A DNA stretch of 64,000 nt. It comes from Cytophagaceae bacterium (lineage in GTDB: Bacteria; Bacteroidota; Bacteroidia; Cytophagales; Flexibacteraceae). Shown piece after piece: positions 1 through 64,000 of the stretch. Every line of letters begins with the position of its first letter. Within the stretch, counting starts at the first letter, position 1. Made by a program: the position numbers and the translations under genes. The notes under the pieces are model-generated. The model searched no databases. It saw only the letters and a list, made by a program, of their open reading frames with translations, and was not told where the DNA came from. The DNA lies in NCBI GenBank assembly GCA_027490155.1, contig JAIXYP010000002.1, positions 62,001-126,000 on the forward strand, given 5' to 3'.

Positions 1-551
1 GCCATACTGCCGGCCATAGAGGCCATGAGCTCGCTATTGGTCATGCCGGCTAGGTAAGGCTTGATCATGATCTGGGCTTCGACCTGGCCTACAAAGCCGC
101 TTGCTGCATTGCTAAGAGCTTCGCTTCCGCTGACCCCCATCAGTTTGTGCATAACCCTCGCAAAGACCGTCACCACCCGCTGCATAATCCCTATATGGTA
201 GAGTAGGCTAACCAAGACAGCCACGAAAATGATGGTCGGGATGATCTTGAAGAAGAAGATAAAGCTATTCTCAACCCCAAAGGTGCTGTCCATAATCCCC
301 TTGTTGACCAAGACGCCAAAGACAAACTCAGCCCCTTTGTCGCTATAATTCAGGATGTTGGTCACCAAGGCGCCTAGCTTAGCGAAAAGCCGCTGTCCGA
401 TCTCGACCTTAAGCACGAAAATCGCAAAGAATAATTGCAGACCTAGCCCCATGCCGACTAACTTGTAGTTAATCGCCTTACGGTTGTTGGACATAAAGTA
501 GGCGATCGCCAAAATAAGGACGACGCCCAAAAGGCCAGAAAATCTTTCCAC
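1..551 (-). CDS. Nucleoside transporter, CNT (NupC) family, partial (3' end outside window)
   Basis: Reading inward from a GTG at 551, the N-terminal 183 residues begin with a membrane segment followed by SNNRKAINYKLVG, the usual opening of concentrative nucleoside transporters. Further on come GIMQRVVT and a segment GFVGQVEAQIMIKPYL, which corresponds to the family's substrate-binding GQTEAP-IKPY motif. The protein should be an inner-membrane, cation-coupled nucleoside importer. The GTG start fits the family's N terminus; a TTG nine bases upstream is the only other in-frame choice before a stop codon. The C-terminal half, with the second signature motif, lies beyond the left edge. Family assignment is firm; the exact substrate is not known. 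Confidence 0.85.
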   Translation of the reverse strand, partial: MERFSGLLGVVLILAIAYFMSNNRKAINYKLVGMGLGLQLFFAIFVLKVEIGQRLFAKLGALVTNILNYSDKGAEFVFGVLVNKGIMDSTFGVENSFIFFFKIIPTIIFVAVLVSLLYHIGIMQRVVTVFARVMHKLMGVSGSEALSNAASGFVGQVEAQIMIKPYLAGMTNSELMASMAGSM

Positions 552-980
552 TACAGACAAATAAGATGTAAGGGGCTACCTAACCGGACAAACTACTCTA
601 TAAACACTATTTGTGTACGAAGGTCAGCCAAGGCGGAAACCAAAGGGTATGCCATGCGGCAAAGCAACAATAATAGGCAGGATATTGCAAATCCGATCCT
701 TGGCTTGACAACATAGCTGTTTTTTCAGGCTTGTTGCGACCAGACATTGGCCATTCCAAAAGACCAATACCGTATTTATCATATGATTTTGGATGGCACC
801 GGATCCGAATTTTGCCAACAATCGAACAAAATCAAGCAATTAACCTACCTTAGTCCTACCTCTGGGCCTACCTTTGGTGCTGGATCTTTAGCTTCGGATC
901 TGAATACTTTACCTTGTAAAGGTATTAGAATAGCCCCAGACCCCACACGATAGATCCTACCACAACCACCAGGTTTTCTC
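552..980. other. Intergenic region between divergent genes
   Basis: This 429-base stretch separates the leftward transporter from the rightward lipoprotein gene. I see no convincing gene in it. A perfect 6-bp inverted repeat, TACCTT-GTA-AAGGTA, lies at 910-924, about 57 bases before the lipoprotein start. A TAnnTTTG match (TACCTTTG) lies at 869-876 without a clear -33 partner. Either could belong to the lipoprotein promoter region, but support is weak. Confidence 0.3.
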
Positions 981-1379
981 ATGCCTAACTGCAAATCAAC
1001 AAAATATGTCCTCGGGCTCGCCGTTGCGCTACTTTTGGCCCTCAGTGGCTGCACAAAGCCTACCAAAATTGCGGGGTTGGATGCTGAGAAGTTTGGCAAG
1101 GACCCCAAAGGCTGCAATGGCTATCGCTCCTCTATCAAGCCCCTGCTAGAGGCCCATCTGCTTGACTTCAAGTCCTTGAGCGAACCTGAGATTATAGCCA
1201 CACTAGGCCCCGCAGACCGAAAAGACCTAAGCAGCAGGAGCCAAAAATACTTCCTGTATTACCTCAGCGGTGCCCCAGATTGTCCAATTCAAGATAGCAT
1301 GATAGGACGCCCTGTGGTTTTGCTTATCCGCTTCAACTCGCTAAATAGGGTGACAGAGTCCAGTATTGGGCTCGATTGA
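981..1379 (+). CDS. Small predicted lipoprotein of unknown function
   Basis: The 132-residue product starts with a positively charged n-region, a hydrophobic core (residues 10-21) and the lipobox LSGC, with the acylated cysteine at residue 24. It is therefore predicted to be a lipid-anchored envelope protein. The mature part carries several cysteines (CNGY, PDCP) that could form a disulfide. I do not recognise a family. The gene stands alone between a leftward transporter gene and a leftward PID-CTERM gene. Confidence 0.7.
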   Translation: MPNCKSTKYVLGLAVALLLALSGCTKPTKIAGLDAEKFGKDPKGCNGYRSSIKPLLEAHLLDFKSLSEPEIIATLGPADRKDLSSRSQKYFLYYLSGAPDCPIQDSMIGRPVVLLIRFNSLNRVTESSIGLD

Positions 1380-1396
1380 TTTTTGAGGCCCTAATT

Positions 1397-1472
1397 CAGG
1401 TTCACCTATTTATGTTTAAGCGCACAAATAAGGGCTTTTCGTCCTTAAACGATAGACTCCTAGGTAAACCTG
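1397..1472. repeat. Nested imperfect inverted repeat in an intergenic region
   Basis: Outer arms CAGGTTCACCTA (1397-1408) and TAGGTAAACCTG (1461-1472) pair at 11 of 12 positions. Inside them GTTTAAG (1414-1420) pairs perfectly with CTTAAAC (1444-1450). The structure is about 76 nt, lies just after the lipoprotein gene and is not followed by a T-run, so it is not an ordinary terminator. It may be a structured RNA, a cruciform or the remnant of a small repeat element. The rest of 1380-1656 shows nothing I can name. Confidence 0.35.
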
Positions 1473-1656
1473 TATCTTAGACAACTAAAGATAAGGGACC
1501 AAGAAAATTGAGTTGCTGCGTTGGGCACCAGCTGCCAACAAGGTCCTATCTGAGTAAGCCTGCATATTTGATCTGATGTTTGGTAACATCCATCTGAACC
1601 AGGCACCTTGTCTTCTCAGCCATAGATGGACACCTGAAAAGCCAGTCAAAAAATAA

Positions 1657-1677
1657 GCTCTAGCGTTATACTAGAGC
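1657..1677 (-). terminator. Second hairpin of a tandem terminator
   Basis: GCTCTAG (1657-1663) and CTAGAGC (1671-1677) form a perfect 7-bp stem with a 7-nt loop. Read on the minus strand it is followed by TTATTTTTTGAC. It lies just beyond the main hairpin at 1684-1715 and probably acts as a back-up terminator for the PID-CTERM gene. Confidence 0.5.
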
Positions 1678-1679
1678 AT

Positions 1680-1715
1680 AAAAAAAGCCTACTACGTGAT
1701 TACGCAGCAGGCTTT
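1680..1715 (-). terminator. Rho-independent terminator of the PID-CTERM gene
   Basis: AAAGCCT (1684-1690) pairs with AGGCTTT (1709-1715). The stem continues with CT/AG and CGT/ACG around a GATT loop, interrupted by two mismatches. On the minus strand the hairpin runs directly into seven T residues, 23 bases after the stop codon. Confidence 0.75.
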
Positions 1716-1738
1716 GTTCCATTAAAACAGTCCGGATG

Positions 1739-1960
1739 TTAGTCCTTTTGCTTAGCGCCAAAACCCTTAAGCTTACGAGCGCCAAAAGAAGCACCAGCAG
1801 CTAAAAGCAAACTGACACCCCCATCGACAGGGATCGCAAGTGGGTTAAGCGGATCTGGTCCTCCCGGATCAGGGCCTGCAGGCGGTTCAGCAGGAGGCTG
1901 AGCAGTTGCTACAGCCACAGCCATGAAGAACATGGCTGATAGACTTAATAGTTTTTTCAT
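1739..1960 (-). CDS. PID-CTERM protein-sorting domain protein
   Basis: The 73-residue product has a signal peptide (MKKLLSLSAMFFMAVAVATAQ), a short linker rich in proline, glycine and aspartate, and a C terminus reading IPVDGGVSLLLAAGASFGARKL. This matches the PID-CTERM signal of Bacteroidota: a P-[IVL]-D-G-G motif, a short hydrophobic stretch, then basic residues. Such tails resemble exosortase or archaeosortase substrates, but the sorting partner is not in this window. Almost nothing remains between signal and tail, so the mature product would be a short peptide of about 25 residues. The gene has its own promoter (2017-2046) and a double terminator, consistent with an abundant monocistronic transcript. 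Confidence 0.75.
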   Translation of the reverse strand: MKKLLSLSAMFFMAVAVATAQPPAEPPAGPDPGGPDPLNPLAIPVDGGVSLLLAAGASFGARKLKGFGAKQKD

Positions 1961-2016
1961 GTCGAGAAGGTAAATTCTAGTTGAAAGGACTGAATAATGT
2001 GTCTAAACCCGTACTA

Positions 2017-2046
2017 CAAAAGTAATGATTGTTTCAGAAATCGCAA
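2017..2046 (-). promoter_or_regulatory. Bacteroidota-type promoter of the PID-CTERM gene
   Basis: On the minus strand, TTG (2046-2044) is followed after 19 bases by TACTTTTG (2024-2017). This is an exact match to the Bacteroidota -7 box TAnnTTTG with a plausible -33 element. The predicted start of transcription is near 2013, giving a leader of about 52 nt before the ATG at 1960. Confidence 0.6.
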
Positions 2047-2069
2047 CTAAGCGACAAAAAAAATCGCAA

Positions 2070-3002
2070 CTATTTTTTGTTTACCGAATATACCCCCCAC
2101 AGAATTAGCGCTAGACCCAATATCTGGATCAACCCAAAGGGCTCGCCAGTTAATAAACCCAACAGTACGGCAACAAACGGAATGGCATAGGTCACTGAGC
2201 TCGTGAAAATGGCTGTTGTCATCTTGATAAGCCTGTTGAACAACAAGGTGCCAATAGCCGAGCCAACCACGCCTAGTGCAATGATTGCGAGTACCGATGG
2301 GTGGGTGATGCCCGCAGTGGTCAGCCGACCAATAAAATCTTGGTCGAAACAGAGCCAAAGCAAGGCCGGGAAACCTGCCAAGGTAAGTGCCATGATGGCA
2401 TTCTGAATTGGCGGAAAAGCTACCAACTTGTACTTGATGTAGTTGACGTTGCTGGCATACAGAACGGTAGCCAACAAGACTAACCCTGCATACGGGTTGA
2501 TACTATCAAGACTAATACTTCCCCTAGTGCTCGCGATCAGGATGGCCCCAGCAAAACCAAATGAAAGGCCTAAAAGCTGCCAGCGGCTTAGTGTCTGCTT
2601 ATAGATGATGATGCCCATAACCATAGTAAAAATGGGTGTAAAGGCATTGAGGCATCCACTGATACTGGACGGCAGGTGCCCACCAGCGACCGAAAAGAGC
2701 AAACTTGGCAATAAATTACCCATCATCCCAGATAGGAAAAAGGGGAACAAAAGCGACCTTTTGGCCTTGGCAAGCACTGAGAGGCTAAAAGGCAAAACGG
2801 TCAGGAAGGCAACTGCAATGCGCATCGTACCTACCTGCATACTCGTAAAAACCTCGAGGCCCACCTTGATCAGCAGAAACGACGTACCCCAGATGAGCGC
2901 TAAAAAAATAAACAGCCCCCAAATCAAAATTTGGCTAGGCTTTTCTGTATCGGCCTTAGGGGCCAAATTAACTGACGCTAGGTCAGGGTCTGTCTTGATC
3001 AT
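2070..3002 (-). CDS. EamA/DMT-family transporter
   Basis: The 310-residue protein has about ten hydrophobic segments arranged as two EamA repeats. The first repeat starts with GLFIFLALIWGTSFLLIKVG, the typical N-terminal EamA motif. It is predicted to be an inner-membrane permease or exporter of small metabolites; the substrate cannot be deduced. Its ATG overlaps the stop codon of dusB by four bases (ATGA), so the two are translationally coupled and co-transcribed from the dusB promoter. Confidence 0.85.
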   Translation of the reverse strand: MIKTDPDLASVNLAPKADTEKPSQILIWGLFIFLALIWGTSFLLIKVGLEVFTSMQVGTMRIAVAFLTVLPFSLSVLAKAKRSLLFPFFLSGMMGNLLPSLLFSVAGGHLPSSISGCLNAFTPIFTMVMGIIIYKQTLSRWQLLGLSFGFAGAILIASTRGSISLDSINPYAGLVLLATVLYASNVNYIKYKLVAFPPIQNAIMALTLAGFPALLWLCFDQDFIGRLTTAGITHPSVLAIIALGVVGSAIGTLLFNRLIKMTTAIFTSSVTYAIPFVAVLLGLLTGEPFGLIQILGLALILWGVYSVNKK

Positions 3003-4000
3003 GCAGGCTGATGCTCATACGCATCTGCAAAAAGGTGAGCTACCTCCATCAGGGTATCCCGAATTTCGGTCGCATCTTCGCTCGTGACCAACTTCATCCG
3101 GAATGGTTTAAAGTCTGGGATGCCTTTGAAATAGTTGCTGTAATGGCGCCTCATCTCGACGATGCCAACATGTTGGCCCTTCCACTCTAGAGATTTCTCG
3201 AAATGTTGTAAGCAGACCGCCACTCGTTGTTCCATTGTTGGTGGGGCAAGTTTGAGACCTGTGGCCCGATAGTGTTTGATCTCTTCGAATATCCAGGGAT
3301 AGCCAATAGAGGCACGGCCAACCATGACACCATCCACTCCATAGTCTTGCTGGTAGGCTACCGCCTTTTCTGGCGAGTCAATATCGCCATTACCAAAAAG
3401 TGGGATATGGAGCTTGCCGCTGTCCTTGATCTTGGCTAGCCAAGACCAGTCTGCTTCTCCTTTATACATCTGGACACGGGTACGGGCATGGATTGTGAGG
3501 GCCTGTATGCCAATATCCTGAAGCCGCAGGGCAACCTCGAGCACATTGATACTTTCGGTGTCCCAACCTAATCGCGTTTTGACGGTAACCGGTTTATTGA
3601 CCCGCTTGACGATCTCTTCGGTCATCCGAACCATTTTAGGTATGTCCTTCAGGATGCCAGCGCCAGCACCTTTGCAGGTTACCTTGGTGACAGGGCAGCC
3701 ATAGTTGATGTCAACCAACTCGGGGTTTGCAGCCTCGGCGATAGCAGCAGCCTCGCGCATGGAGTCAATCTCGCCCCCAAAAATCTGGATACCAATAGGC
3801 CGCTCTTCGTCATAGATATCAAGCTTATGTAAAGACTTTTCGGCATCGCGAATCAGACCCTCTGCCGAAATAAACTCCGTGTACATCAGGTCAGCACCAT
3901 GTGCCTTGCATACAGCCCTGAATGGCGGATCGCTAACGTCCTCCATGGGGGCCAGCAACAACGGAAAGTCCGGGAGCTCTATCGTACCTATTTTTACCAC
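2999..4000 (-). CDS. dusB: tRNA-dihydrouridine synthase (DusB type)
   Basis: The enzyme reduces specific uridines in the tRNA D-loop to dihydrouridine using FMN and NADPH. The sequence opens with VKIGTIELPDFPLLLAPMED, has the catalytic-cysteine motif DINYGCP, a TVKTRLGWD segment, ALTIHARTR and the FMN-phosphate loop GVDGVMVGRASIGYPWIF. I place the start at a GTG at 4000, although the reading frame is open to a TTG at 4021. That TTG lies inside the -7 promoter box at 4019-4026, and family members start just before VKIG. The gene heads an operon with the EamA transporter. Length (333 residues) is normal. Confidence 0.9.
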   Translation of the reverse strand: MVKIGTIELPDFPLLLAPMEDVSDPPFRAVCKAHGADLMYTEFISAEGLIRDAEKSLHKLDIYDEERPIGIQIFGGEIDSMREAAAIAEAANPELVDINYGCPVTKVTCKGAGAGILKDIPKMVRMTEEIVKRVNKPVTVKTRLGWDTESINVLEVALRLQDIGIQALTIHARTRVQMYKGEADWSWLAKIKDSGKLHIPLFGNGDIDSPEKAVAYQQDYGVDGVMVGRASIGYPWIFEEIKHYRATGLKLAPPTMEQRVAVCLQHFEKSLEWKGQHVGIVEMRRHYSNYFKGIPDFKPFRMKLVTSEDATEIRDTLMEVAHLFADAYEHQPA

Positions 4001-4018
4001 AATGGTTATTTTAAGCTG

Positions 4019-4026
4019 CAAATTTA
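4019..4026 (-). promoter_or_regulatory. -7 promoter box of dusB
   Basis: The minus strand reads TAAATTTG here, an exact TAnnTTTG match. Transcription would start near 4015, about 15 nt before the GTG at 4000. That rules out the upstream TTG at 4021 as start codon. No clear -33 TTG is seen. Confidence 0.5.
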
Positions 4027-4087
4027 AGTAATTAGCCCTTTGGTGGCCCTACTATCTCCCAACTAGTTGAGCCCTACCCTCTAACTG

Positions 4088-5023
4088 ATGCCCACCTTCA
4101 AGACCCAGCCTGCATTTTTTAGCCATATCAAGCCAGGCAACATGATGCTCACCCTCCTGGGATGTGTTTTACTGCTTTTTGTAGCAGCTCAGCTATTTTC
4201 ACTGTTCCTGATCCAGCTTAGTGGTTTGCCGACAGCTGATATTTTTACACCTGACCTCAACAATCCCAAAGCTGGAGACATCAGGGTGTTGCTGTTGGTG
4301 ATGCAGGGCCTGACCTCAACCTTAATGTTTGTGGGTAGCAGCTGGATAACCCTTGCCTGGACGGCCAATGCATATATTGCAGAGCTGAATACCCGCCCTA
4401 CTTTCAAAATAAAAAATGCCGCATGGGTCACCTTACTCTGTATGATCAGCCTACCAGCGATAGGCTACCTATCCGAGCTCAATCGCCTTATCGATTTTGG
4501 CTGGCTCGGCACCGATATTAACAACTATATCACGGACAACGAGGCTAAACTAGGCACCTTAACCCACTTTTTGGTTTCGGTGACTGGCTTAGGCCAAGGA
4601 CTGCTATTGGTCCTCGTGGTAGCTGTGATTGCGGCCATCAGTGAAGAACTTTTCTTCCGTGGCCTCATCCAGAACCTGTTATTAAGGAGCAGTAACAATC
4701 CGCACCTCGCAATCTGGGTAACGGCCTTCATCTTTGGATTTATCCACATGCAGTTTTTGTCGATGTTGCCTAGGGTGCTGCTAGGAGCCTTATTTGGTTA
4801 TGTTTATTACTGGTCAGGCAATCTCTACCTTGCGATTGCAGGCCACTTTATCAACAATTTTGTGACCGCCATCGGCATGATTGCATTGGTAGAAGCCAAA
4901 CTACCGGACACCACCCTAGACTCAGCACCTTGGTGGGCTAGTTTGCTTTCGGCTTTTGGGTTGTCCTTTGGCGCCTATTTGTTCCGCCGGCAGCTTTATG
5001 AGTCCTTCGCTGATGCGGATTAG
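4088..5023 (+). CDS. CPBP-family intramembrane metalloprotease
   Basis: This 311-residue polytopic membrane protein carries the CPBP (Abi/CAAX protease-like) motifs. EELFFRGL places the catalytic glutamates at residues 186-187 and the arginine at 191; a histidine follows in FIFGFIH (220) and another in AIAGHFIN (253). The family includes prenyl-protein endopeptidases and bacteriocin-immunity proteins, but no substrate can be inferred here. The gene is divergent from dusB and followed after about 90 bases by a DUF2007 gene on the same strand. Confidence 0.85.
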   Translation: MPTFKTQPAFFSHIKPGNMMLTLLGCVLLLFVAAQLFSLFLIQLSGLPTADIFTPDLNNPKAGDIRVLLLVMQGLTSTLMFVGSSWITLAWTANAYIAELNTRPTFKIKNAAWVTLLCMISLPAIGYLSELNRLIDFGWLGTDINNYITDNEAKLGTLTHFLVSVTGLGQGLLLVLVVAVIAAISEELFFRGLIQNLLLRSSNNPHLAIWVTAFIFGFIHMQFLSMLPRVLLGALFGYVYYWSGNLYLAIAGHFINNFVTAIGMIALVEAKLPDTTLDSAPWWASLLSAFGLSFGAYLFRRQLYESFADAD

Positions 5024-5113
5024 CCATATTGTTGGGCTAGTTTTGCACCAGGTCCAGACCAAGCACCGGTCAAATATGGAACCCATAAACTCAAATTGCT
5101 GCTCCCCCAAACC

Positions 5114-5332
5114 ATGACTTGGACCCGAGTTTACTCATCACCACAGCAACACCTCACAGCATTGATGGTTGATCTGTTGGTCAACAACGGGATAGAGGCC
5201 GTTATCGTCAGCAAACGAGAGTCAATGTACCCCATTGGGTTTTATGAGGCCCATGTCCCTGCCAGTAAACTCAAGGAGGCAATCGCAATCGTCGACGCCG
5301 CTATTAATGAAGCTATTCAGGACAAGAGCTAA
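5114..5332 (+). CDS. DUF2007-family small protein
   Basis: The 72-residue product (MTWTRVYSSPQQHLTALMVD...) fits the DUF2007 'putative signal transducing protein' family: a ferredoxin-like small domain with an early VYSS and a helix leading to LLVNNGIEAVIVSKRES. An in-frame ATG at 5096 would add six residues (MLLPQT), but MTWTRV matches the family's beginning. The function of the family is not established. It lies between a CPBP protease and cdsA. Confidence 0.65.
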   Translation: MTWTRVYSSPQQHLTALMVDLLVNNGIEAVIVSKRESMYPIGFYEAHVPASKLKEAIAIVDAAINEAIQDKS

Positions 5333-5503
5333 TTTAAGACCCTTTGGCTGCCATTTGTTGCATGACAACAATCACACTTATGGCAAAACAGGCCCCTACT
5401 TTACGGTATTGTTAAGAAACCTTGCCAACTTTGCCCATATAGTCTCGGTATTGAAGCCTAGACCCTAAAACCCAACTCCGACAACGACGTCAAACCCATC
5501 AGG

Positions 5504-6328
5504 ATGGCAAACAGTAATCTTCAGCAACGGATCGTCAGCGGCATTATAGGTGCCGCAGTGATTATCTCTGGCATCTTGTTTTCGGACTGGAGCTATATGC
5601 TGATTAACATCGGGATTGCGCTCCTTGGCCTCAACGAATTTTACCAGTTGTGCCAAAAAGCAGGCCATAAAGTATCCTATTGGTTAGGGATGGGGCTAGC
5701 ACTTGCGCTTAACCTTGCTACCTACTTTGTACTTAAGGAAGAGATTCATCCGTTGACATTCTCGGTAGGATTCCCGTTGGTGCTAGTAATTTTTGTCGTT
5801 ACCCTATTCGACAAAACAGAAAAAAGCCCCATGATGACCATTGGGCTCACCTTCCTCGGGATTGTGTACGTAGTGCTGCCTTTTTGTTTGGCCCATGGGA
5901 TTGTAATCCACGCCGCCCGATCGGTCCTGATGGGGATCATCCTATTAGTTTGGGGCAATGATATAGGCGCCTACTTTGCAGGTAAACACCTAGGTAAACA
6001 CAAGTTATTTGAGCGGATATCACCAAAAAAAACCTGGGAGGGATTTATCGGTGGGGCCTTACTTGTGTTTGTTGCAACCTTTTTTATGCACTATTTCATC
6101 GGCATTCTGACATTGGCAGACTGGATCATCCTAGGCTTGATCATTTCGCCCGTTGCAACCTTTGGCGACTTGGTCGAGTCGATGATCAAACGCAGCCTCA
6201 ACATCAAGGATAGTGGTGGCATTATGCCTGGCCATGGCGGAATGCTCGACCGCATTGATAGCCTACTGTTCGTTTTCCCTGTGGCGACAACATTTATCTT
6301 ACTTTGGCTCAGCCTCCACTGGATATAA
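5504..6328 (+). CDS. cdsA: Phosphatidate cytidylyltransferase
   Basis: The enzyme makes CDP-diacylglycerol from phosphatidic acid and CTP in the inner membrane, the branch point for phospholipid synthesis. The 274-residue protein has about seven or eight membrane segments, the SPKKTWEGFIGG motif (residues 173-184) and the family signature from GDLVESMIKR (221) through KDSGG to MPGHGGMLDRIDS (241-253). The ATG at 5504 gives a normal-length protein. It is followed after 36 bases by a methyltransferase gene on the same strand, probably the same transcript. Confidence 0.93.
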   Translation: MANSNLQQRIVSGIIGAAVIISGILFSDWSYMLINIGIALLGLNEFYQLCQKAGHKVSYWLGMGLALALNLATYFVLKEEIHPLTFSVGFPLVLVIFVVTLFDKTEKSPMMTIGLTFLGIVYVVLPFCLAHGIVIHAARSVLMGIILLVWGNDIGAYFAGKHLGKHKLFERISPKKTWEGFIGGALLVFVATFFMHYFIGILTLADWIILGLIISPVATFGDLVESMIKRSLNIKDSGGIMPGHGGMLDRIDSLLFVFPVATTFILLWLSLHWI

Positions 6329-6364
6329 GTCCTTGGTCCTTAGGCCCTCCAATCCCAAACCACC

Positions 6365-7159
6365 ATGTCCGGATCCGAAACTAGTGATAATCAAGTTTGC
6401 CCACCAATCTATCCAGGGCCTGACTGGTTTACGACTTGGTTTAACTCAGGATACTACCATCTGCTGTACCAGAACCATAACGAAGGAGAGGCTCAGACCT
6501 TTATCGACAATCTGGTACTGGCATTAAAGGTCAACAAGGACCTTCCGGTACTAGATCTAGCCTGTGGTAAGGGCAGACATTCGCGTAGCTTCAATCGCCT
6601 TGGTTTTACGGTTACTGGCCTGGATTTATCACCCGAAAGCATCCATGCGGCAACCGAAATGGCCTCGGAACAGGGTGCCACCAACCTTACATTTAGGGTC
6701 CATGATATGCGCAAACCCTTTGCCCATAACGCCTATGGCTTGGTCGTGAACCTATTCACCAGCTTTGGGTATTTTGGCCATCGGGACGAAAACATGGCAA
6801 CCCTATCAGCCATCGCGGAGGCCTTAGTACCAGATGGTTTGGTGGTGATAGACTATCTAAACCCTGCCCCAATACTTGCAAATTTACCTATACGCCAAAC
6901 GATCAGCCGAGAAGGTGTGGACTTTGACATCTGCAAATGGAAAGACCACGATTTCATTTACAAAAACATCAAATTCAGAGACAAGGGCCAAGACTTCAAG
7001 TTTGACGAGCAAGTACAGATCCTGACCGAGGACTGGTTTAGGTCAGCCTTACAACAGGTAGGCATCCGCCTTCTGCATCTTTGGGGCACTTACGAGCTGA
7101 ATGAGCTCATGCCTGCTAGCAGCCCTAGGATGATTGTGGTTGGACAAAAGGTGGCCTAA
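6365..7159 (+). CDS. Class I SAM-dependent methyltransferase
   Basis: The 264-residue protein has a classic Rossmann-type methyltransferase domain. Motif I is VLDLACGKGRHS (from residue 62), the acidic residue that binds the ribose of SAM lies in VTGLDLSPES (D87), and VHDMRKPF marks the next strand. Homologues of this Bacteroidota type are small-molecule or unassigned methyltransferases; the substrate is unknown. It follows cdsA closely and may share its transcript. Confidence 0.85.
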   Translation: MSGSETSDNQVCPPIYPGPDWFTTWFNSGYYHLLYQNHNEGEAQTFIDNLVLALKVNKDLPVLDLACGKGRHSRSFNRLGFTVTGLDLSPESIHAATEMASEQGATNLTFRVHDMRKPFAHNAYGLVVNLFTSFGYFGHRDENMATLSAIAEALVPDGLVVIDYLNPAPILANLPIRQTISREGVDFDICKWKDHDFIYKNIKFRDKGQDFKFDEQVQILTEDWFRSALQQVGIRLLHLWGTYELNELMPASSPRMIVVGQKVA

Positions 7160-7398
7160 TCGGGAGGAAATCGTCTTTCGAAAGCCAAGGCCAGATCAAG
7201 CACCCACCCTTTTATCCTCCAAATTAATCTGGTGCAAAATACCTAGAGCCAGTTGGCACAGCGGCTGGTTTGTAATAAGTATGGGCGATATGCTTAATTT
7301 GCGGTCCCGATCGGGGCCCATTACAACCAAATGACCATATAAAAGGTCATGCGCAATAGCGCCACTGCACTTGTGCAGCCCATGATCGCCACTCAAGA

Positions 7399-8457
7399 AT
7401 GGATCAACAGAAAAAAATCAAGTTTGCAATCGTAGGCAGCGGCCACATCGGCAAACGCCACGCCACGATGATCGCCCGGAATGACGAAAGCGAGCTAGTA
7501 GCAATGGTGGATAGCAACCCTACCTTAGAGGGTGACCTCGTGGCTACTTATGGCGTACCATTCTTTACGGACATCCAACAATTGCTGGATAGTGGCATCG
7601 AGACGGACGTTATCAACATCTGCACACCCAACAACCTACACGCCCCTTATGCGCTTAAAGCCCTAGATGCTGGCCATCATGTTGTGGTCGAGAAGCCGAT
7701 GGCCATGAGCAAGGCAGAAGGTGAAGAGGTACTGTTTAAAGCACTACAGGCCCAAAAGCTAGTTTTCTGCGTGATGCAGAATCGCTACTCCCCACCTTCC
7801 GTTTGGCTCAAAGAGATTGTTAGCAGTGGCAAACTTGGCCAGATATATATGGTGCAGGTGAACTGCTATTGGAATCGGGATGACCGATATTACAAAGCAG
7901 GTGGCTGGAAGGGTGACTCAGTCACAGATGGTGGCACCTTGTTCACTCAGTTTAGCCACTTCGTGGACATTATGTTCTGGCTTTTTGGTGATGTGCGCAA
8001 TGTCCAGGCACGTTTTTTTGACTTCAACCATAGCCACAATACCGACTTCGAGGACAGCGGATTCGTGACCTTCGACTTTGTAAAAGGCGGCAGTGGATGC
8101 CTCAACTTTAGCACTAGTGTCTATGACACCAACCTAGAGAGCAGCATCACGATCATTGCCGAGCATGGTAGTATTAAGGTCGGTGGCCAATACATGAACA
8201 ACGTCGAGGTTTGCAACATCAAGGACTACACGATGCCCGACCTGCCTGAAAGCAACCCCGCCAATGACTACGGTCATTACAAGGGCAGTGCTGCCAACCA
8301 CCATTATGTGATCGAGAATGTGGTTGATACGCTCAAGGGCCGTAACATCACGACAACCAATGCCCTCGAAGGCCTCAAGGTTGTAGAGATCATCGAGAAG
8401 ATCTATGACCAGAAGAAAGGCCAGTTTGGCAAAACAGCCAAGCAGCCGAAACAATAG
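7399..8457 (+). CDS. Gfo/Idh/MocA-family oxidoreductase
   Basis: The 352-residue protein starts with a dinucleotide-binding fold (KFAIVGSGHIGKRHATMI), has the NICTPNNLHAPYALKAL segment and the conserved lysine-proline pair in VVVEKPMAMSK. The C-terminal substrate domain has TDGGTLFTQFSHFVDIMFWLFG. Members oxidise or reduce sugars, inositols or nucleotide sugars with NAD(P). The spacing and the DGGTLF-H motif resemble WbpB/WlbA UDP-sugar dehydrogenases, and glycosyltransferases lie downstream, so a nucleotide-sugar substrate is possible but unproven. Confidence 0.85.
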   Translation: MDQQKKIKFAIVGSGHIGKRHATMIARNDESELVAMVDSNPTLEGDLVATYGVPFFTDIQQLLDSGIETDVINICTPNNLHAPYALKALDAGHHVVVEKPMAMSKAEGEEVLFKALQAQKLVFCVMQNRYSPPSVWLKEIVSSGKLGQIYMVQVNCYWNRDDRYYKAGGWKGDSVTDGGTLFTQFSHFVDIMFWLFGDVRNVQARFFDFNHSHNTDFEDSGFVTFDFVKGGSGCLNFSTSVYDTNLESSITIIAEHGSIKVGGQYMNNVEVCNIKDYTMPDLPESNPANDYGHYKGSAANHHYVIENVVDTLKGRNITTTNALEGLKVVEIIEKIYDQKKGQFGKTAKQPKQ

Positions 8458-8569
8458 GTCTCTACACAACCCCAAATATCCAAATCCATTTGGCCTGAAC
8501 ATGGCTCCTGTTGCCTCGTGATGTCCAAACCATTGCCAGCCTTAGCAACACGATTGCCCAACCATTGAC

Positions 8570-9592
8570 ATGAAAGAATCTATACAGGCCCTGAGGCACG
8601 AAATAGAGGCTGCGATAATAACAGACCTTGCGTCTGTTGAGCAGTTCAGGCTAAGCTATGTGGCTAAACAAGGCAAAGTCAATGCCCTATTTGCAGACTT
8701 CAAACAGGTGCCTGCCGAAGATCGTAAGGCAATCGGAGCCCTACTGAACGAGCTAAAGGACCTGGCAACTGACCGTTGGAAGGCAGCACAGACAGCATTG
8801 GAGGACCAACTGCCAGCCGGAGATGTACCGCAAGACCTAAGCCTACCAGATATCATTGGCCGTGTCGGAAGTCAACATCCGCTGACCATCGTGCGTCAAG
8901 AGATCATCAGGATTTTTAGCAATATTGGGTTCAACCTGTCCGAAGGTCCTGAGATCGAGGACGATTGGCACAACTTTGGTGCCCTCAACTTTCCTGACAA
9001 CCACCCAGCTCGGGAGATGCAGGACACCTTCTTCGTGGCTCGCAACCCCGACATGCTGCTCCGGACACACACCAGCTCGGTACAAGCTAGGGTGATGCAG
9101 AACCAAAAGCCGCCTATCCGGACACTATCCCCTGGTCGGGTTTATCGCAACGAAGCCATCTCGGCAAGGGCTCATTGCTTATTCCACCAAGTGGAGGGCC
9201 TTTACATCAACGAAGGTGTCAGCTTTGCCGACCTCAAGGATACCCTCTACTATTTCGTCCGCGAACTATTCACACCCGAAACTAAAATTAGGTTCCGTCC
9301 AAGCTTCTTCCCCTTTACAGAGCCAAGCGCTGAGATCGACATCAGCTGCCAAATCTGTCATGGCGAAGGTTGCAACATCTGCAAACATACTGGTTGGGTC
9401 GAGATTGGTGGCAGCGGTATGGTAGACCCCAATGTATTGTCTAGCGTTGGGATTGACCCGGAAGTCTATACTGGATATGCATTCGGCATGGGGATCGAAC
9501 GGATGGCGATGCTTAAGTACGGGGTCAGGGATTTGCGCTTATTCACCGAGAACGACACACGGTTCTTGCGCCAATTTGCAGCTCTGGGCTAA
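8570..9592 (+). CDS. pheS: Phenylalanyl-tRNA synthetase alpha subunit
   Basis: The 340-residue protein has the N-terminal coiled-coil region that contacts tRNA (about residues 1-90) and the class II catalytic core. Motif 2 is in GRVYRNEAISARAHCLFHQVEG; motif 3 is in GYAFGMGIERMAMLKYGV. It contains CQICHGEGCNICKHTGW, a four-cysteine insertion commonly seen in Bacteroidota PheS and likely to bind zinc. The beta subunit gene pheT is not in the window. Confidence 0.95.
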   Translation: MKESIQALRHEIEAAIITDLASVEQFRLSYVAKQGKVNALFADFKQVPAEDRKAIGALLNELKDLATDRWKAAQTALEDQLPAGDVPQDLSLPDIIGRVGSQHPLTIVRQEIIRIFSNIGFNLSEGPEIEDDWHNFGALNFPDNHPAREMQDTFFVARNPDMLLRTHTSSVQARVMQNQKPPIRTLSPGRVYRNEAISARAHCLFHQVEGLYINEGVSFADLKDTLYYFVRELFTPETKIRFRPSFFPFTEPSAEIDISCQICHGEGCNICKHTGWVEIGGSGMVDPNVLSSVGIDPEVYTGYAFGMGIERMAMLKYGVRDLRLFTENDTRFLRQFAALG

Positions 9593-9655
9593 GACTCACA
9601 TTGGGTCTAACCCAAACATGCTTAGCCACCTTTTTTCCACCTTATTGCCTCACTA

Positions 9656-10786
9656 GTGCAAGCCAAACCAATCCTATGCGTTGATGCCCGTATGCTCGAG
9701 TCCTCCGGGATCGGCATGATCATCAAAAACGTCATACCCCACATCCTGGATCGGTATCAATGGCACCTGTTGGTCAATCAAGACTCGTTTGAGCCCAATC
9801 AGTGGGCGCATGACCTACCCCACACGGTCGTCAACACACCAATATATTCCGTCAAGGAGCAGCTACTGCTAGGGGCCAAAATCCCAAAGTCGGCCGTCCT
9901 GACTTGGTTTCCTCACTATAACGTTCCTATTGCTATTGATGCTCGCTGTCGGTATGTTGTCAATATCAATGACTGTTTCCACAGAGCTTTTTACGACACA
10001 CTAACCTTGCCCCAAAAGCTCTATGCCCGTTGGGTGATGGCTGCTGCGGCCCACAAGGCACAACGCATCATTACGATATCGGACTTTAGTGAGCAACAGA
10101 TTAGATCCTATACTGGCGTGCAGGCCTCCAAAATCGATACCATCCTCCTTGCTGCGGATACTGCTCATTTCAGCCAAAGCTACAGGCAAGACCAGTTGGT
10201 GCAGATCAGGGCCAAATACTGTCTGCCAGATCAATACATCTTATTCGTAGGCAACCTGAAGCCACACAAAAACTTGGCTCGGCTGCTTCAGGCATTTGCT
10301 AGCCTAAAAGCCAAGGGCCAAACCAGTCAAACCAAGTTAGTCCTCTGTGGCAACTTCAAGGGCTTTATTACAGGTATGGACAACCTTGACAGCCTGATCA
10401 GCAACCTTGGTTTGGAAGATGACGTCGTCCTACCAGGCTTTGTGGATAACCAAGATTTGCCAGCTATCTATCAGATGGCCTTAGGCTTTGCCTTCCCGAG
10501 CTATTACGAAGGTTTTGGCCTGCCATTACTGGAAGCCATGGCGGCCCATGTGCCCGTCATCAGCAGCCATGCAGCTAGTCTGCCAGAAGTGGGTGGTGAT
10601 GCCGTTCGATATTTTGATCCCATGTCTTTACCTAGCATCGAGGAAGCGATTAAGACGTTGATTGCAGATGCTGAGCTCCGCAAATCATTAATGCAGAAGG
10701 GCTGGGAACGCCAAAACCAATTTAGTTGGCAAAAAGCAGCTGGGCAATTTGCCGCTGTTTTTGATCAAGTTATCCACCAGCATTAA
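9656..10786 (+). CDS. Glycosyltransferase, GT4 family
   Basis: The 376-residue protein has the two Rossmann domains of GT-B enzymes. The C-terminal domain shows FVGNLKPHKNLARLLQAF and the donor-binding FPSYYEGFGLPLLEAMAAHVPV, which holds the EX7E motif (E at GFGLPLLE). The GTG at 9656 is used because the conserved PILCVDARMLESSGIG starts at residue 4; the next ATG would remove half of it. It transfers a sugar from a nucleotide donor; the acceptor is unknown. It forms a co-oriented group with the next two genes. Confidence 0.85.
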   Translation: MQAKPILCVDARMLESSGIGMIIKNVIPHILDRYQWHLLVNQDSFEPNQWAHDLPHTVVNTPIYSVKEQLLLGAKIPKSAVLTWFPHYNVPIAIDARCRYVVNINDCFHRAFYDTLTLPQKLYARWVMAAAAHKAQRIITISDFSEQQIRSYTGVQASKIDTILLAADTAHFSQSYRQDQLVQIRAKYCLPDQYILFVGNLKPHKNLARLLQAFASLKAKGQTSQTKLVLCGNFKGFITGMDNLDSLISNLGLEDDVVLPGFVDNQDLPAIYQMALGFAFPSYYEGFGLPLLEAMAAHVPVISSHAASLPEVGGDAVRYFDPMSLPSIEEAIKTLIADAELRKSLMQKGWERQNQFSWQKAAGQFAAVFDQVIHQH

Positions 10787-10901
10787 GACCTGATCTGCTA
10801 CCTTTAGGCCAGAATAGTGGCTTTGAAAGTCAGATCAAGACCTAACAGGACCTACCCTAGCGATAACCCAACACCTACCCCTATTCAGCCAGCAGCCCTC
10901 T

Positions 10902-12062
10902 ATGCCAGCGCCTGACCCGGATCGCAACATGATGCCCCAGACACCTGACGTGGCCACTGCCATCGTCCATGAGTGGTTTGTAAACTATGCAGGGTCAGAG
11001 CGGGTGGTTGAGCACATGCTCAAGACCACACCCGAGGCACAGCTGTTCTCTTTAGTAGATCATCTAACGGATAAAGAGCGTTGGTATTTGGGTGGACGTA
11101 AAGCGATCACAAGTCTCATCCAGCGGCTCCCGTTTAGCAAGTCCAAGTTTAGAGCTTATTTGCCTTGGTTCCCGATGGCCATCGAGGGGCTTGACCTAAG
11201 ACCCTACGACATAATCCTATCTAGCAGCCATGCAGTCGCTAAAGGTTTGCTTAAGGGTGCCCATCAGCTACATATTTGCTACTGCCACTCCCCCATGCGC
11301 TATGCTTGGGACCTATACCACCAATACTTAGAAGAGGCCAACCTCAGCCGGGGGATCAAGGGTTTCTTGGCTCAGCGGATGCTATCACAGCTCCGGATTT
11401 GGGACTATGCCAGTGCCCAGAGGGTCAATCATTTTGTTGCCAATTCCCACTACATAGCACGACGTATCAAGAATGTCTATGGCCGAGACGCTGACGTGAT
11501 TTATCCACCTGTCGAGATTGACAAGTTTGCCTTTGTCGCCAACAAGGAGGACTATTATTTTGTTGCCGCTCGGTTTGTACCCTACAAGAAGGTGGACCTA
11601 GTGGTGGCTGCCTTTGCCCAAATGCCTGACAAGAAGCTAATTGTAGCTGGCAACGGATCGGAGGCCAAAAAGATCAAGGCACTAGCCACCTCCAACATCA
11701 CAATCCTGGACCATGTCTCCGCCCCTGAGCTACAACGACTGATGGGTCATGCCAAAGCGTTTGTATTTGCCGCGGAAGAGGATTTTGGCATCACCTTGGC
11801 CGAAGCACAAGCTTGTGGCACCCCCGTGATTGCATTTGGCAAGGGAGGAGCAGCCGAAATTATTCTGGATCGTGAGACTGGCATCCTTTTTGGGCACCAA
11901 TCCGTGGATAGCCTCATGGAAGCCGTCCGAACGTTTGAGTCTTTGGCTGAATCCATCCAGCCTAGTACTTGTGCAGCTAATGCCCAACGGTTTAGCACCT
12001 CGCGTTTCCGACAAGAGTGGGCGACATTTGTACAAGAAAAGTGGCAAGCATTTAGCATCTGA
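10902..12062 (+). CDS. Glycosyltransferase, GT4 family (second)
   Basis: The 386-residue GT-B protein begins with TAIVHEWFVNYAGSERVVEHML, the acceptor-side motif of WcaI/WbnH-like GT4 enzymes. It has YCHSPMRYAWDLY in the N-terminal domain, FVAARFVPYKKVDLVV at the start of the donor domain and the EX7E region EEDFGITLAEAQACGTPVIA. It probably builds a surface or storage polysaccharide together with the preceding GT4. An internal ATG at 10929 is an alternative start that removes nine residues. Confidence 0.85.
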   Translation: MPAPDPDRNMMPQTPDVATAIVHEWFVNYAGSERVVEHMLKTTPEAQLFSLVDHLTDKERWYLGGRKAITSLIQRLPFSKSKFRAYLPWFPMAIEGLDLRPYDIILSSSHAVAKGLLKGAHQLHICYCHSPMRYAWDLYHQYLEEANLSRGIKGFLAQRMLSQLRIWDYASAQRVNHFVANSHYIARRIKNVYGRDADVIYPPVEIDKFAFVANKEDYYFVAARFVPYKKVDLVVAAFAQMPDKKLIVAGNGSEAKKIKALATSNITILDHVSAPELQRLMGHAKAFVFAAEEDFGITLAEAQACGTPVIAFGKGGAAEIILDRETGILFGHQSVDSLMEAVRTFESLAESIQPSTCAANAQRFSTSRFRQEWATFVQEKWQAFSI

Positions 12063-12240
12063 AAACCCATCCTTGCTAGTGGATCCGACCTAATAACCCT
12101 CAAACAACTGGGCAAGGGTTTTGGATTTTACCTCAACACTAAGTATAATTACCAACAGAATACACCTATCCGAACTAGCCTCAAGCGCCGTTATTAGCCT
12201 TGATGGGTCATATTGATAAACCGACTTATTCCCTCAACTG

Positions 12241-14181
12241 ATGATTTTCCCCTCTGAGTCCAAACAGTATTACACACCCGCCCCTCAATACCAAACAAAA
12301 GCCGCCTACTTCAGTATGGAGTTTGCGATCGACCAATGCCTCAAGATCTACTCTGGTGGTCTAGGTTATTTGGCTGGATCCCATATGCGGAGTGCCTTCG
12401 ACCTCAAACAAAACATGGTCGGAGTCGGCATCCTCTGGAAGTATGGCTATTATGACCAAGTCCGCAGTGCTGATAACAACATGGAGGTTCTGTATCAAGA
12501 AAAGAGCTATTCCTTTTTGGAGGATACTGGTCTACTGGTCCCGGTATATATCAACAAACACCAAGTCTATGTCAAGCCCTATATCCTGAAGCCTGACCAG
12601 TTTGGTACATGTCCGATGATCTTCTTGAGCACGGACATCCCCGAAAACGACTTCTTGGCCAGGACCATTACGCATAAGCTCTATGATGGCGACACTGCAG
12701 CACGCATCGCCCAGATGATTGTCCTCGGCATTGGTGGCGCAAAAGCCATCGAGGCCCTAGGTTCGGTGGCGGACATCTACCACATGAACGAAGCCCATGC
12801 CCTGCCGATGGCCTTCCACCTGCTAGGCAAGTACAAGGACAAAGAAGAGGTCAAGAAGCGTGTCGTGTTCACGACCCATACCCCTGAAAAGGCTGGCAAC
12901 GAGGAGCACAACATCTACTTGCTGGACAAGATGGGCTACTTCGGCAACCTCACACTGGACGAGGTTAGGATGATGACCGAGATTACTGATGACAGCTTTT
13001 CGCTTAGCCTAGGTGCGCTACGGCTTGCCAAGGTTGCGAATGGTGTTAGCCAGCTACATGGTGTCGTTAGTCGCGAAATGTGGGGCGACTTTCCGAATAT
13101 CTGTAACATCTATGCCATCACCAATGCCCAAAACCACAAATATTGGGCTGACCATGCTATGCAAGTGGCACTCTACACTGGTGAGGATGAGTCGCTTAAG
13201 TGGCGCAAGATGCACCTGCGTAAACGCTTGATCGACTTGGTAGCTGACCAAACTGGCAAGTATTTTGACAAAGATGCCATCATCATCGTTTGGGCACGCC
13301 GTTTTGCTGAGTACAAACGAGCCGACCTTATCAAGCGTGACATCGCCCGCTTCAATGCCTTGATCAGCCGCAGCAAACGCAAAGTCCAAATCATTTGGGC
13401 TGGCAAACCCTACCCTGGCGACCATAATGCCATCTCCGTGTTTAATCACCTCGTCCAGAGCAGCAAAGGCATCCCGAACCTAGCGGTGGTGACTGGCTAT
13501 GAGCTCAACCTAAGCGCATTGCTCAAAAAAGGTAGCGATGTCTGGCTCAATACGCCACGTCGCCCACGTGAAGCTAGTGGCACCAGTGGCATGACCGCTG
13601 CCATGAACGGTAGCATCAACTTCAGCATCGACGATGGTTGGATCCCTGAGTATGCACAACATGGTGTCAACTCCTTCGTGATGCCTGCAGCTGATCCGTT
13701 AAGCCCGATTGATGAGCAGGACAACTTTGACTGCAATAACCTATTTAACATCCTCGAGAACGAAATCCTACCGCTTTATTATGACCATCCCGAAAAATGG
13801 TTCAAGATGATGAAGCGCAACATGATCGATGTTGTCAAGGGGTTTGAGTCTGGCCGCATGGCGCATGAGTACTACGAGCTTTATGCTTACGGCAACGGCA
13901 CCAACAAGTTCGAAAAACCAGAGGCCTACTACCCCTACGAAGGTAAACCATATATCTCTGACGGCATCGGCTCCCTCCGAATGCACGGGCAAGCACCAAC
14001 CCCACCGGCGAGCAAAACTGGCGGAAAGAACACCACTGGCAAAGTAACAAAGAAGGAAAGCACCGGTACACCACGTTCCCAAGCCACACCTTCTGAGCGT
14101 TTGTTGCAAGCAGCTGGTGTACCGACTGCCGATGTGCCTGAAGGCTTTATTATCGCCCCTGCTAAGCGCCGGGAGGACTAG
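12241..14181 (+). CDS. Alpha-glucan phosphorylase-like protein (GT35) without the PLP lysine
   Basis: The 646-residue protein matches the short bacterial alpha-glucan phosphorylase type: AAYFSMEFAIDQCLKIYSGGLG at the N terminus, HMNEAHA, VFTTHTPEKAGNEEH, and WARRFAEYKRADL. The donor region reads DVWLNTPRRPREASGTSGMTAAMNG. In glycogen phosphorylases the residue after GNM or SGM is the lysine that binds pyridoxal phosphate; here it is threonine 452. Either this subfamily works without PLP or it is not a phosphorylase. The C-terminal 75 residues are basic and low in complexity (GGKNTTGKVTKKEST). It is the last gene of the glycosyltransferase group and is followed by a strong terminator. No branching enzyme or glycogen synthase is nearby. 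Confidence 0.8.
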   Translation: MIFPSESKQYYTPAPQYQTKAAYFSMEFAIDQCLKIYSGGLGYLAGSHMRSAFDLKQNMVGVGILWKYGYYDQVRSADNNMEVLYQEKSYSFLEDTGLLVPVYINKHQVYVKPYILKPDQFGTCPMIFLSTDIPENDFLARTITHKLYDGDTAARIAQMIVLGIGGAKAIEALGSVADIYHMNEAHALPMAFHLLGKYKDKEEVKKRVVFTTHTPEKAGNEEHNIYLLDKMGYFGNLTLDEVRMMTEITDDSFSLSLGALRLAKVANGVSQLHGVVSREMWGDFPNICNIYAITNAQNHKYWADHAMQVALYTGEDESLKWRKMHLRKRLIDLVADQTGKYFDKDAIIIVWARRFAEYKRADLIKRDIARFNALISRSKRKVQIIWAGKPYPGDHNAISVFNHLVQSSKGIPNLAVVTGYELNLSALLKKGSDVWLNTPRRPREASGTSGMTAAMNGSINFSIDDGWIPEYAQHGVNSFVMPAADPLSPIDEQDNFDCNNLFNILENEILPLYYDHPEKWFKMMKRNMIDVVKGFESGRMAHEYYELYAYGNGTNKFEKPEAYYPYEGKPYISDGIGSLRMHGQAPTPPASKTGGKNTTGKVTKKESTGTPRSQATPSERLLQAAGVPTADVPEGFIIAPAKRRED

Positions 14182-14211
14182 GTTATAGTCTTGTATTTAG
14201 AAGAATATACC

Positions 14212-14245
14212 AAGCAAGGGCCAACTCTGGCCCTTGCTTTTTTTG
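14212..14245 (+). terminator. Rho-independent terminator after the GT35 gene
   Basis: AAGCAAGGGCCA (14212-14223) pairs perfectly with TGGCCCTTGCTT (14228-14239) around a 4-nt loop, and seven or more T residues follow. It is a textbook terminator 30 bases after the stop codon. Confidence 0.9.
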
Positions 14246-14396
14246 GGGGCGCTTATCCCAACACAATCGCTTCCGCACAAATAGTTGTATTAGTCCACCT
14301 AAACCGCATTCGTAGCCAAATGCAACATTCTGTTACTTGGGTTACTAAACTAGAGCGCCTAGACTAAGACAAAGTTTGCCTTCCGACCCCCAACAA

Positions 14397-14431
14397 AAAA
14401 CCTAGGCCACAAAAGCTGCAACCTAGGTTTT
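14397..14431 (-). terminator. Rho-independent terminator of the acyl-CoA carboxylase gene
   Basis: AAAACCTAGG (14397-14406) pairs with CCTAGGTTTT (14422-14431), a perfect 10-bp stem with a 15-nt loop. On the minus strand the stem runs into TTTTTTGTTG. It lies about 30 bases after the stop codon at 14462. Confidence 0.8.
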
Positions 14432-14461
14432 GCAATGAAATCATGTAAGCGATCTAGAACT

Positions 14462-16078
14462 CTAAACCTGCAACACTCCCATGTTAAAGGGGCGCTCGAT
14501 AGGGGCATTATTGGCCGCCTCGATGCCAGTCGAGATCACCTTGCGTGTCTCTAGCGGATCAATGATGGAATCCACCCAAAGCCGACTTGCGGCATAATAA
14601 GGGCTGAGTTGCTCGTTATAGCTATTGGTGATCCTTGTCAGTAGTTCGTGCTCCACCTCTGGGCTGACCTCTTTGCCTTTAGCTTGCATGGTCGCAACCT
14701 GGATCTGCAACAAAGTTTTGGCTGCTGCAGCGCCAGACATCACGGCCATTTGGGCAGTCGGCCAAGCGACGATTAGCCGAGGGTCGTATGCCTTGCCACA
14801 CATCGCATAGTTGCCAGCCCCATAGCTATTGCCGATTACGACTGTGAACTTAGGTACAACCGAGTTAGCCACAGCATTAACCATCTTAGCCCCGTCCTTG
14901 ATGATACCACCATGTTCGCTGCGGCTGCCAACCATGAAGCCGGTGACATCTTGCAGGAACACTAACGGGATCTTCTTCTGGTTGCAGTTCATGATAAAGC
15001 GCGCGGCCTTATCAGCAGAGTCACTATAGATGACACCCCCCATTTGCATTTCGCCTTTTTTGCTTTTGACCATCTTGCGTTGGTTGGCCACAATGCCGAC
15101 AGCCCAGCCGTCAATACGGGCATAGCCTGTGATTAGGCTCTTCCCATAGAGGGCCTTGTATTCGTCAAATGCTCCATCATCGACTAGGCGACTGATGATG
15201 TCATACATATCATACGGTTTGGTGCGGTCTACTGGTAAGATATCATAGATATCTTGTGGGTCCAGTTTAGGGGCCAAAGGTTCGATTCGGTTATAGCCAG
15301 CAAGTGTATTGCTACCCATCTTACCAAATATGCTCCTGATAGTATCAAGGCAGGTTTGGTCATCTGGACATTTGTAGTCCGTGACTCCAGAGATTTCGGA
15401 GTGGGTCGTGGCACCACCCAAGGTTTCGTTATCCACATCCTCGCCGATTGCGGACTTGACCAGATAGCTACCAGCCAAAAACACTGAGCCTGTCCCTTCA
15501 ACAATCAGGGCTTCATCGCTCATGATCGGAAGGTAGGCCCCACCCGCCACGCAGCTGCCCATAATGGCTGCCACCTGGACAATACCCATACTGCTCATGA
15601 CCGCATTATTGCGGAACAGTCGGCCAAAATGTTCTTTGTCTGGGAAAACCTCAGCCTGCATCGGTAAGAAAACCCCAGCGCTATCAACCAGATAGACCAC
15701 TGGTAGGCGGTTTTCAATCGCGATCTCCTGAGCACGCAAATTTTTCTTGGCTGTGATCGGGAACCATGCCCCCGCCTTGACAGTCGCATCATTGGCCACA
15801 ATCATCACCAACCTTCCTTCTACACGTCCAATACCGCAGACAACGCCACCACTTGGACAGCCGCCTTCCTCGGCATACATACCATCGCCTACAAATGCGC
15901 CGATCTCCACAAAGTCAGATCCTTTGTCGATCAAGTAATCAACTCGCTCACGAGCAGTGAGTTTGCCTTTTTTGTGGTGGGCATCAATACGCTTTTGGCC
16001 ACCACCGAGTTTGACCTCGGCAAGGCGTTTGTTTAGGTCTTCGACGAGGGCAGTCATGCCCAATTTTTCGGTTGTCAT
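14462..16078 (-). CDS. Acyl-CoA carboxylase beta (carboxyltransferase) subunit, MccB-like
   Basis: The protein transfers CO2 from carboxybiotin to an acyl-CoA. It shows the order of methylcrotonyl/geranyl-CoA carboxylase beta chains: GKLTARERVDYLID, VYLVDSAGVFLPMQAEVFPD, GSCVAGGAYLPIMSDEALIV, GTGSVFLAGSYLVKSAIGE, LGGATTHSEISG and SYGAGNYAMCGKAYDP. I start it at the ATG at 16078 (538 residues); the frame stays open to 16144, but the added 22 residues do not look conserved. The biotin-carrying alpha subunit is not adjacent. Whether it acts on methylcrotonyl-CoA or propionyl-CoA cannot be settled, although the motif pattern favours the former. Confidence 0.85.
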   Translation of the reverse strand: MTTEKLGMTALVEDLNKRLAEVKLGGGQKRIDAHHKKGKLTARERVDYLIDKGSDFVEIGAFVGDGMYAEEGGCPSGGVVCGIGRVEGRLVMIVANDATVKAGAWFPITAKKNLRAQEIAIENRLPVVYLVDSAGVFLPMQAEVFPDKEHFGRLFRNNAVMSSMGIVQVAAIMGSCVAGGAYLPIMSDEALIVEGTGSVFLAGSYLVKSAIGEDVDNETLGGATTHSEISGVTDYKCPDDQTCLDTIRSIFGKMGSNTLAGYNRIEPLAPKLDPQDIYDILPVDRTKPYDMYDIISRLVDDGAFDEYKALYGKSLITGYARIDGWAVGIVANQRKMVKSKKGEMQMGGVIYSDSADKAARFIMNCNQKKIPLVFLQDVTGFMVGSRSEHGGIIKDGAKMVNAVANSVVPKFTVVIGNSYGAGNYAMCGKAYDPRLIVAWPTAQMAVMSGAAAAKTLLQIQVATMQAKGKEVSPEVEHELLTRITNSYNEQLSPYYAASRLWVDSIIDPLETRKVISTGIEAANNAPIERPFNMGVLQV

Positions 16079-16177
16079 CACGTTTTTCGGAGCGGATGTA
16101 GGGTTTTGGTGTATAGTCAGGATTTCGATCGCTAGCGGTAGCAAATGACTACTTGATAGCTAATCCTGATCGATGGC

Positions 16178-16185
16178 CAAATATA
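16178..16185 (-). promoter_or_regulatory. Candidate -7 box for the acyl-CoA carboxylase gene
   Basis: The minus strand reads TATATTTG, an exact TAnnTTTG match about 100 bases before the ATG at 16078. No good -33 partner is visible, so this is a weak call. The remaining bases between this gene and the thiolase gene at 16443 contain a 10-bp palindrome CTTGATCAAG (16338-16347) and nothing else I can name. Confidence 0.35.
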
Positions 16186-16442
16186 GTGGATATTGCGGCT
16201 GACTTTAGCCATAATTCGCTGCCTGTAAGCCCTCAAAATGGCTTTACTTTGTCTCTCTAATCCAGATCCAGTTGTCCTGACCATTGATCCTTACATCTGG
16301 AGGCCTCACAATCCTAAGTCTGCAGCGGTTCATTGGCCTTGATCAAGTTTCCTTTGGTCTGGTTGACACCCCAACGACGTAGACTGACCCTAGAAACAAG
16401 CCAATCCTACACCAAAATAAAACTCAAATACACCCACCAACC

Positions 16443-17648
16443 ATGAGCACAAAACAGGTTTACGTCATCGATGTTGTCCGGACCCCAGTGGGGCGTTATG
16501 GCGGGGCTTTGGCCACCGTCCGCCCTGATGACCTTGCAGCGGTTGTAATCAAGGCCATCCTAGAGCGCAACCCAACTATTGATCCTGCCTTGATCGGAGA
16601 TGTAATCCTTGGGGCTGCCAACCAAGCAGGCGAGGACAACCGCAATGTGGGGCGTATGGCTGCTTTGCTAGCAGGTTTGCCTCAGTCGGTCCCCGGCATA
16701 ACTGTTAACCGACTCTGTGGCAGTGGCCTCCAGGCCATTATTGATGGTAGCCGTGCTATTGGAAGTGGCGATTATGACTTTTGCCTTGCGGGCGGAACTG
16801 AAAGTATGACCCGTGCCCCATTCGTGATGGGCAAAGCTGAGTCTGCCTTTTCCCGCAACAACGAGGTTTATGACACAACGATGGGATGGCGGTTCACCAA
16901 TCCCGCCCTATCGAAGCTTTACCACCCTTACACAATGGGCGAAACGGCCGAAAACGTTGCTACTCACTTCAACATTAGCCGCCTGATGCAGGATGAGTTT
17001 GCTGTGCGCAGCCAAGTCCGGTATGCTACCGCTTATGAAAAACACCATTTCGGTAACGAGGTGGTACCAGTCACCGTTCGCCATGGCAAAGGTACCACAA
17101 CCCTATTCGACAAGGACGAACACCCAAGAGCCTCAAGCCTGGAGGCGCTCGAAAAACTCAAACCTGCCTTCAAATCCGACGGCTCGGTAACGGCAGGCAA
17201 CTCCTCAGGCATTAATGATGGGGCTGCGGTGGCCCTACTTGCTAGCGAAGAGATGGTCATCAAACATGGCCTGAAACCAATGGCAAGGGTCGTCAGCACG
17301 GGCATAGCAGGTGTCCACCCAGAAATCATGGGCATCGGCCCTGTGCCTGCAACCGACATCGCCCTCAAAAAGGCAGGCCTCAGCGTCAAAGACCTAGACC
17401 TTGTTGAGCTCAACGAAGCCTTTGCAAGCCAAGCCCTAGCATGTATGCAACAACTGGCCCTCAACCCAGACATCGTTAACGTCAACGGAGGCTCCATTGC
17501 CATCGGTCATCCGCTAGGGGCTTCGGGTTGCCGCATTACAGCCACCTTGCTCCACCAAATGGCTCGCAACAATCATGGCCGATATGGCCTAGCCGCTATG
17601 TGTATAGGAGTCGGTCAAGGCATAGCTGTGGTGTACGAACGTGTTTAG
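16443..17648 (+). CDS. Acetyl-CoA C-acyltransferase (thiolase), PcaF-like
   Basis: The 401-residue thiolase has the nucleophilic cysteine in VNRLCGSG (C92), the histidine in GGSIAIGHPLGASGCR and the second cysteine in AAMCIGVGQG. The segments GAANQAGEDNRNVGRMAALLAGLP and GGTESMTRAPFVMGKAE are the ones typical of 3-oxoadipyl-CoA thiolase (PcaF/PaaJ). A role in aromatic ring or fatty acid breakdown is likely; no other ring-degradation gene is nearby. It is divergent from the acyl-CoA carboxylase gene and followed by eda. Confidence 0.88.
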   Translation: MSTKQVYVIDVVRTPVGRYGGALATVRPDDLAAVVIKAILERNPTIDPALIGDVILGAANQAGEDNRNVGRMAALLAGLPQSVPGITVNRLCGSGLQAIIDGSRAIGSGDYDFCLAGGTESMTRAPFVMGKAESAFSRNNEVYDTTMGWRFTNPALSKLYHPYTMGETAENVATHFNISRLMQDEFAVRSQVRYATAYEKHHFGNEVVPVTVRHGKGTTTLFDKDEHPRASSLEALEKLKPAFKSDGSVTAGNSSGINDGAAVALLASEEMVIKHGLKPMARVVSTGIAGVHPEIMGIGPVPATDIALKKAGLSVKDLDLVELNEAFASQALACMQQLALNPDIVNVNGGSIAIGHPLGASGCRITATLLHQMARNNHGRYGLAAMCIGVGQGIAVVYERV

Positions 17649-17741
17649 GCCTCAGTTGGCAGATATTTCGACAATGCAAAACCCAATATTGGCTATCTTG
17701 GCCACTCTAATTATTGCACGCTAAAAACGCTTTCAATCACC

Positions 17742-18416
17742 TTGGCACAGTTCACACGCATTCAAGTCGCCCTGACGATGCACGAGACGGGCATGGTCCC
17801 GGTATTCTATCATCCTGACCTAGATGTCTGTAAGGACATCCTAAAAGCCTGCTATGATGGCGGGGTGCGTGTCTTTGAGTTTACAAACCGTGGAGACTTC
17901 GCACACGAATTGTTCGGAGCCCTTGTCAAGTACGCAAACAAAGAGCTCCCAGGGATGATCCTCGGGGCAGGTACAGTCTATGACGCAGGCACCGCTTCGC
18001 TTTTTATCCAGCTGGGTGCCAATTTTATCGTCAGCCCTGTAGTCAAAGAGGACATGGCGGTAACCTGTAACCGCCGTAAAATCCTTTGGGCACCTGGTTG
18101 TGGCTCTTTGACAGAAATGAGCCGGGCCGAAGAGCTCGGCGCCGAAATCGTCAAGATGTTCCCAGGATTTGTACTTGGGCCAGCCTTTGTGGCTGCGGCC
18201 AAAGGCCCTTGCCCTTGGACTAGCATCATGCCGACTGGTGGTGTAGAGCCTACTCGTGCTAGCCTTACCGAGTGGTTTAAGGCTGGGGTTGCTTGTGTTG
18301 GCATCGGTAGCCAGTTGTTCCCGAAAGCAGTAATTGCTGCTAAAGACTACGCCAAGGTTACTGCTGTTTGTGCCGAGGCCCTAAGTATCATCAGAGAAGT
18401 AAGGGCGCAGGCCTAG
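17742..18416 (+). CDS. eda: KDPG/KHG aldolase
   Basis: The 224-residue enzyme cleaves 2-keto-3-deoxy-6-phosphogluconate to pyruvate and glyceraldehyde 3-phosphate, the last step of Entner-Doudoroff and uronate catabolism. The Schiff-base lysine is K138 in AEIVKMFPG, the general base glutamate is E46 in VFEFTNRGDFAHE, and the phosphate loop is IMPTGGVEPT. The start is a TTG at 17742: Bacteroidota homologues start a few residues before RI-V--M-ETG, which this codon matches; the next ATG (17778) would cut into the fold. It leads the uronate cluster. Confidence 0.9.
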   Translation: MAQFTRIQVALTMHETGMVPVFYHPDLDVCKDILKACYDGGVRVFEFTNRGDFAHELFGALVKYANKELPGMILGAGTVYDAGTASLFIQLGANFIVSPVVKEDMAVTCNRRKILWAPGCGSLTEMSRAEELGAEIVKMFPGFVLGPAFVAAAKGPCPWTSIMPTGGVEPTRASLTEWFKAGVACVGIGSQLFPKAVIAAKDYAKVTAVCAEALSIIREVRAQA

Positions 18417-18506
18417 ACGCTATTTGCCTGCCTCAGCTCTAACAAACCAAATACAAACAAACGCTTTAGACCCTATTACCTTCGCCCAAGGTAGCCCTCG
18501 ACCAAT

Positions 18507-19901
18507 ATGACCTCAGTTAATCAGCTTAACCTAACAACCCTCGGTCGGTACCGTTGGCGGATGGTGGCTCTGTTGTTCTTTGCGACCACGATCAACTATG
18601 TGGACCGCAACGTCATTAGCTTTATTGCCACCAAGCCTGACTTCATCTGTGATATGCTTGGCATCCCGCATTTGGCGGCTGGGCAAGTGATCAGTCCTGA
18701 GCAAGAGGCGCAGTTTAAAGTCCTGTATGGCGAAGTTCAGGCAGGTTTCAAGCTAGCTTATGGTCTTGGTTTCCTGATCATGGGTTGGTTTATTGACCGA
18801 GTTGGGGTCCGTTTGGGCTATTCAGTCGCGATTGGCCTTTGGGGATTTTCGGCCATGTTCCACTCCTTGGCAAGCAGCATTGGTTTACTCAAGCTGTTCC
18901 GCTTCACACTTGGCATTGGCGAGGCAGGTAACTTCCCATCCGCACTCAAAACCGTGAGCGAATGGTTCCCGAAAAAGGAGCGCTCAACAGCGACAGGGAT
19001 ATTTAATGCTGGCGCCAATGTCGGCATCATGTTCACGGCTATGGTTGTGCCTATCTTGATGACGATGCTGCCTTGGCAACAGGTGTTTTTGTGCACTAGT
19101 AGCCTTGCCCTGATCCTGTTAGTGCTCTGGAGATTATTCTACAAACAACCAGAGACCGCTCTGGCTGCCGGAGACTTAACACAAGACGAATATGCCTACA
19201 TCCGTCAAGATGCCGAAAGCAACAGCACCGAGCGGGTCTCTTGGGCCAAGTTGTTCCCCTTCCGCCAGACTTGGGCCTTTGCGGCTGCCAAATTCATGAC
19301 CGATATGATCTGGTGGTTTTATATGACTTGGTTGCCTAAGTTCTTTGTTGAGAATGGCCGTTTCAAGCTCGAGATGAACCTTGCCAAAATCGACCTGATC
19401 AATGGCCTGAAATTGGCCCTGCCATTTGTTTTTATCTATCTGGTAAGCGACTTGGGCTCGGTTTTCTTCGGTTGGCTTTCTAGTAGTTTCATAAAGCGTG
19501 GCTGGTCAGCTAATGCAGCTCGCAAAACCACGATGCTTATCTGCGCCCTATGTGTTGTCCCTGTTTTCTACACCGCATTGACCTATAATGTCTATGTAGC
19601 TGTCTGCCTTATTGCCTTAGCTGCTGCGGCCCACCAAGGTTGGTCTGCTAATTTGTTCACGACCGTGACCGATATGTTCCCACGCAAAGCAGTCAGCTCT
19701 GTGGCCGGGATTGGTGGGATGTTTGGCGCCCTTGGTGGATTTTTGCTGGACTTTAATAGCGGACCGATCATCAATAAGTTTGGCTACCTAGGTATGTTCA
19801 TCATAGCTAGCTCAGCCTATCTGATCGCCTTGGGTATTATGCACGCTTTGGTCCCGAGCCTCAAGAAGGCCAATCTTGACGGTGAAGTCCTAGCCTCCTA
19901 G
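18507..19901 (+). CDS. MFS transporter, hexuronate (ExuT) type
   Basis: The 464-residue permease has twelve predicted membrane segments and the anion:cation symporter motifs of the ExuT/GudP group: TTINYVDRNVISF in TM1, GWFIDRVGVRLGYS in the loop after TM2, and GIGEAGNFPSALKTVSEWFPKKERSTATGI before TM5. It is expected to import hexuronates (glucuronate or galacturonate). It lies 90 bases after eda and only 6 bases before the beta-helix gene, so the group is probably one operon that also includes uxuA. Confidence 0.87.
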   Translation: MTSVNQLNLTTLGRYRWRMVALLFFATTINYVDRNVISFIATKPDFICDMLGIPHLAAGQVISPEQEAQFKVLYGEVQAGFKLAYGLGFLIMGWFIDRVGVRLGYSVAIGLWGFSAMFHSLASSIGLLKLFRFTLGIGEAGNFPSALKTVSEWFPKKERSTATGIFNAGANVGIMFTAMVVPILMTMLPWQQVFLCTSSLALILLVLWRLFYKQPETALAAGDLTQDEYAYIRQDAESNSTERVSWAKLFPFRQTWAFAAAKFMTDMIWWFYMTWLPKFFVENGRFKLEMNLAKIDLINGLKLALPFVFIYLVSDLGSVFFGWLSSSFIKRGWSANAARKTTMLICALCVVPVFYTALTYNVYVAVCLIALAAAAHQGWSANLFTTVTDMFPRKAVSSVAGIGGMFGALGGFLLDFNSGPIINKFGYLGMFIIASSAYLIALGIMHALVPSLKKANLDGEVLAS

Positions 19902-19907
19902 TACACG

Positions 19908-21575
19908 ATGTTGACGGGTAATATCAGTCTACCATTTTCAGCAGCCAGGGACAACATATTTATGGTGTTGTGCTTGATCCTGCTAGGGCCAACTGCGGCT
20001 AGTGCTCAGTCAAGTCAGTCGACAAAAGGACTATTGCCACTATTTATTAGCACCAACTATGATAGCCTAACTCATCAACCAAAGGGTCGGTTTCCTGACT
20101 TTAGCCTTTCTGGGGTTGACAATAGCACTAGTACGCCTACCTACCCTGATGTAGCCCATCGTGTTTTCAAGGTACAGGATTATGGCGCAAAAGCCAATGA
20201 CGGCATAGACGATGTAGAGGCTATCCAAAAAGCAGTAGATGCGGCTGGAGCGGCTGGCGGGGGGGTGGTATTGTTTGGCCCTGGCAAGTTTGATTTTGAT
20301 GTTAAAACCACACTCCAGCATATCCACATCAAGCAAAGCAATATCATCTTGCGTGGATATGGGCCTGGGCCAGACGGCACCACCCTCTATGACCACCATG
20401 CTAGCGACTGGCCTAACAAAGCCGAAAAATGGCTGGCAGGGACTAACCCGAGCTTTTTCAGGGTAGGAGTAATGCCAAACAAAGAGCTCAACAAACCAAC
20501 CGCAACAATCACAGCACCTGCAGTACAACACAGCTCAGCTGTGACAGTAGATGACATCTCAAATCTCAAAGCGGGTCAAGTTGTGTTGCTCGCAATCAAG
20601 GCCAAGCGTAATGGAGATAGCAGCGTCCTGCACTATGCTACCTACCCCAGTAAAACCATTGGTAAAAATATCGCCAACCTGAGCGGCGACAATGCCTTCA
20701 AAATCAAACAACTCTACCGCATCAAGTCACTAGTAGGTAAGCAAGTGACTTTTACGGCACCCTTGTTGGTCCCGATTCAGGATGATTGGCAAGCTAATTT
20801 GATCGTCCAAGATCAAATGATAGAACGGGTAGTTATCGAAGGTTTTAGGCTAGAAACCAATTGGGCAGAAGAGTTTGACCACCACCGAAACCCAGTACAT
20901 GACAATGGATATGATGCTATCAAGATCGTGAATGCGGCCAATTGCATTGTCAATAAAGTCCTGATGCGTAACGTATCGACCGGTATTTCAGTATCTTCCT
21001 CACTCAACTGCACCATAACGCATTGCAAAATCGATGGTAACCGTGGGCATAACGGGTTTCAGATCAACGGTACCTCGACGCGTTGTTATTTCGAACGACT
21101 TCAGGGGGGTGATCAGCTCCATACATTTTGTTTTTCCAACTCAGCCTCAGGAAATGTCATCTTCCAATGCTTGATGAACGAACCTGGAGGCCTAGACTGC
21201 CATGGAGGCCTTGGTGTTTATAACCTAGTCGATAATATGCACGGCGGTGTTTATGCCTCCGGCGGAGCAAAAGGCAATACACCTCCTGGCATAGGCACAG
21301 GGCTGGTACTCTATAACTGGCAGATGGGCTCTGTCCATCCTTATAGCTACTCCATCTCAGATCAGACTCTCAGCACCACCAGCACCCCTGGTTTGGTAGC
21401 CATTGGCTTGACCAACCTGAACAATTGGCCAACAGGAATCACCGTGGGCCAAACCCCAAATGGCAATCCCCCGACCATCCTCTCGCAAGACACGATGACC
21501 GATGCACTTTGGCAAGAAAGCAAGGACCAGTTGATAAAACCTTGGTCTTTGCTACAGTGGCTTAAACAACCCTAA
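19908..21575 (+). CDS. Secreted pectin-lyase-fold (right-handed beta-helix) protein
   Basis: The 555-residue protein has a signal peptide ending near TAASAQ (residue 34) and then FKVQDYGAKANDGIDDVEAIQKAVDAA, the hallmark of the pectate-lyase superfamily N terminus. Repeated beta-helix rungs follow, with N-rich turns such as NAANCIVNKVLMRNVSTG. It probably acts in the periplasm or outside the cell on a uronate-containing polysaccharide. Whether it is a lyase or a glycoside hydrolase cannot be told, and I see no family-specific catalytic signature. Its place between an ExuT transporter and uxuA supports a role in uronate release. Confidence 0.75.
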   Translation: MLTGNISLPFSAARDNIFMVLCLILLGPTAASAQSSQSTKGLLPLFISTNYDSLTHQPKGRFPDFSLSGVDNSTSTPTYPDVAHRVFKVQDYGAKANDGIDDVEAIQKAVDAAGAAGGGVVLFGPGKFDFDVKTTLQHIHIKQSNIILRGYGPGPDGTTLYDHHASDWPNKAEKWLAGTNPSFFRVGVMPNKELNKPTATITAPAVQHSSAVTVDDISNLKAGQVVLLAIKAKRNGDSSVLHYATYPSKTIGKNIANLSGDNAFKIKQLYRIKSLVGKQVTFTAPLLVPIQDDWQANLIVQDQMIERVVIEGFRLETNWAEEFDHHRNPVHDNGYDAIKIVNAANCIVNKVLMRNVSTGISVSSSLNCTITHCKIDGNRGHNGFQINGTSTRCYFERLQGGDQLHTFCFSNSASGNVIFQCLMNEPGGLDCHGGLGVYNLVDNMHGGVYASGGAKGNTPPGIGTGLVLYNWQMGSVHPYSYSISDQTLSTTSTPGLVAIGLTNLNNWPTGITVGQTPNGNPPTILSQDTMTDALWQESKDQLIKPWSLLQWLKQP

Positions 21576-21662
21576 TTTATGTTCCGACAATCTTGGGCAT
21601 GATATCCTAAAGTGTCCGACGGGATCCAAAATCTTCAACAATCCGATTAGTACGCATTAGAT

Positions 21663-22832
21663 ATGGCATTATTACAAAGTTGGCGCTGGTTTGGCCCCAA
21701 TGACCCAGTTAGCCTCGCTGATATCAGGCAGGCAGGCGCAAAAGGCATCGTTACTGCACTGCACCACATCCCGAACGGGCAAGTCTGGACGATTGAGGAA
21801 ATCCTGAAACGGAAAACCGAGATCGAAACAGCTGGCCTGATTTGGTCAGTGGTCGAGTCTGTTCCGGTGCATGAGCAGATCAAGACCCAAACGGGTGACT
21901 ACAAACGCTGGATCGAGAACTACAAAACCTCATTGCAGAATTTGGCCCAGTGTGGCATTACCCTCGTAACTTATAACTTCATGCCAGTGCTAGACTGGAC
22001 AAGGACCGATCTCGCATACGAGGTAGAGGATGGTTCAAAGGCCCTCCGGTTTGAGCGTGCTGCCTTCATGGCTTTTGACCTATTTATCCTCAAACGCAAA
22101 GGCGCAGAGGCGGAATATTCAGCCGAGGATTATGCCAAAGCTGAGGCCAAGTTTGCTAGCATGACAGATGAGGAGAGGACATTGCTGCAACGAAACATCA
22201 TCGCTGGCCTACCGGGTAGTGAAGAGAGTTTCACGATTGCCCAGTTCCAGCAAGCGCTTGACACTTATGAGGGTATTGATGCGAACAAACTGCGTCAACA
22301 CCTGATCGATTTCCTGAAAGAGGTGGTGCCAGTGGCCGAAGAATCTGGGGTCTATCTTGTTATCCATCCAGACGATCCACCTTATGGCATCCTTGGTTTA
22401 CCGCGTGTGGTCAGCACGGGAGAGGACATACAGGCTCTTGTCGATGCTGTGCCCTCTGCCCATAACGGTTTGTGTTTCTGCACCGGCTCCTTTGGGGTCC
22501 GTGCCGACAATGACCTACCAGCCATTGTGGCTCAGTTCCAGGACCGGATCAACTTTGTTCACCTCCGTGCCACCCAACGAGACGAGGAAGGCAACTTTTA
22601 TGAAGCCAATCACCTCGAAGGCGATGTAGATATGTATGCCGTTATGGTCGAATTGGTCAAGTTAATGGAACGGCGTGGTGTAGCCCTTGCGATGCGGCCA
22701 GACCATGGCCACCAGATGTTGGACGATCTGCGCAAAAAAACCAACCCGGGCTACTCTGCCATTGGCAGGCTCCGTGGATTGGCCGAGTTACGTGGTCTAG
22801 AGATGGGAATCTCCCGCAATAGGGCCAAGTAA
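21663..22832 (+). CDS. uxuA: Mannonate dehydratase
   Basis: The 389-residue enzyme converts D-mannonate to 2-keto-3-deoxygluconate in glucuronate catabolism. The start ([37 protein letters not shown]) and the metal-binding segments ([71 protein letters not shown]) match UxuA throughout. Together with eda two of the cytoplasmic steps are present; KDG kinase, which joins them, is not in the window. Confidence 0.94.
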
Positions 22833-22901
22833 TCTTGATAGAGATTGTTGCTGGGTATCAACACCTCCGCAACCTAGACAAGTAGATAATAGCAAACCTA
22901 T

Positions 22902-22936
22902 GGGGGCCTAGAAACGACGTTTTGAGGCCCCTTTTG
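22902..22936 (+). terminator. Likely terminator of the uronate operon
   Basis: GGGGCCT (22903-22909) pairs with AGGCCCC (22925-22931), with an inner AAAC/GTTT pairing, and TTTT follows on the plus strand. It lies about 70 bases after uxuA and covers the 3' end of the convergent gene, whose stop codon is at 22908-22910. The short T-run makes it moderate. Confidence 0.5.
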
Positions 22937-24110
22937 GTACAAATGCTTCGCTACTGGCTCCTTCTGTGACCCAGATTATGATCATCACCAAAAAGTTGAG
23001 AAACGCAATCAGGAACATCGTCAGGGTCAGGCTACCAAAGTCAAAACCCTCTTCGGCAAGCGTGACTTGGGTATTACAAATATAATCCTCGACGTTCCAT
23101 GTACCCTCCTGATACTTCAGGTCTGGCCTAGGTGGTGTGGTATCCGGTGCAAGCAAAGCTCGGTTACATAAATCAGCATAGGGTTTCCTAATCCGGCTAT
23201 ACCCTGCCGCTAGGTTGATACCCACTAGCCGGGTGCTGCCTTCTGGACGGATCCAGACATGATGCAACTCGTTAAACCGAGTGCCGTTATCATCATGTCG
23301 ATTAAGGGCATAGGTCAGGACTGGGCTTTCAAACTTTGCTGTATCTGCTCCTTGGTATTTCCAGGCCGGAGGGATCAGCCAACTATCTGTAATGTAGGAG
23401 GAGTGGCCCGAGCGTTTCATACCTTTATTGCTTTTGTTTTCGACCCGCTTTAGCGACTTAAAGATCAATTGATTCTGAAATCCAGGCTCGGTGATCTGCT
23501 TGATCGGCTGCCCCTCAGTACTGTTGCTGATGATAAAATACCATGAGGTGTCGTTGAGCTGGGGTTCGTCCTGATGCGGGATAATGACGGCATCGATTGT
23601 GGGGTCGATAGGCTGCTCGATGATAAAAGCCTGGAAAGCCCTTGCATCACTATCGAGCAAAATATCATATCCCTTGACCATATACATGGGCTGAAAGCCA
23701 GGTAATTTGGTATTGCTTCCTGATGGAATCGGCGACAAAGATTTCCAGAGCTTGACGTACTTACTTTCATTCTCAGCGCCTTCAGCAATCTGATTGTATG
23801 GCTCACCAGCCGAATCCCCAATCTGAATGCTGTCAACCGCATCAATTCTGCCACCAGTTTTGTTCTCGGCAACAGGAGGCGCCTGCTCCTCAGGCGCATT
23901 AGCTACATAATTGAGATCTCCATATTGAGGACCAACCGAGAGTTCGTATTCACCAAATTGGCCCAGCAAAAGTCCGCATCCAGCCCCAAGCATAACGATG
24001 AACGAGGCAAAAAACGCCAACCTTACTCCAATCATTCGTCCCATCCACCAAGATCTAAATTGGCCGAGCGGATGTCGATTATGTGGCGAGAAAGGCTGCG
24101 AGAATGACAT
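22908..24110 (-). CDS. Membrane-anchored protein of unknown function with two end-located TM segments
   Basis: The 400-residue protein has a membrane segment near the N terminus (VRLAFFASFIVMLGAGCGLLLG), a long soluble region of about 300 residues, and a second membrane segment close to the C terminus (LTMFLIAFLNFLVMIIIWV). The middle is probably periplasmic and has no motif I recognise. The layout recalls TMEM43-like proteins, but the sequence does not let me assign that family. I chose the ATG at 24110 (MSFSQPF); a TTG at 24143 is possible. It sits convergent to uxuA and just downstream of the FGGY kinase on the same strand (43 bases). Confidence 0.6.
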   Translation of the reverse strand: MSFSQPFSPHNRHPLGQFRSWWMGRMIGVRLAFFASFIVMLGAGCGLLLGQFGEYELSVGPQYGDLNYVANAPEEQAPPVAENKTGGRIDAVDSIQIGDSAGEPYNQIAEGAENESKYVKLWKSLSPIPSGSNTKLPGFQPMYMVKGYDILLDSDARAFQAFIIEQPIDPTIDAVIIPHQDEPQLNDTSWYFIISNSTEGQPIKQITEPGFQNQLIFKSLKRVENKSNKGMKRSGHSSYITDSWLIPPAWKYQGADTAKFESPVLTYALNRHDDNGTRFNELHHVWIRPEGSTRLVGINLAAGYSRIRKPYADLCNRALLAPDTTPPRPDLKYQEGTWNVEDYICNTQVTLAEEGFDFGSLTLTMFLIAFLNFLVMIIIWVTEGASSEAFVPKGASKRRF

Positions 24111-24153
24111 TATACGATGGCTGGCTGGATAAAGACTATTCAAACTATGCCTA

Positions 24154-25647
24154 CTAGAAGGCCAATTGTTTTTGCAGGATCGAGAGCCAATTCTGATAAG
24201 CCTCTTTAGCTTGATCCACTTGAAAACTAGGTAAGATGGTCGCCTTGAGTGTCAGGCCCTTGGCGACATCCACAAGCGGATAAAGGCCAGCTCCAACACC
24301 TGCAGCACGGGCAGCACCTTGCGCACCATCGGCCTCATATAGCTCGACAACGGCACCAGTCACATCAGCAAAGGTCTGGGCAAACACAGGGCTCAGAAAC
24401 ATATTTGCTGCCCCTGCTCGCACAGTGTTGATCTCCATACCCATATCTCGCATGATGTCTAGGCCATAATTGAGCGCAAACACGATGCCTTCTTGTGCTG
24501 CCCGTGCAACATGCCCAGCCCCATGGTTGTTGAAGTCAAGCCCCTGAATGCTAGCGCCCAAATTGCGATTACCTAGCGTGCGCTCGGCACCATTGCCAAA
24601 AGGCAACATTGTCAGGCCATGACTACCGACAGGCACATTGGTGGCTAGGTCATTAAGGGTCTGATAGTCCAGCAAGGTATCGCTGCCAGTACTTAGTGTT
24701 CGGCGCACCCAGCTGTTTAGAATTCCAGTTCCGTTAATGCAGGCCAAAACGCCATAACGTGGCCTTGAGGCTGTATGGTTAACATGGACAAAGGTATTGA
24801 CCCTACTTTCAGGATCGTACAATGGCTGATCGGCCACCCCATAGATAACACCGCTAGTACCAGCGTTGGCAGCCACCTCGCCAGGATTCAGGACATTAAG
24901 AGCCAAGGCATTGTTGGGTTGGTCGCCCGCCCGATAGCTGATAATGGCACCAACTGGGATACCAAGCTCAGCCGCTGCTGCCGCAGATACCACCCCATGA
25001 TGACCAAAGCTATCGGTAAATGGAGGCAGCAAGTTGGTATCAATACCATAATGACTAAGCAGATCTGTAGCTATTCCTTGTTGTTTATAGTCCCAAAAGA
25101 TCCCTTCGGACAGGCCACTGATGGTACTCTGAAGGTTGCCCCCAAGTCGATAGCCGATGTAGTCACCAGGCAACATAGCCTTATAGATTTTGGCAAATAG
25201 CTCAGGTTCGTTGTCGCGCACCCATTTCAGCTTGCTGGCCGTGAAGTTGCCCGGGAGGTTCAGATAATGCGACAAAGTAAAGTCAGATCCTAGTGCCTCA
25301 TTAGCAGCACTGCCGATGCCCACAGCACGGCTATCACACCAAATAATTGCTGGACGTAACGCCTTACCTACCTCGTCAATACATACTAGGCCATGCATCT
25401 GGTAGCTGATTCCGATTGCCTTGATGGCATCCACGGCAGCGGGAGCCTTCGACTTTAACTTCTGGATACAGATTCGGATATGCTCCCACCAAGTGTCCGG
25501 ATGTTGTTCGGCCCAGCCAGTTTGGTGGCTGATCATCGGTAGCTCAGTATCTGGAGAGGTGGCCGAAGCGATACAAATACCGGTATTTGCATCTACCAGT
25601 GCAGCCTTGATGCTTGAGCTGCCGATGTCTAGTCCTAATAGGGTCAT
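24154..25647 (-). CDS. FGGY-family carbohydrate kinase, xylulokinase-like
   Basis: The 497-residue protein starts with TLLGLDIGSSSIKAALVD (phosphate-1 motif), has AIGISYQMHGLVCIDE and AIIWCDSRAVG, typical of xylulokinases, and ends with the adenosine motif RAGAANMFLSPVFAQTFADVTGAVV. The catalytic aspartate is in SYRAGDQPNNAL. It should phosphorylate a pentulose, most likely D-xylulose. The ATG at 25647 gives the family N terminus; the frame extends to 25698 without conserved sequence. Gene context (uronate and sugar genes) agrees with sugar catabolism. Confidence 0.85.
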   Translation of the reverse strand: MTLLGLDIGSSSIKAALVDANTGICIASATSPDTELPMISHQTGWAEQHPDTWWEHIRICIQKLKSKAPAAVDAIKAIGISYQMHGLVCIDEVGKALRPAIIWCDSRAVGIGSAANEALGSDFTLSHYLNLPGNFTASKLKWVRDNEPELFAKIYKAMLPGDYIGYRLGGNLQSTISGLSEGIFWDYKQQGIATDLLSHYGIDTNLLPPFTDSFGHHGVVSAAAAAELGIPVGAIISYRAGDQPNNALALNVLNPGEVAANAGTSGVIYGVADQPLYDPESRVNTFVHVNHTASRPRYGVLACINGTGILNSWVRRTLSTGSDTLLDYQTLNDLATNVPVGSHGLTMLPFGNGAERTLGNRNLGASIQGLDFNNHGAGHVARAAQEGIVFALNYGLDIMRDMGMEINTVRAGAANMFLSPVFAQTFADVTGAVVELYEADGAQGAARAAGVGAGLYPLVDVAKGLTLKATILPSFQVDQAKEAYQNWLSILQKQLAF

Positions 25648-25965
25648 GTTAATTCTGTGTAGGAAAGCGCTTTTGAAAGTTTGTTGATGTAGTAACAACT
25701 AGGTCAGTTGGCTACAAAAGTGAACGTGTTGAATTTGGGCTTTAGTTGCCCCAACAGTACAGAGGCAAATAGGCCAAACAGTAGCGCAAAACCAAATCAG
25801 GATTGGCGATGATCCTATATTTTTCTACCTTTCAGTCAGCTGCTGTTTAGATTGTTTTGACCATGTAAATGGTGAAGATCTTTATAGCTGTTATTTTTGC
25901 CTATCCACACTTGATTCGGCCTGCCGAAACACGATTCATCAGTACGACCAAAGAAACGCTCCCGA
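25648..25965. other. Intergenic region between divergent FGGY kinase and beta-helix genes
   Basis: The region contains the -7 box for the beta-helix gene (25892-25899) and, on the minus strand, CACTTTTG (25722-25715), a one-mismatch -7 box that could serve the kinase. I see no coding sequence or other structure. Confidence 0.3.
25892..25899 (+). promoter_or_regulatory. -7 promoter box of the beta-helix gene
   Basis: TATTTTTG is an exact TAnnTTTG match 66 bases before the ATG at 25966. A TTG or TTTG at the expected -33 distance is not seen. Confidence 0.4.
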
Positions 25966-28227
25966 ATGACACGATCTATCTTATGCCTGCTAGCCTTCGT
26001 GCTCACTAGCTTTTGCAGTTTTGCGCAGCCGACAGACAACCCGTACCGTACAATGTACCCGGGTGCCCCAGCTGACCACTGGACCGAAAACCTGCGGTGG
26101 TCTCAAGTGCTTGATATTACCACGGTCCCTGGGCCGAATTGGCTTGCAAAACTCATCACCGCCCAAGACCAACTAGTAGCCCAAGGTGGTGGGGTGATCT
26201 ACTTCCCGGCTGGAGATTATTACATCCAGAACAACTTCAACCTGAAGCCCAACATCATCCTGCGTGGGGTACCATCGGTTGATAATGTGGCCAAAAGCCG
26301 TGGTTTTAGCCCGCAGTCTCGCCTCAGCTTCCCAGAATATGTACCGACTTTTTCAGGCACTGGCACACCTGATACCACGGCGTTTAAGGTCATCACGGCA
26401 AGCAACTCGTTCAACAATGCCTTGGTGGATTTTGACGTCAACCGAGGTCGCATTTCGTTGTCTCAAGGCACCAACACAAATACCATCAACGGAATGGTCC
26501 TGAGTGTCCGGAGCAACAATGTGGCAGTACCTTCACCAGACGTACCGACTGCAACACAAAACGCTTGGCAACGTTTCAGCTATCGCTTTGGTTACAATAT
26601 CGTGGTCCGGAACTACGCTAATGCGATCATAGCCAACTGCCGTGTCAATGATTTTACCGACAACACTACCAACCCAGTCACCAACGATAGTTTCGAACAA
26701 CCAGGCTACCTTGCCGACAGCCTTGGTACACCTATCGTGATCCCTAACCGTTATACCACCTTTAGTTATACCGACCATTATGGCATTGGGCTCAACCGTG
26801 GGAGTGGCGCATTTTATGGCACACCACAAACGGCACCTGAGCTGTTCAGGACGGGTGGCGAAATCCTTGACAACTGGGTCCTGAAGACAATGCGGGTCGG
26901 CATCATGACTGCAGGCCTTGGCCTCAAGGTCAAACGCAACACCATCGCTGATCTCGACGGCAAAGAGGTTTATCTCAACCCCCAAGGCACAGCAAAACAA
27001 CGTAATCTTAGCGCCACTTACGAAAATCGAGGCATTGACTTCAGTGGCTGGTCCGTCCAGGTGGACAGCAACGACATAGAAGTATATCGGCACCGATTCT
27101 ACCGCAGCAACTACTTGTCTGTCGATGGCGAGGGCATCTTGGTGCAGGAGTGTTGTGGCGGGTCAATGGTCAATGACTACCACATCGGCGGGAATAGCCT
27201 CCATGGCGATGGTCCTTACATCGGGATCTACAAGATGCGGGACATCCAGAACCTAGTCATCGAGGACAACAACCTCAATAACGTCACCAACATCTATGTC
27301 GAGTCCAACGTCAATGGATGTACTGCTACCAATACAGGTTCCTGTTATGCGATGCGAAACGTTGTAGTACGGAACAACTATAATATCTTTGCCGGCTGTG
27401 GGACTAACCCAGGGACAGGCATCCTCCTTCAAGCAGGGGTCGGCAGCTCAGATATCTTTTGCTACGGCAACGTAGCTGAGCCAACACCGAATGCCATCTG
27501 TAGCCGGACTCGTGACTCCATCCTGATCACTGGGCCTTGTAGTATTAGCCTCAACCCAGATCCCAACCAGGCCACAGTCAACACCAATACTAGGCTATAC
27601 ATGGCAAACTGCAGCACCCCATTTGTTCCTGGGCCAGCTGTTTTCCCGTCAGTTTCGGTCCAGACCCCAACAGATACCACCATCATCAATGCCAGTGCCG
27701 GGTCCGTAGCTTATACCATCCAGACCTTGCTCAATTATGATGTTAACCACAACGTAGAGGTCGAGTACTGGAAGGATGCACAACTGCTGGGAGCGCTCAG
27801 TAGTACCAGCTCTCCTTCGCTAGACAACTTCCTCTGGAACGTATCACCAACAGAACAAGGGACAAGGATTATCTCTGCCAAGATCACCGACCTAAGCGCC
27901 ACACCTCGCCCAGTGTACTCATGGTCGCAGCCCATTAAGGTCAAAGTGTTGGCACCGCTGAGTCTTTCAGCTTCATCTTGGTCTAGCTTGGTGCGTCTCT
28001 ACCCCAACCCAGTTATGCAGGGCCAAGCCGTAATGCTGACGGTGCCGTTGGGTCAAAATAAACCTACGATTCAGGTCTTCAACCTCCGTGGCCAGCTTCT
28101 ACCAGCCGACTACGACGTCCAGAATGATAAGGTCACAGTCCAGACCAACCACTTAGCACCAGGTGTCTATACCATCCGGGTTAGTGCTGGGGCCAACTCT
28201 GTCCACAAAAAGCTCGTGGTGCAATAA
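25966..28227 (+). CDS. Secreted right-handed beta-helix protein with a type A T9SS sorting domain
   Basis: The 753-residue protein has a signal peptide (to about residue 22, SFCSFAQ), then a pectin-lyase-like fold whose first rung is QLVAQGGGVIYFPAGDYYIQNNF. Repeats rich in asparagine follow to about residue 520. The last 78 residues (VRLYPNPVMQGQAVML, then GVYTIRVSAGANSVHKKLVVQ) are a type A T9SS sorting domain, so the protein should pass the outer membrane by type IX secretion. An Ig-like linker may lie at 555-670. It is likely a polysaccharide-acting or adhesive surface protein; the enzymatic activity is not evident. Confidence 0.8.
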   Translation: MTRSILCLLAFVLTSFCSFAQPTDNPYRTMYPGAPADHWTENLRWSQVLDITTVPGPNWLAKLITAQDQLVAQGGGVIYFPAGDYYIQNNFNLKPNIILRGVPSVDNVAKSRGFSPQSRLSFPEYVPTFSGTGTPDTTAFKVITASNSFNNALVDFDVNRGRISLSQGTNTNTINGMVLSVRSNNVAVPSPDVPTATQNAWQRFSYRFGYNIVVRNYANAIIANCRVNDFTDNTTNPVTNDSFEQPGYLADSLGTPIVIPNRYTTFSYTDHYGIGLNRGSGAFYGTPQTAPELFRTGGEILDNWVLKTMRVGIMTAGLGLKVKRNTIADLDGKEVYLNPQGTAKQRNLSATYENRGIDFSGWSVQVDSNDIEVYRHRFYRSNYLSVDGEGILVQECCGGSMVNDYHIGGNSLHGDGPYIGIYKMRDIQNLVIEDNNLNNVTNIYVESNVNGCTATNTGSCYAMRNVVVRNNYNIFAGCGTNPGTGILLQAGVGSSDIFCYGNVAEPTPNAICSRTRDSILITGPCSISLNPDPNQATVNTNTRLYMANCSTPFVPGPAVFPSVSVQTPTDTTIINASAGSVAYTIQTLLNYDVNHNVEVEYWKDAQLLGALSSTSSPSLDNFLWNVSPTEQGTRIISAKITDLSATPRPVYSWSQPIKVKVLAPLSLSASSWSSLVRLYPNPVMQGQAVMLTVPLGQNKPTIQVFNLRGQLLPADYDVQNDKVTVQTNHLAPGVYTIRVSAGANSVHKKLVVQ

Positions 28228-28271
28228 CCCATCAGTAAGCAGACTGATTAGCTTCAGATTAGGCTAGGTAC

Positions 28272-28279
28272 TACTTTTG
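28272..28279 (+). promoter_or_regulatory. -7 promoter box before the HAD phosphatase gene
   Basis: TACTTTTG is an exact TAnnTTTG match 45 bases after the upstream gene ends. A transcript starting near 28283 would leave about 50 nt before the preferred ATG at 28335. Confidence 0.45.
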
Positions 28280-28334
28280 CCAAACTGCCATGGCAGCTAC
28301 TTTGCGCCCTGGCACTGCCTTAGCCCCTACCTAC

Positions 28335-29009
28335 ATGGCTCAACTACACGTCATTTTCGACAAAGACGGCGTCATCACTGACAATAATAGCTATCATTTT
28401 GATGCCTGGCAGGTCTTCTTTCAGAAATATAATGTCAGCGTCCCTGCTGAGGATTTCCATGCTAGAGTCTTTGGCAAAACCAATCAAGAGATCTTGGTTG
28501 AGCTTTTTGAAGGCCCCCTCACCGACCAACAGCTTGAAGACTGGGCAGAAGAAAAAGAAGCCATGTTTAGGGAGATCTACAAGGAGCATTTTGTATTGAC
28601 CCCTGGCCTGCCTGAATTCCTTGGTGAGCTATATGCTGCCAAAATCCCCGCAGCAGTTGCAACCAACGCACCGCAAAGCAACCTAGACTTCACGCTTGAC
28701 AATGGCAATATCCGCCATGTGTTCCAGGTCACGATCACACCCAAGGCTGTGGCACTGCCTAAGCCTGCGCCTGATATCTATATCAAAGCCGCTGAGCTGC
28801 TGGGCGCCACCACAAACCAATGTGTGGTGTTTGAGGACTCTTTTACTGGTATCGAGGCTGCTTTAGGCGCCGGATGTTACGTCATTGGCATCGCCAGCAC
28901 CTACCCATCCGAAGACCTAGCCAAAGTAGTTCACCATGTGATCACGGATTTCCGGGAGATCAACTTAGCATGGCTGCAAACTTGGTTTGATGCCCGTGTA
29001 GACCAATAG
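28335..29009 (+). CDS. HAD-family phosphatase, beta-phosphoglucomutase-like
   Basis: The 224-residue protein has HAD motif I as FDKDGVITDN (both aspartates kept), a helical cap with the KTNQEIL segment seen in beta-phosphoglucomutases and sugar phosphatases, motif II in AVATNAPQSN, motif III lysine in PKPAPDIYIKAAE and motif IV in CVVFEDSFTGIEAA. It most likely acts on a sugar phosphate. I prefer the ATG at 28335 because MAQLHVIFDKDG is the normal family start; an ATG at 28290 would add fifteen unconserved residues. Confidence 0.83.
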   Translation: MAQLHVIFDKDGVITDNNSYHFDAWQVFFQKYNVSVPAEDFHARVFGKTNQEILVELFEGPLTDQQLEDWAEEKEAMFREIYKEHFVLTPGLPEFLGELYAAKIPAAVATNAPQSNLDFTLDNGNIRHVFQVTITPKAVALPKPAPDIYIKAAELLGATTNQCVVFEDSFTGIEAALGAGCYVIGIASTYPSEDLAKVVHHVITDFREINLAWLQTWFDARVDQ

Positions 29010-29287
29010 CTAACCAAAACCATTATTCGGTCATTTCTTTGGTAAAAAATGGGGTATCATCGATCCCCCCTTAACCCTAGACCCATGATGGCCAGAATAT
29101 GTGTTTGGGTGCTGCTTGCCTATTTGTTAGATATCACCTCATGTAATACTTTTATACCAACAGGGATCTAGATTCTACTAAATGCCTAAGGTCATGATTC
29201 TGAGATTAATGATCCCCTTCAAAAAGGGTTTGATCTCTGAAATAGGTGAGTTGAATAGCTAGTAATAGAAGACTATACCCCTTGCAT
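29010..29287. other. Intergenic region with a possible 28-codon ORF
   Basis: The stretch between two converging genes contains a 28-codon frame at 29085-29171 whose product (MMARICVWVLLAYLL-DITSC) looks like a bare lipoprotein signal with little after it. This may be a degraded gene or chance. A weak imperfect inverted repeat lies around 29199-29240. No terminator or RNA gene is clear. Confidence 0.2.
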
Positions 29288-29815
29288 TTAGAGTGCCAAC
29301 AGTAACAGGCTTCTAGATGTGGTATCCCCTTCTGGCAAACTGCTGACGATGGACTGAACAGGAGCATCTTCTGCCTCCGATGTGTGCCAAGAAAGCCTTA
29401 TGGGTGTGGGTATTGGTTCAACCCGAGCCAAGTGCGGGTCCCAATTCAATATGTACCGCCCTCGAAAATTGACCGATAAAGTCGGCCTTACCTTGGTTGT
29501 ATCTAGCTCCAGCCACAAAGCATCCGGCCCGAATCGATCAGCCCACATCCAGGCATACCCAGTCTTGTTCTTGATAGGTCGCTCAGATAACATATAGTAA
29601 GGGCGCTGCAACGAAAGTTGAATGTACCCATAAGTCTTTGTCTCGGTGCTGATTGATAGATCACGTTGCCGAAGAGGACCCCAGCCTGATTCCGTCTGGA
29701 CCTTAAGCTCCAATATCTTTCCTGATCTGGTTTGTGTTGTAAAGACCTCAGCCTGTTCGCAGCCAGACAAGGCCAACCACAATAGCCCCAACATTAAGCG
29801 GACTGACCAGCGCAA
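29288..29815 (-). CDS. Predicted lipoprotein of unknown function
   Basis: Starting from a TTG at 29815 the product begins with MRWSVRLMLGLLWLALSGC, an ideal lipoprotein signal with the lipobox LSGC. The frame is open further upstream to 29929, but those residues would place the signal internally. The mature part of about 155 residues is beta-rich, with aromatic strands (YGYIQLSLQRPYYML, GYAWMWADRFGPDALWLELD). The ELDTTKVRPTLSVNFRGRYI segment and the overall size recall GldH-type gliding lipoproteins, but a true gldH is at 62249 and I do not claim the relation. Confidence 0.55.
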   Translation of the reverse strand: MRWSVRLMLGLLWLALSGCEQAEVFTTQTRSGKILELKVQTESGWGPLRQRDLSISTETKTYGYIQLSLQRPYYMLSERPIKNKTGYAWMWADRFGPDALWLELDTTKVRPTLSVNFRGRYILNWDPHLARVEPIPTPIRLSWHTSEAEDAPVQSIVSSLPEGDTTSRSLLLLAL

Positions 29816-30006
29816 ATAAAATTGTATGGGGGCGAACGTCGTCAAGATCACGGGCGAAGGAAATAGCGACAAAAGCCTATGCTTAAGCGAACACGAAGTT
29901 AAGGACCGAATTTTGGTTTGGTTTTGCAAATGACAACAGCAAACACTAAACTGCTACCACATTCACAAAACGCTTTTTCATGCCCCTAGAATAGGGTGAA
30001 CCAAAT

Positions 30007-31143
30007 ATGTCAACCTTGCCTTCAGCCCCTTGCCGACATTTATCTTTGACCCTAATGGGTTGCCTATTGTCATTGGCTGTCTTCGCCCAACCTGCCCCCT
30101 ACAAGGAACCAGAACCCCTTAGATTTGAGGGATCTAAAGCCACTTTAGTTATGGATACCTGGGGATGCGCCTTCAGTTCATGGCAAACTAAGGATACCAA
30201 AGTCAATGTCTATGATTGGGCCCTCAAACCTGGTGATATGCCCAAAAATAACCAAGTTGGCCCGCCCTTTCGTGGGCACTTTTTGTGTGTTGGCCGCTGG
30301 GGCTCACCGTCCAAGGGCGAAATTGAAAAAGGAATCCCTCATAACAGCGAGGCCAATACACTCAGATGGCAAGTCCTGAAAGGGCCCGGCAAAACTAGTT
30401 TGCAATCACAGACCCAGCTTGTCTTGCCCAAAGACCAGTTTTTCGTTGAACGAGAAGTTGAGGCCCACCCTACTGGCACCAGCTACAAAGTCGAAGAGAA
30501 ATTCACTAATCTACTCAACACTGGCCGCATCCATAATATAGTCCAGCATGCAACCATTGGGGGAGCCTTTCTCAACCCCAAAACGTTAATCGATTGCAAC
30601 GCTGGTGATGGGTTTGACCAAGCAGCAAACCCCGAAAAGCTAGACTCATTGGCCTTCCGTTGGGACAAAGCAACGCTTATTAATGGCGGCCCTGCTGATC
30701 TGCGTACCGTAAATGACGACCGCGGATATGTTACGACTCACATTTTCAATCCTGGCGTCAATATAGGCTGGATCACCGCAACTGACCCAGAACACGGCCT
30801 CCTGATGGGCTATGCCTTTAGAACAGAAGAATACCCCTGGCTTAACGTCTGGCATTGGAAAAAGGATGGTAAACCACATGCCCATGGCCTAGAGTTTGGC
30901 ACTTGTGGCCTTGGTCAGCCCTACAAACTCTTGCTAGAAAAACGCGTGAGTTTCCGTGGCAAAAATATGTTTGACTATATCGATGCTGGCGAAACCCAGA
31001 CCAAACACTATATGGCCTTCTTGATCAAAGTGCCTACTGACTTTGCTGGCGTGGCAGACCTAAATATTACAGGCAATACCCTTACCGTTAAGGAGCGTGG
31101 TGGCAAGCTCCGCACAATAACTGAGGTGGTTGTCGGGCTATAG
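30007..31143 (+). CDS. Secreted protein of unknown function, possibly aldose-epimerase-like fold
   Basis: The 378-residue protein has a signal peptide (LMGCLLSLAVFAQ, cleavage near residue 28). The body is beta-rich, with GHFLCVGRWGSPS, NIVQHATIGGAFLNP and WLNVWHWKKDGKPHAHGLEFGT. The sequence order and the histidines in IVQHAT and HAHGLEFG would suit a galactose-mutarotase-like beta-sandwich, where a histidine and an acidic residue act on sugars, but this is an inference from pattern only. It may act on sugars released by the nearby secreted beta-helix proteins. Confidence 0.5.
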   Translation: MSTLPSAPCRHLSLTLMGCLLSLAVFAQPAPYKEPEPLRFEGSKATLVMDTWGCAFSSWQTKDTKVNVYDWALKPGDMPKNNQVGPPFRGHFLCVGRWGSPSKGEIEKGIPHNSEANTLRWQVLKGPGKTSLQSQTQLVLPKDQFFVEREVEAHPTGTSYKVEEKFTNLLNTGRIHNIVQHATIGGAFLNPKTLIDCNAGDGFDQAANPEKLDSLAFRWDKATLINGGPADLRTVNDDRGYVTTHIFNPGVNIGWITATDPEHGLLMGYAFRTEEYPWLNVWHWKKDGKPHAHGLEFGTCGLGQPYKLLLEKRVSFRGKNMFDYIDAGETQTKHYMAFLIKVPTDFAGVADLNITGNTLTVKERGGKLRTITEVVVGL

Positions 31144-31204
31144 GTCTGAAAATACTTAACTCATTAAATCCGGAACAAGCCATCCATCTTTTCCTAATAC
31201 TCAA

Positions 31205-31648
31205 ATGGCAGTCCCTAAAACACTGGAAGAGTTTTTTGAGTGGAAAGATGGGCGGTACAGCACGCTCCTCCGGCTGGCCCACCAGCTACTACTGCAGATC
31301 ATACCTGAGTTTGACGTAAAGTTCCAATGGGCCGGTCCGCACTATTACTACAAGGGCCACATCCTTTATCTCAACTTTGATAGCAAGTCAGCGTCTATTT
31401 ACTTGAGCTTCATCCGGGGGACAGAGCTGAGCAACGAAAGTGGGGCGTTGGTCGGAGAAGGCCAGACAAGTTTTGTTCGTAAACTTTTCATCCACAGCTT
31501 GGCAGAACTAGATGGAAAACGAGATCTCATTAGGGCCACCGTTATGGAAGCGATCATCTTGGCGGAGGCAGGTCCAGGCCCATGGCAGTCAATTATGGAC
31601 AAGAAAAAGTCCACTAAATCCACTTTAAAAGCTGGCCAACAGAAGTAA
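31205..31648 (+). CDS. DUF1801 (YdhG/YjbR-like) domain protein
   Basis: The 147-residue protein carries the DUF1801 pattern: an N-terminal helix pair, then VKFQWAGPHYYYKGHILYLNFDSKSASIYLSFIRGTEL, matching the core that usually reads IKWG-P-Y-Y----Y. The function is unknown. It has a lysine-rich C terminus (KKKSTKSTLKAGQQK). It lies 61 bases after the secreted protein gene and 29 bases before the wbqC-like gene. Confidence 0.7.
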   Translation: MAVPKTLEEFFEWKDGRYSTLLRLAHQLLLQIIPEFDVKFQWAGPHYYYKGHILYLNFDSKSASIYLSFIRGTELSNESGALVGEGQTSFVRKLFIHSLAELDGKRDLIRATVMEAIILAEAGPGPWQSIMDKKKSTKSTLKAGQQK

Positions 31649-31677
31649 CCATCCACCTTGAAATTTAGGTACATAAG

Positions 31678-32415
31678 TTGCGATTACTTGCACGCCTACA
31701 TCACCTAACCTTGACCAAAGCCCTCAGCCTACCGCCAAAACTCCTGCTTTCGCCTGAGCTGTTCCCTACTGTTGGGATGATGGCTTTGGTACGCTCGAGT
31801 TCAGAGGTTTGGATGGAGTATCAAGACAACTTTCCGAAACAAACCCTCAGGAACCGCTATTACATCCTAACTGCTCAAGGGCTGACCCACCTTACAGTGC
31901 CTGTCCAGAAAGCTAGCAACCTACCAAGTTACCAAGTCAGGATCAGTTACGACCAAAACTGGCCGAAACAACACGCCGAAACCATAGCCGCAGCCTACGG
32001 CAAGTCAGCCTACTGGCTACATTATAGTCAGATGATTCGCCACTGGGTCGAGACGCCATACACCTACTTGCAGGAGATGCAACAGGCTGCGCTGACTATT
32101 TGTCTTGATGCACTAGGACTACAAGTGCCAATTAGGCAGACCGATCACTACTATGCAGCATCAGATATGGGCGATGATTCACCCGATTGGTGCGACGCCC
32201 GAGACCTAATCACGAAGACAAGCTTTGCCGAAATGCCAGCCCTGAATGCCTATAGGCAGTGTTTTGGGACAAGTCAGGAGGCAAAACAAGGTCCAACCCT
32301 AGTCAATGGCGTCTTCCACCCTGGCCTATCGATGATCGATTTGTTATTTTGCCAAGGCCCAGCTGCGAAAAACTTTGTACCCAAATATGACCTAGGAGCA
32401 ACCCGCCCAAGCTAG
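31678..32415 (+). CDS. WbqC-family protein
   Basis: The 245-residue product has the WbqC-like core: ENY-type segment YQDNFPKQTLRNRYYILTAQG, HLTVPVQKAS, then a helix with WPKQHAETIAAAYGKSAYWLHY, and near the C terminus GLSMIDLLFCQGP (the usual LSIID-L-N-G). The family is often found in polysaccharide loci; its biochemical role is unknown. The first codon available is a TTG at 31678, and the conserved part starts only at about residue 22, so the true start may be a little downstream. Confidence 0.7.
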   Translation: MRLLARLHHLTLTKALSLPPKLLLSPELFPTVGMMALVRSSSEVWMEYQDNFPKQTLRNRYYILTAQGLTHLTVPVQKASNLPSYQVRISYDQNWPKQHAETIAAAYGKSAYWLHYSQMIRHWVETPYTYLQEMQQAALTICLDALGLQVPIRQTDHYYAASDMGDDSPDWCDARDLITKTSFAEMPALNAYRQCFGTSQEAKQGPTLVNGVFHPGLSMIDLLFCQGPAAKNFVPKYDLGATRPS

Positions 32416-32428
32416 TGGCACTAGTTTT
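32412..32428 (+). terminator. Short possible terminator at the wbqC-like gene end
   Basis: CTAGTG (32412-32417) and CACTAG (32419-32424) form a tight inverted repeat that includes the stop codon, followed by TTTTG. The loop is too short to fold fully, so this is tentative. Confidence 0.3.
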
Positions 32429-32964
32429 GAAACGATGGGTTCAAAATCCGGATTAGACAAAGATGGTAACCAAAGCAAATAGCTGAGGCTATCAATTCAG
32501 AGTTTTTTTCTGGATCAAAGACAACCAAATCGCTCATCATTACGTCTATATTTTGTAAGGAGGCAAGGCGACGTAACACTAATTGGAACTACGACGAAAC
32601 ATAAAGTCAGGTTACCCATATCAGTCTGACTGTATTAACCGGCATAGTCCTGTGGCAACCGGTTCAAACCAAATTACCACCATATCAGAAGCTAATCCGA
32701 CATGGTTGTTGACCCCAAAAAATTGCTGTAAAGGTCAAATGGCAAATATTATCAGGAGGTTGCGATATTTTTTGGCAAAAACTAACCTTAAAGTTGTTCG
32801 CAATAACGCATCTCCTATATTTACCCCAATAGAGGTCATCAAGGCCAGCCACTACTATTGGTAGCCAAGCCCCAATGACAATATCGACTTACCCACATTG
32901 CCTGTTACTTACCACCTGATACCCAATTGAAGGCTGGCATTGACAGACCTTAAATATCAACACT
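32416..32964. other. Long intergenic region upstream of clpC
   Basis: This 549-base stretch is AT-richer than its surroundings. The only frame of note (32583-32864) has composition and residue use unlike the real genes here, so I do not call it. A TATATTTTG sequence near 32551 is one base off the -7 consensus spacing. It may hold a long clpC leader or a lost gene; I see no defined RNA. Confidence 0.3.
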
Positions 32965-35511
32965 ATGGAAGCTAAATTCAGTAATCGGGTAAAGGAAGTC
33001 ATCAGGTTGGCACGCGAGGAAGCTGTCCGACTTGGTCACGAATACATCGGTGCCGAACATCTCTTGCTAGGTATGATCCGTGAAGGCGAAGGTGTTGCGG
33101 TTTCAGTCCTGAAGAAGTTAGGTGTCCCCCTTGACGACCTTAGGATACGCATCGAACGCACCATCCACGGGACCAGCACTGGTAACGTCAAAAACATAAC
33201 AAGCATACCGCTGACCAAACAAAGCGAGAAGGTGCTCAAGGTCACCCATCTCGAAGCTAAAATTTTCAAGACCGAGCTCATTGGCACCGAGCACTTGCTG
33301 CTGGCCATGCTTCGTGACGATGAAAACATAGCCTCACAAATCTTGCAAGAGTTTAGCGTTAGCTATGACACCGTCAAAGAAATGCTAGAGTACCAAAGCC
33401 ATACCCCTTCTGCCGCTAGTGAGACCGACGATGGTGACGAAGAAACTCCAAGATCGTTTGGTAACTCGGGCAGTGGTGCCGGCAGTGGCTCCTCAAAAGA
33501 GACTAACAAACCCGGCACTGAAAAAAGCCGCACTCCTGTGCTTGACAATTTTGGCCGTGACCTAACACGGATGGCCGAAGATGGCAAACTGGACCCTATC
33601 GTTGGACGTGAAAAAGAGATTGAGCGTGTGGCCCAGATCCTGAGCCGGCGCAAGAAGAACAACCCCATCCTGATAGGCGAGCCGGGCGTCGGTAAAACAG
33701 CAATTGCCGAAGGTCTAGCACTCCGGATCGTACAGAAGAAAGTCAGCCGCATCCTGTTTAACAAACGGGTCGTTACCCTTGACCTTGCCTCATTGGTAGC
33801 TGGCACCAAATACCGTGGCCAGTTCGAAGAGCGCATGAAAGCCGTCATGAACGAGCTAGAGAAAACACCAGAGGTGATCTTGTTCATTGACGAGCTACAC
33901 ACCATCGTTGGTGCTGGAGGTGCCAGTGGCTCTCTTGACGCAAGCAACATGTTCAAACCAGCACTAGCGAGGGGAGACATCCAATGTATTGGGGCTACGA
34001 CTCTGGACGAATACCGTCAGTATATTGAGAAAGATGGTGCACTTGCCCGCCGATTCCAAGTCGTGATGGTGGATGCCACCACGCCTGATGAGACCGTACA
34101 GATCCTCAACAACATCAAAGACAAGTACGAAAGTCACCACCACGTAAACTACACTCAAGAGGCCATTGATGCCTGCGTCAAGCTAAGCGATCGTTATATC
34201 TCTGACCGCTTTCTACCAGACAAAGCCATCGACGTCTTGGACGAAGCTGGCGCACGGGTCCATATCAACAACATCCACGTCCCGACTGATATCGTGATCC
34301 TCGAAGAGCAGATCGAGAATATCAAAAAGGAGAAAAACCGTGTGGTCAAAAGCCAGAAGTACGAAGAGGCTGCCCACCTGCGCGACAAAGAAAAACGCCT
34401 GCTGGAGCAGCTAGAAACCGCCAAAGCTCGCTGGGAGGATGAGACCAAAACCAAACGCTATAGCGTCACCGAAGACAACGTAGCTGAAGTTGTGGCTATG
34501 ATGACTGGCATCCCTACCAACCGCATTGCCCAAAAAGAAGGACTCAAATTGCTCAACATGGGCGACGAACTCAAGGGTCGTGTCATTGGTCAAGAAGAAG
34601 CTATCAAGAAGCTCACCAAAGCCATCCAGCGGACACGCGTGGGCCTCAAAGACCCTAAAAAGCCAATCGGATCATTCATCTTTTTGGGCCCAACTGGTGT
34701 CGGCAAGACCGAGCTAGCCAAAGTTCTGGCAACTTACTTGTTTGACAAGGAGGATGCCTTGGTCAGGATCGACATGAGCGAATACATGGAGAAATTCAGT
34801 GTATCGCGCCTAGTCGGTGCCCCTCCAGGATATGTAGGCTACGAAGAAGGTGGCCAGTTGACCGAAAAAATTCGCCGCAAACCATATAGTGTGGTTCTGT
34901 TAGATGAGATCGAGAAAGCGCACCCTGATGTGTTTAACATCCTGCTCCAGGTCCTTGACGACGGTATCTTGACCGATGGCCTAGGTCGTCGGGTAGATTT
35001 CCGGAACACCATTATCATCATGACCAGTAACATTGGTGTGCGTGACCTCAAGGATTTTGGTGCCGGCATCGGCTTCTTGACCAAGGCCAAGGCCGAAAAT
35101 CAGGACGAGATCATGAAGTCAACCATCCAGTCTGCGCTGCGCAAGGCGTTCTCGCCTGAGTTCCTGAACCGTTTGGATGACGTGATTGTCTTCAACAGCC
35201 TATCTCGTGAGCACATACACCAGATCATCGATCTTAGCTTGGCCAAACTTTTTGGACGTGTCCTCAACCTTGGGTACAGTATTGAGCTAACCGAAAAGGC
35301 CAAAGACTACCTTGCCGAAAAAGGTTATGATCAACAATATGGCGCCCGCCCACTTAACCGTGCCTTGCAGAAGTACCTAGAAGACCCAATCGCCGAGGAA
35401 ATCCTGAAAGGCGAAATTGGCACAGGCGACACCCTCCTTGCCGACTATCCTGAAGGTGCCGAGGGTATCACAATCAATGTCCGGAAAGCAGAGCCTGCTG
35501 TAAGTGAATAG
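32965..35511 (+). CDS. clpC: ATP-dependent Clp protease ATP-binding subunit
   Basis: The 848-residue unfoldase has two N-terminal Clp repeats (about residues 1-145), a first AAA+ domain with Walker A GEPGVGKT (238-245) and Walker [10 protein letters not shown], a middle UVR-like segment ([21 protein letters not shown]), and a second AAA+ domain with [10 protein letters not shown] (from 575) and [11 protein letters not shown]. It feeds unfolded proteins to ClpP. The linker at 140-190 is rich in serine, glycine and acidic residues. It stands alone with its own strong terminator. Confidence 0.95.
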
Positions 35512-35538
35512 GTAATTGTGCTAACGCAGTTATATATC

Positions 35539-35572
35539 AAGAAGGCGACCAGTACTGGTCGCCTTCTTTTTT
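35539..35572 (+). terminator. Rho-independent terminator of clpC
   Basis: AAGAAGGCGACC (35539-35550) pairs perfectly with GGTCGCCTTCTT (35557-35568); the loop AGTACT is itself self-complementary. A T-run follows, 28 bases after the stop codon. Confidence 0.9.
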
Positions 35573-35650
35573 GTGATTGGGATATGATAAGTCGGCTTTT
35601 GTCAGCAATGCTTTGGGCTTTAAAGCTAGGACAGTTGAGCCAACATTATG

Positions 35651-37402
35651 CTAATCAGTCTTACCCTGCAGGAAGCGCACCCCTGCGTCTGACAAAACAT
35701 ATTTTTGCTTCGGGCTGGTTGGTTTATCAGGTAATGTCAGCTCTAGATATCCCATAGTGATAAGGGGTACCACATGGGTGCTGAAGTTTTTGTTATAAAC
35801 GCCAAGCCCAATAGCCGTGAGCAGCTCGGCCTTTGTCTTGGGCTTGAAGGCCGCAGTTAATACATCTAGTGCCCTTTCCGAAATCAGCGTCACCCGATAT
35901 TTGGCAGCAGGCAATGTTTCAGCAGATTGCTTCTGGTCTGCCTTATTTTCAGCCACCTCCAAACCATAGAATACCCTTTTAACTTGAGCCTTCTCATTCT
36001 GACTTATCCTACCCCTAGCTGTTTCTATCTCAAGACGTTCGCTGGGGTGTGATAGACGTGCGCCATAGTATGCCCCAGGAGGTTCGGCCATATAGTTGCC
36101 AGAGGTGTCTTCCGTACCTATCGCATAAGTATTCGTTGCACGTTGCGGCATGTCAGCATATTTGATAACCTTATGTAGCCTAGTCAAAAAGTAAGTAGCC
36201 CCCTCGTCCGTTTCAAATTCTGGCTCAGGCGCGCCTGCCTCAATCATCGCTGTTCTGATCAGGTCAAGGCCAGTAGCTCTACCTTCGGTTAGTTTCAACT
36301 CCTTCAGGAAATCTCCTATCCGACGGTTGCGGTAATACCTTGACACAATGCGCTCATGACTACTAAGTACCTTGGCAGTAATCGGTGGCATTGGGCCAGG
36401 ATAGCTCAAGATCTCAATCATGTTGTGATACACATTGATTTCGATTGGTTGGCGTACCTCATAGCTTTTGTGATACACAGCATTGACAATGGCTTCCTCA
36501 AGGGCTGCCTTAGGGTAGGCAGTCCAGCGAGTTGCCTCAGGCTCTTCCGGATTTTTAAGGACGTACTCTCTACCCACCACCAAGTTGATAGCAGCCAACG
36601 CCTCCTTGATCTGTTTATGGATCGGACCAGCGAAAATGTGCTCCTGAAAGGAACGACCACCATTAGGTGACCTAAAAACGAGATCAATCTGGGCACAAGG
36701 GATTAAGTTCCTTGGCTCTTCCGAAAACATCAACAATGCTACATTCAGCGGGCGTAAAGCCTCACGAGGTCCCCTTGCCAACTGCATGTGCATACAGAGT
36801 TCCTCAAAATCCATCTTGGTGCTTTTTGAGAATAGCGAGCTTCTGCAGGCCTGCAAATACTCCCTGATCAAGCCCAAGTCAAGGTCTGCTAACGTTGCCT
36901 GATGGTTCACCCTGTCATCAAACGGTACTTTTGCTCCCTTTAGCAATAGCTGGCTTTCCTCCTGGGCCGAAATACGGACACTACTGGCATGCCGACGAAC
37001 AAAATACCCGCGGACAGCTTTTTCTCCTAACGTAACAGGAATCGAATAGGGTCTGTTTTCGCCACCGGGTACCCAAAGAACCAATACGCACTTGCCATCA
37101 ACAATCTCAGGTGAGCTGATCGGGTGATAAGCAAGGACCATCATGTTACCCAACTCAACCAATTTACGTTGAATATTGTCAACTTCCGAAGGAGGGATAC
37201 CCACAACAGGCCGTTCTGGCACACCATCAACTGCCTTGACCCCGATCAAGATATAGCCACCACCCCAATCATTGATGTCATTAGCAAACGCGTTGATGGT
37301 CCTCAGAATCTTCTCGGGATTCCATCCTTCTTTGTACTCAATCCGTTCACTTTCGTAAATCTCGTTGTTGAGTAGGCCATTAATGTCGATCGGTAGTGGC
37401 AT
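35651..37402 (-). CDS. AlbA_2 (Schlafen-like) plus HATPase-type putative regulator
   Basis: The 583-residue protein has an N-terminal AlbA_2 domain (ESERIEYKEGWNPEKILRTINAFANDINDWGGGYILIGV), found in bacterial transcriptional regulators and Schlafen-like proteins. A C-terminal HATPase_c_4 region follows (AYPKAALEEAIVNAVYHKSYE, then GRATGLDLIRTAM), and at the end a winged-helix-like segment (KTKAELLTAIGLGVYNKNFSTHVVPLITMGYLEL). Such proteins are often accessory and are sometimes found near defence loci, but none is seen here. It is monocistronic with its own promoter. Confidence 0.8.
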   Translation of the reverse strand: MPLPIDINGLLNNEIYESERIEYKEGWNPEKILRTINAFANDINDWGGGYILIGVKAVDGVPERPVVGIPPSEVDNIQRKLVELGNMMVLAYHPISSPEIVDGKCVLVLWVPGGENRPYSIPVTLGEKAVRGYFVRRHASSVRISAQEESQLLLKGAKVPFDDRVNHQATLADLDLGLIREYLQACRSSLFSKSTKMDFEELCMHMQLARGPREALRPLNVALLMFSEEPRNLIPCAQIDLVFRSPNGGRSFQEHIFAGPIHKQIKEALAAINLVVGREYVLKNPEEPEATRWTAYPKAALEEAIVNAVYHKSYEVRQPIEINVYHNMIEILSYPGPMPPITAKVLSSHERIVSRYYRNRRIGDFLKELKLTEGRATGLDLIRTAMIEAGAPEPEFETDEGATYFLTRLHKVIKYADMPQRATNTYAIGTEDTSGNYMAEPPGAYYGARLSHPSERLEIETARGRISQNEKAQVKRVFYGLEVAENKADQKQSAETLPAAKYRVTLISERALDVLTAAFKPKTKAELLTAIGLGVYNKNFSTHVVPLITMGYLELTLPDKPTSPKQKYVLSDAGVRFLQGKTD

Positions 37403-37419
37403 TGTTTCTTTCGTTTACA

Positions 37420-37452
37420 CAAAAGTACAATCACCACCAACATATTTACAAA
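37420..37452 (-). promoter_or_regulatory. Bacteroidota-type promoter of the AlbA_2 gene
   Basis: On the minus strand TTTG (37452-37449) is followed after 21 bases by TACTTTTG (37427-37420), an exact -7 box. The predicted leader before the ATG at 37402 is only about 14 nt. Confidence 0.6.
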
Positions 37453-37665
37453 CTTAACCACCATTTTTTAGCGAATTAAACTATAATAACCTGTTATTAA
37501 GTATATTAAGTTACGCAAATACCACCACTAGCTATACCACTAGCTACACCACGATCTAGGCCACTGCTACATTCCCAAATTGGCATTACCATTCCCTACC
37601 CAGCAGCCACTGACCGCAGCTGGTTAGACACTACCTTTGCAGGACTAACTCAGGAGACTTCCACC

Positions 37666-38667
37666 TTGTCAACAACTTACCAACGCTTCAGACCACTACC
37701 TGGTGGCCATCTCCAGACCATCTTACCCCACCTTTTGCGCCAAAAGGGACTACTGGAGTATAGGCGCGAACGCATCAGTCTGCCAGATGGAGATTTTTTG
37801 GATATAGATCACACCCAAGACCCGGAGGATAGTCAAAACTGGCTGAACAACGACAAGCCTCATGTACTAATTCTGCATGGGCTCGAAGGCAACAGCCACT
37901 CAGGTTACGTGATCGGCATGGCCTATCAGCTCCAGCAAGCTGGCTATGCAGTGACTGCCATCAACTACCGAGGTTGCAGTGGCGCCACTAACCGCCTGCC
38001 TAGGTTTTATCATAGTGGCGCCACCGAGGACGTTGCGGCAGTCGTGGCTCACCTATTACGATCTGGCGGCCCAGCCAAAACAGTTGCAGTTATTGGTTTC
38101 AGCCTTGGAGGAAACCAGTGCCTCAAATTTATGGGTGAGCTATCAAGCAGGTGGGTGGACCTCAGCACAAAAGTAGTAGGAGGACTCGCCTTCAGTGTGC
38201 CAATTGACCTTGGGGCTTGCAGTGCCCAGATAAGCCTACCAGAAAACCGGCTTTATGAAAATCGCTTTATCAAGGCCCTCAGTAACAAGATCAGAACCAA
38301 ACATCGCATCATGCCCGATGCTTTAGGACTAAACCCTGAACATCTGTCCAAGATTAAAATCCTGAAGGACTTTGATGACCTGTATACAGCACCACTGCAT
38401 GGCTACCCCGATGCTAACACCTACTATGCAGCCAACAGCAGCCTAGGGTTTCTTCCGACCATTACCCACCCTACTATGATCGTCCAGGCAGACAACGACC
38501 CATTCTTGTCACCTGAGATCAGATCACCATCAGTCATTGTATCTCCTAGCACCCAATTGCAGATAACCCGTGGTGGCGGGCATTGCGGCTGGCTAACGAG
38601 CAGGCCTGATGAGGGCAGCTACTATTGGTCCAATGTACTAGCTTTACGTTGGCTAAGGCAGTTCTAG
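37666..38667 (+). CDS. YheT-family alpha/beta hydrolase
   Basis: The 333-residue protein starts with FRPLPGGHLQTILPHLLR, the family's characteristic beginning, has LILHGLEGNSHSGYV (oxyanion region), the nucleophile elbow GFSLGGNQ, an acidic residue in QADNDPFLSP and the histidine in GGGHCGWL. It is predicted to be an esterase or lipase-like enzyme of unknown substrate. The start is a TTG at 37666, supported by an AGGAG at 37652-37656, nine bases upstream; no ATG fits the family N terminus. Confidence 0.85.
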   Translation: MSTTYQRFRPLPGGHLQTILPHLLRQKGLLEYRRERISLPDGDFLDIDHTQDPEDSQNWLNNDKPHVLILHGLEGNSHSGYVIGMAYQLQQAGYAVTAINYRGCSGATNRLPRFYHSGATEDVAAVVAHLLRSGGPAKTVAVIGFSLGGNQCLKFMGELSSRWVDLSTKVVGGLAFSVPIDLGACSAQISLPENRLYENRFIKALSNKIRTKHRIMPDALGLNPEHLSKIKILKDFDDLYTAPLHGYPDANTYYAANSSLGFLPTITHPTMIVQADNDPFLSPEIRSPSVIVSPSTQLQITRGGGHCGWLTSRPDEGSYYWSNVLALRWLRQF

Positions 38668-38753
38668 GACATTCTTGCTTACCAATTATTGCCAACCCAT
38701 ACTCAATCCCACATCCAAGGTGGCGGTCCTATGACCACGGGACCTCTCAGAAT

Positions 38754-39746
38754 ATGGCAAAACTATTCTTCAAACGACTTCGCGAAAACTCGACAACTGG
38801 GTTTACATCCATCAATGCCTACCAGAGCAATCGCATCTTCAAGCGCGATGGCAGCGTAAACATCGAGCGGCGTGGTTTACCTTTTTGGGAGTCGATCCAC
38901 CTATTTCATGAGCTGATTCATATGCCTTGGTGGCGGTTTAATCTGACCGTTTTCTTGACCTACCTTTCCCTTAACTTGGTATTTGCGGCACTCTATTGGA
39001 TGGTTGGCCTAGAGCACCTTGTTGGCTACATGGAAACGGACAACCTTAATGAATTCTGGGAGGCATTTTTTTTCAGCACCCAGACCATCAGCACTGTGGG
39101 ATACGGCCGTGTAAACCCAACAGGTATGGGAGCTAATATGGTTGCAGCTATCGAGAGCCTTACAGGTTTGCTAGGTTTTGCCCTTGCAACAGGTTTGCTC
39201 TACGGGCGCTTCAGTAAGCCAAGCTCCCGCCTCATGTATAGCAACCAAGCGATCCTGGCACCCTTTCAAGATGCAACGGCCCTTATGTTCCGGATCGCAA
39301 ACAAAAACAAAAGCTCCATCATCGAACCAGAGGCCGAAGTTTTAGTATCGCTAAAAGACGAAACCAACGTGCGTCGGTTTTTCAACCTAACGCTCCAGCT
39401 CAAAAAGGTATCCTACCTGACCCTTTCCTGGACAATTGTCCATCCGATTGACGAAAATAGCCCATTTAACGGTCTAACGGAAAAAGATATGGAGCAGCTA
39501 GACATCGAGGTTGTGGCGACCGTAAAAGGCTTTGATACCACTTTCGGAGCTACTGTCTACAGCAGCCATAGCTATAAGTATTACGAAATCGTCCACGGGG
39601 CCAAGTTTGTGACAGTTTTCCATCCATCGGACGACAACAGAGTCACAATCCTAGAACTCGACAAACTTCATCATTTTGAGCGTGTTGAGCTGCCTATCTT
39701 CTCCCGGATTGCGGCCCCAAAGTTGCCGCCAGGCGACTTTAGTTAG
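38754..39746 (+). CDS. Inward-rectifier-type potassium channel (KirBac-like)
   Basis: From the ATG at 38754 the 330-residue protein has TM1 (about residues 61-83), a pore helix, the K+ selectivity filter TVGYG (114-118), TM2 (about 127-150) and a C-terminal immunoglobulin-like cytoplasmic domain (from LMFRIANKNKSSIIEPEAEVLVSL). This is the layout of prokaryotic Kir channels. The frame is open from 38625, but those residues overlap the preceding gene. Its 3' end overlaps that of the convergent dacB by 8 bases. Confidence 0.88.
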   Translation: MAKLFFKRLRENSTTGFTSINAYQSNRIFKRDGSVNIERRGLPFWESIHLFHELIHMPWWRFNLTVFLTYLSLNLVFAALYWMVGLEHLVGYMETDNLNEFWEAFFFSTQTISTVGYGRVNPTGMGANMVAAIESLTGLLGFALATGLLYGRFSKPSSRLMYSNQAILAPFQDATALMFRIANKNKSSIIEPEAEVLVSLKDETNVRRFFNLTLQLKKVSYLTLSWTIVHPIDENSPFNGLTEKDMEQLDIEVVATVKGFDTTFGATVYSSHSYKYYEIVHGAKFVTVFHPSDDNRVTILELDKLHHFERVELPIFSRIAAPKLPPGDFS

Positions 39747-41217
39747 TGATCTCGGTCAGGTCTGAAAGCAACTTGGTGCTCAGACGGCGCATAGCACCAT
39801 AGGTTATTGTATACCGATTGACCATGAGTACTACCGCATAGGTTCGCTTATCCTTGCCCGTATAATACCCTACAAAGTTCTGGACCCTCGTTAATGACCC
39901 TGTCTTGACATGGAGATTCCCCGTAGCAGCTGTACCTAAACATTGGTCCTTCATTGTACCAGAGCGACCGGCAACAGCCAACGAAGCATCAAAGTCTCGG
40001 AACCATTTGCGTTTGGTTACTGCTAGTAAAAAAGTACCAAAAGCTTGCGCCGTGATGCAGTTGGCAGGGCTTAGTCCAGACCCATCCTGAACAAAGAAAT
40101 GACTCTTATCCACACCCATTGCGCCTGCAAAAGCGGTTAGTGCATCCAACCCATTTTTGATTGTGGCTGGGCTATTTTGGATTGTGGCCTCCTTGGGCAT
40201 TCCTAGTTTGAGCAGAAATGCATCCGCAAAAAGGTTGAGACTTTCTTGGTTGGTCTTGGCTACCAACTCAGACAATGGTGGACTCAAGTATGTATCCAGG
40301 ACCTTAGTTGGTTTGGCACCAACAGGTACGGGTTTATACGATCTACTCCAGACTGAGGTGGTATAAACATTTGGTTCGGTCTTCACCTGACGGTCCTCTA
40401 ACGCCCTCTGGAGCTGACTCAGGACCACCAATTCGGGTTCTGGCATAGCTGCTTTAATCACAAAGCCAGACTTGCCACCAGCGGGAATCGTCCCGTTCAG
40501 AACCCTGACTTTGTCATGGCTCAGGCCATAGACATAGGCATTGTCTCCAGACCCAGGCTTAGCATAGGTAACACTACTCCGCCAGTCCACCTCATTATAT
40601 GGCTTGGGACTAACCGACTTAAGGGTAGCTAAGTCACCCAATTGGCCGATCTTGAACTCGAGCTTGGTTGTATTGTCCTCCCAGTTGATGGCCCGAGGGC
40701 CAGCACCATAATAGTTACCCATATCGCCCCAGGTATAGCTATCAGGCAGGTTCTGTTCAAAGGCATCAAGGTCTGCAATCAGATAAGGTTTTTCTTGACT
40801 AGGATTAGCATCTGCAACCTTTTGTGCCCATCCTTTAATGATAGTGGCACCTGCAACGTCTTGGTATTCGGACCCAAGGCTAGGATCCCCGCAGCCTACA
40901 AGGGCTATGCAGTCCGGATAACGAACCAATTTGGTCGCATACCGATAGTCTGGGCCATACCGATCCAACATGGCAGCCGTCGTGAAGGCCTTGAGTGTAC
41001 TAGCAGGAGTCATCAGCAAATTGGGCCTGATTGTGGCGACAACCTCCCCTGTCTGGACATCCCACAGGCCAAAGGACCATGTAGCCGCCTGCAAACCCTC
41101 GGCCTTGGCATACTCCTTAAGCTTGGTCTGTACCGCTTGTCGATACTTCAATGACTGAGCAAAAGCCTGTCCTATCGTCATCAACGACAGACACAAAATG
41201 GTAAAAAATTTGGCCAT
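39739..41217 (-). CDS. dacB: D-alanyl-D-alanine carboxypeptidase/endopeptidase (PBP4 type)
   Basis: The 492-residue protein has a signal peptide (ending SFAQ-like at about residue 20) and the three active-site motifs of penicillin-binding proteins: SxxK in PASTLK (S73, K76), SxN in DGSGLSPAN, and KTG in HVKTGSLT. It is a periplasmic peptidoglycan hydrolase of class C PBPs. I start at the ATG at 41217; the frame extends to 41277 and would overlap the upstream gene. The preceding gene ends at 41259, so an operon with the methyltransferase and folA is likely. Confidence 0.9.
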   Translation of the reverse strand: MAKFFTILCLSLMTIGQAFAQSLKYRQAVQTKLKEYAKAEGLQAATWSFGLWDVQTGEVVATIRPNLLMTPASTLKAFTTAAMLDRYGPDYRYATKLVRYPDCIALVGCGDPSLGSEYQDVAGATIIKGWAQKVADANPSQEKPYLIADLDAFEQNLPDSYTWGDMGNYYGAGPRAINWEDNTTKLEFKIGQLGDLATLKSVSPKPYNEVDWRSSVTYAKPGSGDNAYVYGLSHDKVRVLNGTIPAGGKSGFVIKAAMPEPELVVLSQLQRALEDRQVKTEPNVYTTSVWSRSYKPVPVGAKPTKVLDTYLSPPLSELVAKTNQESLNLFADAFLLKLGMPKEATIQNSPATIKNGLDALTAFAGAMGVDKSHFFVQDGSGLSPANCITAQAFGTFLLAVTKRKWFRDFDASLAVAGRSGTMKDQCLGTAATGNLHVKTGSLTRVQNFVGYYTGKDKRTYAVVLMVNRYTITYGAMRRLSTKLLSDLTEITN

Positions 41218-41258
41218 GCAAAGGGGCTTGATAGTTAGGTCAAAGATCAGAATATAGG

Positions 41259-42560
41259 TTAGGCTATTCGCTTGCAAACAAGCGCTACCTTCTCTCGTTG
41301 ATTTAAGGATTTACTAACCTGGCAAACAAATAATTGGAGATCTCCACCCTCCTTGATGCCAAGCTGTTTGGCAACCACCTCTGACACCATCGGCAAGTTA
41401 CGGACCACAACATGAGCCTTTAGCACCTTGTCTTGTTTGACTTCAGTATGGGTCTTAATAGCCTCCTGAACGTCAGATGATGATAAACTAGTGGTCTGAG
41501 TCAGCCTAAAAACACGGCCGGGGTAATCCGCAACCAATTGGTCAGAGGTATAAAGATAAGTCTGTGGATGGACCTTGCCAAGGCCTAGGCTCTGGGCACA
41601 AGTGTCGGCCAAATGGAGCTTGTTAAGGGCTGGGCCTGGGTCATAGACGTATTGACCGAGGGCTTTTGCCAACTGGGCTGGCACCAAACTAGCTCCATTT
41701 ACCTCAAAAGACTGTATTGATTGATCAGCACCTAACTCAACTGCACGGTAGTGGGTTGAGGTGGCATCTGGGTGCTCAGGTCTAAATGCCAAAATGAGCT
41801 CCCGACAGTCGCCTTTCCAACTCAGGGCCAAAATTTCGGCAAGGGCAGGTAGACGGCGTAGGGCGGATGAGAGGTCTAGCATTGGCGAACACTTGACCAC
41901 GACAAAATGCCCCCTAGACAGAAAATAAGGTACCCACTCGTATGCATTGGGCTGACAGTCTGCTAAATCAAATAGCCGCTGTTGGGTATCAGGACGGCGG
42001 TCAGGGTCAAGGTAAATCAGGTTTACAGCATTTGTGGAAGCAATTACCGCCAGGTCCGCCTCAAAATCATAAGCATGCACCATTAGGTCAGCACCAAGTG
42101 CAATGGCATTATGTTTTGTGATCGTTGCTAATTGGCCTGAGCGCTCATAACCGATTGTTGGCTTGGTAGTTGCCCATGCCACCGCATCAGTACCCATACC
42201 CAGTGTTATGTCATAGACCGCCTCAACCTTGGCCTGTATGCCAAGATACCAGGACCATTGACTTGCCTTGTAGTTGGCCGTGGCCTCAGAGCTAGCCTGC
42301 TCTTGATTGAGATTGGGTGGAAAAAACACCTGCTGATTGGCAACCCAACTGGGTAATTTAGACCCAAGTTTTTGTCGAGCTTCAACCTGTTTAGCCAGCA
42401 AGCGGACGGGTAATTGCGGCCATTTTTTTGCAGCTAGGGCCAATTTAATTGGGTCGTCAGCCGCATGATCTACCAAGAATTTAGCCGATGTATCAGTCAA
42501 GAACAGTTCAAGATCTTGCTGGATGGATTTGTCAATATCATGGTCTGATGTACGCATCAC
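41259..42560 (-). CDS. Class I SAM methyltransferase with THUMP-like domain
   Basis: The 433-residue protein has a Rossmann-type core (YDITLGMGTDAVAWATTKPTIGYERS as motif I region, NLIYLDPDRRP as the catalytic-loop equivalent) and a C-terminal THUMP-like region (RVFRLTQTTSLSSSDVQEAIKTH). This matches a Bacteroidota family of putative RNA methyltransferases. The target is unknown. Its ATG overlaps the folA stop codon by four bases, which points to translational coupling. Confidence 0.78.
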   Translation of the reverse strand: MMRTSDHDIDKSIQQDLELFLTDTSAKFLVDHAADDPIKLALAAKKWPQLPVRLLAKQVEARQKLGSKLPSWVANQQVFFPPNLNQEQASSEATANYKASQWSWYLGIQAKVEAVYDITLGMGTDAVAWATTKPTIGYERSGQLATITKHNAIALGADLMVHAYDFEADLAVIASTNAVNLIYLDPDRRPDTQQRLFDLADCQPNAYEWVPYFLSRGHFVVVKCSPMLDLSSALRRLPALAEILALSWKGDCRELILAFRPEHPDATSTHYRAVELGADQSIQSFEVNGASLVPAQLAKALGQYVYDPGPALNKLHLADTCAQSLGLGKVHPQTYLYTSDQLVADYPGRVFRLTQTTSLSSSDVQEAIKTHTEVKQDKVLKAHVVVRNLPMVSEVVAKQLGIKEGGDLQLFVCQVSKSLNQREKVALVCKRIA

Positions 42561-43096
42561 GACATGCCTTTTAGATCACCATTAGCATGGTGCTTAGGAT
42601 GTCGCCACACCTCGAACCAGTAAGGCAAACCACTAGCCTCATCATGTGTTGGCTCTGTTGCCGTCATCAGCGACCAGCCACTCAGGTCCAAATCGAGGTA
42701 AGTATCGCCCTCTATAGGTTGGTTGATGACCGTAAGGTAAAACAAGTCTGCCATTGGCATAGCCTCTGCAAAAAGCTGAGCGCCGCCAATCACAAACACC
42801 TTATCTACACCGGAGGCCAAACCCTCTTGATTGGCTAAATCCAGAGCGATCTGCAAACTTGAAACCCAGAGTACAACCTCTGACAAATCAGCAGGGCGAG
42901 GCCCACGGCTAACAACAATATTAAGTCGTTTGGGCAGAGCTTTGCCAAGGGACTCCCAAGTACGACGCCCCATGACAACTGGGCAGCCTAGGGTCATTGC
43001 CTTAAAGTACTTGAGATCTGCCGACAGGTGCCAGGGCAGCGCATTGTCTTTGCCAATGACCCCATTAATGGCGCGGGCTACGATGAGTGCTATCAA
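42557..43096 (-). CDS. folA: Dihydrofolate reductase
   Basis: The 179-residue enzyme reduces dihydrofolate with NADPH. It shows IALIVARAINGVIGKDNALPWHLSADLKYFK, GRRTWESLGKALPKRLNIVVSR and VFVIGGAQLFAEAM. The start is TTG at 43096: homologues begin at exactly this residue (MI-LIVA), and no ATG is available. The length is slightly longer than the common 160 residues, owing to a charged C terminus. It is co-transcribed with the THUMP-like methyltransferase gene. Confidence 0.92.
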   Translation of the reverse strand: MIALIVARAINGVIGKDNALPWHLSADLKYFKAMTLGCPVVMGRRTWESLGKALPKRLNIVVSRGPRPADLSEVVLWVSSLQIALDLANQEGLASGVDKVFVIGGAQLFAEAMPMADLFYLTVINQPIEGDTYLDLDLSGWSLMTATEPTHDEASGLPYWFEVWRHPKHHANGDLKGMS

Positions 43097-43150
43097 AAGT
43101 TGGTTAATTGGTTAGTTTAAGAAGTTGACAAGGATGCCATTAAGGATAAG

Positions 43151-43918
43151 CTATATGTCGAGATCAAGCAAAACAGGACAGTGATCTGAGTGGACCGCCT
43201 CGGGCAAAATGGCAGCTCGGCGTAACTTGTCATTAAGCACATGGTTGGCAAGCAAATAATCAATGCGCCAACCAAGATTTTTGGCCCTAGCCGAAAACCT
43301 AAAGCTCCACCAAGAGTATTGACCTGGATCTTGATTAAAATGCCTAAAAGTATCCGTGAACTGATGTTGCACGATCAATTGCTCCATCCAGGCACGTTCT
43401 TCGGGCAGGAAACCACTGCTTTTAGCATTGCTCTTTGGATTGTGGATATCAATGGGTCGGTGGCAAATGTTATAGTCCCCACCTATAATGAGGTTAGGGT
43501 GTTTGTCCCGCTGGGCTAAGATCCAGGGCAGGAAATCATCCATCATCCTGTATTTAAATGCCTGACGCTCCTCACCACTACTGCCACTTGGCAGATAAAG
43601 ACTCATAACCGAAAACCCATTAAAATCAGCCCTAATGATGCGGCCTTCGTTATCATAATCTGAGATACCACAACCAATCTCGACATTGTTGGCCGGGATC
43701 TTGGACATAATTGCTACCCCACTATAGCCTTTTTTGACAGCGGGATTGAGATAACAATGGTACCCTAAGGCCTCAAAGGCCGCTACGCCCACATCTTCGG
43801 CGGCTGCCTTGAGCTCCTGCAACAGCAAAATATCTGGGTTGGCAGCCTGTAACCAGTCCAGAAATCCTTTGCTGATGGCAGACCTAATGCCGTTGACGTT
43901 GTAGGTGATGATACGCAT
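43151..43918 (-). CDS. xth: Exodeoxyribonuclease III
   Basis: The 255-residue enzyme of base-excision repair has NVNGIRSAISKGFLDWL (metal-binding asparagine), LLLQELKA (glutamate), GGDYNICHRPIDIHNP, YSWWSFRFSARAKNLGWRIDYLLAN and VHSDHCPVLLDL (catalytic aspartate-histidine). It cleaves at abasic sites and trims 3' ends. The minus-strand sequence TAAATTCG lies six bases before its ATG (43932-43925), a near-match to the -7 box. Confidence 0.93.
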   Translation of the reverse strand: MRIITYNVNGIRSAISKGFLDWLQAANPDILLLQELKAAAEDVGVAAFEALGYHCYLNPAVKKGYSGVAIMSKIPANNVEIGCGISDYDNEGRIIRADFNGFSVMSLYLPSGSSGEERQAFKYRMMDDFLPWILAQRDKHPNLIIGGDYNICHRPIDIHNPKSNAKSSGFLPEERAWMEQLIVQHQFTDTFRHFNQDPGQYSWWSFRFSARAKNLGWRIDYLLANHVLNDKLRRAAILPEAVHSDHCPVLLDLDI

Positions 43919-44005
43919 CTTGGGCGAATTTATGAGAATTGGAAGAGCGTGGGCTCAGCAGAAATGACTGAAGTAACTAGGTAATCAAAACCTACAAGGA
44001 CAGAC

Positions 44006-45442
44006 CTATTTCTTACCTCCTCGGTCAAAATAGTCGAACGAGTTATAGCCTATACAACGATCATATCGGCTGCCTATGGGGCGAAAATAGGCAATGACAT
44101 CATACAAATTTTCGGTCATTTCATAATCCCCCTCAAACTTGGCTAGATCCAGATTGGTAGCACCTGGTTTGAGGTAGCCCAATAGATAGTTGTAGTACCC
44201 TTGTTTGAGCAAGATGCGGGCCTTGTAGACCGAACGCGCAGAGTCAAACCGCATTTTGTAGCGAGGGTCTGGCCGAAAGTCCGAAAAGGCGCCAAAGACA
44301 TAAACATCGCCTGGCAGCTTGGCCTGCTGGAACTGAAAGGTAACGAACTGATAGTCTGGGACAACGGTACTATTACGAGTCTCGAAGTTTTCGACCACAA
44401 ATCGGCCGTTGATATCGATGGCTTGGTTGTAGTTACGCTCGTTCCGGATCTTGACTGGCTCCAGGACAAGCTCGGCCTTGTTGTTATCATAGCTACTGGC
44501 ATCAACCCCTAGGCCCATAAACCGCATCGAACGGGCATCAAGGGCCCGCCACTCGTTACTTCCACCAAAGATGTTCTCATTGTTGAGCAAATGGTAGTCA
44601 AGCATTTTGATCTCCTCACGGACAAAAGCAGGTTTGATGTCGTAGAGTGCATTGTCCCAACGTCCGTTTTGCCGCACGACTACTTTAAGCATTTGGTTGG
44701 GATTAAAAAGGTCAAAGTCAGGGTAGGACAACGAAAAGTCCACCTGCTGATGCGTGAAGCGATAGGCAGGGTCAAGGGCAAATTTGGGCTCTAGGGTTAG
44801 CCTTACCGCATTTTCGTACACGATAAACCGACGCGTGATCACAACATCGTCTGGGTCTTGGCTGCGATATATCTTGGCCACATAATTGCCAGAGAGTTTA
44901 ACTGCTGGCAAGGTCATGGCATATCGTGTATAGGGCACCCGGGTGCCAGACGAGAGTTCGTAGTCAGTGATTGGAAACTCATTGAACTGCTCCAGATACT
45001 CCAAGTCCTGCAAGATAGCGGGTGTCCAGTCGTAGTTGCAGGCCAGGATCTTGACATAATAGTTTCGGTACTGGCTGCCAAGCTCGTCGAAGATTAGCGT
45101 CAGTGGTTTGTTGACTTGATCGCCCAAAAAGACCACTGGCAGGTCAAGCATACTGTTCTTGTTGTTATTTGCCGGAAACAACATCACACTCCGAAAGTTG
45201 GCTTCATAAACCCTATCATCCAACACGAGGACTTTATTCCGTGCATACACTGGGGCATCTGGGTCGGCAGAAACTGTATTGGTGCTACCGTTTGGTTTGA
45301 GGGGCACGCACCCATGCAGGGCCAATATCCCGCCAAGCAAACAACAGATAAAGCCCAATAATACGCACCTCTGCTTATTTAGCTGATTGCGTTGCTTGAT
45401 GACTTGGTGATGGCTGAAATCGAGATGCTGAAAGATCTGCAT
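44006..45442 (-). CDS. Type IX secretion 'Plug' protein (DUF5103)
   Basis: The 478-residue protein matches the DUF5103 family: after a lipobox-like LHGC it shows NKVLVLDDRVYEANFRSVMLFP, YYVKILACNYDWTPAILQDLEYLEQFNEFPITDYELS and YDVIAYFRPIGSRYDRCIGY at the end. In Flavobacterium the Plug protein sits at the periplasmic opening of the SprA translocon. The hydrophobic segment at 28-45 with a following cysteine suggests a lipoprotein. It agrees with the T9SS-sorted cargo at 25966 and GldH at 62249. Confidence 0.85.
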   Translation of the reverse strand: MQIFQHLDFSHHQVIKQRNQLNKQRCVLLGFICCLLGGILALHGCVPLKPNGSTNTVSADPDAPVYARNKVLVLDDRVYEANFRSVMLFPANNNKNSMLDLPVVFLGDQVNKPLTLIFDELGSQYRNYYVKILACNYDWTPAILQDLEYLEQFNEFPITDYELSSGTRVPYTRYAMTLPAVKLSGNYVAKIYRSQDPDDVVITRRFIVYENAVRLTLEPKFALDPAYRFTHQQVDFSLSYPDFDLFNPNQMLKVVVRQNGRWDNALYDIKPAFVREEIKMLDYHLLNNENIFGGSNEWRALDARSMRFMGLGVDASSYDNNKAELVLEPVKIRNERNYNQAIDINGRFVVENFETRNSTVVPDYQFVTFQFQQAKLPGDVYVFGAFSDFRPDPRYKMRFDSARSVYKARILLKQGYYNYLLGYLKPGATNLDLAKFEGDYEMTENLYDVIAYFRPIGSRYDRCIGYNSFDYFDRGGKK

Positions 45443-45757
45443 GAAATAAACGGTGGGATGATCTCTATATCTGGAAATTTGATGGGGCAGTAGCTAGGGG
45501 TAAATATGGGCAGTCTTGTTTGTTTATATTGGGTAAGGACCAAAATATATCAAGCCAAATAGTCATGCAACCACAACTCACTCACCATTTATCACCCAAT
45601 GTAGGTAGGTTGTCCGGATTGAATACCAAGACTGGCTAGTAGGGACTAGATTTGTAAAAATACGCTAAGTAAACCTGGGTAAGAACAAGTCCTATCAAGG
45701 GGAACCAGCCAAAATTTGCACCAATTTTGTAGTCAATTACCCTAAGCCACCGACACT
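45443..45757. other. Intergenic region with weak promoter match
   Basis: This region between the divergent Plug and outer-membrane genes contains TAGATTTG at 45647-45654, an exact -7 box about 100 bases before the ATG at 45758, without a clear -33 partner. No gene or terminator is visible. Confidence 0.3.
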
Positions 45758-46417
45758 ATGAAAGCACCCTTCCAAAGACTAAAAAATACTGAGTCCCAGG
45801 CCCTAAATCGACCTTGGTTTAACCTCAAAAGTATCTTGGTATTTGCACTGCTTGTTTCAGTTTTAGGAACTCAAAAAGCGGTTTCACAATACGTCCCCGA
45901 CTATGGGCAGCAAACAACTACCCCATCACAGCCAGCAGAACCTAAATTCTGGGATCGGGTCGTGCCCTTCGGCAACTTTAGCATGAGCTTTAGCAGCAAC
46001 TACTCTTTTGTGGATGTTTCGCCCGGATTGTTGTATGCTTTCACACCAAAGTTTCAGGCAGGTGGGGGTGCCAACTACCTTTATCGGAGTTTTGACTACG
46101 GCAACAATTTCAAACTAAGCAGTAGCAACTATGGTGGTAGGTTGGTGGGACGATATACAGTTTACAAAAACATCTTTGCCGCAGCTGAGTACATGTTGCT
46201 CAACGTCGAGACATATAAAGACATTGCATCGCAAGAAACCGAACGGGTATGGTTTAACAACCCAAGCGTTGGTGGTGGTGCCTACCTGCCAATTGGAGGA
46301 CGTTCGGCATTCAGCATCAGTGTGATGTATATGCTCAACAATGACCAAAGACTGAACCCATACCGTAACTTCTTAGGATTAGGGAACTGGAACATCCAGC
46401 TAGGAATCAGTCTTTAG
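45758..46417 (+). CDS. Predicted outer-membrane beta-barrel protein
   Basis: The 219-residue protein has an N-terminal hydrophobic segment (SILVFALLVSVLGTQKAVSQ) that serves as signal peptide, then amphipathic beta-strands in alternating pattern (FSMSFSSNYSFVDVSPGLLYAF, GGRLVGRYTVYKNIFAAAEYML) and the C-terminal aromatic strand NIQLGISL. This is the pattern of a small outer-membrane barrel. No family is recognised. It is upstream of, and convergent to, ugd. Confidence 0.65.
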   Translation: MKAPFQRLKNTESQALNRPWFNLKSILVFALLVSVLGTQKAVSQYVPDYGQQTTTPSQPAEPKFWDRVVPFGNFSMSFSSNYSFVDVSPGLLYAFTPKFQAGGGANYLYRSFDYGNNFKLSSSNYGGRLVGRYTVYKNIFAAAEYMLLNVETYKDIASQETERVWFNNPSVGGGAYLPIGGRSAFSISVMYMLNNDQRLNPYRNFLGLGNWNIQLGISL

Positions 46418-46469
46418 CATGATCGATGGTATCCTGATTGCTCCTACCCTCTAGTTTTGCCATAGCCCT

Positions 46470-46511
46470 AAAAAAAAAATACCCGCTCTGGTCAGCTTGA
46501 CATGAGCGGGC
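46470..46511 (-). terminator. Rho-independent terminator of ugd
   Basis: CCCGCTC (46482-46488) pairs with GAGCGGG (46504-46510). On the minus strand it is followed by a run of ten T residues (46479-46470). It lies 37 bases after the stop codon of ugd. Confidence 0.8.
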
Positions 46512-46547
46512 ATTTAGGTTTCGCCTAATCAGACACTAAAGACTAAT

Positions 46548-47861
46548 CTAGCCGTTGATGACTTTACGTCCGATGCTGTGGTAGGTATAACCTAGCTCGG
46601 ACATCTGCTCCAGCTCGTACATATTCCGACCATCAAAGATAAGTTTGTTCTTGAGGAGGGAAGAAATTTGACCGAAATCCGGAGTCCGGAATTCTGGCCA
46701 CTCAGTCACGACCAAGACACAGTCTGCGCCATCGGCAGCCTCATACATGCTATTGGCATAGCCGATCTGGTCACCCAATAGGCGTTTAACGTTTTCAGCA
46801 CCTTCGGCATCATAGGCCACAATGCTCGCACCACGGGCGGTCAGCTCGCGGATGTTCTCAAGGGATGGTGCCTCACGGATGTCATCGGTATAGGGCTTGA
46901 AGGCCAGACCCCAAAGGGCGATCTTCTTGCCAGTGAGGTCTTCACCAAAATGATTGGTGATGGCCTTAACCATTTTGGTTTTCTGCTCAGCATTCACCGC
47001 CATGACTGACTCCAGCATCTGGAATTTGTAGTCAAAATCGGCAGAGGTACGGGCTAGGGCCTGCACATCTTTAGGGAAACAGCTACCGCCATAACCAATG
47101 CCTGCGTTCAGGAACTTAGCACCAATCCGGTGGTCACTACCGATACCTTTACGAACGTCCTCGACGTTGGCGCCAACTTTTTCGCATAGGTTCGCGATCT
47201 CGTTCATGAACGTGATCTTGGCAGCTAGGAATGCGTTAGCGGCATATTTGGTCATCTCGGCACTACGCTCGTCCATGACCACAAACTGAGTGTCATCCTT
47301 AAGCAAAGGCTGATAGAGTCTGTACATCAGCTTGGCAGCTTTATCATTGCTGGTACCGATCACAACGCGGTCTGGCTTCATGAAGTCATCAACAGCCACG
47401 CCTTCGCGCAAGAACTCAGGGTTGCTCACGACGTCAAACTCAACTTTGGCACCTTTGATAACTCGCTCACGCACCAGCTCGGCTGTGCCAACTGGAACTG
47501 TGCTTTTATCCACCAATACCGTGAACTGATCAAGCAACGGGCCAAGGTCATCAGCCACCTTCAGGATGTATTTCAGGTCAGCTGAACCGTCTTCACCCGG
47601 AGGGGTCGGAAGCGCCAAAAAGATGATCTGAGCACCTTTGATTCCTTCTGCTAGGTTGGTCGTGAAGTTCAGACGACCAGCAGCTAGATTGTGTTTGAAA
47701 AGGATCTCGAGCCCAGGCTCGTAGATCGTGATTTTACCGTTCCGAAGGCTCTCGACCTTATTAACGTCGATGTCTACACAGGTAACACTATTGCCTGTTT
47801 CTGCAAAACATGTACCTGTTACTAATCCGACGTAACCAGTACCTACTACCGCAATTTTCAT
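46548..47861 (-). CDS. ugd: UDP-glucose 6-dehydrogenase
   Basis: The 437-residue enzyme oxidises UDP-glucose to UDP-glucuronate with two NAD+. It has the Rossmann motif KIAVVGTGYVGLVTG, VDKSTVPVGTAE, SNPEFLREGVAVDDF and the catalytic cysteine in GYGGSCFPKDVQAL (C261). UDP-glucuronate is a precursor of acidic exopolysaccharides. The gene stands alone, flanked by two outer-membrane protein genes, and has an unusually long leader of about 150 nt with a palindrome abutting the promoter, so it is likely regulated. Confidence 0.94.
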   Translation of the reverse strand: MKIAVVGTGYVGLVTGTCFAETGNSVTCVDIDVNKVESLRNGKITIYEPGLEILFKHNLAAGRLNFTTNLAEGIKGAQIIFLALPTPPGEDGSADLKYILKVADDLGPLLDQFTVLVDKSTVPVGTAELVRERVIKGAKVEFDVVSNPEFLREGVAVDDFMKPDRVVIGTSNDKAAKLMYRLYQPLLKDDTQFVVMDERSAEMTKYAANAFLAAKITFMNEIANLCEKVGANVEDVRKGIGSDHRIGAKFLNAGIGYGGSCFPKDVQALARTSADFDYKFQMLESVMAVNAEQKTKMVKAITNHFGEDLTGKKIALWGLAFKPYTDDIREAPSLENIRELTARGASIVAYDAEGAENVKRLLGDQIGYANSMYEAADGADCVLVVTEWPEFRTPDFGQISSLLKNKLIFDGRNMYELEQMSELGYTYHSIGRKVING

Positions 47862-47908
47862 ATGTCGATCTTGCTGTCGTTGCCTATTTGGCTGGTGTGC
47901 TACGATTG

Positions 47909-47940
47909 GTTAGGACTGCAATAAATGCCCTGCACCTAAC
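47909..47940 (-). ncRNA. Stem-loop in the ugd 5' leader
   Basis: GTTAGG (47909-47914) pairs with CCTAAC (47935-47940); after a two-base bulge TGCA (47917-47920) pairs with TGCA (47931-47934) around a 10-nt loop. The structure is in the untranslated leader, 48 bases before the ATG. It could bind a regulator or affect mRNA stability. Confidence 0.4.
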
Positions 47941-48003
47941 GTTTAATAACAACCAAGATTAGGCAAGACGAGCTCTGAATGGGAGTTTAGATTGGGATGT
48001 AAT

Positions 48004-48015
48004 ACCAATATTGGT
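48004..48015. promoter_or_regulatory. 12-bp palindromic operator candidate at the ugd promoter
   Basis: ACCAATATTGGT is a perfect 12-bp palindrome. It lies one base after the minus-strand -7 box TACATTTG (48024-48017), so it would cover the predicted start of ugd transcription, where a repressor could act. It also lies about 90 bases upstream of the rightward outer-membrane gene. Confidence 0.5.
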
Positions 48016-48016
48016 C

Positions 48017-48048
48017 CAAATGTAGCCTATATTGGGCATCGGAGCCAA
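48017..48048 (-). promoter_or_regulatory. Bacteroidota-type promoter of ugd
   Basis: On the minus strand TTG (48048-48046) is followed after 21 bases by TACATTTG (48024-48017), an exact TAnnTTTG box. Transcription from here would give a leader of about 150 nt. Confidence 0.55.
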
Positions 48049-48103
48049 CAACACTGGTTGATTTTTGCTGTGAAGAAATAATTAACTACCCACCTACGCA
48101 ACT

Positions 48104-48970
48104 TTGAAGCCATTTAAGCACTTCATTTTGAAACACTTATGGGTCATGACATTGATGACCACGATGTTACCTAGCTTGTCATGGGCTCAGTTCTATGGCA
48201 ACGGTCAAGGCACAGCTCAACCGCCCATCTATAATAAGGCCCGACTCCCGAAGGCACCCAGCTCCATTGTCCCTCGGCTGGACCAAGAGCCAACAAACGC
48301 TACCTTCATCATGGTAGGTGGCGGGATTGGCTTGCCAGGTGGTGACCTTGCCAAACGCTATGGTTTCCATGGCGAGGCCAACCTTGGGGTTATGTTCAAA
48401 ACTAAAACCAATTGGCTCTATGCCCTTGAGCTTGGCTACATGTTTGGCGAGGATGTTAAGGAAAGCACATTGGGCAGCCTCGTAACTCAAGATGGGGCCG
48501 TGATTGGTAATGTTGGCCGTTATGCTGTCGTATCAGTGCAGCAAAGGGCAATTAAGTTACCGATCCTGAAAGTTGGCAAGTTGTTCAAGACTGTAACACC
48601 TAGCTGGATGGACCAACAAAGTAGTGGCCCTTTTATGATGGTGGGGGCCGGATTCTTCCAGCACCAAATGGCCTTCAACGTCACGAGTGAGCTCCAGTTC
48701 CTTCAGGGTACTGGTAGCCGAGGCTATGACCGGATGTGTAATGGCCTCGCCTTGGTGCAACAAGCTGGCTACATGATGACGCACCGAAGCCGTTGGTATG
48801 GCGCCTATATCGCCGTAGAGACCATGCAGGGCTTCACTAAGAGCCAACGCTTTGACTATGACCTTCGGTCATTAAACGATCAAAGTAGGCTGGACCTAAC
48901 TTTCAACCTGAAGCTAGGGTTGATTCTGCCTATTTTCCCTGCTAGCGACAACGAACTTTTGTTTGATTAA
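48104..48970 (+). CDS. Predicted outer-membrane protein of unknown function
   Basis: The 288-residue protein has a signal peptide (VMTLMTTMLPSLSWAQ), a proline-rich linker and then beta-barrel-like strands beginning at ATFIMVGGGIGLPGGDLAKRYGFHGEANLGVMF, typical of small outer-membrane beta-barrels. It ends FNLKLGLILPIFPASDNELLFD. The start is the TTG at 48104, which supplies the basic n-region (KPFKHFILKH) needed before the hydrophobic core; later ATGs would shorten it. No family is recognised. Confidence 0.65.
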   Translation: MKPFKHFILKHLWVMTLMTTMLPSLSWAQFYGNGQGTAQPPIYNKARLPKAPSSIVPRLDQEPTNATFIMVGGGIGLPGGDLAKRYGFHGEANLGVMFKTKTNWLYALELGYMFGEDVKESTLGSLVTQDGAVIGNVGRYAVVSVQQRAIKLPILKVGKLFKTVTPSWMDQQSSGPFMMVGAGFFQHQMAFNVTSELQFLQGTGSRGYDRMCNGLALVQQAGYMMTHRSRWYGAYIAVETMQGFTKSQRFDYDLRSLNDQSRLDLTFNLKLGLILPIFPASDNELLFD

Positions 48971-49174
48971 GGTTGTCGTTTCCATTTAAGACCATTGACG
49001 TGTGACTAATGGTGGCCCTCCAAAACTTGTAGTCCAGAAATGCGGTTATATCGGTGGTAGTTGCGCCTTGTAGGCATAACTTGCAGCAAGGAATGACTTC
49101 AAGATGCAGGGCATGGTATTTTTTTCCCAGCCTTGCCAACATGAGGTCAAGACCCAAACCACGACAAAGCCTCT

Positions 49175-50704
49175 ATGAACAAGCATAAGCAAGGTAACAA
49201 CCAAGCGCACGAAAGCCCTTTCTCAATCCAGACATTAGGCCAACTCCTGGCCTCCGGATACACCCCCAAGCCCATCCGTCAAGAGTTGCGTGACAACCTT
49301 ATACAGCACTTGAAAGCGGGTACCACCGTATTTGGTGGAGTACATGGTTACCAAGACTCTGTCCTGCCCGAGCTGGAGCGTGCCATCCTAAGCCAGCACC
49401 ATATTTTGCTGCTAGGCCTTCGTGGACAAGCCAAAACTCGGTTAGCTCGACTAATGGTTAAACTACTAGACGAGTATATCCCTGTTGTGGTAGGCAGCGA
49501 GCTCAATGATGATCCGCTCAATCCCCTCAGTCGGTTTGCGATAGACTTGATCGCTGAAAAAGGCGACGAGACCCCAATAACTTGGCTACATCGGGACGAA
49601 CGTTATGTTGAGAAACTAGCAACCCCAGATGTCAGCGTGGCTGACCTTATTGGTGACTCTGACCCTATCAAAGCCGCAACTCTTAAGCTGCCTTATAGTG
49701 ATGAACGCACCATCCATTATGGCCTAATCCCTCGGGCGCATCGTTGTATATTCACGATCAATGAGCTGCCTGACCTCCAACCTAGGATTCAGGTTGCTTT
49801 GTTTAACATCCTGCAAGAAGGTGATATTCAGATACGGGGCTTTAAGTTAAGGCTGCCTCTTGACTTACAATTTGTCTTCACAGCCAACCCAGAGGACTAT
49901 ACAAACCGTGGTAGCATCGTCACACCACTTAAGGACCGGATCGACTCGCAGATCATCACCCATTACCCAGGCCATATCAGCATCGGTAGGACCATCACAA
50001 GCCAAGAGGCCAAAATCAAACCTAGCCAGCTTAGCAGCATCGAGGTGCCGTCCTTGGCTCTTGACCTGATTGAGCAAATTGCAATCCAGGCACGCCAGAG
50101 TGAATATGTAGATGCCAAAAGTGGTGTCAGTGCGCGTTTGACGATATCCGCCCTCGAAAACCTCTATTCGGCTGCTGAGCGACGTATTCTGATCAACCAA
50201 GAGGCCAAAACCACGGCGCGCATAGCTGACTTATGGGGTGTTTTGCCTAGCATAACGGGCAAAATCGAGCTAGTTTATGAAGGTGAACAAGAAGGCGCAG
50301 GCCTTGTAGCCCAAAACCTGATTGGCAAGGCGATCAGGGCGCAATACCTAGACTACTTACCTGACCCTGAAAAGCTCAAGAAAAAGAAGAAGGACAAGGA
50401 AGGCAACGCTGTAGCCAACCCATACACCACCATTCAGGACTGGTTTGGCGACGGAAACCAAGTGGATCTACTCAACAATGCCACCGCCGAGCAGTATGAG
50501 CAGACCTTATATGGCATCAATGGTCTGTATGGACTAGTGCATCAATACTTCCCGAAGGTAGAAGGCGCAGAGCTCCTGTTTTTGATGGAGTTTGCCCTGC
50601 ATGGAATGGCTGAGTATGGCCTAATCAGCCGTGGAAGCCTCCACAACGGCCTCCAGTTCAAAGACATGATGTCCGGCATGCTAGGCAATGTGATGGGAGA
50701 GTAG
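49175..50704 (+). CDS. MoxR/magnesium-chelatase-like AAA+ ATPase
   Basis: The 509-residue protein has an AAA+ core: Walker A-like GLRGQAKTRLARL, Walker B-like CIFTINELPDLQPRIQVALFNILQEGDIQIRGF, sensor 1 FVFTANPEDYTNRGSIVTPLKDRI. This resembles the ChlI/MoxR family that normally works with a VWA-domain partner (often coded next to it). No VWA gene lies on either side. The Walker B aspartate is asparagine (INEL), which seems usual for this branch. A short lysine-rich stretch (KLKKKKKDKEG) precedes the C-terminal domain. Its role is unknown. Confidence 0.75.
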   Translation: MNKHKQGNNQAHESPFSIQTLGQLLASGYTPKPIRQELRDNLIQHLKAGTTVFGGVHGYQDSVLPELERAILSQHHILLLGLRGQAKTRLARLMVKLLDEYIPVVVGSELNDDPLNPLSRFAIDLIAEKGDETPITWLHRDERYVEKLATPDVSVADLIGDSDPIKAATLKLPYSDERTIHYGLIPRAHRCIFTINELPDLQPRIQVALFNILQEGDIQIRGFKLRLPLDLQFVFTANPEDYTNRGSIVTPLKDRIDSQIITHYPGHISIGRTITSQEAKIKPSQLSSIEVPSLALDLIEQIAIQARQSEYVDAKSGVSARLTISALENLYSAAERRILINQEAKTTARIADLWGVLPSITGKIELVYEGEQEGAGLVAQNLIGKAIRAQYLDYLPDPEKLKKKKKDKEGNAVANPYTTIQDWFGDGNQVDLLNNATAEQYEQTLYGINGLYGLVHQYFPKVEGAELLFLMEFALHGMAEYGLISRGSLHNGLQFKDMMSGMLGNVMGE

Positions 50705-50741
50705 CCCTGCCATCAGAGACCTCATTAGTTCCATATTAGAT

Positions 50742-50777
50742 AATGACAAAGCCTAGCAATTGCTAGGCTTTGTCATT
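50742..50777. terminator. Bidirectional hairpin between convergent genes
   Basis: AATGACAAAGCCTAGCA pairs with TGCTAGGCTTTGTCATT around a very short loop, giving a stem of about 17 bp. It lies between the MoxR-like ATPase gene and the fused E1 gene, both ending here. A T-run is lacking, so it may act as a bidirectional terminator or mRNA 3' stabiliser. Confidence 0.6.
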
Positions 50778-50802
50778 AAGGGGTATTTGGTGCAGTCCTA
50801 CC

Positions 50803-52824
50803 CTACCACTGGATTAGTTTTGCAACTGCTTCGGCCAGGCGTTTGGTTGGCAAGTAGTCGACCTCAAGGCTAGGGGCGAAGGGAACTGGAGTGTCCAAGC
50901 TACCGACCCGCATTACAGGTGCATCCAGCTGTTGGAAACAATGTTCACCAATCCAGGCTGCGATCTCAGCTCCGATGCCGCCAGTGAGGGTATCTTCGTG
51001 GAGGACAAGTGCTTTCCCAGTTTTGGCGACTGAGGCTGCTACCATTTCTTTATCCCATGGCAACAAGGTCCGGAGATCTATGATGTCGAGGCTATAGTCA
51101 GGATGCTGGGCTGCCAAGGCAGTGGCCCAGTGTACACCCATGCCATAAGTGATGATCGAGACAGATTCACCTTCTTGTACTCGGCGAGCCACACCAATCG
51201 GCAAGGTGTAGTAGTCGTCATGGACCTCGCCACTTTGGCTGCGGTACATCGCCTTATGTTCAAAGAAAAGGACCGGGTTTGGATCTTCTAGGGCAGCACA
51301 TAATAATCCTTTGGCGTCCGATGGATTTGACGGATAGACAATCTTGAGGCCCGGGACATGGAAAAACCAAGCCTCATTGCTTTGGCTGTGGAATGGTCCT
51401 GCACCAACCCCAGCACCTGTCGGCATCCGGACAACAACATCGGCATTTTGTTCCCAACGCCAATATAGCTTGGCTAGGTTGTTCACGATCTGGTTGAAGC
51501 CAACGGTCACAAAGTCTGCAAACTGCATCTCGACCATGGCTTTGTACCCCTTGATGCTAAGGCCGAGGCCAGCACCAATAATGGCCGACTCACAAAGTGG
51601 GGTATTGCGGACACGGCCCTTGCCGAACTGCTCAACAAAACCTTCAGTGACTTTAAAAACACCACCATACTCGGCAATATCTTGGCCCATCAGGACCAAT
51701 TTCGGGAACCGCTCCATCGACTGGCGAAGACCGTCACTAATGGCATCAACGAGCCTCTTTTCGGAGGTGGCAGCGGTTTTAGGTAAAGTGATGCTGAATG
51801 GATGTGGGGCAAAAAGATCGCCTAATTCTTCTTCAACATCTAGCACAGGCTCTGCCTCAGGGAAGGCAATCGAGATGGCCTCCTCTATGTCAGCCTTGAT
51901 GTGGGTACGGTATTCTAGCTCAAGGGCATCGTTGAGGACACCTTCTTGTTTTAGCCAGTTCTGGTAATTGATTAGGGGATCCTTTTTCTCCCAGACGTCA
52001 AACAAGTGTTGCGGGACGTACTTGGTACCGCTGGCTTCTTCATGGCCACGCATCCGAAATGTTAGGCACTCCAGCAGCACAGGATGCGGATTATGGCGCA
52101 TCTCCTCAGCTAGCTGGTTAATGGTATGAAAGACCTCCAAGATGTTATTACCATCGATCTGGACGGTACGCATGCCATAGCCAGGTCCCTTGTCTACAAA
52201 GTGCTTGAACCTGAACTGCTCGTTGCTAGGGGTGCTGAGGCCGTAACCGTTGTTTTCGATTACGAACAGCACAGGTAGCTCCCATACGGCAGCTACGTTG
52301 AGCGCCTCATGGAAGTCACCTTCGCTACTGCCACCATCGCCACTGAAGACGGCACTGATTTTGGCCTCGTTGCCTAGTTTATTGGCTAGCGCGATACCAT
52401 CCGCCAAGGCCATTTGTGGGCCAAGATGCGAAATCATCCCGACGACATGGTGCTTAACCGTTCCGAAGTGGAATGACCGATCACGGCCTTTGGTGTAGCC
52501 TGACTTCTTGCCCTGAAGCTGGGCAAAAAGCTTGGGCAGTGGTAGATTACGACCTGTAAAAACGCCAAGGTTCCGATGCAAAGGCAGAATAAACTCGTCC
52601 TGATGCAAGGCTTGGGTGAGCCCAACGGAAATAGCCTCTTGGCCTATACCGCTGAACCATTTGCTAACCCTGCCTTGACGCAGCAGGATAAGCATTTTCT
52701 CCTCGATCATCCTAGGCTTCAGCAGCTCATAATATAGGCTGAGCAGCTGTTGGTCTGTGTAATTGTATCGATTGTAGGTCATGCTGAGGATGGTCTGCTC
52801 AGCTGAAACTTCGGGTTGGTGCAT
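50803..52824 (-). CDS. 2-oxoacid dehydrogenase E1, fused alpha and beta subunits
   Basis: The protein joins both E1 subunits in one chain. The alpha half (residues about 1-340) has the thiamine-diphosphate motif GDGGSSEGDFHEALNVAAVWELPVLFVIENN. The beta half (from about 360) has LVLMGQDIAEYGGVFKVTEG and ALVLHEDTLTGGIGAEIAAW. It decarboxylates a 2-oxoacid, most likely branched-chain, in a dehydrogenase complex; E2 and E3 are not in the window. The ATG at 52824 lies only four bases after the -7 box, so the mRNA may be leaderless; an ATG at 52782 (MTYNRYNYT) is the other candidate start. Confidence 0.88.
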   Translation of the reverse strand: MHQPEVSAEQTILSMTYNRYNYTDQQLLSLYYELLKPRMIEEKMLILLRQGRVSKWFSGIGQEAISVGLTQALHQDEFILPLHRNLGVFTGRNLPLPKLFAQLQGKKSGYTKGRDRSFHFGTVKHHVVGMISHLGPQMALADGIALANKLGNEAKISAVFSGDGGSSEGDFHEALNVAAVWELPVLFVIENNGYGLSTPSNEQFRFKHFVDKGPGYGMRTVQIDGNNILEVFHTINQLAEEMRHNPHPVLLECLTFRMRGHEEASGTKYVPQHLFDVWEKKDPLINYQNWLKQEGVLNDALELEYRTHIKADIEEAISIAFPEAEPVLDVEEELGDLFAPHPFSITLPKTAATSEKRLVDAISDGLRQSMERFPKLVLMGQDIAEYGGVFKVTEGFVEQFGKGRVRNTPLCESAIIGAGLGLSIKGYKAMVEMQFADFVTVGFNQIVNNLAKLYWRWEQNADVVVRMPTGAGVGAGPFHSQSNEAWFFHVPGLKIVYPSNPSDAKGLLCAALEDPNPVLFFEHKAMYRSQSGEVHDDYYTLPIGVARRVQEGESVSIITYGMGVHWATALAAQHPDYSLDIIDLRTLLPWDKEMVAASVAKTGKALVLHEDTLTGGIGAEIAAWIGEHCFQQLDAPVMRVGSLDTPVPFAPSLEVDYLPTKRLAEAVAKLIQW

Positions 52825-52828
52825 GGCA

Positions 52829-52864
52829 CAAAGATAAGGGCCACTCCTGATTATGCCGATCAAA
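52829..52864 (-). promoter_or_regulatory. Promoter of the fused E1 gene, nearly leaderless
   Basis: On the minus strand TATCTTTG (52836-52829) is an exact -7 box. A TTTTTG ends at 52861, 24 bases further upstream, slightly longer than the usual spacing. The ATG at 52824 follows after TGCC. Confidence 0.5.
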
Positions 52865-52892
52865 AATGACGTATCAATGCAGACCTAGGGTG

Positions 52893-54146
52893 TCAACTAA
52901 ACCTTGCCTCTTCGGTCACGCCAAAGTCTGTACGACGCCCTAGTACGATCCGGAAAGTAGTCCCCTTGCCTACTTCTGACCTCAAGACCCAGACTTTACC
53001 TTTATGATAGTCCTCTACAATACGGCGGGTAAGTGTGAGACCAAGGCCCCAGCCACGCTTTTTGGTTGTGAAGCCGGCATCAAACACGCGCTTCATCTGG
53101 AGTTTGGTCATGCCTTTGCCAGTATCGGTGATGTCGATTGCGACAACGCCCTCAGGTAGCTGCCAAACTTTGATACCGATATGGCCAGAGGAGTTCATGG
53201 CATCAACTGCATTTTTGCAGATGTTCTCGATCACCCACTCGAACAAGGGTTTGTTCAACATGGCCTCAGCCGGACTGAAGATCTCGTTGGTTTCATCTCC
53301 CTCTTCGTGCACCTCAATCTTGACCTTATGTGATATCCGTTTGCTGAGGTAGTTAACTGTGGATCGGATAGTATCAGTGACGGGCTCAAGGGTGATCTGG
53401 ACGGTGCTGCCGATACTACTAAATCGGTTGGCAATCATCTGGAGCCGCTCGACATCTTTTTCTAACTCATAAACTACACCAGTCTCGTCATCTGCATAAG
53501 CTGGGGTCGCCTTCATGTACTCAACCCAGCCCAATAGACTGCTGAGTGGGGTGCCAAGCTGGTGGGCTGTCTCCTTGGCAAGGCCTACCCAGACACGGTT
53601 TTGCTCAGCCCTGCGGCTAGTGCTAAAGGCCAGATAAGCCACGAAACCAAAGATGCCAATCACCGAGAGCTGCACCAAGGGATAGTAGCGAAGCAAGGTA
53701 ATGATGTCGCTGTCCTTATAGAATATCAGCTGCTTGATACCATAAGCCTCGATCTTGAGCTCAACAGGAGGGTATTGCGCCCTCATTTCCTCAATCTGGC
53801 GCTTGATGTACTTTGTGCGGGCTTCATCCTTAAGCTTGACCGGGATCTCAAAGTTGTTGTGGCTAACATAATTTTCCTTCTCGTCAGTCAGGATAACTGG
53901 GACTGATTTATTGGCCTCCAAAACGTCATGGATCAGGAATAATTGCTCAGGCCCCTCCTCTGTGGTGGCTAGGCGTGCGAGGGCTTTGGCATAGAGGTCA
54001 ATCTGTTTGCGCTCGCGGTCGGCCAGTTGTTGCACCAGCCTATTGGTATAGAACAAGGACCAAATACCAATCACCAATGCCATAATGACAACCCCAGTCT
54101 TGAACCCTGAGCGGCGGTCATAAATACTGGCACTGCGTTTGGCCAT
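52893..54146 (-). CDS. Membrane sensor histidine kinase
   Basis: From the ATG at 54146 the 417-residue protein has an N-terminal TM segment (TGVVIMALVIGIWSLFY), a periplasmic sensor region, a second TM segment (VQLSVIGIFGFVAYLAF), the H-box LAKETAHQLGTPLSSL (phosphorylated histidine at about residue 195), and an HATPase domain with N-box ENICKNAVDAM, DTGKGM and GWGLGLTLTRRIVEDY. It is an orphan here: no response regulator gene is adjacent. The frame extends upstream to 54218 without conserved sequence. Confidence 0.88.
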   Translation of the reverse strand: MAKRSASIYDRRSGFKTGVVIMALVIGIWSLFYTNRLVQQLADRERKQIDLYAKALARLATTEEGPEQLFLIHDVLEANKSVPVILTDEKENYVSHNNFEIPVKLKDEARTKYIKRQIEEMRAQYPPVELKIEAYGIKQLIFYKDSDIITLLRYYPLVQLSVIGIFGFVAYLAFSTSRRAEQNRVWVGLAKETAHQLGTPLSSLLGWVEYMKATPAYADDETGVVYELEKDVERLQMIANRFSSIGSTVQITLEPVTDTIRSTVNYLSKRISHKVKIEVHEEGDETNEIFSPAEAMLNKPLFEWVIENICKNAVDAMNSSGHIGIKVWQLPEGVVAIDITDTGKGMTKLQMKRVFDAGFTTKKRGWGLGLTLTRRIVEDYHKGKVWVLRSEVGKGTTFRIVLGRRTDFGVTEEARFS

Positions 54147-54312
54147 TGGTTTTGTCGTTTGGGGAGCTGATGGAACTAAAGGAATTCGTATGGCACCAGG
54201 ATCCACCTCATCTAACAATTGTTAGCTTCAGTATCCCCTACCCTGCAAGTAACAAAAAAACCAACAGTGGTAAAGCAATCCAACTCCAATTGATCACAAG
54301 CCGCTCACCAGC

Positions 54313-54957
54313 TTATTTGATCGGTAATTGATACCAAGCCAAGTGGTTAATCTGCCAATTACCTTCAGGGCGCTTGATCAAGGTATAGACATTGGTACCA
54401 TAGTGGCTTGGCTTGTTATTAACAGCACAGAAGTAACCCTGTTGCACTGTTGCAATTGTACCGCTGATTTGGCATGCAAAACTAGACTCAGCTTCTTGAA
54501 AAGCAATCTTACCATAGAGGCTATCCCCGTTGAGCCAAAGGGTTGATGCAGGTAAGACTTTGACGCCTTTTGGACCATTAATGACCATATTGGCTTCCTG
54601 CAAAAATAACTTCCTGACTGCCTCCCAGTCTCGCTTCTTGCCGATGGGTCCAGTCAAATGTGTCAGTAGTTGTTTAACGACTGAATGGACCGAATCTTGC
54701 TGGTCTTGGCTACGCTTTTGGAGGACTGCTGCACCCGAAAAGGAAGCAGGACTTTGATTAGGAGCGGTTTCCGTATCGGTGGCTGGATTGGCAGCTGAGC
54801 TGGAACTGGACTTGCCTAAGCCTGTGCTTGACTTTTTATTGACTTTTGAGGTAGCCCTGGCACTAGAATTTGTTTTTTGCGCCTGAGCAGATAACATGAA
54901 CCCTAATGATAGCAGGAAAGCCAAAACAAGCATGCGGTGCTTTGTTACCTTTATCAT
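54313..54957 (-). CDS. Secreted NTF2-like (SnoaL-type) protein
   Basis: From the ATG at 54957 the 214-residue protein has a signal peptide (MIKVTKHRMLVLAFLLSLGFMLSAQAQ), a linker rich in serine, threonine and lysine, and a C-terminal NTF2-like fold: WEAVRKLFLQEANMVINGPKG with the alpha-beta pattern, then FACQISGTIATVQQGYFCAVN and VYTLIKRPEGNWQINHLAWYQLP. Such domains bind or convert small ligands; the ligand is unknown. The frame is open upstream to 55137 but overlaps the next gene's promoter region. Confidence 0.65.
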   Translation of the reverse strand: MIKVTKHRMLVLAFLLSLGFMLSAQAQKTNSSARATSKVNKKSSTGLGKSSSSSAANPATDTETAPNQSPASFSGAAVLQKRSQDQQDSVHSVVKQLLTHLTGPIGKKRDWEAVRKLFLQEANMVINGPKGVKVLPASTLWLNGDSLYGKIAFQEAESSFACQISGTIATVQQGYFCAVNNKPSHYGTNVYTLIKRPEGNWQINHLAWYQLPIK

Positions 54958-55130
54958 AACAGGCACAAATAATGTTGGTGATGGCCCAGCCTTGCTAGAG
55001 GCAGCGGCAAGCTGCTTAGCGGCTTGACCTAGCAACTGAAGAACGCTGTTGAAGAACGAATTACTCATATCTGATTCTGGATTCTGGATCGCAATTTGCG
55101 CATCAGTCCACAAAAACCAGTACCGCTGAC

Positions 55131-55457
55131 ATGACACAAACTACCGCTTGGCTACTTTTAGTTGTCGCAGGACTATGCGAAGTGGGCTTCACGACCTGCA
55201 TGAAGCTATCTGATAACTTTAGCGACTGGCGTTGGACATCAGGATTTGCACTATTTATGATGGCCTCTATTTATTTGCTCAACAAATCACTTGAAGTCAT
55301 CCCCTTGGGTACAGGCTACGCAGTCTGGACTGGTATCGGTGCGCTCGGGACCGTTTTGGTGGGTATCTTTTTCTGGAACGAACCCGTTACTGTTTGGCGG
55401 GTGACATTTCTGTTCCTGCTAATAGCCTCCATTATTGGGCTCAAATTCGTAGGTTAG
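55131..55457 (+). CDS. SMR transporter, SugE/Gdx type (guanidinium exporter-like)
   Basis: The 108-residue protein has four TM segments, the essential glutamate in AGLCEVGFTTCMKLSD (about residue 17) and LGTGYAVWTGIGALGTVLVGI, the segment typical of SugE/Gdx rather than EmrE. It should exchange protons for guanidinium or related cations. I looked for a guanidine riboswitch upstream and see none. It may be a half of a pair or self-sufficient dimer; no partner gene is adjacent. Confidence 0.85.
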   Translation: MTQTTAWLLLVVAGLCEVGFTTCMKLSDNFSDWRWTSGFALFMMASIYLLNKSLEVIPLGTGYAVWTGIGALGTVLVGIFFWNEPVTVWRVTFLFLLIASIIGLKFVG

Positions 55458-55514
55458 CCTTGAGGTCGGATCGGTGCAATACCATGTCCTTGTTCCTCTT
55501 GCAAGAGAATGAGA

Positions 55515-56150
55515 TTAGTTCTGGGTAATGGACTCAGCGATTTTCGGCCGAAGGACATTATAAGGATCAAACCCTGGAAAGGCCTTGAACTTGTTGAGAC
55601 CTGCTTTCATGAGCAAATGTTGCTCTAGGCGATAGATCGGGATCGCCTGAAGGTATTGGAGCTTCAAGGTCAACATCTTGAACTTCGGAAAGTCCTTAGC
55701 AAGGTTGGCATCAAGGCTATCTAGAACGAAGCCATCCATCAACGAAGGAAAAGCAAAGGGGACGCTCATGTCAAACGTTGCGCCGATTTCAAAAGGTTCT
55801 ACTGTCCGCATCCAGGCCACAAGGTTGCCAAGATACTCTGACCATTTACTATTGGTACTATCTACTAAAAGGGCTAGCTCCGGAAGGTATTGTCCTTGAA
55901 CCTGTTCATGACACTCAGACACCCCAAAGGTCAGCGAAAGAGTGCGTTCTGGTTGCTGCCAATTATGGTAGACCACGACGACAACGTCTGGTAGCTCGTC
56001 CTCAGTTGGGATGAGCATAATGTCATTTGGCGGCCCTAACTGCTGGTCTAGCTGGCCCATCCAGCGCTGCAGCCGAAGTTGCCAGGCCTTGGTGTTTTCG
56101 GGCTTTTCGGGCAGGTTGTTAAACTGGATTTGGCTAGAGAAATCGGACAT
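55515..56150 (-). CDS. Suppressor-of-fused (SUFU) domain protein
   Basis: The 211-residue protein has a pattern like bacterial SUFU proteins: VVVVYHNWQQPERTLSLTFGVSECHEQ, then PELALLVDSTNSKWSEYLGNLVAWM and a proline-rich end (AIPIYRLEQHLLMKAGLNKFKAFPGFDPYNVLRP). SUFU domains in bacteria occur in immunity proteins and toxin-linked loci, but no toxin is adjacent. Assignment rests on pattern and is moderate. Confidence 0.55.
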   Translation of the reverse strand: MSDFSSQIQFNNLPEKPENTKAWQLRLQRWMGQLDQQLGPPNDIMLIPTEDELPDVVVVVYHNWQQPERTLSLTFGVSECHEQVQGQYLPELALLVDSTNSKWSEYLGNLVAWMRTVEPFEIGATFDMSVPFAFPSLMDGFVLDSLDANLAKDFPKFKMLTLKLQYLQAIPIYRLEQHLLMKAGLNKFKAFPGFDPYNVLRPKIAESITQN

Positions 56151-56266
56151 CAGTGATCAATAGAAGTAATTATAGTGGTAAGTTAGAGAGGTACGCGAGG
56201 AGCAGACCAGAGTTTAGGGTCAACAACTAGGCGACCTAGGATCAGGACCAAGGTAGTTGACGTTCT

Positions 56267-56836
56267 CTATTGGTCACTCACCAGCTTGAGCAAAGCAGGT
56301 TCATCCTCTTCGATGGCGGCATACCGACCAATGTCAGGGTTGATGAAAAAATTATCATTGGCATCGTCATTGGCCGTGCTAACCTCACCAATGACGCAAT
56401 AAGGCGTGGCAGACCAGAATGCATGCCAAACCCCAGGTACCAGCGTGATGCGCTGCCCTGCTGGGATTGTAACGATCTGGCCGAAAGGTACTGTTACTTC
56501 GGCCCCATTGATTTTGACCACAGCATCGGGACCTGTAGTTGCATCAGGCGAAACAGACCAAAGTTGTACAGCTAGGTCACCAAAGCGAGCGATGATATCC
56601 TCCTTTTTCTGTTTGTGGTAATGTGCAGGCGTGACTTGGTCCTGAAAAGCCAGCATGAGCTTCTCGCAATACTCCACCTCTTCAGCTAGGTTAATCAAAA
56701 GCAACCCTTCGCGCTCGAAGTTGCCTAGGCCAAAGTCAGTGACATCCCAACGAGGTGTTGGTGGCAAAATCCAACCATGTTGCGCAAAAATGGACTGGGC
56801 CTTCTGGATGGCCGCATTGACGGTGCTGCGTTTCAT
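56267..56836 (-). CDS. D-lyxose/D-mannose isomerase
   Basis: The 189-residue cupin-fold enzyme converts D-lyxose to D-xylulose (and D-mannose to D-fructose). It begins MKRSTVNAAIQKAQSIFAQHGW, has the metal ligands in TPAHYHKQKKEDIIARFG (two histidines, glutamate) and a third histidine in VPGVWHAFW. The xylulose product would suit the FGGY kinase at 24154. A near-consensus -7 box (TAAATTGC, 56848-56841 on the minus strand) lies four bases before the ATG. Confidence 0.88.
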   Translation of the reverse strand: MKRSTVNAAIQKAQSIFAQHGWILPPTPRWDVTDFGLGNFEREGLLLINLAEEVEYCEKLMLAFQDQVTPAHYHKQKKEDIIARFGDLAVQLWSVSPDATTGPDAVVKINGAEVTVPFGQIVTIPAGQRITLVPGVWHAFWSATPYCVIGEVSTANDDANDNFFINPDIGRYAAIEEDEPALLKLVSDQ

Positions 56837-57031
56837 GTCCGCAATTTAGGGCAGCTAGGCCACATGCGGGATCAATAGCTGTCAGATTTTGCCGTATTAT
56901 TGTCATGTCTATCATGCTAGAAATAAACCCAGAATCTTAGGGTTGGGTCTTTAGCTAATAAGATAGCCAAACCTCAAGCGCTGCTCAAGCAGTCACCCTC
57001 TACAATAACCAAAACAAGAAACTCACGCTTT

Positions 57032-57769
57032 ATGATCCCCTCATATTCCTTCGGCCAGTTGGTCAGCCGTTTGTCTTTTGTCTTAGCCCTGGGGCTAGGA
57101 CTGATCCTGATAAACACACCCGCCAACGCACAAAACAATACCTTGATGAAGTATGAGCGCCGTGCTGGTTACAAACTATTGTTTGACGGCAAGACGCTCA
57201 ATGGTTGGCATAACTATGGCACCAAAGGTGTACGTCCCCAATGGGTTGTGGACGATGAAGCGATCCACCTGAGCCAAGGCCAAGGCCGTGACATCGTGAC
57301 TGACAAGGCCTACGAGAACTTTATCCTTGAGCTGGACTGGAAAATAAGTACCAATGGAAACAGCGGTCTGTTCTACCTAGTCAACGAGGACACAGCTAAG
57401 TATAAAAGCATCTGGAATACAGCTCCCGAGTACCAAATCCTAGATAATGAGGGCCATAAAGATGGTCAATACGAAAACCACCGCGCTGGTGCCAACTATG
57501 ACCTCATTACCCCCCTACCGGGCCATACTAAACCAGTTGGAGAGTATAACCACACCAAACTAGTCGTCAACAAAGGTAAGGTGGAGCATTGGCTGAACGG
57601 CACATTGGTCGTGAGCTATACCCTCTGGACCCCTGAGTGGGAGGCATTAGTAGCAGCCAGCAAGTTCAAGAAATACCCTGGTTATGGCCGTTCTAAAGTA
57701 GGCCGTATCGGCCTCCAAGACCATGGAGACAAGGTTTGGTTTCGGAATATCAAGATCAAAAAACTATAG
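57032..57769 (+). CDS. Secreted DUF1080 (3-keto-disaccharide hydrolase-type) protein
   Basis: The 245-residue protein has a signal peptide (FVLALGLGLILINTPANAQ) and a DUF1080 lectin-like domain: YKLLFDGKTLNGWHNYG, LELDWKISTNGNSGLFYLV, APEYQILDNEGHKDG, and GRIGLQDHGDKVWFRNIKIKKL at the end. DUF1080 proteins include 3-keto-glucoside hydrolases and are usually periplasmic. It lies 88 bases upstream of the queuosine transporter gene on the same strand. Confidence 0.87.
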   Translation: MIPSYSFGQLVSRLSFVLALGLGLILINTPANAQNNTLMKYERRAGYKLLFDGKTLNGWHNYGTKGVRPQWVVDDEAIHLSQGQGRDIVTDKAYENFILELDWKISTNGNSGLFYLVNEDTAKYKSIWNTAPEYQILDNEGHKDGQYENHRAGANYDLITPLPGHTKPVGEYNHTKLVVNKGKVEHWLNGTLVVSYTLWTPEWEALVAASKFKKYPGYGRSKVGRIGLQDHGDKVWFRNIKIKKL

Positions 57770-57857
57770 GCTACAAAAGTTGTTATCCAACTACTTGATA
57801 AGACTGCACAGTCAGAACTGTATCTAGCATCGAAAGTCAAACACGCATCCAGCAATA

Positions 57858-58709
57858 ATGCCCAAGCCTCAGTCGGGATCAGATCCAGCTCCAAAAGCAC
57901 CTAATAGCAGCAATCGAATGCCGACCCTAGGCCGCAAGAAGCAAAATCTGTTTATGTTCCTGAGTGCCTTGTTCTTGACAAATGCAATCGTGGCCGAAAT
58001 CATCGGTGTCAAGATTTTTTCGTTGGAGCAGACCCTAGGGTTTAACCCAGCTCAAATACCTCTACTTGGTAAGCAAGCCCTGGACTTCAACCTATCAGCC
58101 GGTGTGATGATCTGGCCTGTGGTCTTCATCACCTCTGACCTAATCAATGAGTATTTTGGCAAGGCAGGTGTGCGCAAGATCAGCTATATGGCGGCAGGCT
58201 TTATCGCCTATATGTTTGTAGCTATCACCCTGGTGACCTACCTGACGCCGGCTTCGTTCTGGGTTGGCCTCTATAAAGGAGACGTCAATAACCCTGGCTT
58301 TGATATCAATATGGCGTTTAGCACCATCTTTCGGCAAGGTCTAGGTATTATTCTTGGCTCATTAACGGCCTTCTTGATCGGTCAGCTACTGGATGTGATG
58401 GTGTTCCATTGGCTGCGCAGCAAAACAGGCTCAAAGATGATTTGGCTCCGAGCCACTGGAAGCACACTGGTTAGTCAACTCATAGATAGCTTCGTGGTAT
58501 TAGTGATTGCCTTTAAGGTGTTCGGCATTTGGTCCTGGGATCAGGTGATTGCCGTAAGCATCATCAACTACATATATAAGGGGGCAGTAGCCATCGGTAT
58601 GACACCGGTGCTTTACCTTGCCCATAACTTGATCGACAAATACCTAGGAGACGAAGCCTCGCATGAGTTGCAAGAGGCTGCCAATGATTATGGCAAGGAG
58701 TTGGTATAG
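57858..58709 (+). CDS. Queuosine precursor transporter (YhhQ/COG1738 family)
   Basis: The 283-residue membrane protein has about six TM segments and the YhhQ pattern: LFLTNAIVAEIIGVKIFSL, WPVVFITSDLINEYFGKAGVRKISYMA, GQLLDVMVFHWLRSKTGSKMIWLRATGSTLVSQLIDSFVV. It should import queuine or pre-Q precursors. The basic N-terminal extension of about 25 residues is not part of the fold. It ends in a very strong terminator. Confidence 0.9.
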   Translation: MPKPQSGSDPAPKAPNSSNRMPTLGRKKQNLFMFLSALFLTNAIVAEIIGVKIFSLEQTLGFNPAQIPLLGKQALDFNLSAGVMIWPVVFITSDLINEYFGKAGVRKISYMAAGFIAYMFVAITLVTYLTPASFWVGLYKGDVNNPGFDINMAFSTIFRQGLGIILGSLTAFLIGQLLDVMVFHWLRSKTGSKMIWLRATGSTLVSQLIDSFVVLVIAFKVFGIWSWDQVIAVSIINYIYKGAVAIGMTPVLYLAHNLIDKYLGDEASHELQEAANDYGKELV

Positions 58710-58811
58710 CATCTCCACTTAATTGCCGAAATGATCAATTCGTCAATCTAGTTTCGGGCAGACATATCGGCTCGGGGTTAAGAAGTCAACATTTATATGT
58801 GCAACGGTATT

Positions 58812-58853
58812 CCTGATGGCTCTAGCGTAAGCTACCCGTCAGGTTTTTTTTTT
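58812..58853 (+). terminator. Rho-independent terminator after the queuosine precursor transporter
   Basis: CCTGATGG (58812-58819) pairs with CCGTCAGG (58836-58843) with one G-T pair, and an inner TAGC/GCTA stem closes a GTAA loop. Ten T residues follow (58844-58853), then eight G residues (58854-58861) just before the convergent murB stop codon. Confidence 0.88.
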
Positions 58854-58881
58854 GGGGGGGGATAACAACTGGCAATCTATC

Positions 58882-59931
58882 CTAGCTAATCCAGTTGACC
58901 TCAGGTGTGAGCTTGATTCCGAACTTGGACTCAACGTTTGAGATGACCAACTCAGCAAGGGCAATGAGCTCAGCCCCTGTCGCAGGACCATAGTTGACCA
59001 AGACGAGGGCCTGCTTGTCATGAACACCACAAGACCCCGCTTTATACCCCTTCATTCCTGCCTGCTCGATTAGCCAGCCAGCAGGCACCTTGACCAGACC
59101 ATGCGGCGCAGGATAATGCGGCATTGTTGGATAGGCTTGGCTCAAAACATCAAACTGTGATTGAGGGATCTCTGGGTTTTTGAAAAAACTACCCGCATTG
59201 CCAACCACTGCCGGATCGGGCAATTTGCTTTGCCGAATGCTGATGACAGCCTTTGCCACATCATTAATGGATGGCACTTGGCCAGAAACAATCACCCCGT
59301 TGGTCTCTAGCGTCTCTTGAATTGCGCCGTAACCTAACTTGAGCTGATGAAAGCCTGGTTTACTCAGCCTTAAAGTCACGGAGGTAATCAACACTTTGCC
59401 TTTCAACGCTTGTTTGAAAATGCTCTCACGATACCCAAATTGGCAATCGACCAAGTTGTAAGTACAGACCTCACCAGTGCGGAGATCGTAGGCCTCAGCT
59501 TGGACGAAAACATCCTTAAGCTCGACACCATAGGCCCCGATGTTCTGGATTGGTGCAGCTCCTATACAGCCAGGGATCAGTGCTAGATTTTCGATACCAC
59601 CCCAGCCATGCGCAATCGCCTCCATCACAACTTGATGCCAAGAATCCCCAGCTGCCCAGCGGACAGTGATGGTCTCCGTATCCTGTGTGATGATGGTGCG
59701 TCCCTTTAGTCTATTGACGATGACCAAACGGTCTAGGTCATTCATGAGCAACATATTGCTGCCGCCACCCAAAACTAAAGGACCTTCAAGCTCAAAAAGT
59801 CCGAGCTCACGCAAGTAATCTAATTCTGAAACCGAACTGATGAAGGCAATCTGCCGTGCATAAGCCCTTATACCAAAAGTATTGAATGGCTGTAAGTTGT
59901 AATGGTTTAGGACGGCAACAGGTGTAGGCAT
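58882..59931 (-). CDS. murB: UDP-N-acetylmuramate dehydrogenase
   Basis: The 349-residue FAD enzyme makes UDP-MurNAc for peptidoglycan. It has LNHYNLQPFNTFGIRAYAR, the FAD motif VLGGGSNMLL, WHQVVMEAIAHGWGGIENLALIPG, and the active-site segment GNAGSFFKNPEIP with the catalytic serine. The ATG at 59931 starts the conserved part; the frame is open to 59985. The C-terminal glutamate region (VESKFGIKLTPEVNWI) is complete. Confidence 0.94.
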   Translation of the reverse strand: MPTPVAVLNHYNLQPFNTFGIRAYARQIAFISSVSELDYLRELGLFELEGPLVLGGGSNMLLMNDLDRLVIVNRLKGRTIITQDTETITVRWAAGDSWHQVVMEAIAHGWGGIENLALIPGCIGAAPIQNIGAYGVELKDVFVQAEAYDLRTGEVCTYNLVDCQFGYRESIFKQALKGKVLITSVTLRLSKPGFHQLKLGYGAIQETLETNGVIVSGQVPSINDVAKAVISIRQSKLPDPAVVGNAGSFFKNPEIPQSQFDVLSQAYPTMPHYPAPHGLVKVPAGWLIEQAGMKGYKAGSCGVHDKQALVLVNYGPATGAELIALAELVISNVESKFGIKLTPEVNWIS

Positions 59932-60126
59932 AACTGATCTGGGAGGAAAGTTTGGCCAGTAAGGCCCACTTTCAGAAATTGGCAAATAGGGTTTCTACAA
60001 CAGGTAACTTCAGGCATGTGCTAACTAAAACTTACCGACTAAGTTGCAAAGACCGCTGGCCTACACAACATCATCAAAGGTAATTACCTGCGCAAAAACT
60101 GGGGCAAGCAAAAGTGAATCTAATGC

Positions 60127-60161
60127 AAAAAGGGACAGCCTTTTCAGATTGTCCCTTTTTT
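60127..60161 (-). terminator. Rho-independent terminator of the rplM-rpsI-rpsB operon
   Basis: AAAAAGGGACA (60127-60137) pairs perfectly with TGTCCCTTTTT (60150-60160). Read on the minus strand a T-run is part of the stem end. It lies 37 bases after the rpsB stop codon, where tsf would normally follow. Confidence 0.85.
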
Positions 60162-60197
60162 GAAAACTTAGCATGTTTGCCATTGAGGCTAGGCTAA

Positions 60198-61067
60198 TTA
60201 CTCAGCACTGGCTTCTGGTGTTGATGGTACATCTGCGATTTCTTCGACAGCCGGAGCGGCAACCTCAGCAACGACATCAGCGACAACTTCGGCTTTAGCT
60301 ACTGCAGCGGCAGGTGCTACAACTTCGGCTGCAATCATGATTTCGTCATCACTGCGATCATCTTCTTTGTCACGACGACGCTCCATCAGACCTTCTTCGA
60401 TGGCTTGGCCAACGGCATAGGTAATGACAGCAATTGATTTGTAAGCATCGTCATTGGCAGGGATCGGGAACTCTACAGATGTAGGGTCGCTATTGGTATC
60501 GACCATAGCAAAAACAGGGATACCCAGTTTTTTGGCTTCAGCGATAGCAATGTGTTCCTTCTTGATGTCAACGATAAAGAGCGCAGCTGGTAGGCGTTGC
60601 ATGTCGTTGATACCACCCAATACACGGATGAGTTTTTCGCGCTCACGGCTAAGCATCAGCTTTTCCTTTTTGTTAAGGTTGGCGCTGGTAGTTTCGTCCT
60701 TGAGGAGTTTTTCGATCATGGTCAACTTCTTAAGCGACTTGCGTACGGTCACGAAGTTGGTAAGCATGCCACCTAACCAACGCTCGCAAACGAATGGCAT
60801 CTTGAGGCGAGAGGCCTCGGCGGCAACTAGTTCTTTGGCCTGCTTTTTGGTGGCCACGAACATGATTTTACGACCAGACTTGACGATGCTTTTGATGCTA
60901 GCGGTTGCTTGCTCGAGGCTCGTGAGGGTCTTGTTAAGGTCGATAATGTGAATGCCGTTGCGCTCCATGAAAATGTATGGCGCCATACGTGGGTCCCACT
61001 TACGGGTCAGGTGACCAAAGTGTACCCCTGCATTCAACAGGTCTTTATATTCTACTTTTTGAGCCAT
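60198..61067 (-). CDS. rpsB: 30S ribosomal protein S2
   Basis: The 289-residue protein is S2: [56 protein letters not shown] and [26 protein letters not shown]. It ends with an acidic and alanine/valine-rich tail of about 60 residues beyond the usual length (roughly 228-289), which is common in Bacteroidota S2. It is the last gene of the operon; tsf is not next. Confidence 0.97.
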
Positions 61068-61151
61068 GATAGAGGATCAATAAAGGATGAAAGATTATTT
61101 TGAGGTGTGAAAGGCAAACGCAAATGCGTGTGACCAGGTAAGCAATGCGGA

Positions 61152-61538
61152 CTAGCGCTTGCTGAACTGGAAACGACGACGTGCTTTGCGACGACCATAC
61201 TTCTTGCGTTCGACCATACGCGGATCGCGGGTAAGGAAACCTTCCTTCTTGAGAGCAGGGCGGTTTTCTTCGGTGTCGGCAACAAGTGCGCGTGAGATGG
61301 CATGGCGGATCGCTTCGGCTTGGCCATTGATGCCACCACCTTTAACGTTCGCGAAGACGTCCCATTTGCCTTGGCTTTCGAGCGTGTGGAAAGGCTGCTG
61401 CACGATTGTGCGGAGCGTTTCGACGCCAAAATAATCTTCCAACGTGCGGTGGTTAATGGTAATAACCCCAGACCCTGGCTTGAGATAAACGCGGGCTACG
61501 GCAGTTTTGCGGCGCCCAATTTTGTTAATGACTTGCAT
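61152..61538 (-). CDS. rpsI: 30S ribosomal protein S9
   Basis: The 128-residue protein is S9: [18 protein letters not shown] at the start, [19 protein letters not shown] in the middle, [24 protein letters not shown] at the end. The C-terminal lysine-arginine tail reaches the ribosomal P-site. It lies between rplM and rpsB; spacing on both sides is short (28 and 84 bases), so they are one transcript. Confidence 0.97.
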
Positions 61539-61566
61539 GTGATGCGGTCCTCCCTCTGGTTACAGG

Positions 61567-62013
61567 TTACAGGTTGATTTTTACCGGATTCTGGGCAACG
61601 TGCGGATGTTCAGCCCCTTCGTATACATAAAGGTGCGTGTACAACTTACGACCGAGTCGGTTTTTTGGCAACATGCCTTTTACGGCGTGTTCGATGATTT
61701 GTGCCGAACGTGAAGCGCGTGCCAGCCTGCGGGGAGTGTTAAACCGCTGTCCACCAGGATAACCTGTATGGCGCGTATAGACTTTGTCGTCCCACTTTTT
61801 CCCGGTAAGCTTGATTTTGTCAGCGTTGATAATGACGACATGGTCACCACAATCAGCGTGAGGGGTGTAGCTCGGCTTGTGCTTTCCCCGTATCACCATC
61901 GCGACTTTACTCGCGAGACGACCCAAAACAGCGGCCTCAGCATCTACCAACACCCACTTCTTCTCGATAGTGGCAGCGTTGGCGGAAATGGTTTTGTAGC
62001 TTAGAGTATCCAC
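61567..62013 (-). CDS. rplM: 50S ribosomal protein L13
   Basis: The 148-residue protein is L13: KKWVLVDAEAAVLGRLASKVAMVIRGKHKPSYTPHADCGDHVVIINADKIKLTG, ending ARASRSAQIIEHAVKGMLPKNRLGRKLYTHLYVYEGAEHPH. The start is a GTG at 62013. It leads the rplM-rpsI-rpsB operon and has a structured leader that may bind L13. Confidence 0.97.
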   Translation of the reverse strand: MDTLSYKTISANAATIEKKWVLVDAEAAVLGRLASKVAMVIRGKHKPSYTPHADCGDHVVIINADKIKLTGKKWDDKVYTRHTGYPGGQRFNTPRRLARASRSAQIIEHAVKGMLPKNRLGRKLYTHLYVYEGAEHPHVAQNPVKINL

Positions 62014-62087
62014 TTTTTACCGTGTTAAAATTGATAAAATGCCCGCTGCTAGCGACTGTTATCACAACAGGCTCCGCAAACGGACTG
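62014..62087 (-). ncRNA. Structured leader of rplM: candidate L13 autoregulatory element
   Basis: The 74-base untranslated leader folds into three small perfect hairpins in a row. They are TCCG/CGGA with a 4-nt loop (62073-62084), CTGTT/AACAG with a 5-nt loop (62056-62070) and CGCT/AGCG with a 3-nt loop (62044-62054). Positions are plus-strand. Leaders of ribosomal protein operons often bind the encoded protein; L13 leaders are described in other bacteria, but whether this matches a known Bacteroidota type I could not check. Confidence 0.5.
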
Positions 62088-62118
62088 CAAAAGTACGGCA
62101 TGGACTCCGATTTCCCAA
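62088..62118 (-). promoter_or_regulatory. Promoter of the ribosomal protein operon
   Basis: On the minus strand TTG (62118-62116) is followed after 20 bases by TACTTTTG (62095-62088), an exact -7 box. Transcription would start near 62084, at the beginning of the structured leader. Confidence 0.6.
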
Positions 62119-62248
62119 TACCTAAGCTGATATTATCAGCTAGATATTTGGCCAAATATCCAATTGGCCGGTCGCTTCGGTTTCAATAAGGTTGCTCAAA
62201 CCCCTTAGGGCCACCTATTAGCAAGGTAGGACGAGCCCCTGGAAGCCC

Positions 62249-62815
62249 CTACTTTGCTACACTTACCTTCTGGACCAACACCCCAACGCAAGCAATTCCG
62301 GGCAGGGTGCTCTGGCGCATGTATTGCCTTAGGCTAAGCCTATACTGCCCTGGTTGCTTAAACTGGACCTCTTTATAGGCAAGCAGGGTATTATCGCGCA
62401 CGTCTGCCAAACCACTGCCTAAGGGCTGGCCAGTCTCGGGATTGGCTAAAAAGAACTGCTTGAGGCTACCTGTCGGTTTGGATGTTCCGGGACCCACGAT
62501 TTCGTCTTTGAGGTAGATGTTAGCGTAGGGGTAGTCTAGGTTGTTGCGCATGAAGTAGTAGATGTTGTAGCTTGCCTGCACATCATCAATCTGGAAGGCA
62601 AAGGTTTTAGCGCTATCCTGCACCCATTGCCCATCTGCCATAATTACTTGGTCCTGAAAAACGACATCATGTTGCTGGCAGCTGCTCAATAAGGCCATCA
62701 GGCTGATCATGAGACCCCAAACCCCTATCTTGACCAAGGAGAAAAACCTATCGGCTTTACTTAGGTAAGTAGTTTGCCAACTGTGGGCACCATTAAGTTG
62801 ATTAGGTAACTTCAT
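62249..62815 (-). CDS. gldH: Gliding motility lipoprotein GldH
   Basis: The 188-residue lipoprotein has a signal with lipobox LLSSC (SLMALLSSCQQ) and the GldH pattern DVQASYNIYYFMRNNLDYPYANIYL, then GLADVRDNTLLAYKEVQFKQPGQYRLSLRQYMRQSTLPGI. GldH takes part in gliding motility and type IX secretion in Bacteroidota. The ATG at 62815 gives a regular signal; a GTG at 62821 is possible. The -7 box ends only five bases before this ATG, so the mRNA may be leaderless. Confidence 0.85.
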   Translation of the reverse strand: MKLPNQLNGAHSWQTTYLSKADRFFSLVKIGVWGLMISLMALLSSCQQHDVVFQDQVIMADGQWVQDSAKTFAFQIDDVQASYNIYYFMRNNLDYPYANIYLKDEIVGPGTSKPTGSLKQFFLANPETGQPLGSGLADVRDNTLLAYKEVQFKQPGQYRLSLRQYMRQSTLPGIACVGVLVQKVSVAK

Positions 62816-62820
62816 CAGCA

Positions 62821-62828
62821 CAAAGATA
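62821..62828 (-). promoter_or_regulatory. -7 box of gldH, immediately before the start codon
   Basis: On the minus strand TATCTTTG (62828-62821) is an exact TAnnTTTG match. The ATG at 62815 follows after TGCTG. A -33 TTG at the usual distance is not seen. The same TATCTTTGTGC string stands before the fused E1 gene. Confidence 0.45.
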
Positions 62829-63090
62829 GGGGCAAAATTAGGTCCATGCCTCGTGAGGGACAGGTTGTTGTTGGCAGGAAAATGGCAGCTCCCCTTGGCA
62901 CCATACTAGCTGGAGGACAATCTGCAATACTGAAGGGCAAAAGATTTTGATGTGGGCAGTGCCATTGCTATCAATATCATACGCTAATTTGCAGCAAGGT
63001 TGCAGGTTGATCCTAATAAAAGCAAGCACTAAGTCCCGGACATCCTAGTCTCTCAGTCCTAGTTGCTGCCCCTGCACCAGCATAGGTGAT

Positions 63091-63654
63091 ATGACAAGTA
63101 AGGTCTTGATTTCGGCACCGAGAATTGAGGTGATGCTCACCCGACTCTGCCATCAGTTATTAGAAAACCACGAGGACCTTACCGAAACTGTTATCCTCGG
63201 GCTCCAACCACGGGGGACCTTGCTGGCCAAACGCATTGGTGCTAAACTTTCCGAAATTAGTGGTCAGGCCGTCGCCATAGGGTGGATTGATGTTACTTTT
63301 CACCGCGATGACTTTAGGCGGCGTGACACCCCACTCCAGCCCAATGCTACCCATGTGCCCTACGTAATAGAAGGCAAACGTGTAGTTCTTATCGATGATG
63401 TGTTATTTACAGGCCGTACTGTCCGCAGTGCGCTGGATGCCATGATTGCCTATGGCCGTCCTCGTAAGGTGGAGCTACTGGTCCTGATCGACCGATATTA
63501 TGCCCGTGAGCTACCAATTGAAGCTAGTTACATCGGCACCAGTATCAACTCGAGCTTCAACGAACGTGTGCAAGTCAACTGGGCCGGCGAAAACGATGCT
63601 ACTCAGGATGAAGTTTGGCTTTTGAGCCCAGACGCCCCTACCCTGTCATCTTAA
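63091..63654 (+). CDS. pyrR: PyrR-type phosphoribosyltransferase
   Basis: The 187-residue protein has the PRPP-binding motif [21 protein letters not shown], the [13 protein letters not shown] segment and [17 protein letters not shown], all typical of PyrR. PyrR has uracil phosphoribosyltransferase activity and in many bacteria attenuates pyr operons by binding mRNA. Its position 52 bases upstream of pyrB fits. I see no attenuator hairpin between them. Confidence 0.9.
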
Positions 63655-63706
63655 TACTAATAGCTACCTGCTTGACCGAAACTTCGAAGCCACTCAAATC
63701 CTACCG

Positions 63707-64000
63707 ATGAAAGTCCTGAGCGTAAAGCACCTACTTGGCATCAAGAACCTTACCAATGCCGATATCGAGCTGATCTTGGAGACGGCGAGCTATTTTAAGG
63801 AGGTCCTTAATCGGCCGATCAAGAAGGTACCATCATTGCGGGAGGTCACTGTAGCTAATATCTTTTTTGAGAATAGCACCCGGACCCGCTTATCCTTCGA
63901 ACTGGCCCAAAAACGCCTAAGTGCCGATGTCATCAACTTTGCGGCTAGTAATAGCTCGGTCAAAAAGGGCGAAACACTGCTGGATACTGTCAACAATATC
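63707..64000 (+). CDS. pyrB: Aspartate carbamoyltransferase catalytic subunit, partial
   Basis: The first 98 residues of PyrB are present: [24 protein letters not shown], then the carbamoyl-phosphate loop [19 protein letters not shown] and SSSVKKGE-type segment [13 protein letters not shown], with its catalytic lysine. It catalyses the first committed step of pyrimidine synthesis. The rest lies beyond the right edge. Confidence 0.93.

Follow-up and report, generated by a model that had tools for sequence, protein, structure and literature searches.

Does a GT35 protein that lacks the lysine for its cofactor still work in glycogen metabolism, and by what chemistry? The question is raised by a gene in the window, which is the whole stretch of 64,000 nucleotides of Cytophagaceae DNA analysed here. 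The cofactor, pyridoxal phosphate (PLP, vitamin B6), is considered essential to GT35, and according to passages of PMC4336185 this family uniquely requires it, a statement on which the PLP-independence of GT4 there rests. The window gene belongs to a whole conserved clade that lacks the lysine, with most active-site residues kept. Searches of open-access papers in PubMed Central turned up no description of a GT35 protein that lacks the PLP lysine.

The product belongs to GT35 by its profile matches to PF00343 (Pfam; E = 6e-14, 51.7 bits, cut-off 27) and TIGR02094 (NCBIfam; 432 bits, cut-off 191.7). Its AF2 model (pLDDT 84.9, pTM 0.83) has a confident core and a disordered tail, and is predicted to adopt the GT-B fold, with glycogen phosphorylases as the closest folds and 9l6i first among them. 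The active-site motif of the 646-residue ORF reads REASGTSGMTAAMNG, with the codon of E444 starting at 13570. Thr452 is aligned by phmmer with the lysine of Segatella copri glycogen phosphorylase (EASGTSGEKAEMNG; 9l6i and 20yr), and these two nearest solved relatives by sequence both carry lysine at the column. The Schiff-base lysine after EASGT..M, which marks PLP-dependent alpha-glucan phosphorylases, is thus absent from the window protein. A preliminary description of the locus had placed a threonine codon for the PLP lysine within 13561-13620, and this is borne out (Table 1). At its C-terminus the window protein is extended by about 85 residues, which most relatives do not have; the median length in the clade is 552 residues, and only 4 of 196 members have at least 600. 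In its own genome (3.99 Mb, 69 contigs) no second PF00343 match was found, and GT3 is present.

Table 1. Positions in the window of the GT35 gene, its motifs and its surroundings.
Feature	Position	Strand	Basis
GT35-derived protein with GT-B fold, 646 aa, of the Thr/Ser clade without the PLP lysine	12241..14181	+	ORF, profile matches, AF2 model
Thr452 codon (ACC), in the column of the PLP lysine (E. coli MalP K646)	13594..13596	+	
EASGTSGMTAAMNG motif; E444-A-S-G-T as in phosphorylases, Lys replaced	13570..13611	+	
R354-F-A-E-Y-K359, R-x4-K phosphate-site motif common to phosphorylases	13300..13317	+	motif name from passages of PMC12018205
GGLG loop, residues 39-42, kept	12355..12366	+	
GYExxLS segment, residues 419-425	13495..13515	+	
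C-terminal tail, residues 562-646, mostly low model confidence	13924..14178	+	
Hairpin of 12 bp with a T-run behind it, likely a terminator downstream of the GT35 gene	14212..14239	+	
Two GT4-like genes, which adjoin the GT35 gene here but do not accompany the clade elsewhere	9656-10786, 10902-12062	+	

The preliminary description proposed aligning homologues at this column, and the alignment identifies the substitution as a conserved feature of the branch. The motif is readable in 239 distinct homologues (the 288-aa fragment L286, which lacks the motif, was left out), and 196 of these have a residue other than lysine: Thr in 165, Ser in 30 and Ala in 1, with Lys in the remaining 43. The motif was read directly in all 239 and in a set of 64 distinct proteins. 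The two kinds are separated by identity to the window protein, at least 48.5% for Thr/Ser rows and at most 40.5% for Lys rows, with nothing between. Thr452 is due neither to chance nor to a sequencing error, since 196 of 239 homologues are non-Lys there. Over 540 codons compared with a genome of the same genus (G007), the differences in the window gene are synonymous at 124 codons and non-synonymous at 5, and so the gene is, as judged from these differences, under purifying selection. These results, with the single clade described below, rule out a private mutation or decay; together with the AF2 model they agree with the earlier view of an intact gene whose product retains the fold. The one alanine is in L297:8726-10369 (EASGTSGMAASMNG), a protein 56.8% identical to that of the window.

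A tree was built from 43 clade representatives, 42 Lys-types and E. coli MalP and GlgP (quick IQ-TREE analysis, SH-aLRT support only, no bootstrap). The non-Lys proteins are a single clade with full support (SH-aLRT 100) on a stem of 1.27 changes per column. This clade is nested among Lys-type short GT35s, with a Lys group of 541-574 aa as its sister (support 99). Because the non-Lys proteins form one clade within the Lys-types, the lysine was, on this topology, lost once, from a lysine-bearing ancestor. Members from Campylobacterota form one group (support 100) inside those from Bacteroidota, which points to horizontal transfer.

The clade is found in these two phyla. Named genomes among the best 80 loci include Pontibacter, Algoriphagus, Rufibacter, Sediminibacterium, Terrimonas, Epilithonimonas, Chryseobacterium and Saprospiraceae in Bacteroidota, and Sulfurovum, Sulfuricurvum and others in Campylobacterota; beyond these best 80 loci the clade could extend to further phyla. 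The family search gave a match in 9 of 11 genomes. Among the matches listed in the order search, 84 of 148 genomes are carriers (identity at least 49%), and PF00343 finds the same 84. Of these, 81 have no GT35 besides the clade protein; G056, G141 and G066 also have a Lys-type. In the phylum search 281 of 395 Bacteroidota genomes have a match among those listed; by identity (at least 51%) 42 of the genomes carry the Thr/Ser type, and no Lys-type match is among those listed for these 42. A GT35 match is present in 28 of 200 Campylobacterota genomes, with the Thr/Ser type only in 16, both types in 9 and the other type only in 3, including G590, where GT35 is in fragments. The clade protein is thus the sole GT35 in 16 of 25 Campylobacterota carriers and accompanied by a Lys-type in 9. 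A second PF00343 match, which may be of either type, was seen in 2 of 10 Campylobacterota genomes examined by profile.

Plasmid-borne copies occur in Pontibacter actiniarum and Runella rosea, both labelled glgP in RefSeq; such labels on clade genes are no evidence for PLP-dependent glycogen breakdown. At the plasmid loci L309 (Pontibacter), L312 (Pseudorhizobium) and L318 (Methylophaga), short GT35s of both kinds are found near a type II GAPDH gene, a DUF1622 gene or both, which hints at a shared mobile module. Weak GT35 matches (about 30% identity) are also seen in two unannotated 'bacteriophage' faecal contigs, MT836851.1 and MT835921.1; these contigs may be bacterial sequence deposited under a phage name.

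Apart from the lysine, the active site is largely retained. Nearly all 43 representatives have GGLG, N183-E184, H186, H213, N295, R353-R354, K359, K389 and E444-A-S-G-T, and 40 of the 43 have Y420. The window protein has the R-x4-K residues R354 and K359 and the glucose-site residues E444, H213 and N295, with roles by homology; we take the roles of these glucose- and phosphate-site residues to carry over from phosphorylases at the corresponding numbers. R353, Y420 and T448 stand where phosphorylases bind the phosphate of PLP. Besides 452, 14 columns differ between the clade and the Lys-types (47, 50, 71, 121, 296, 297, 350, 351, 390, 391, 401, 425, 471 and 479), a single residue making up at least 90% of each column in the clade while Lys-types mostly have a different one; for 121 and 296, the residue typical of the clade is already found in part of the sister group. 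Larger side chains appear in the clade at several of them (G350V, F351W, H391Y, G/A471F). Because this set of columns differs between the types, the alignment argues that the active site is remodelled, which is more than the loss of one lysine. G419, E421 and S425 are typical of the clade, and Lys-types read [ND]Y...[AG] at that segment. Lysine is invariant across the 43 representatives and rare among Lys-types at two columns only, 323 and 429, the latter near the end of a predicted helix (422-431) in the AF2 model, and Lys35 is present also in the nearest Lys-type group. This comparison of columns gave no clear candidate for a relocated PLP lysine. Covalent PLP at the usual site is very probably absent.

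The genomes that carry the clade are rich in glycogen genes. In the 148 genomes of the order, at least one of GT3, GlgB over the cut-off or full-length GlgA is present in 79 of 84 carriers vs 12 of 64 non-carriers (p = 2e-22; within-family Mantel-Haenszel odds ratio 10.5). For GT3 glycogen synthase, present in 77 genomes, the counts are 65 with both, 19 carrier only, 12 GT3 only and 52 with neither (p = 7e-13), and by genus 34, 11, 8 and 26 (p = 5e-6). As the genomes are related, these p-values overstate independence, and the co-occurrence is partly due to shared ancestry. GlgB exceeds the cut-off in 30 of the 148, of which 27 are carriers, and full-length GlgA is found in 3. The 5 carriers without any of the three markers over the cut-off have weaker GH13 matches resembling branching enzymes. 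In Campylobacterota, among the matches listed, full GlgA is found in 25 of 25 carriers, in 2 of 3 other GT35 genomes, and in 0 of 8 GT35-less genomes, the last being the first 8 of 172 rather than a random draw. Where the clade protein is the only GT35, synthesis is already covered by GT3 or GlgA in most genomes. A role for the clade in glycogen metabolism is likely in both phyla, and we hold this with good confidence. TIGR02095 (glgA) matches 147 of the 148 order genomes, nearly all best matches being of about 270-350 aa and covering the N-terminal half only (e.g. G000:C38:29382-30077); passages of PMC11046441 mention a conserved GlgA fragment in Bacteroidetes.

Gene neighbourhoods were compared using queries from Pfam-checked Campylobacterota proteins plus one Bacteroidota GH13. 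At least one glycogen or hexose-phosphate homologue is found at 28 of 30 Campylobacterota clade loci (none at L124 and L295), and a GlgA, GlgB, PGI or PGM homologue at 22. The neighbours include pgm, pgi and pfk, as would be expected if glucose 1-phosphate is made. In L297 the order is galT-like, glgA, ROK, glgA, glgB, pgi, clade GT35, pgm. In L289-L292 it is Lys-type GT35, pgm, pgi, clade GT35, NDP-sugar pyrophosphorylase/phosphomutase-like, GH57, GH57, so that the Lys-type and the Thr/Ser type stand in one gene run as a natural side-by-side comparison. A ROK kinase adjoins the clade gene in some operons, which would suit free glucose, not glucose 1-phosphate.

In Bacteroidota the clade gene stands alone. 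The same test finds an alpha-glucan gene at 4 of 127 loci (some genes being included twice, e.g. L033 and L092), all of the GH13 cyclomaltodextrinase type; distant homologues can be missed because the queries are mostly from Campylobacterota, and a phosphoglucomutase-like neighbour in L064 was seen in a scan of 123 loci and missed by the 127-locus test. Scans for a conserved neighbourhood in 58 loci (56 clade, 2 Lys-type; L081 left out) and in the 123 loci found only lineage-specific neighbours, such as an Nramp-like transporter at 32 of 123 (counted by eye), all in one group. From the position of the window gene after two GT4 enzymes, the preliminary description had suggested synthesis. This finds no support, given that the GT4 genes are not conserved with the clade and that the Campylobacterota neighbours are glycogen and hexose-phosphate genes. 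No homologues of the two GT4 genes (E<=1e-15) were found at the 127 Bacteroidota and 30 Campylobacterota clade loci; in the scan of 58 loci the first had one weak match (26%) and the second none. A joint operon with them is further ruled out by the 178-bp gap between the second GT4 gene and the GT35 gene and by the strong hairpin after the latter (z -3.4 for 14182-14260).

The clade is best read as short GT35s that descended from PLP-dependent alpha-glucan phosphorylases and, on present sequence comparisons, have stayed in use in glycogen metabolism after loss of the lysine. We tentatively suggest that they perform phosphorolysis without PLP, a reading that is plausible though far from secure. 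Glucosyl units would pass from the ends of alpha-1,4-glucan to phosphate and back (glycogen + Pi <-> glucose 1-phosphate). The substrate phosphate, held by R354 and K359, would serve as both nucleophile and proton donor, with no use of a PLP phosphate. The model for this is the mechanism proposed for the retaining trehalose phosphorylases of GT4, which, by the accounts in passages of PMC8950772, PMC4336185 and PMC12018205, show that PLP-free retaining phosphorolysis exists in a GT family. The reading is favoured because residues of the phosphate and glucose sites persist, GT3 or GlgA covers synthesis in most carriers, pgm, pgi and pfk accompany the clade gene where operons exist, and the clade protein is usually the sole GT35. 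Counting against it are 12 order genomes with GT3 and no GT35, the ROK kinases beside some clade genes, the 5 carriers with none of the three glycogen markers over the cut-off, the scarcity of alpha-glucan genes near the clade gene in Bacteroidota (4 of 127 loci), the share of the co-occurrence due to common ancestry, and the GT5-like GYExxLS segment with its small lean to the GlgA profile. In Campylobacterota the clade protein is no simple stand-in for a phosphorylase, as 9 of 25 carriers also have a Lys-type, in L289-L292 in an adjoining run.

The remodelled site could instead have returned to ordinary GT-B glucosyl transfer, with the nucleotide of ADP- or UDP-glucose in the PLP cavity, making the protein a second glycogen synthase or a converter of glycogen to NDP-glucose. 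The reverse step, in which a proto-GT35 took in PLP replacing nucleoside monophosphate, is proposed in a review (PMC11046441), and the clade GYExxLS resembles the GY.E..S of GT5 GlgA, unlike the corresponding Lys-type segment. At E<=1, TIGR02095 also matches 40 of 58 clade proteins (best 2.5e-15) vs 19 of 37 Lys-types (best 1e-10), although this lean is small, and in L289-L292 the clade gene has beside it a Lys-type GT35 as well as a protein resembling NDP-sugar pyrophosphorylases. Such a change is nevertheless unlikely: carriers mostly have a synthase already (GlgA in all 25 from Campylobacterota among the matches listed, GT3 in 65 of 84 in the order), and the larger side chains could fill, not free, a cavity. 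Structural likeness to E. coli GlgA (Z 31.1) was discarded as a sign of changed chemistry and is uninformative, because the model of a Lys-type sister is as close (Z 32.6). It is about equally doubtful that the clade is a non-catalytic, glucan-binding or regulatory paralogue, a pseudo-phosphorylase tuning glycogen metabolism. The lost cofactor lysine, the long stem branch and the coexisting Lys-types in Campylobacterota would fit this, but the glucose- and phosphate-site residues are nearly fixed, unlike those of a typical pseudoenzyme, and 81 of 84 order carriers have no other GT35. Less probable still is an enzyme that holds PLP non-covalently or on another lysine. R353, Y420 and T448 are kept, and Lys323 and Lys429 are fixed in the clade, but Thr, Ser and one Ala are tolerated at 452, and the 14 columns differ as a set, which suggests a remodelled rather than a kept pocket.

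The clade offers a natural test of what PLP contributes to glycogen phosphorylase and of whether PLP took the place of a nucleotide in this fold. Were the protein to use nucleotide sugars, the proposed exchange of nucleotide for PLP would have been reversed, giving an NDP-glucose-dependent GT35 in the glycogen pathway of two phyla.

Among known systems, Segatella copri glycogen phosphorylase (9l6i, 20yr) shares the predicted fold (VIA Z 34.3, rmsd 2.4 over 542 residues), the active-site motifs and the TIGR02094 match, and differs in its lysine (EASGTSGEK), its extra terminal regions and its length of 852 aa, at about 30% identity. The short Lys-types of the same phylum (L089/L237, L090/L230 and L202; 541-574 aa) are of the same length class and nearest in the tree (about 40% identity), but read EASGTSGMK and lack the clade-specific set of columns. 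E. coli MalP and GlgP have the GT-B fold and, by alignment, the glucose- and phosphate-site residues in common with the clade, but are of about 800 aa, and K646 of MalP binds PLP, as given in passages of PMC11046441. GT5 GlgA (2qzs, E. coli) has the GT-B fold in common with the clade model, as well as the GY...S segment, but uses ADP-glucose, and the window protein scores 32 bits against the TIGR02095 cut-off of 328.45. The fungal retaining trehalose phosphorylase of GT4 resembles the clade in its proposed PLP-free retaining phosphorolysis and its R-x4-K motif, as described in passages of the three GT4 papers cited above. It belongs to another family and acts on another substrate; the likeness is one of proposed mechanism, and no GT4 family is listed among the Pfam matches of the window protein. 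By descent the clade is thus GT35, yet it lacks the cofactor lysine that defines the PLP-dependent phosphorylases.
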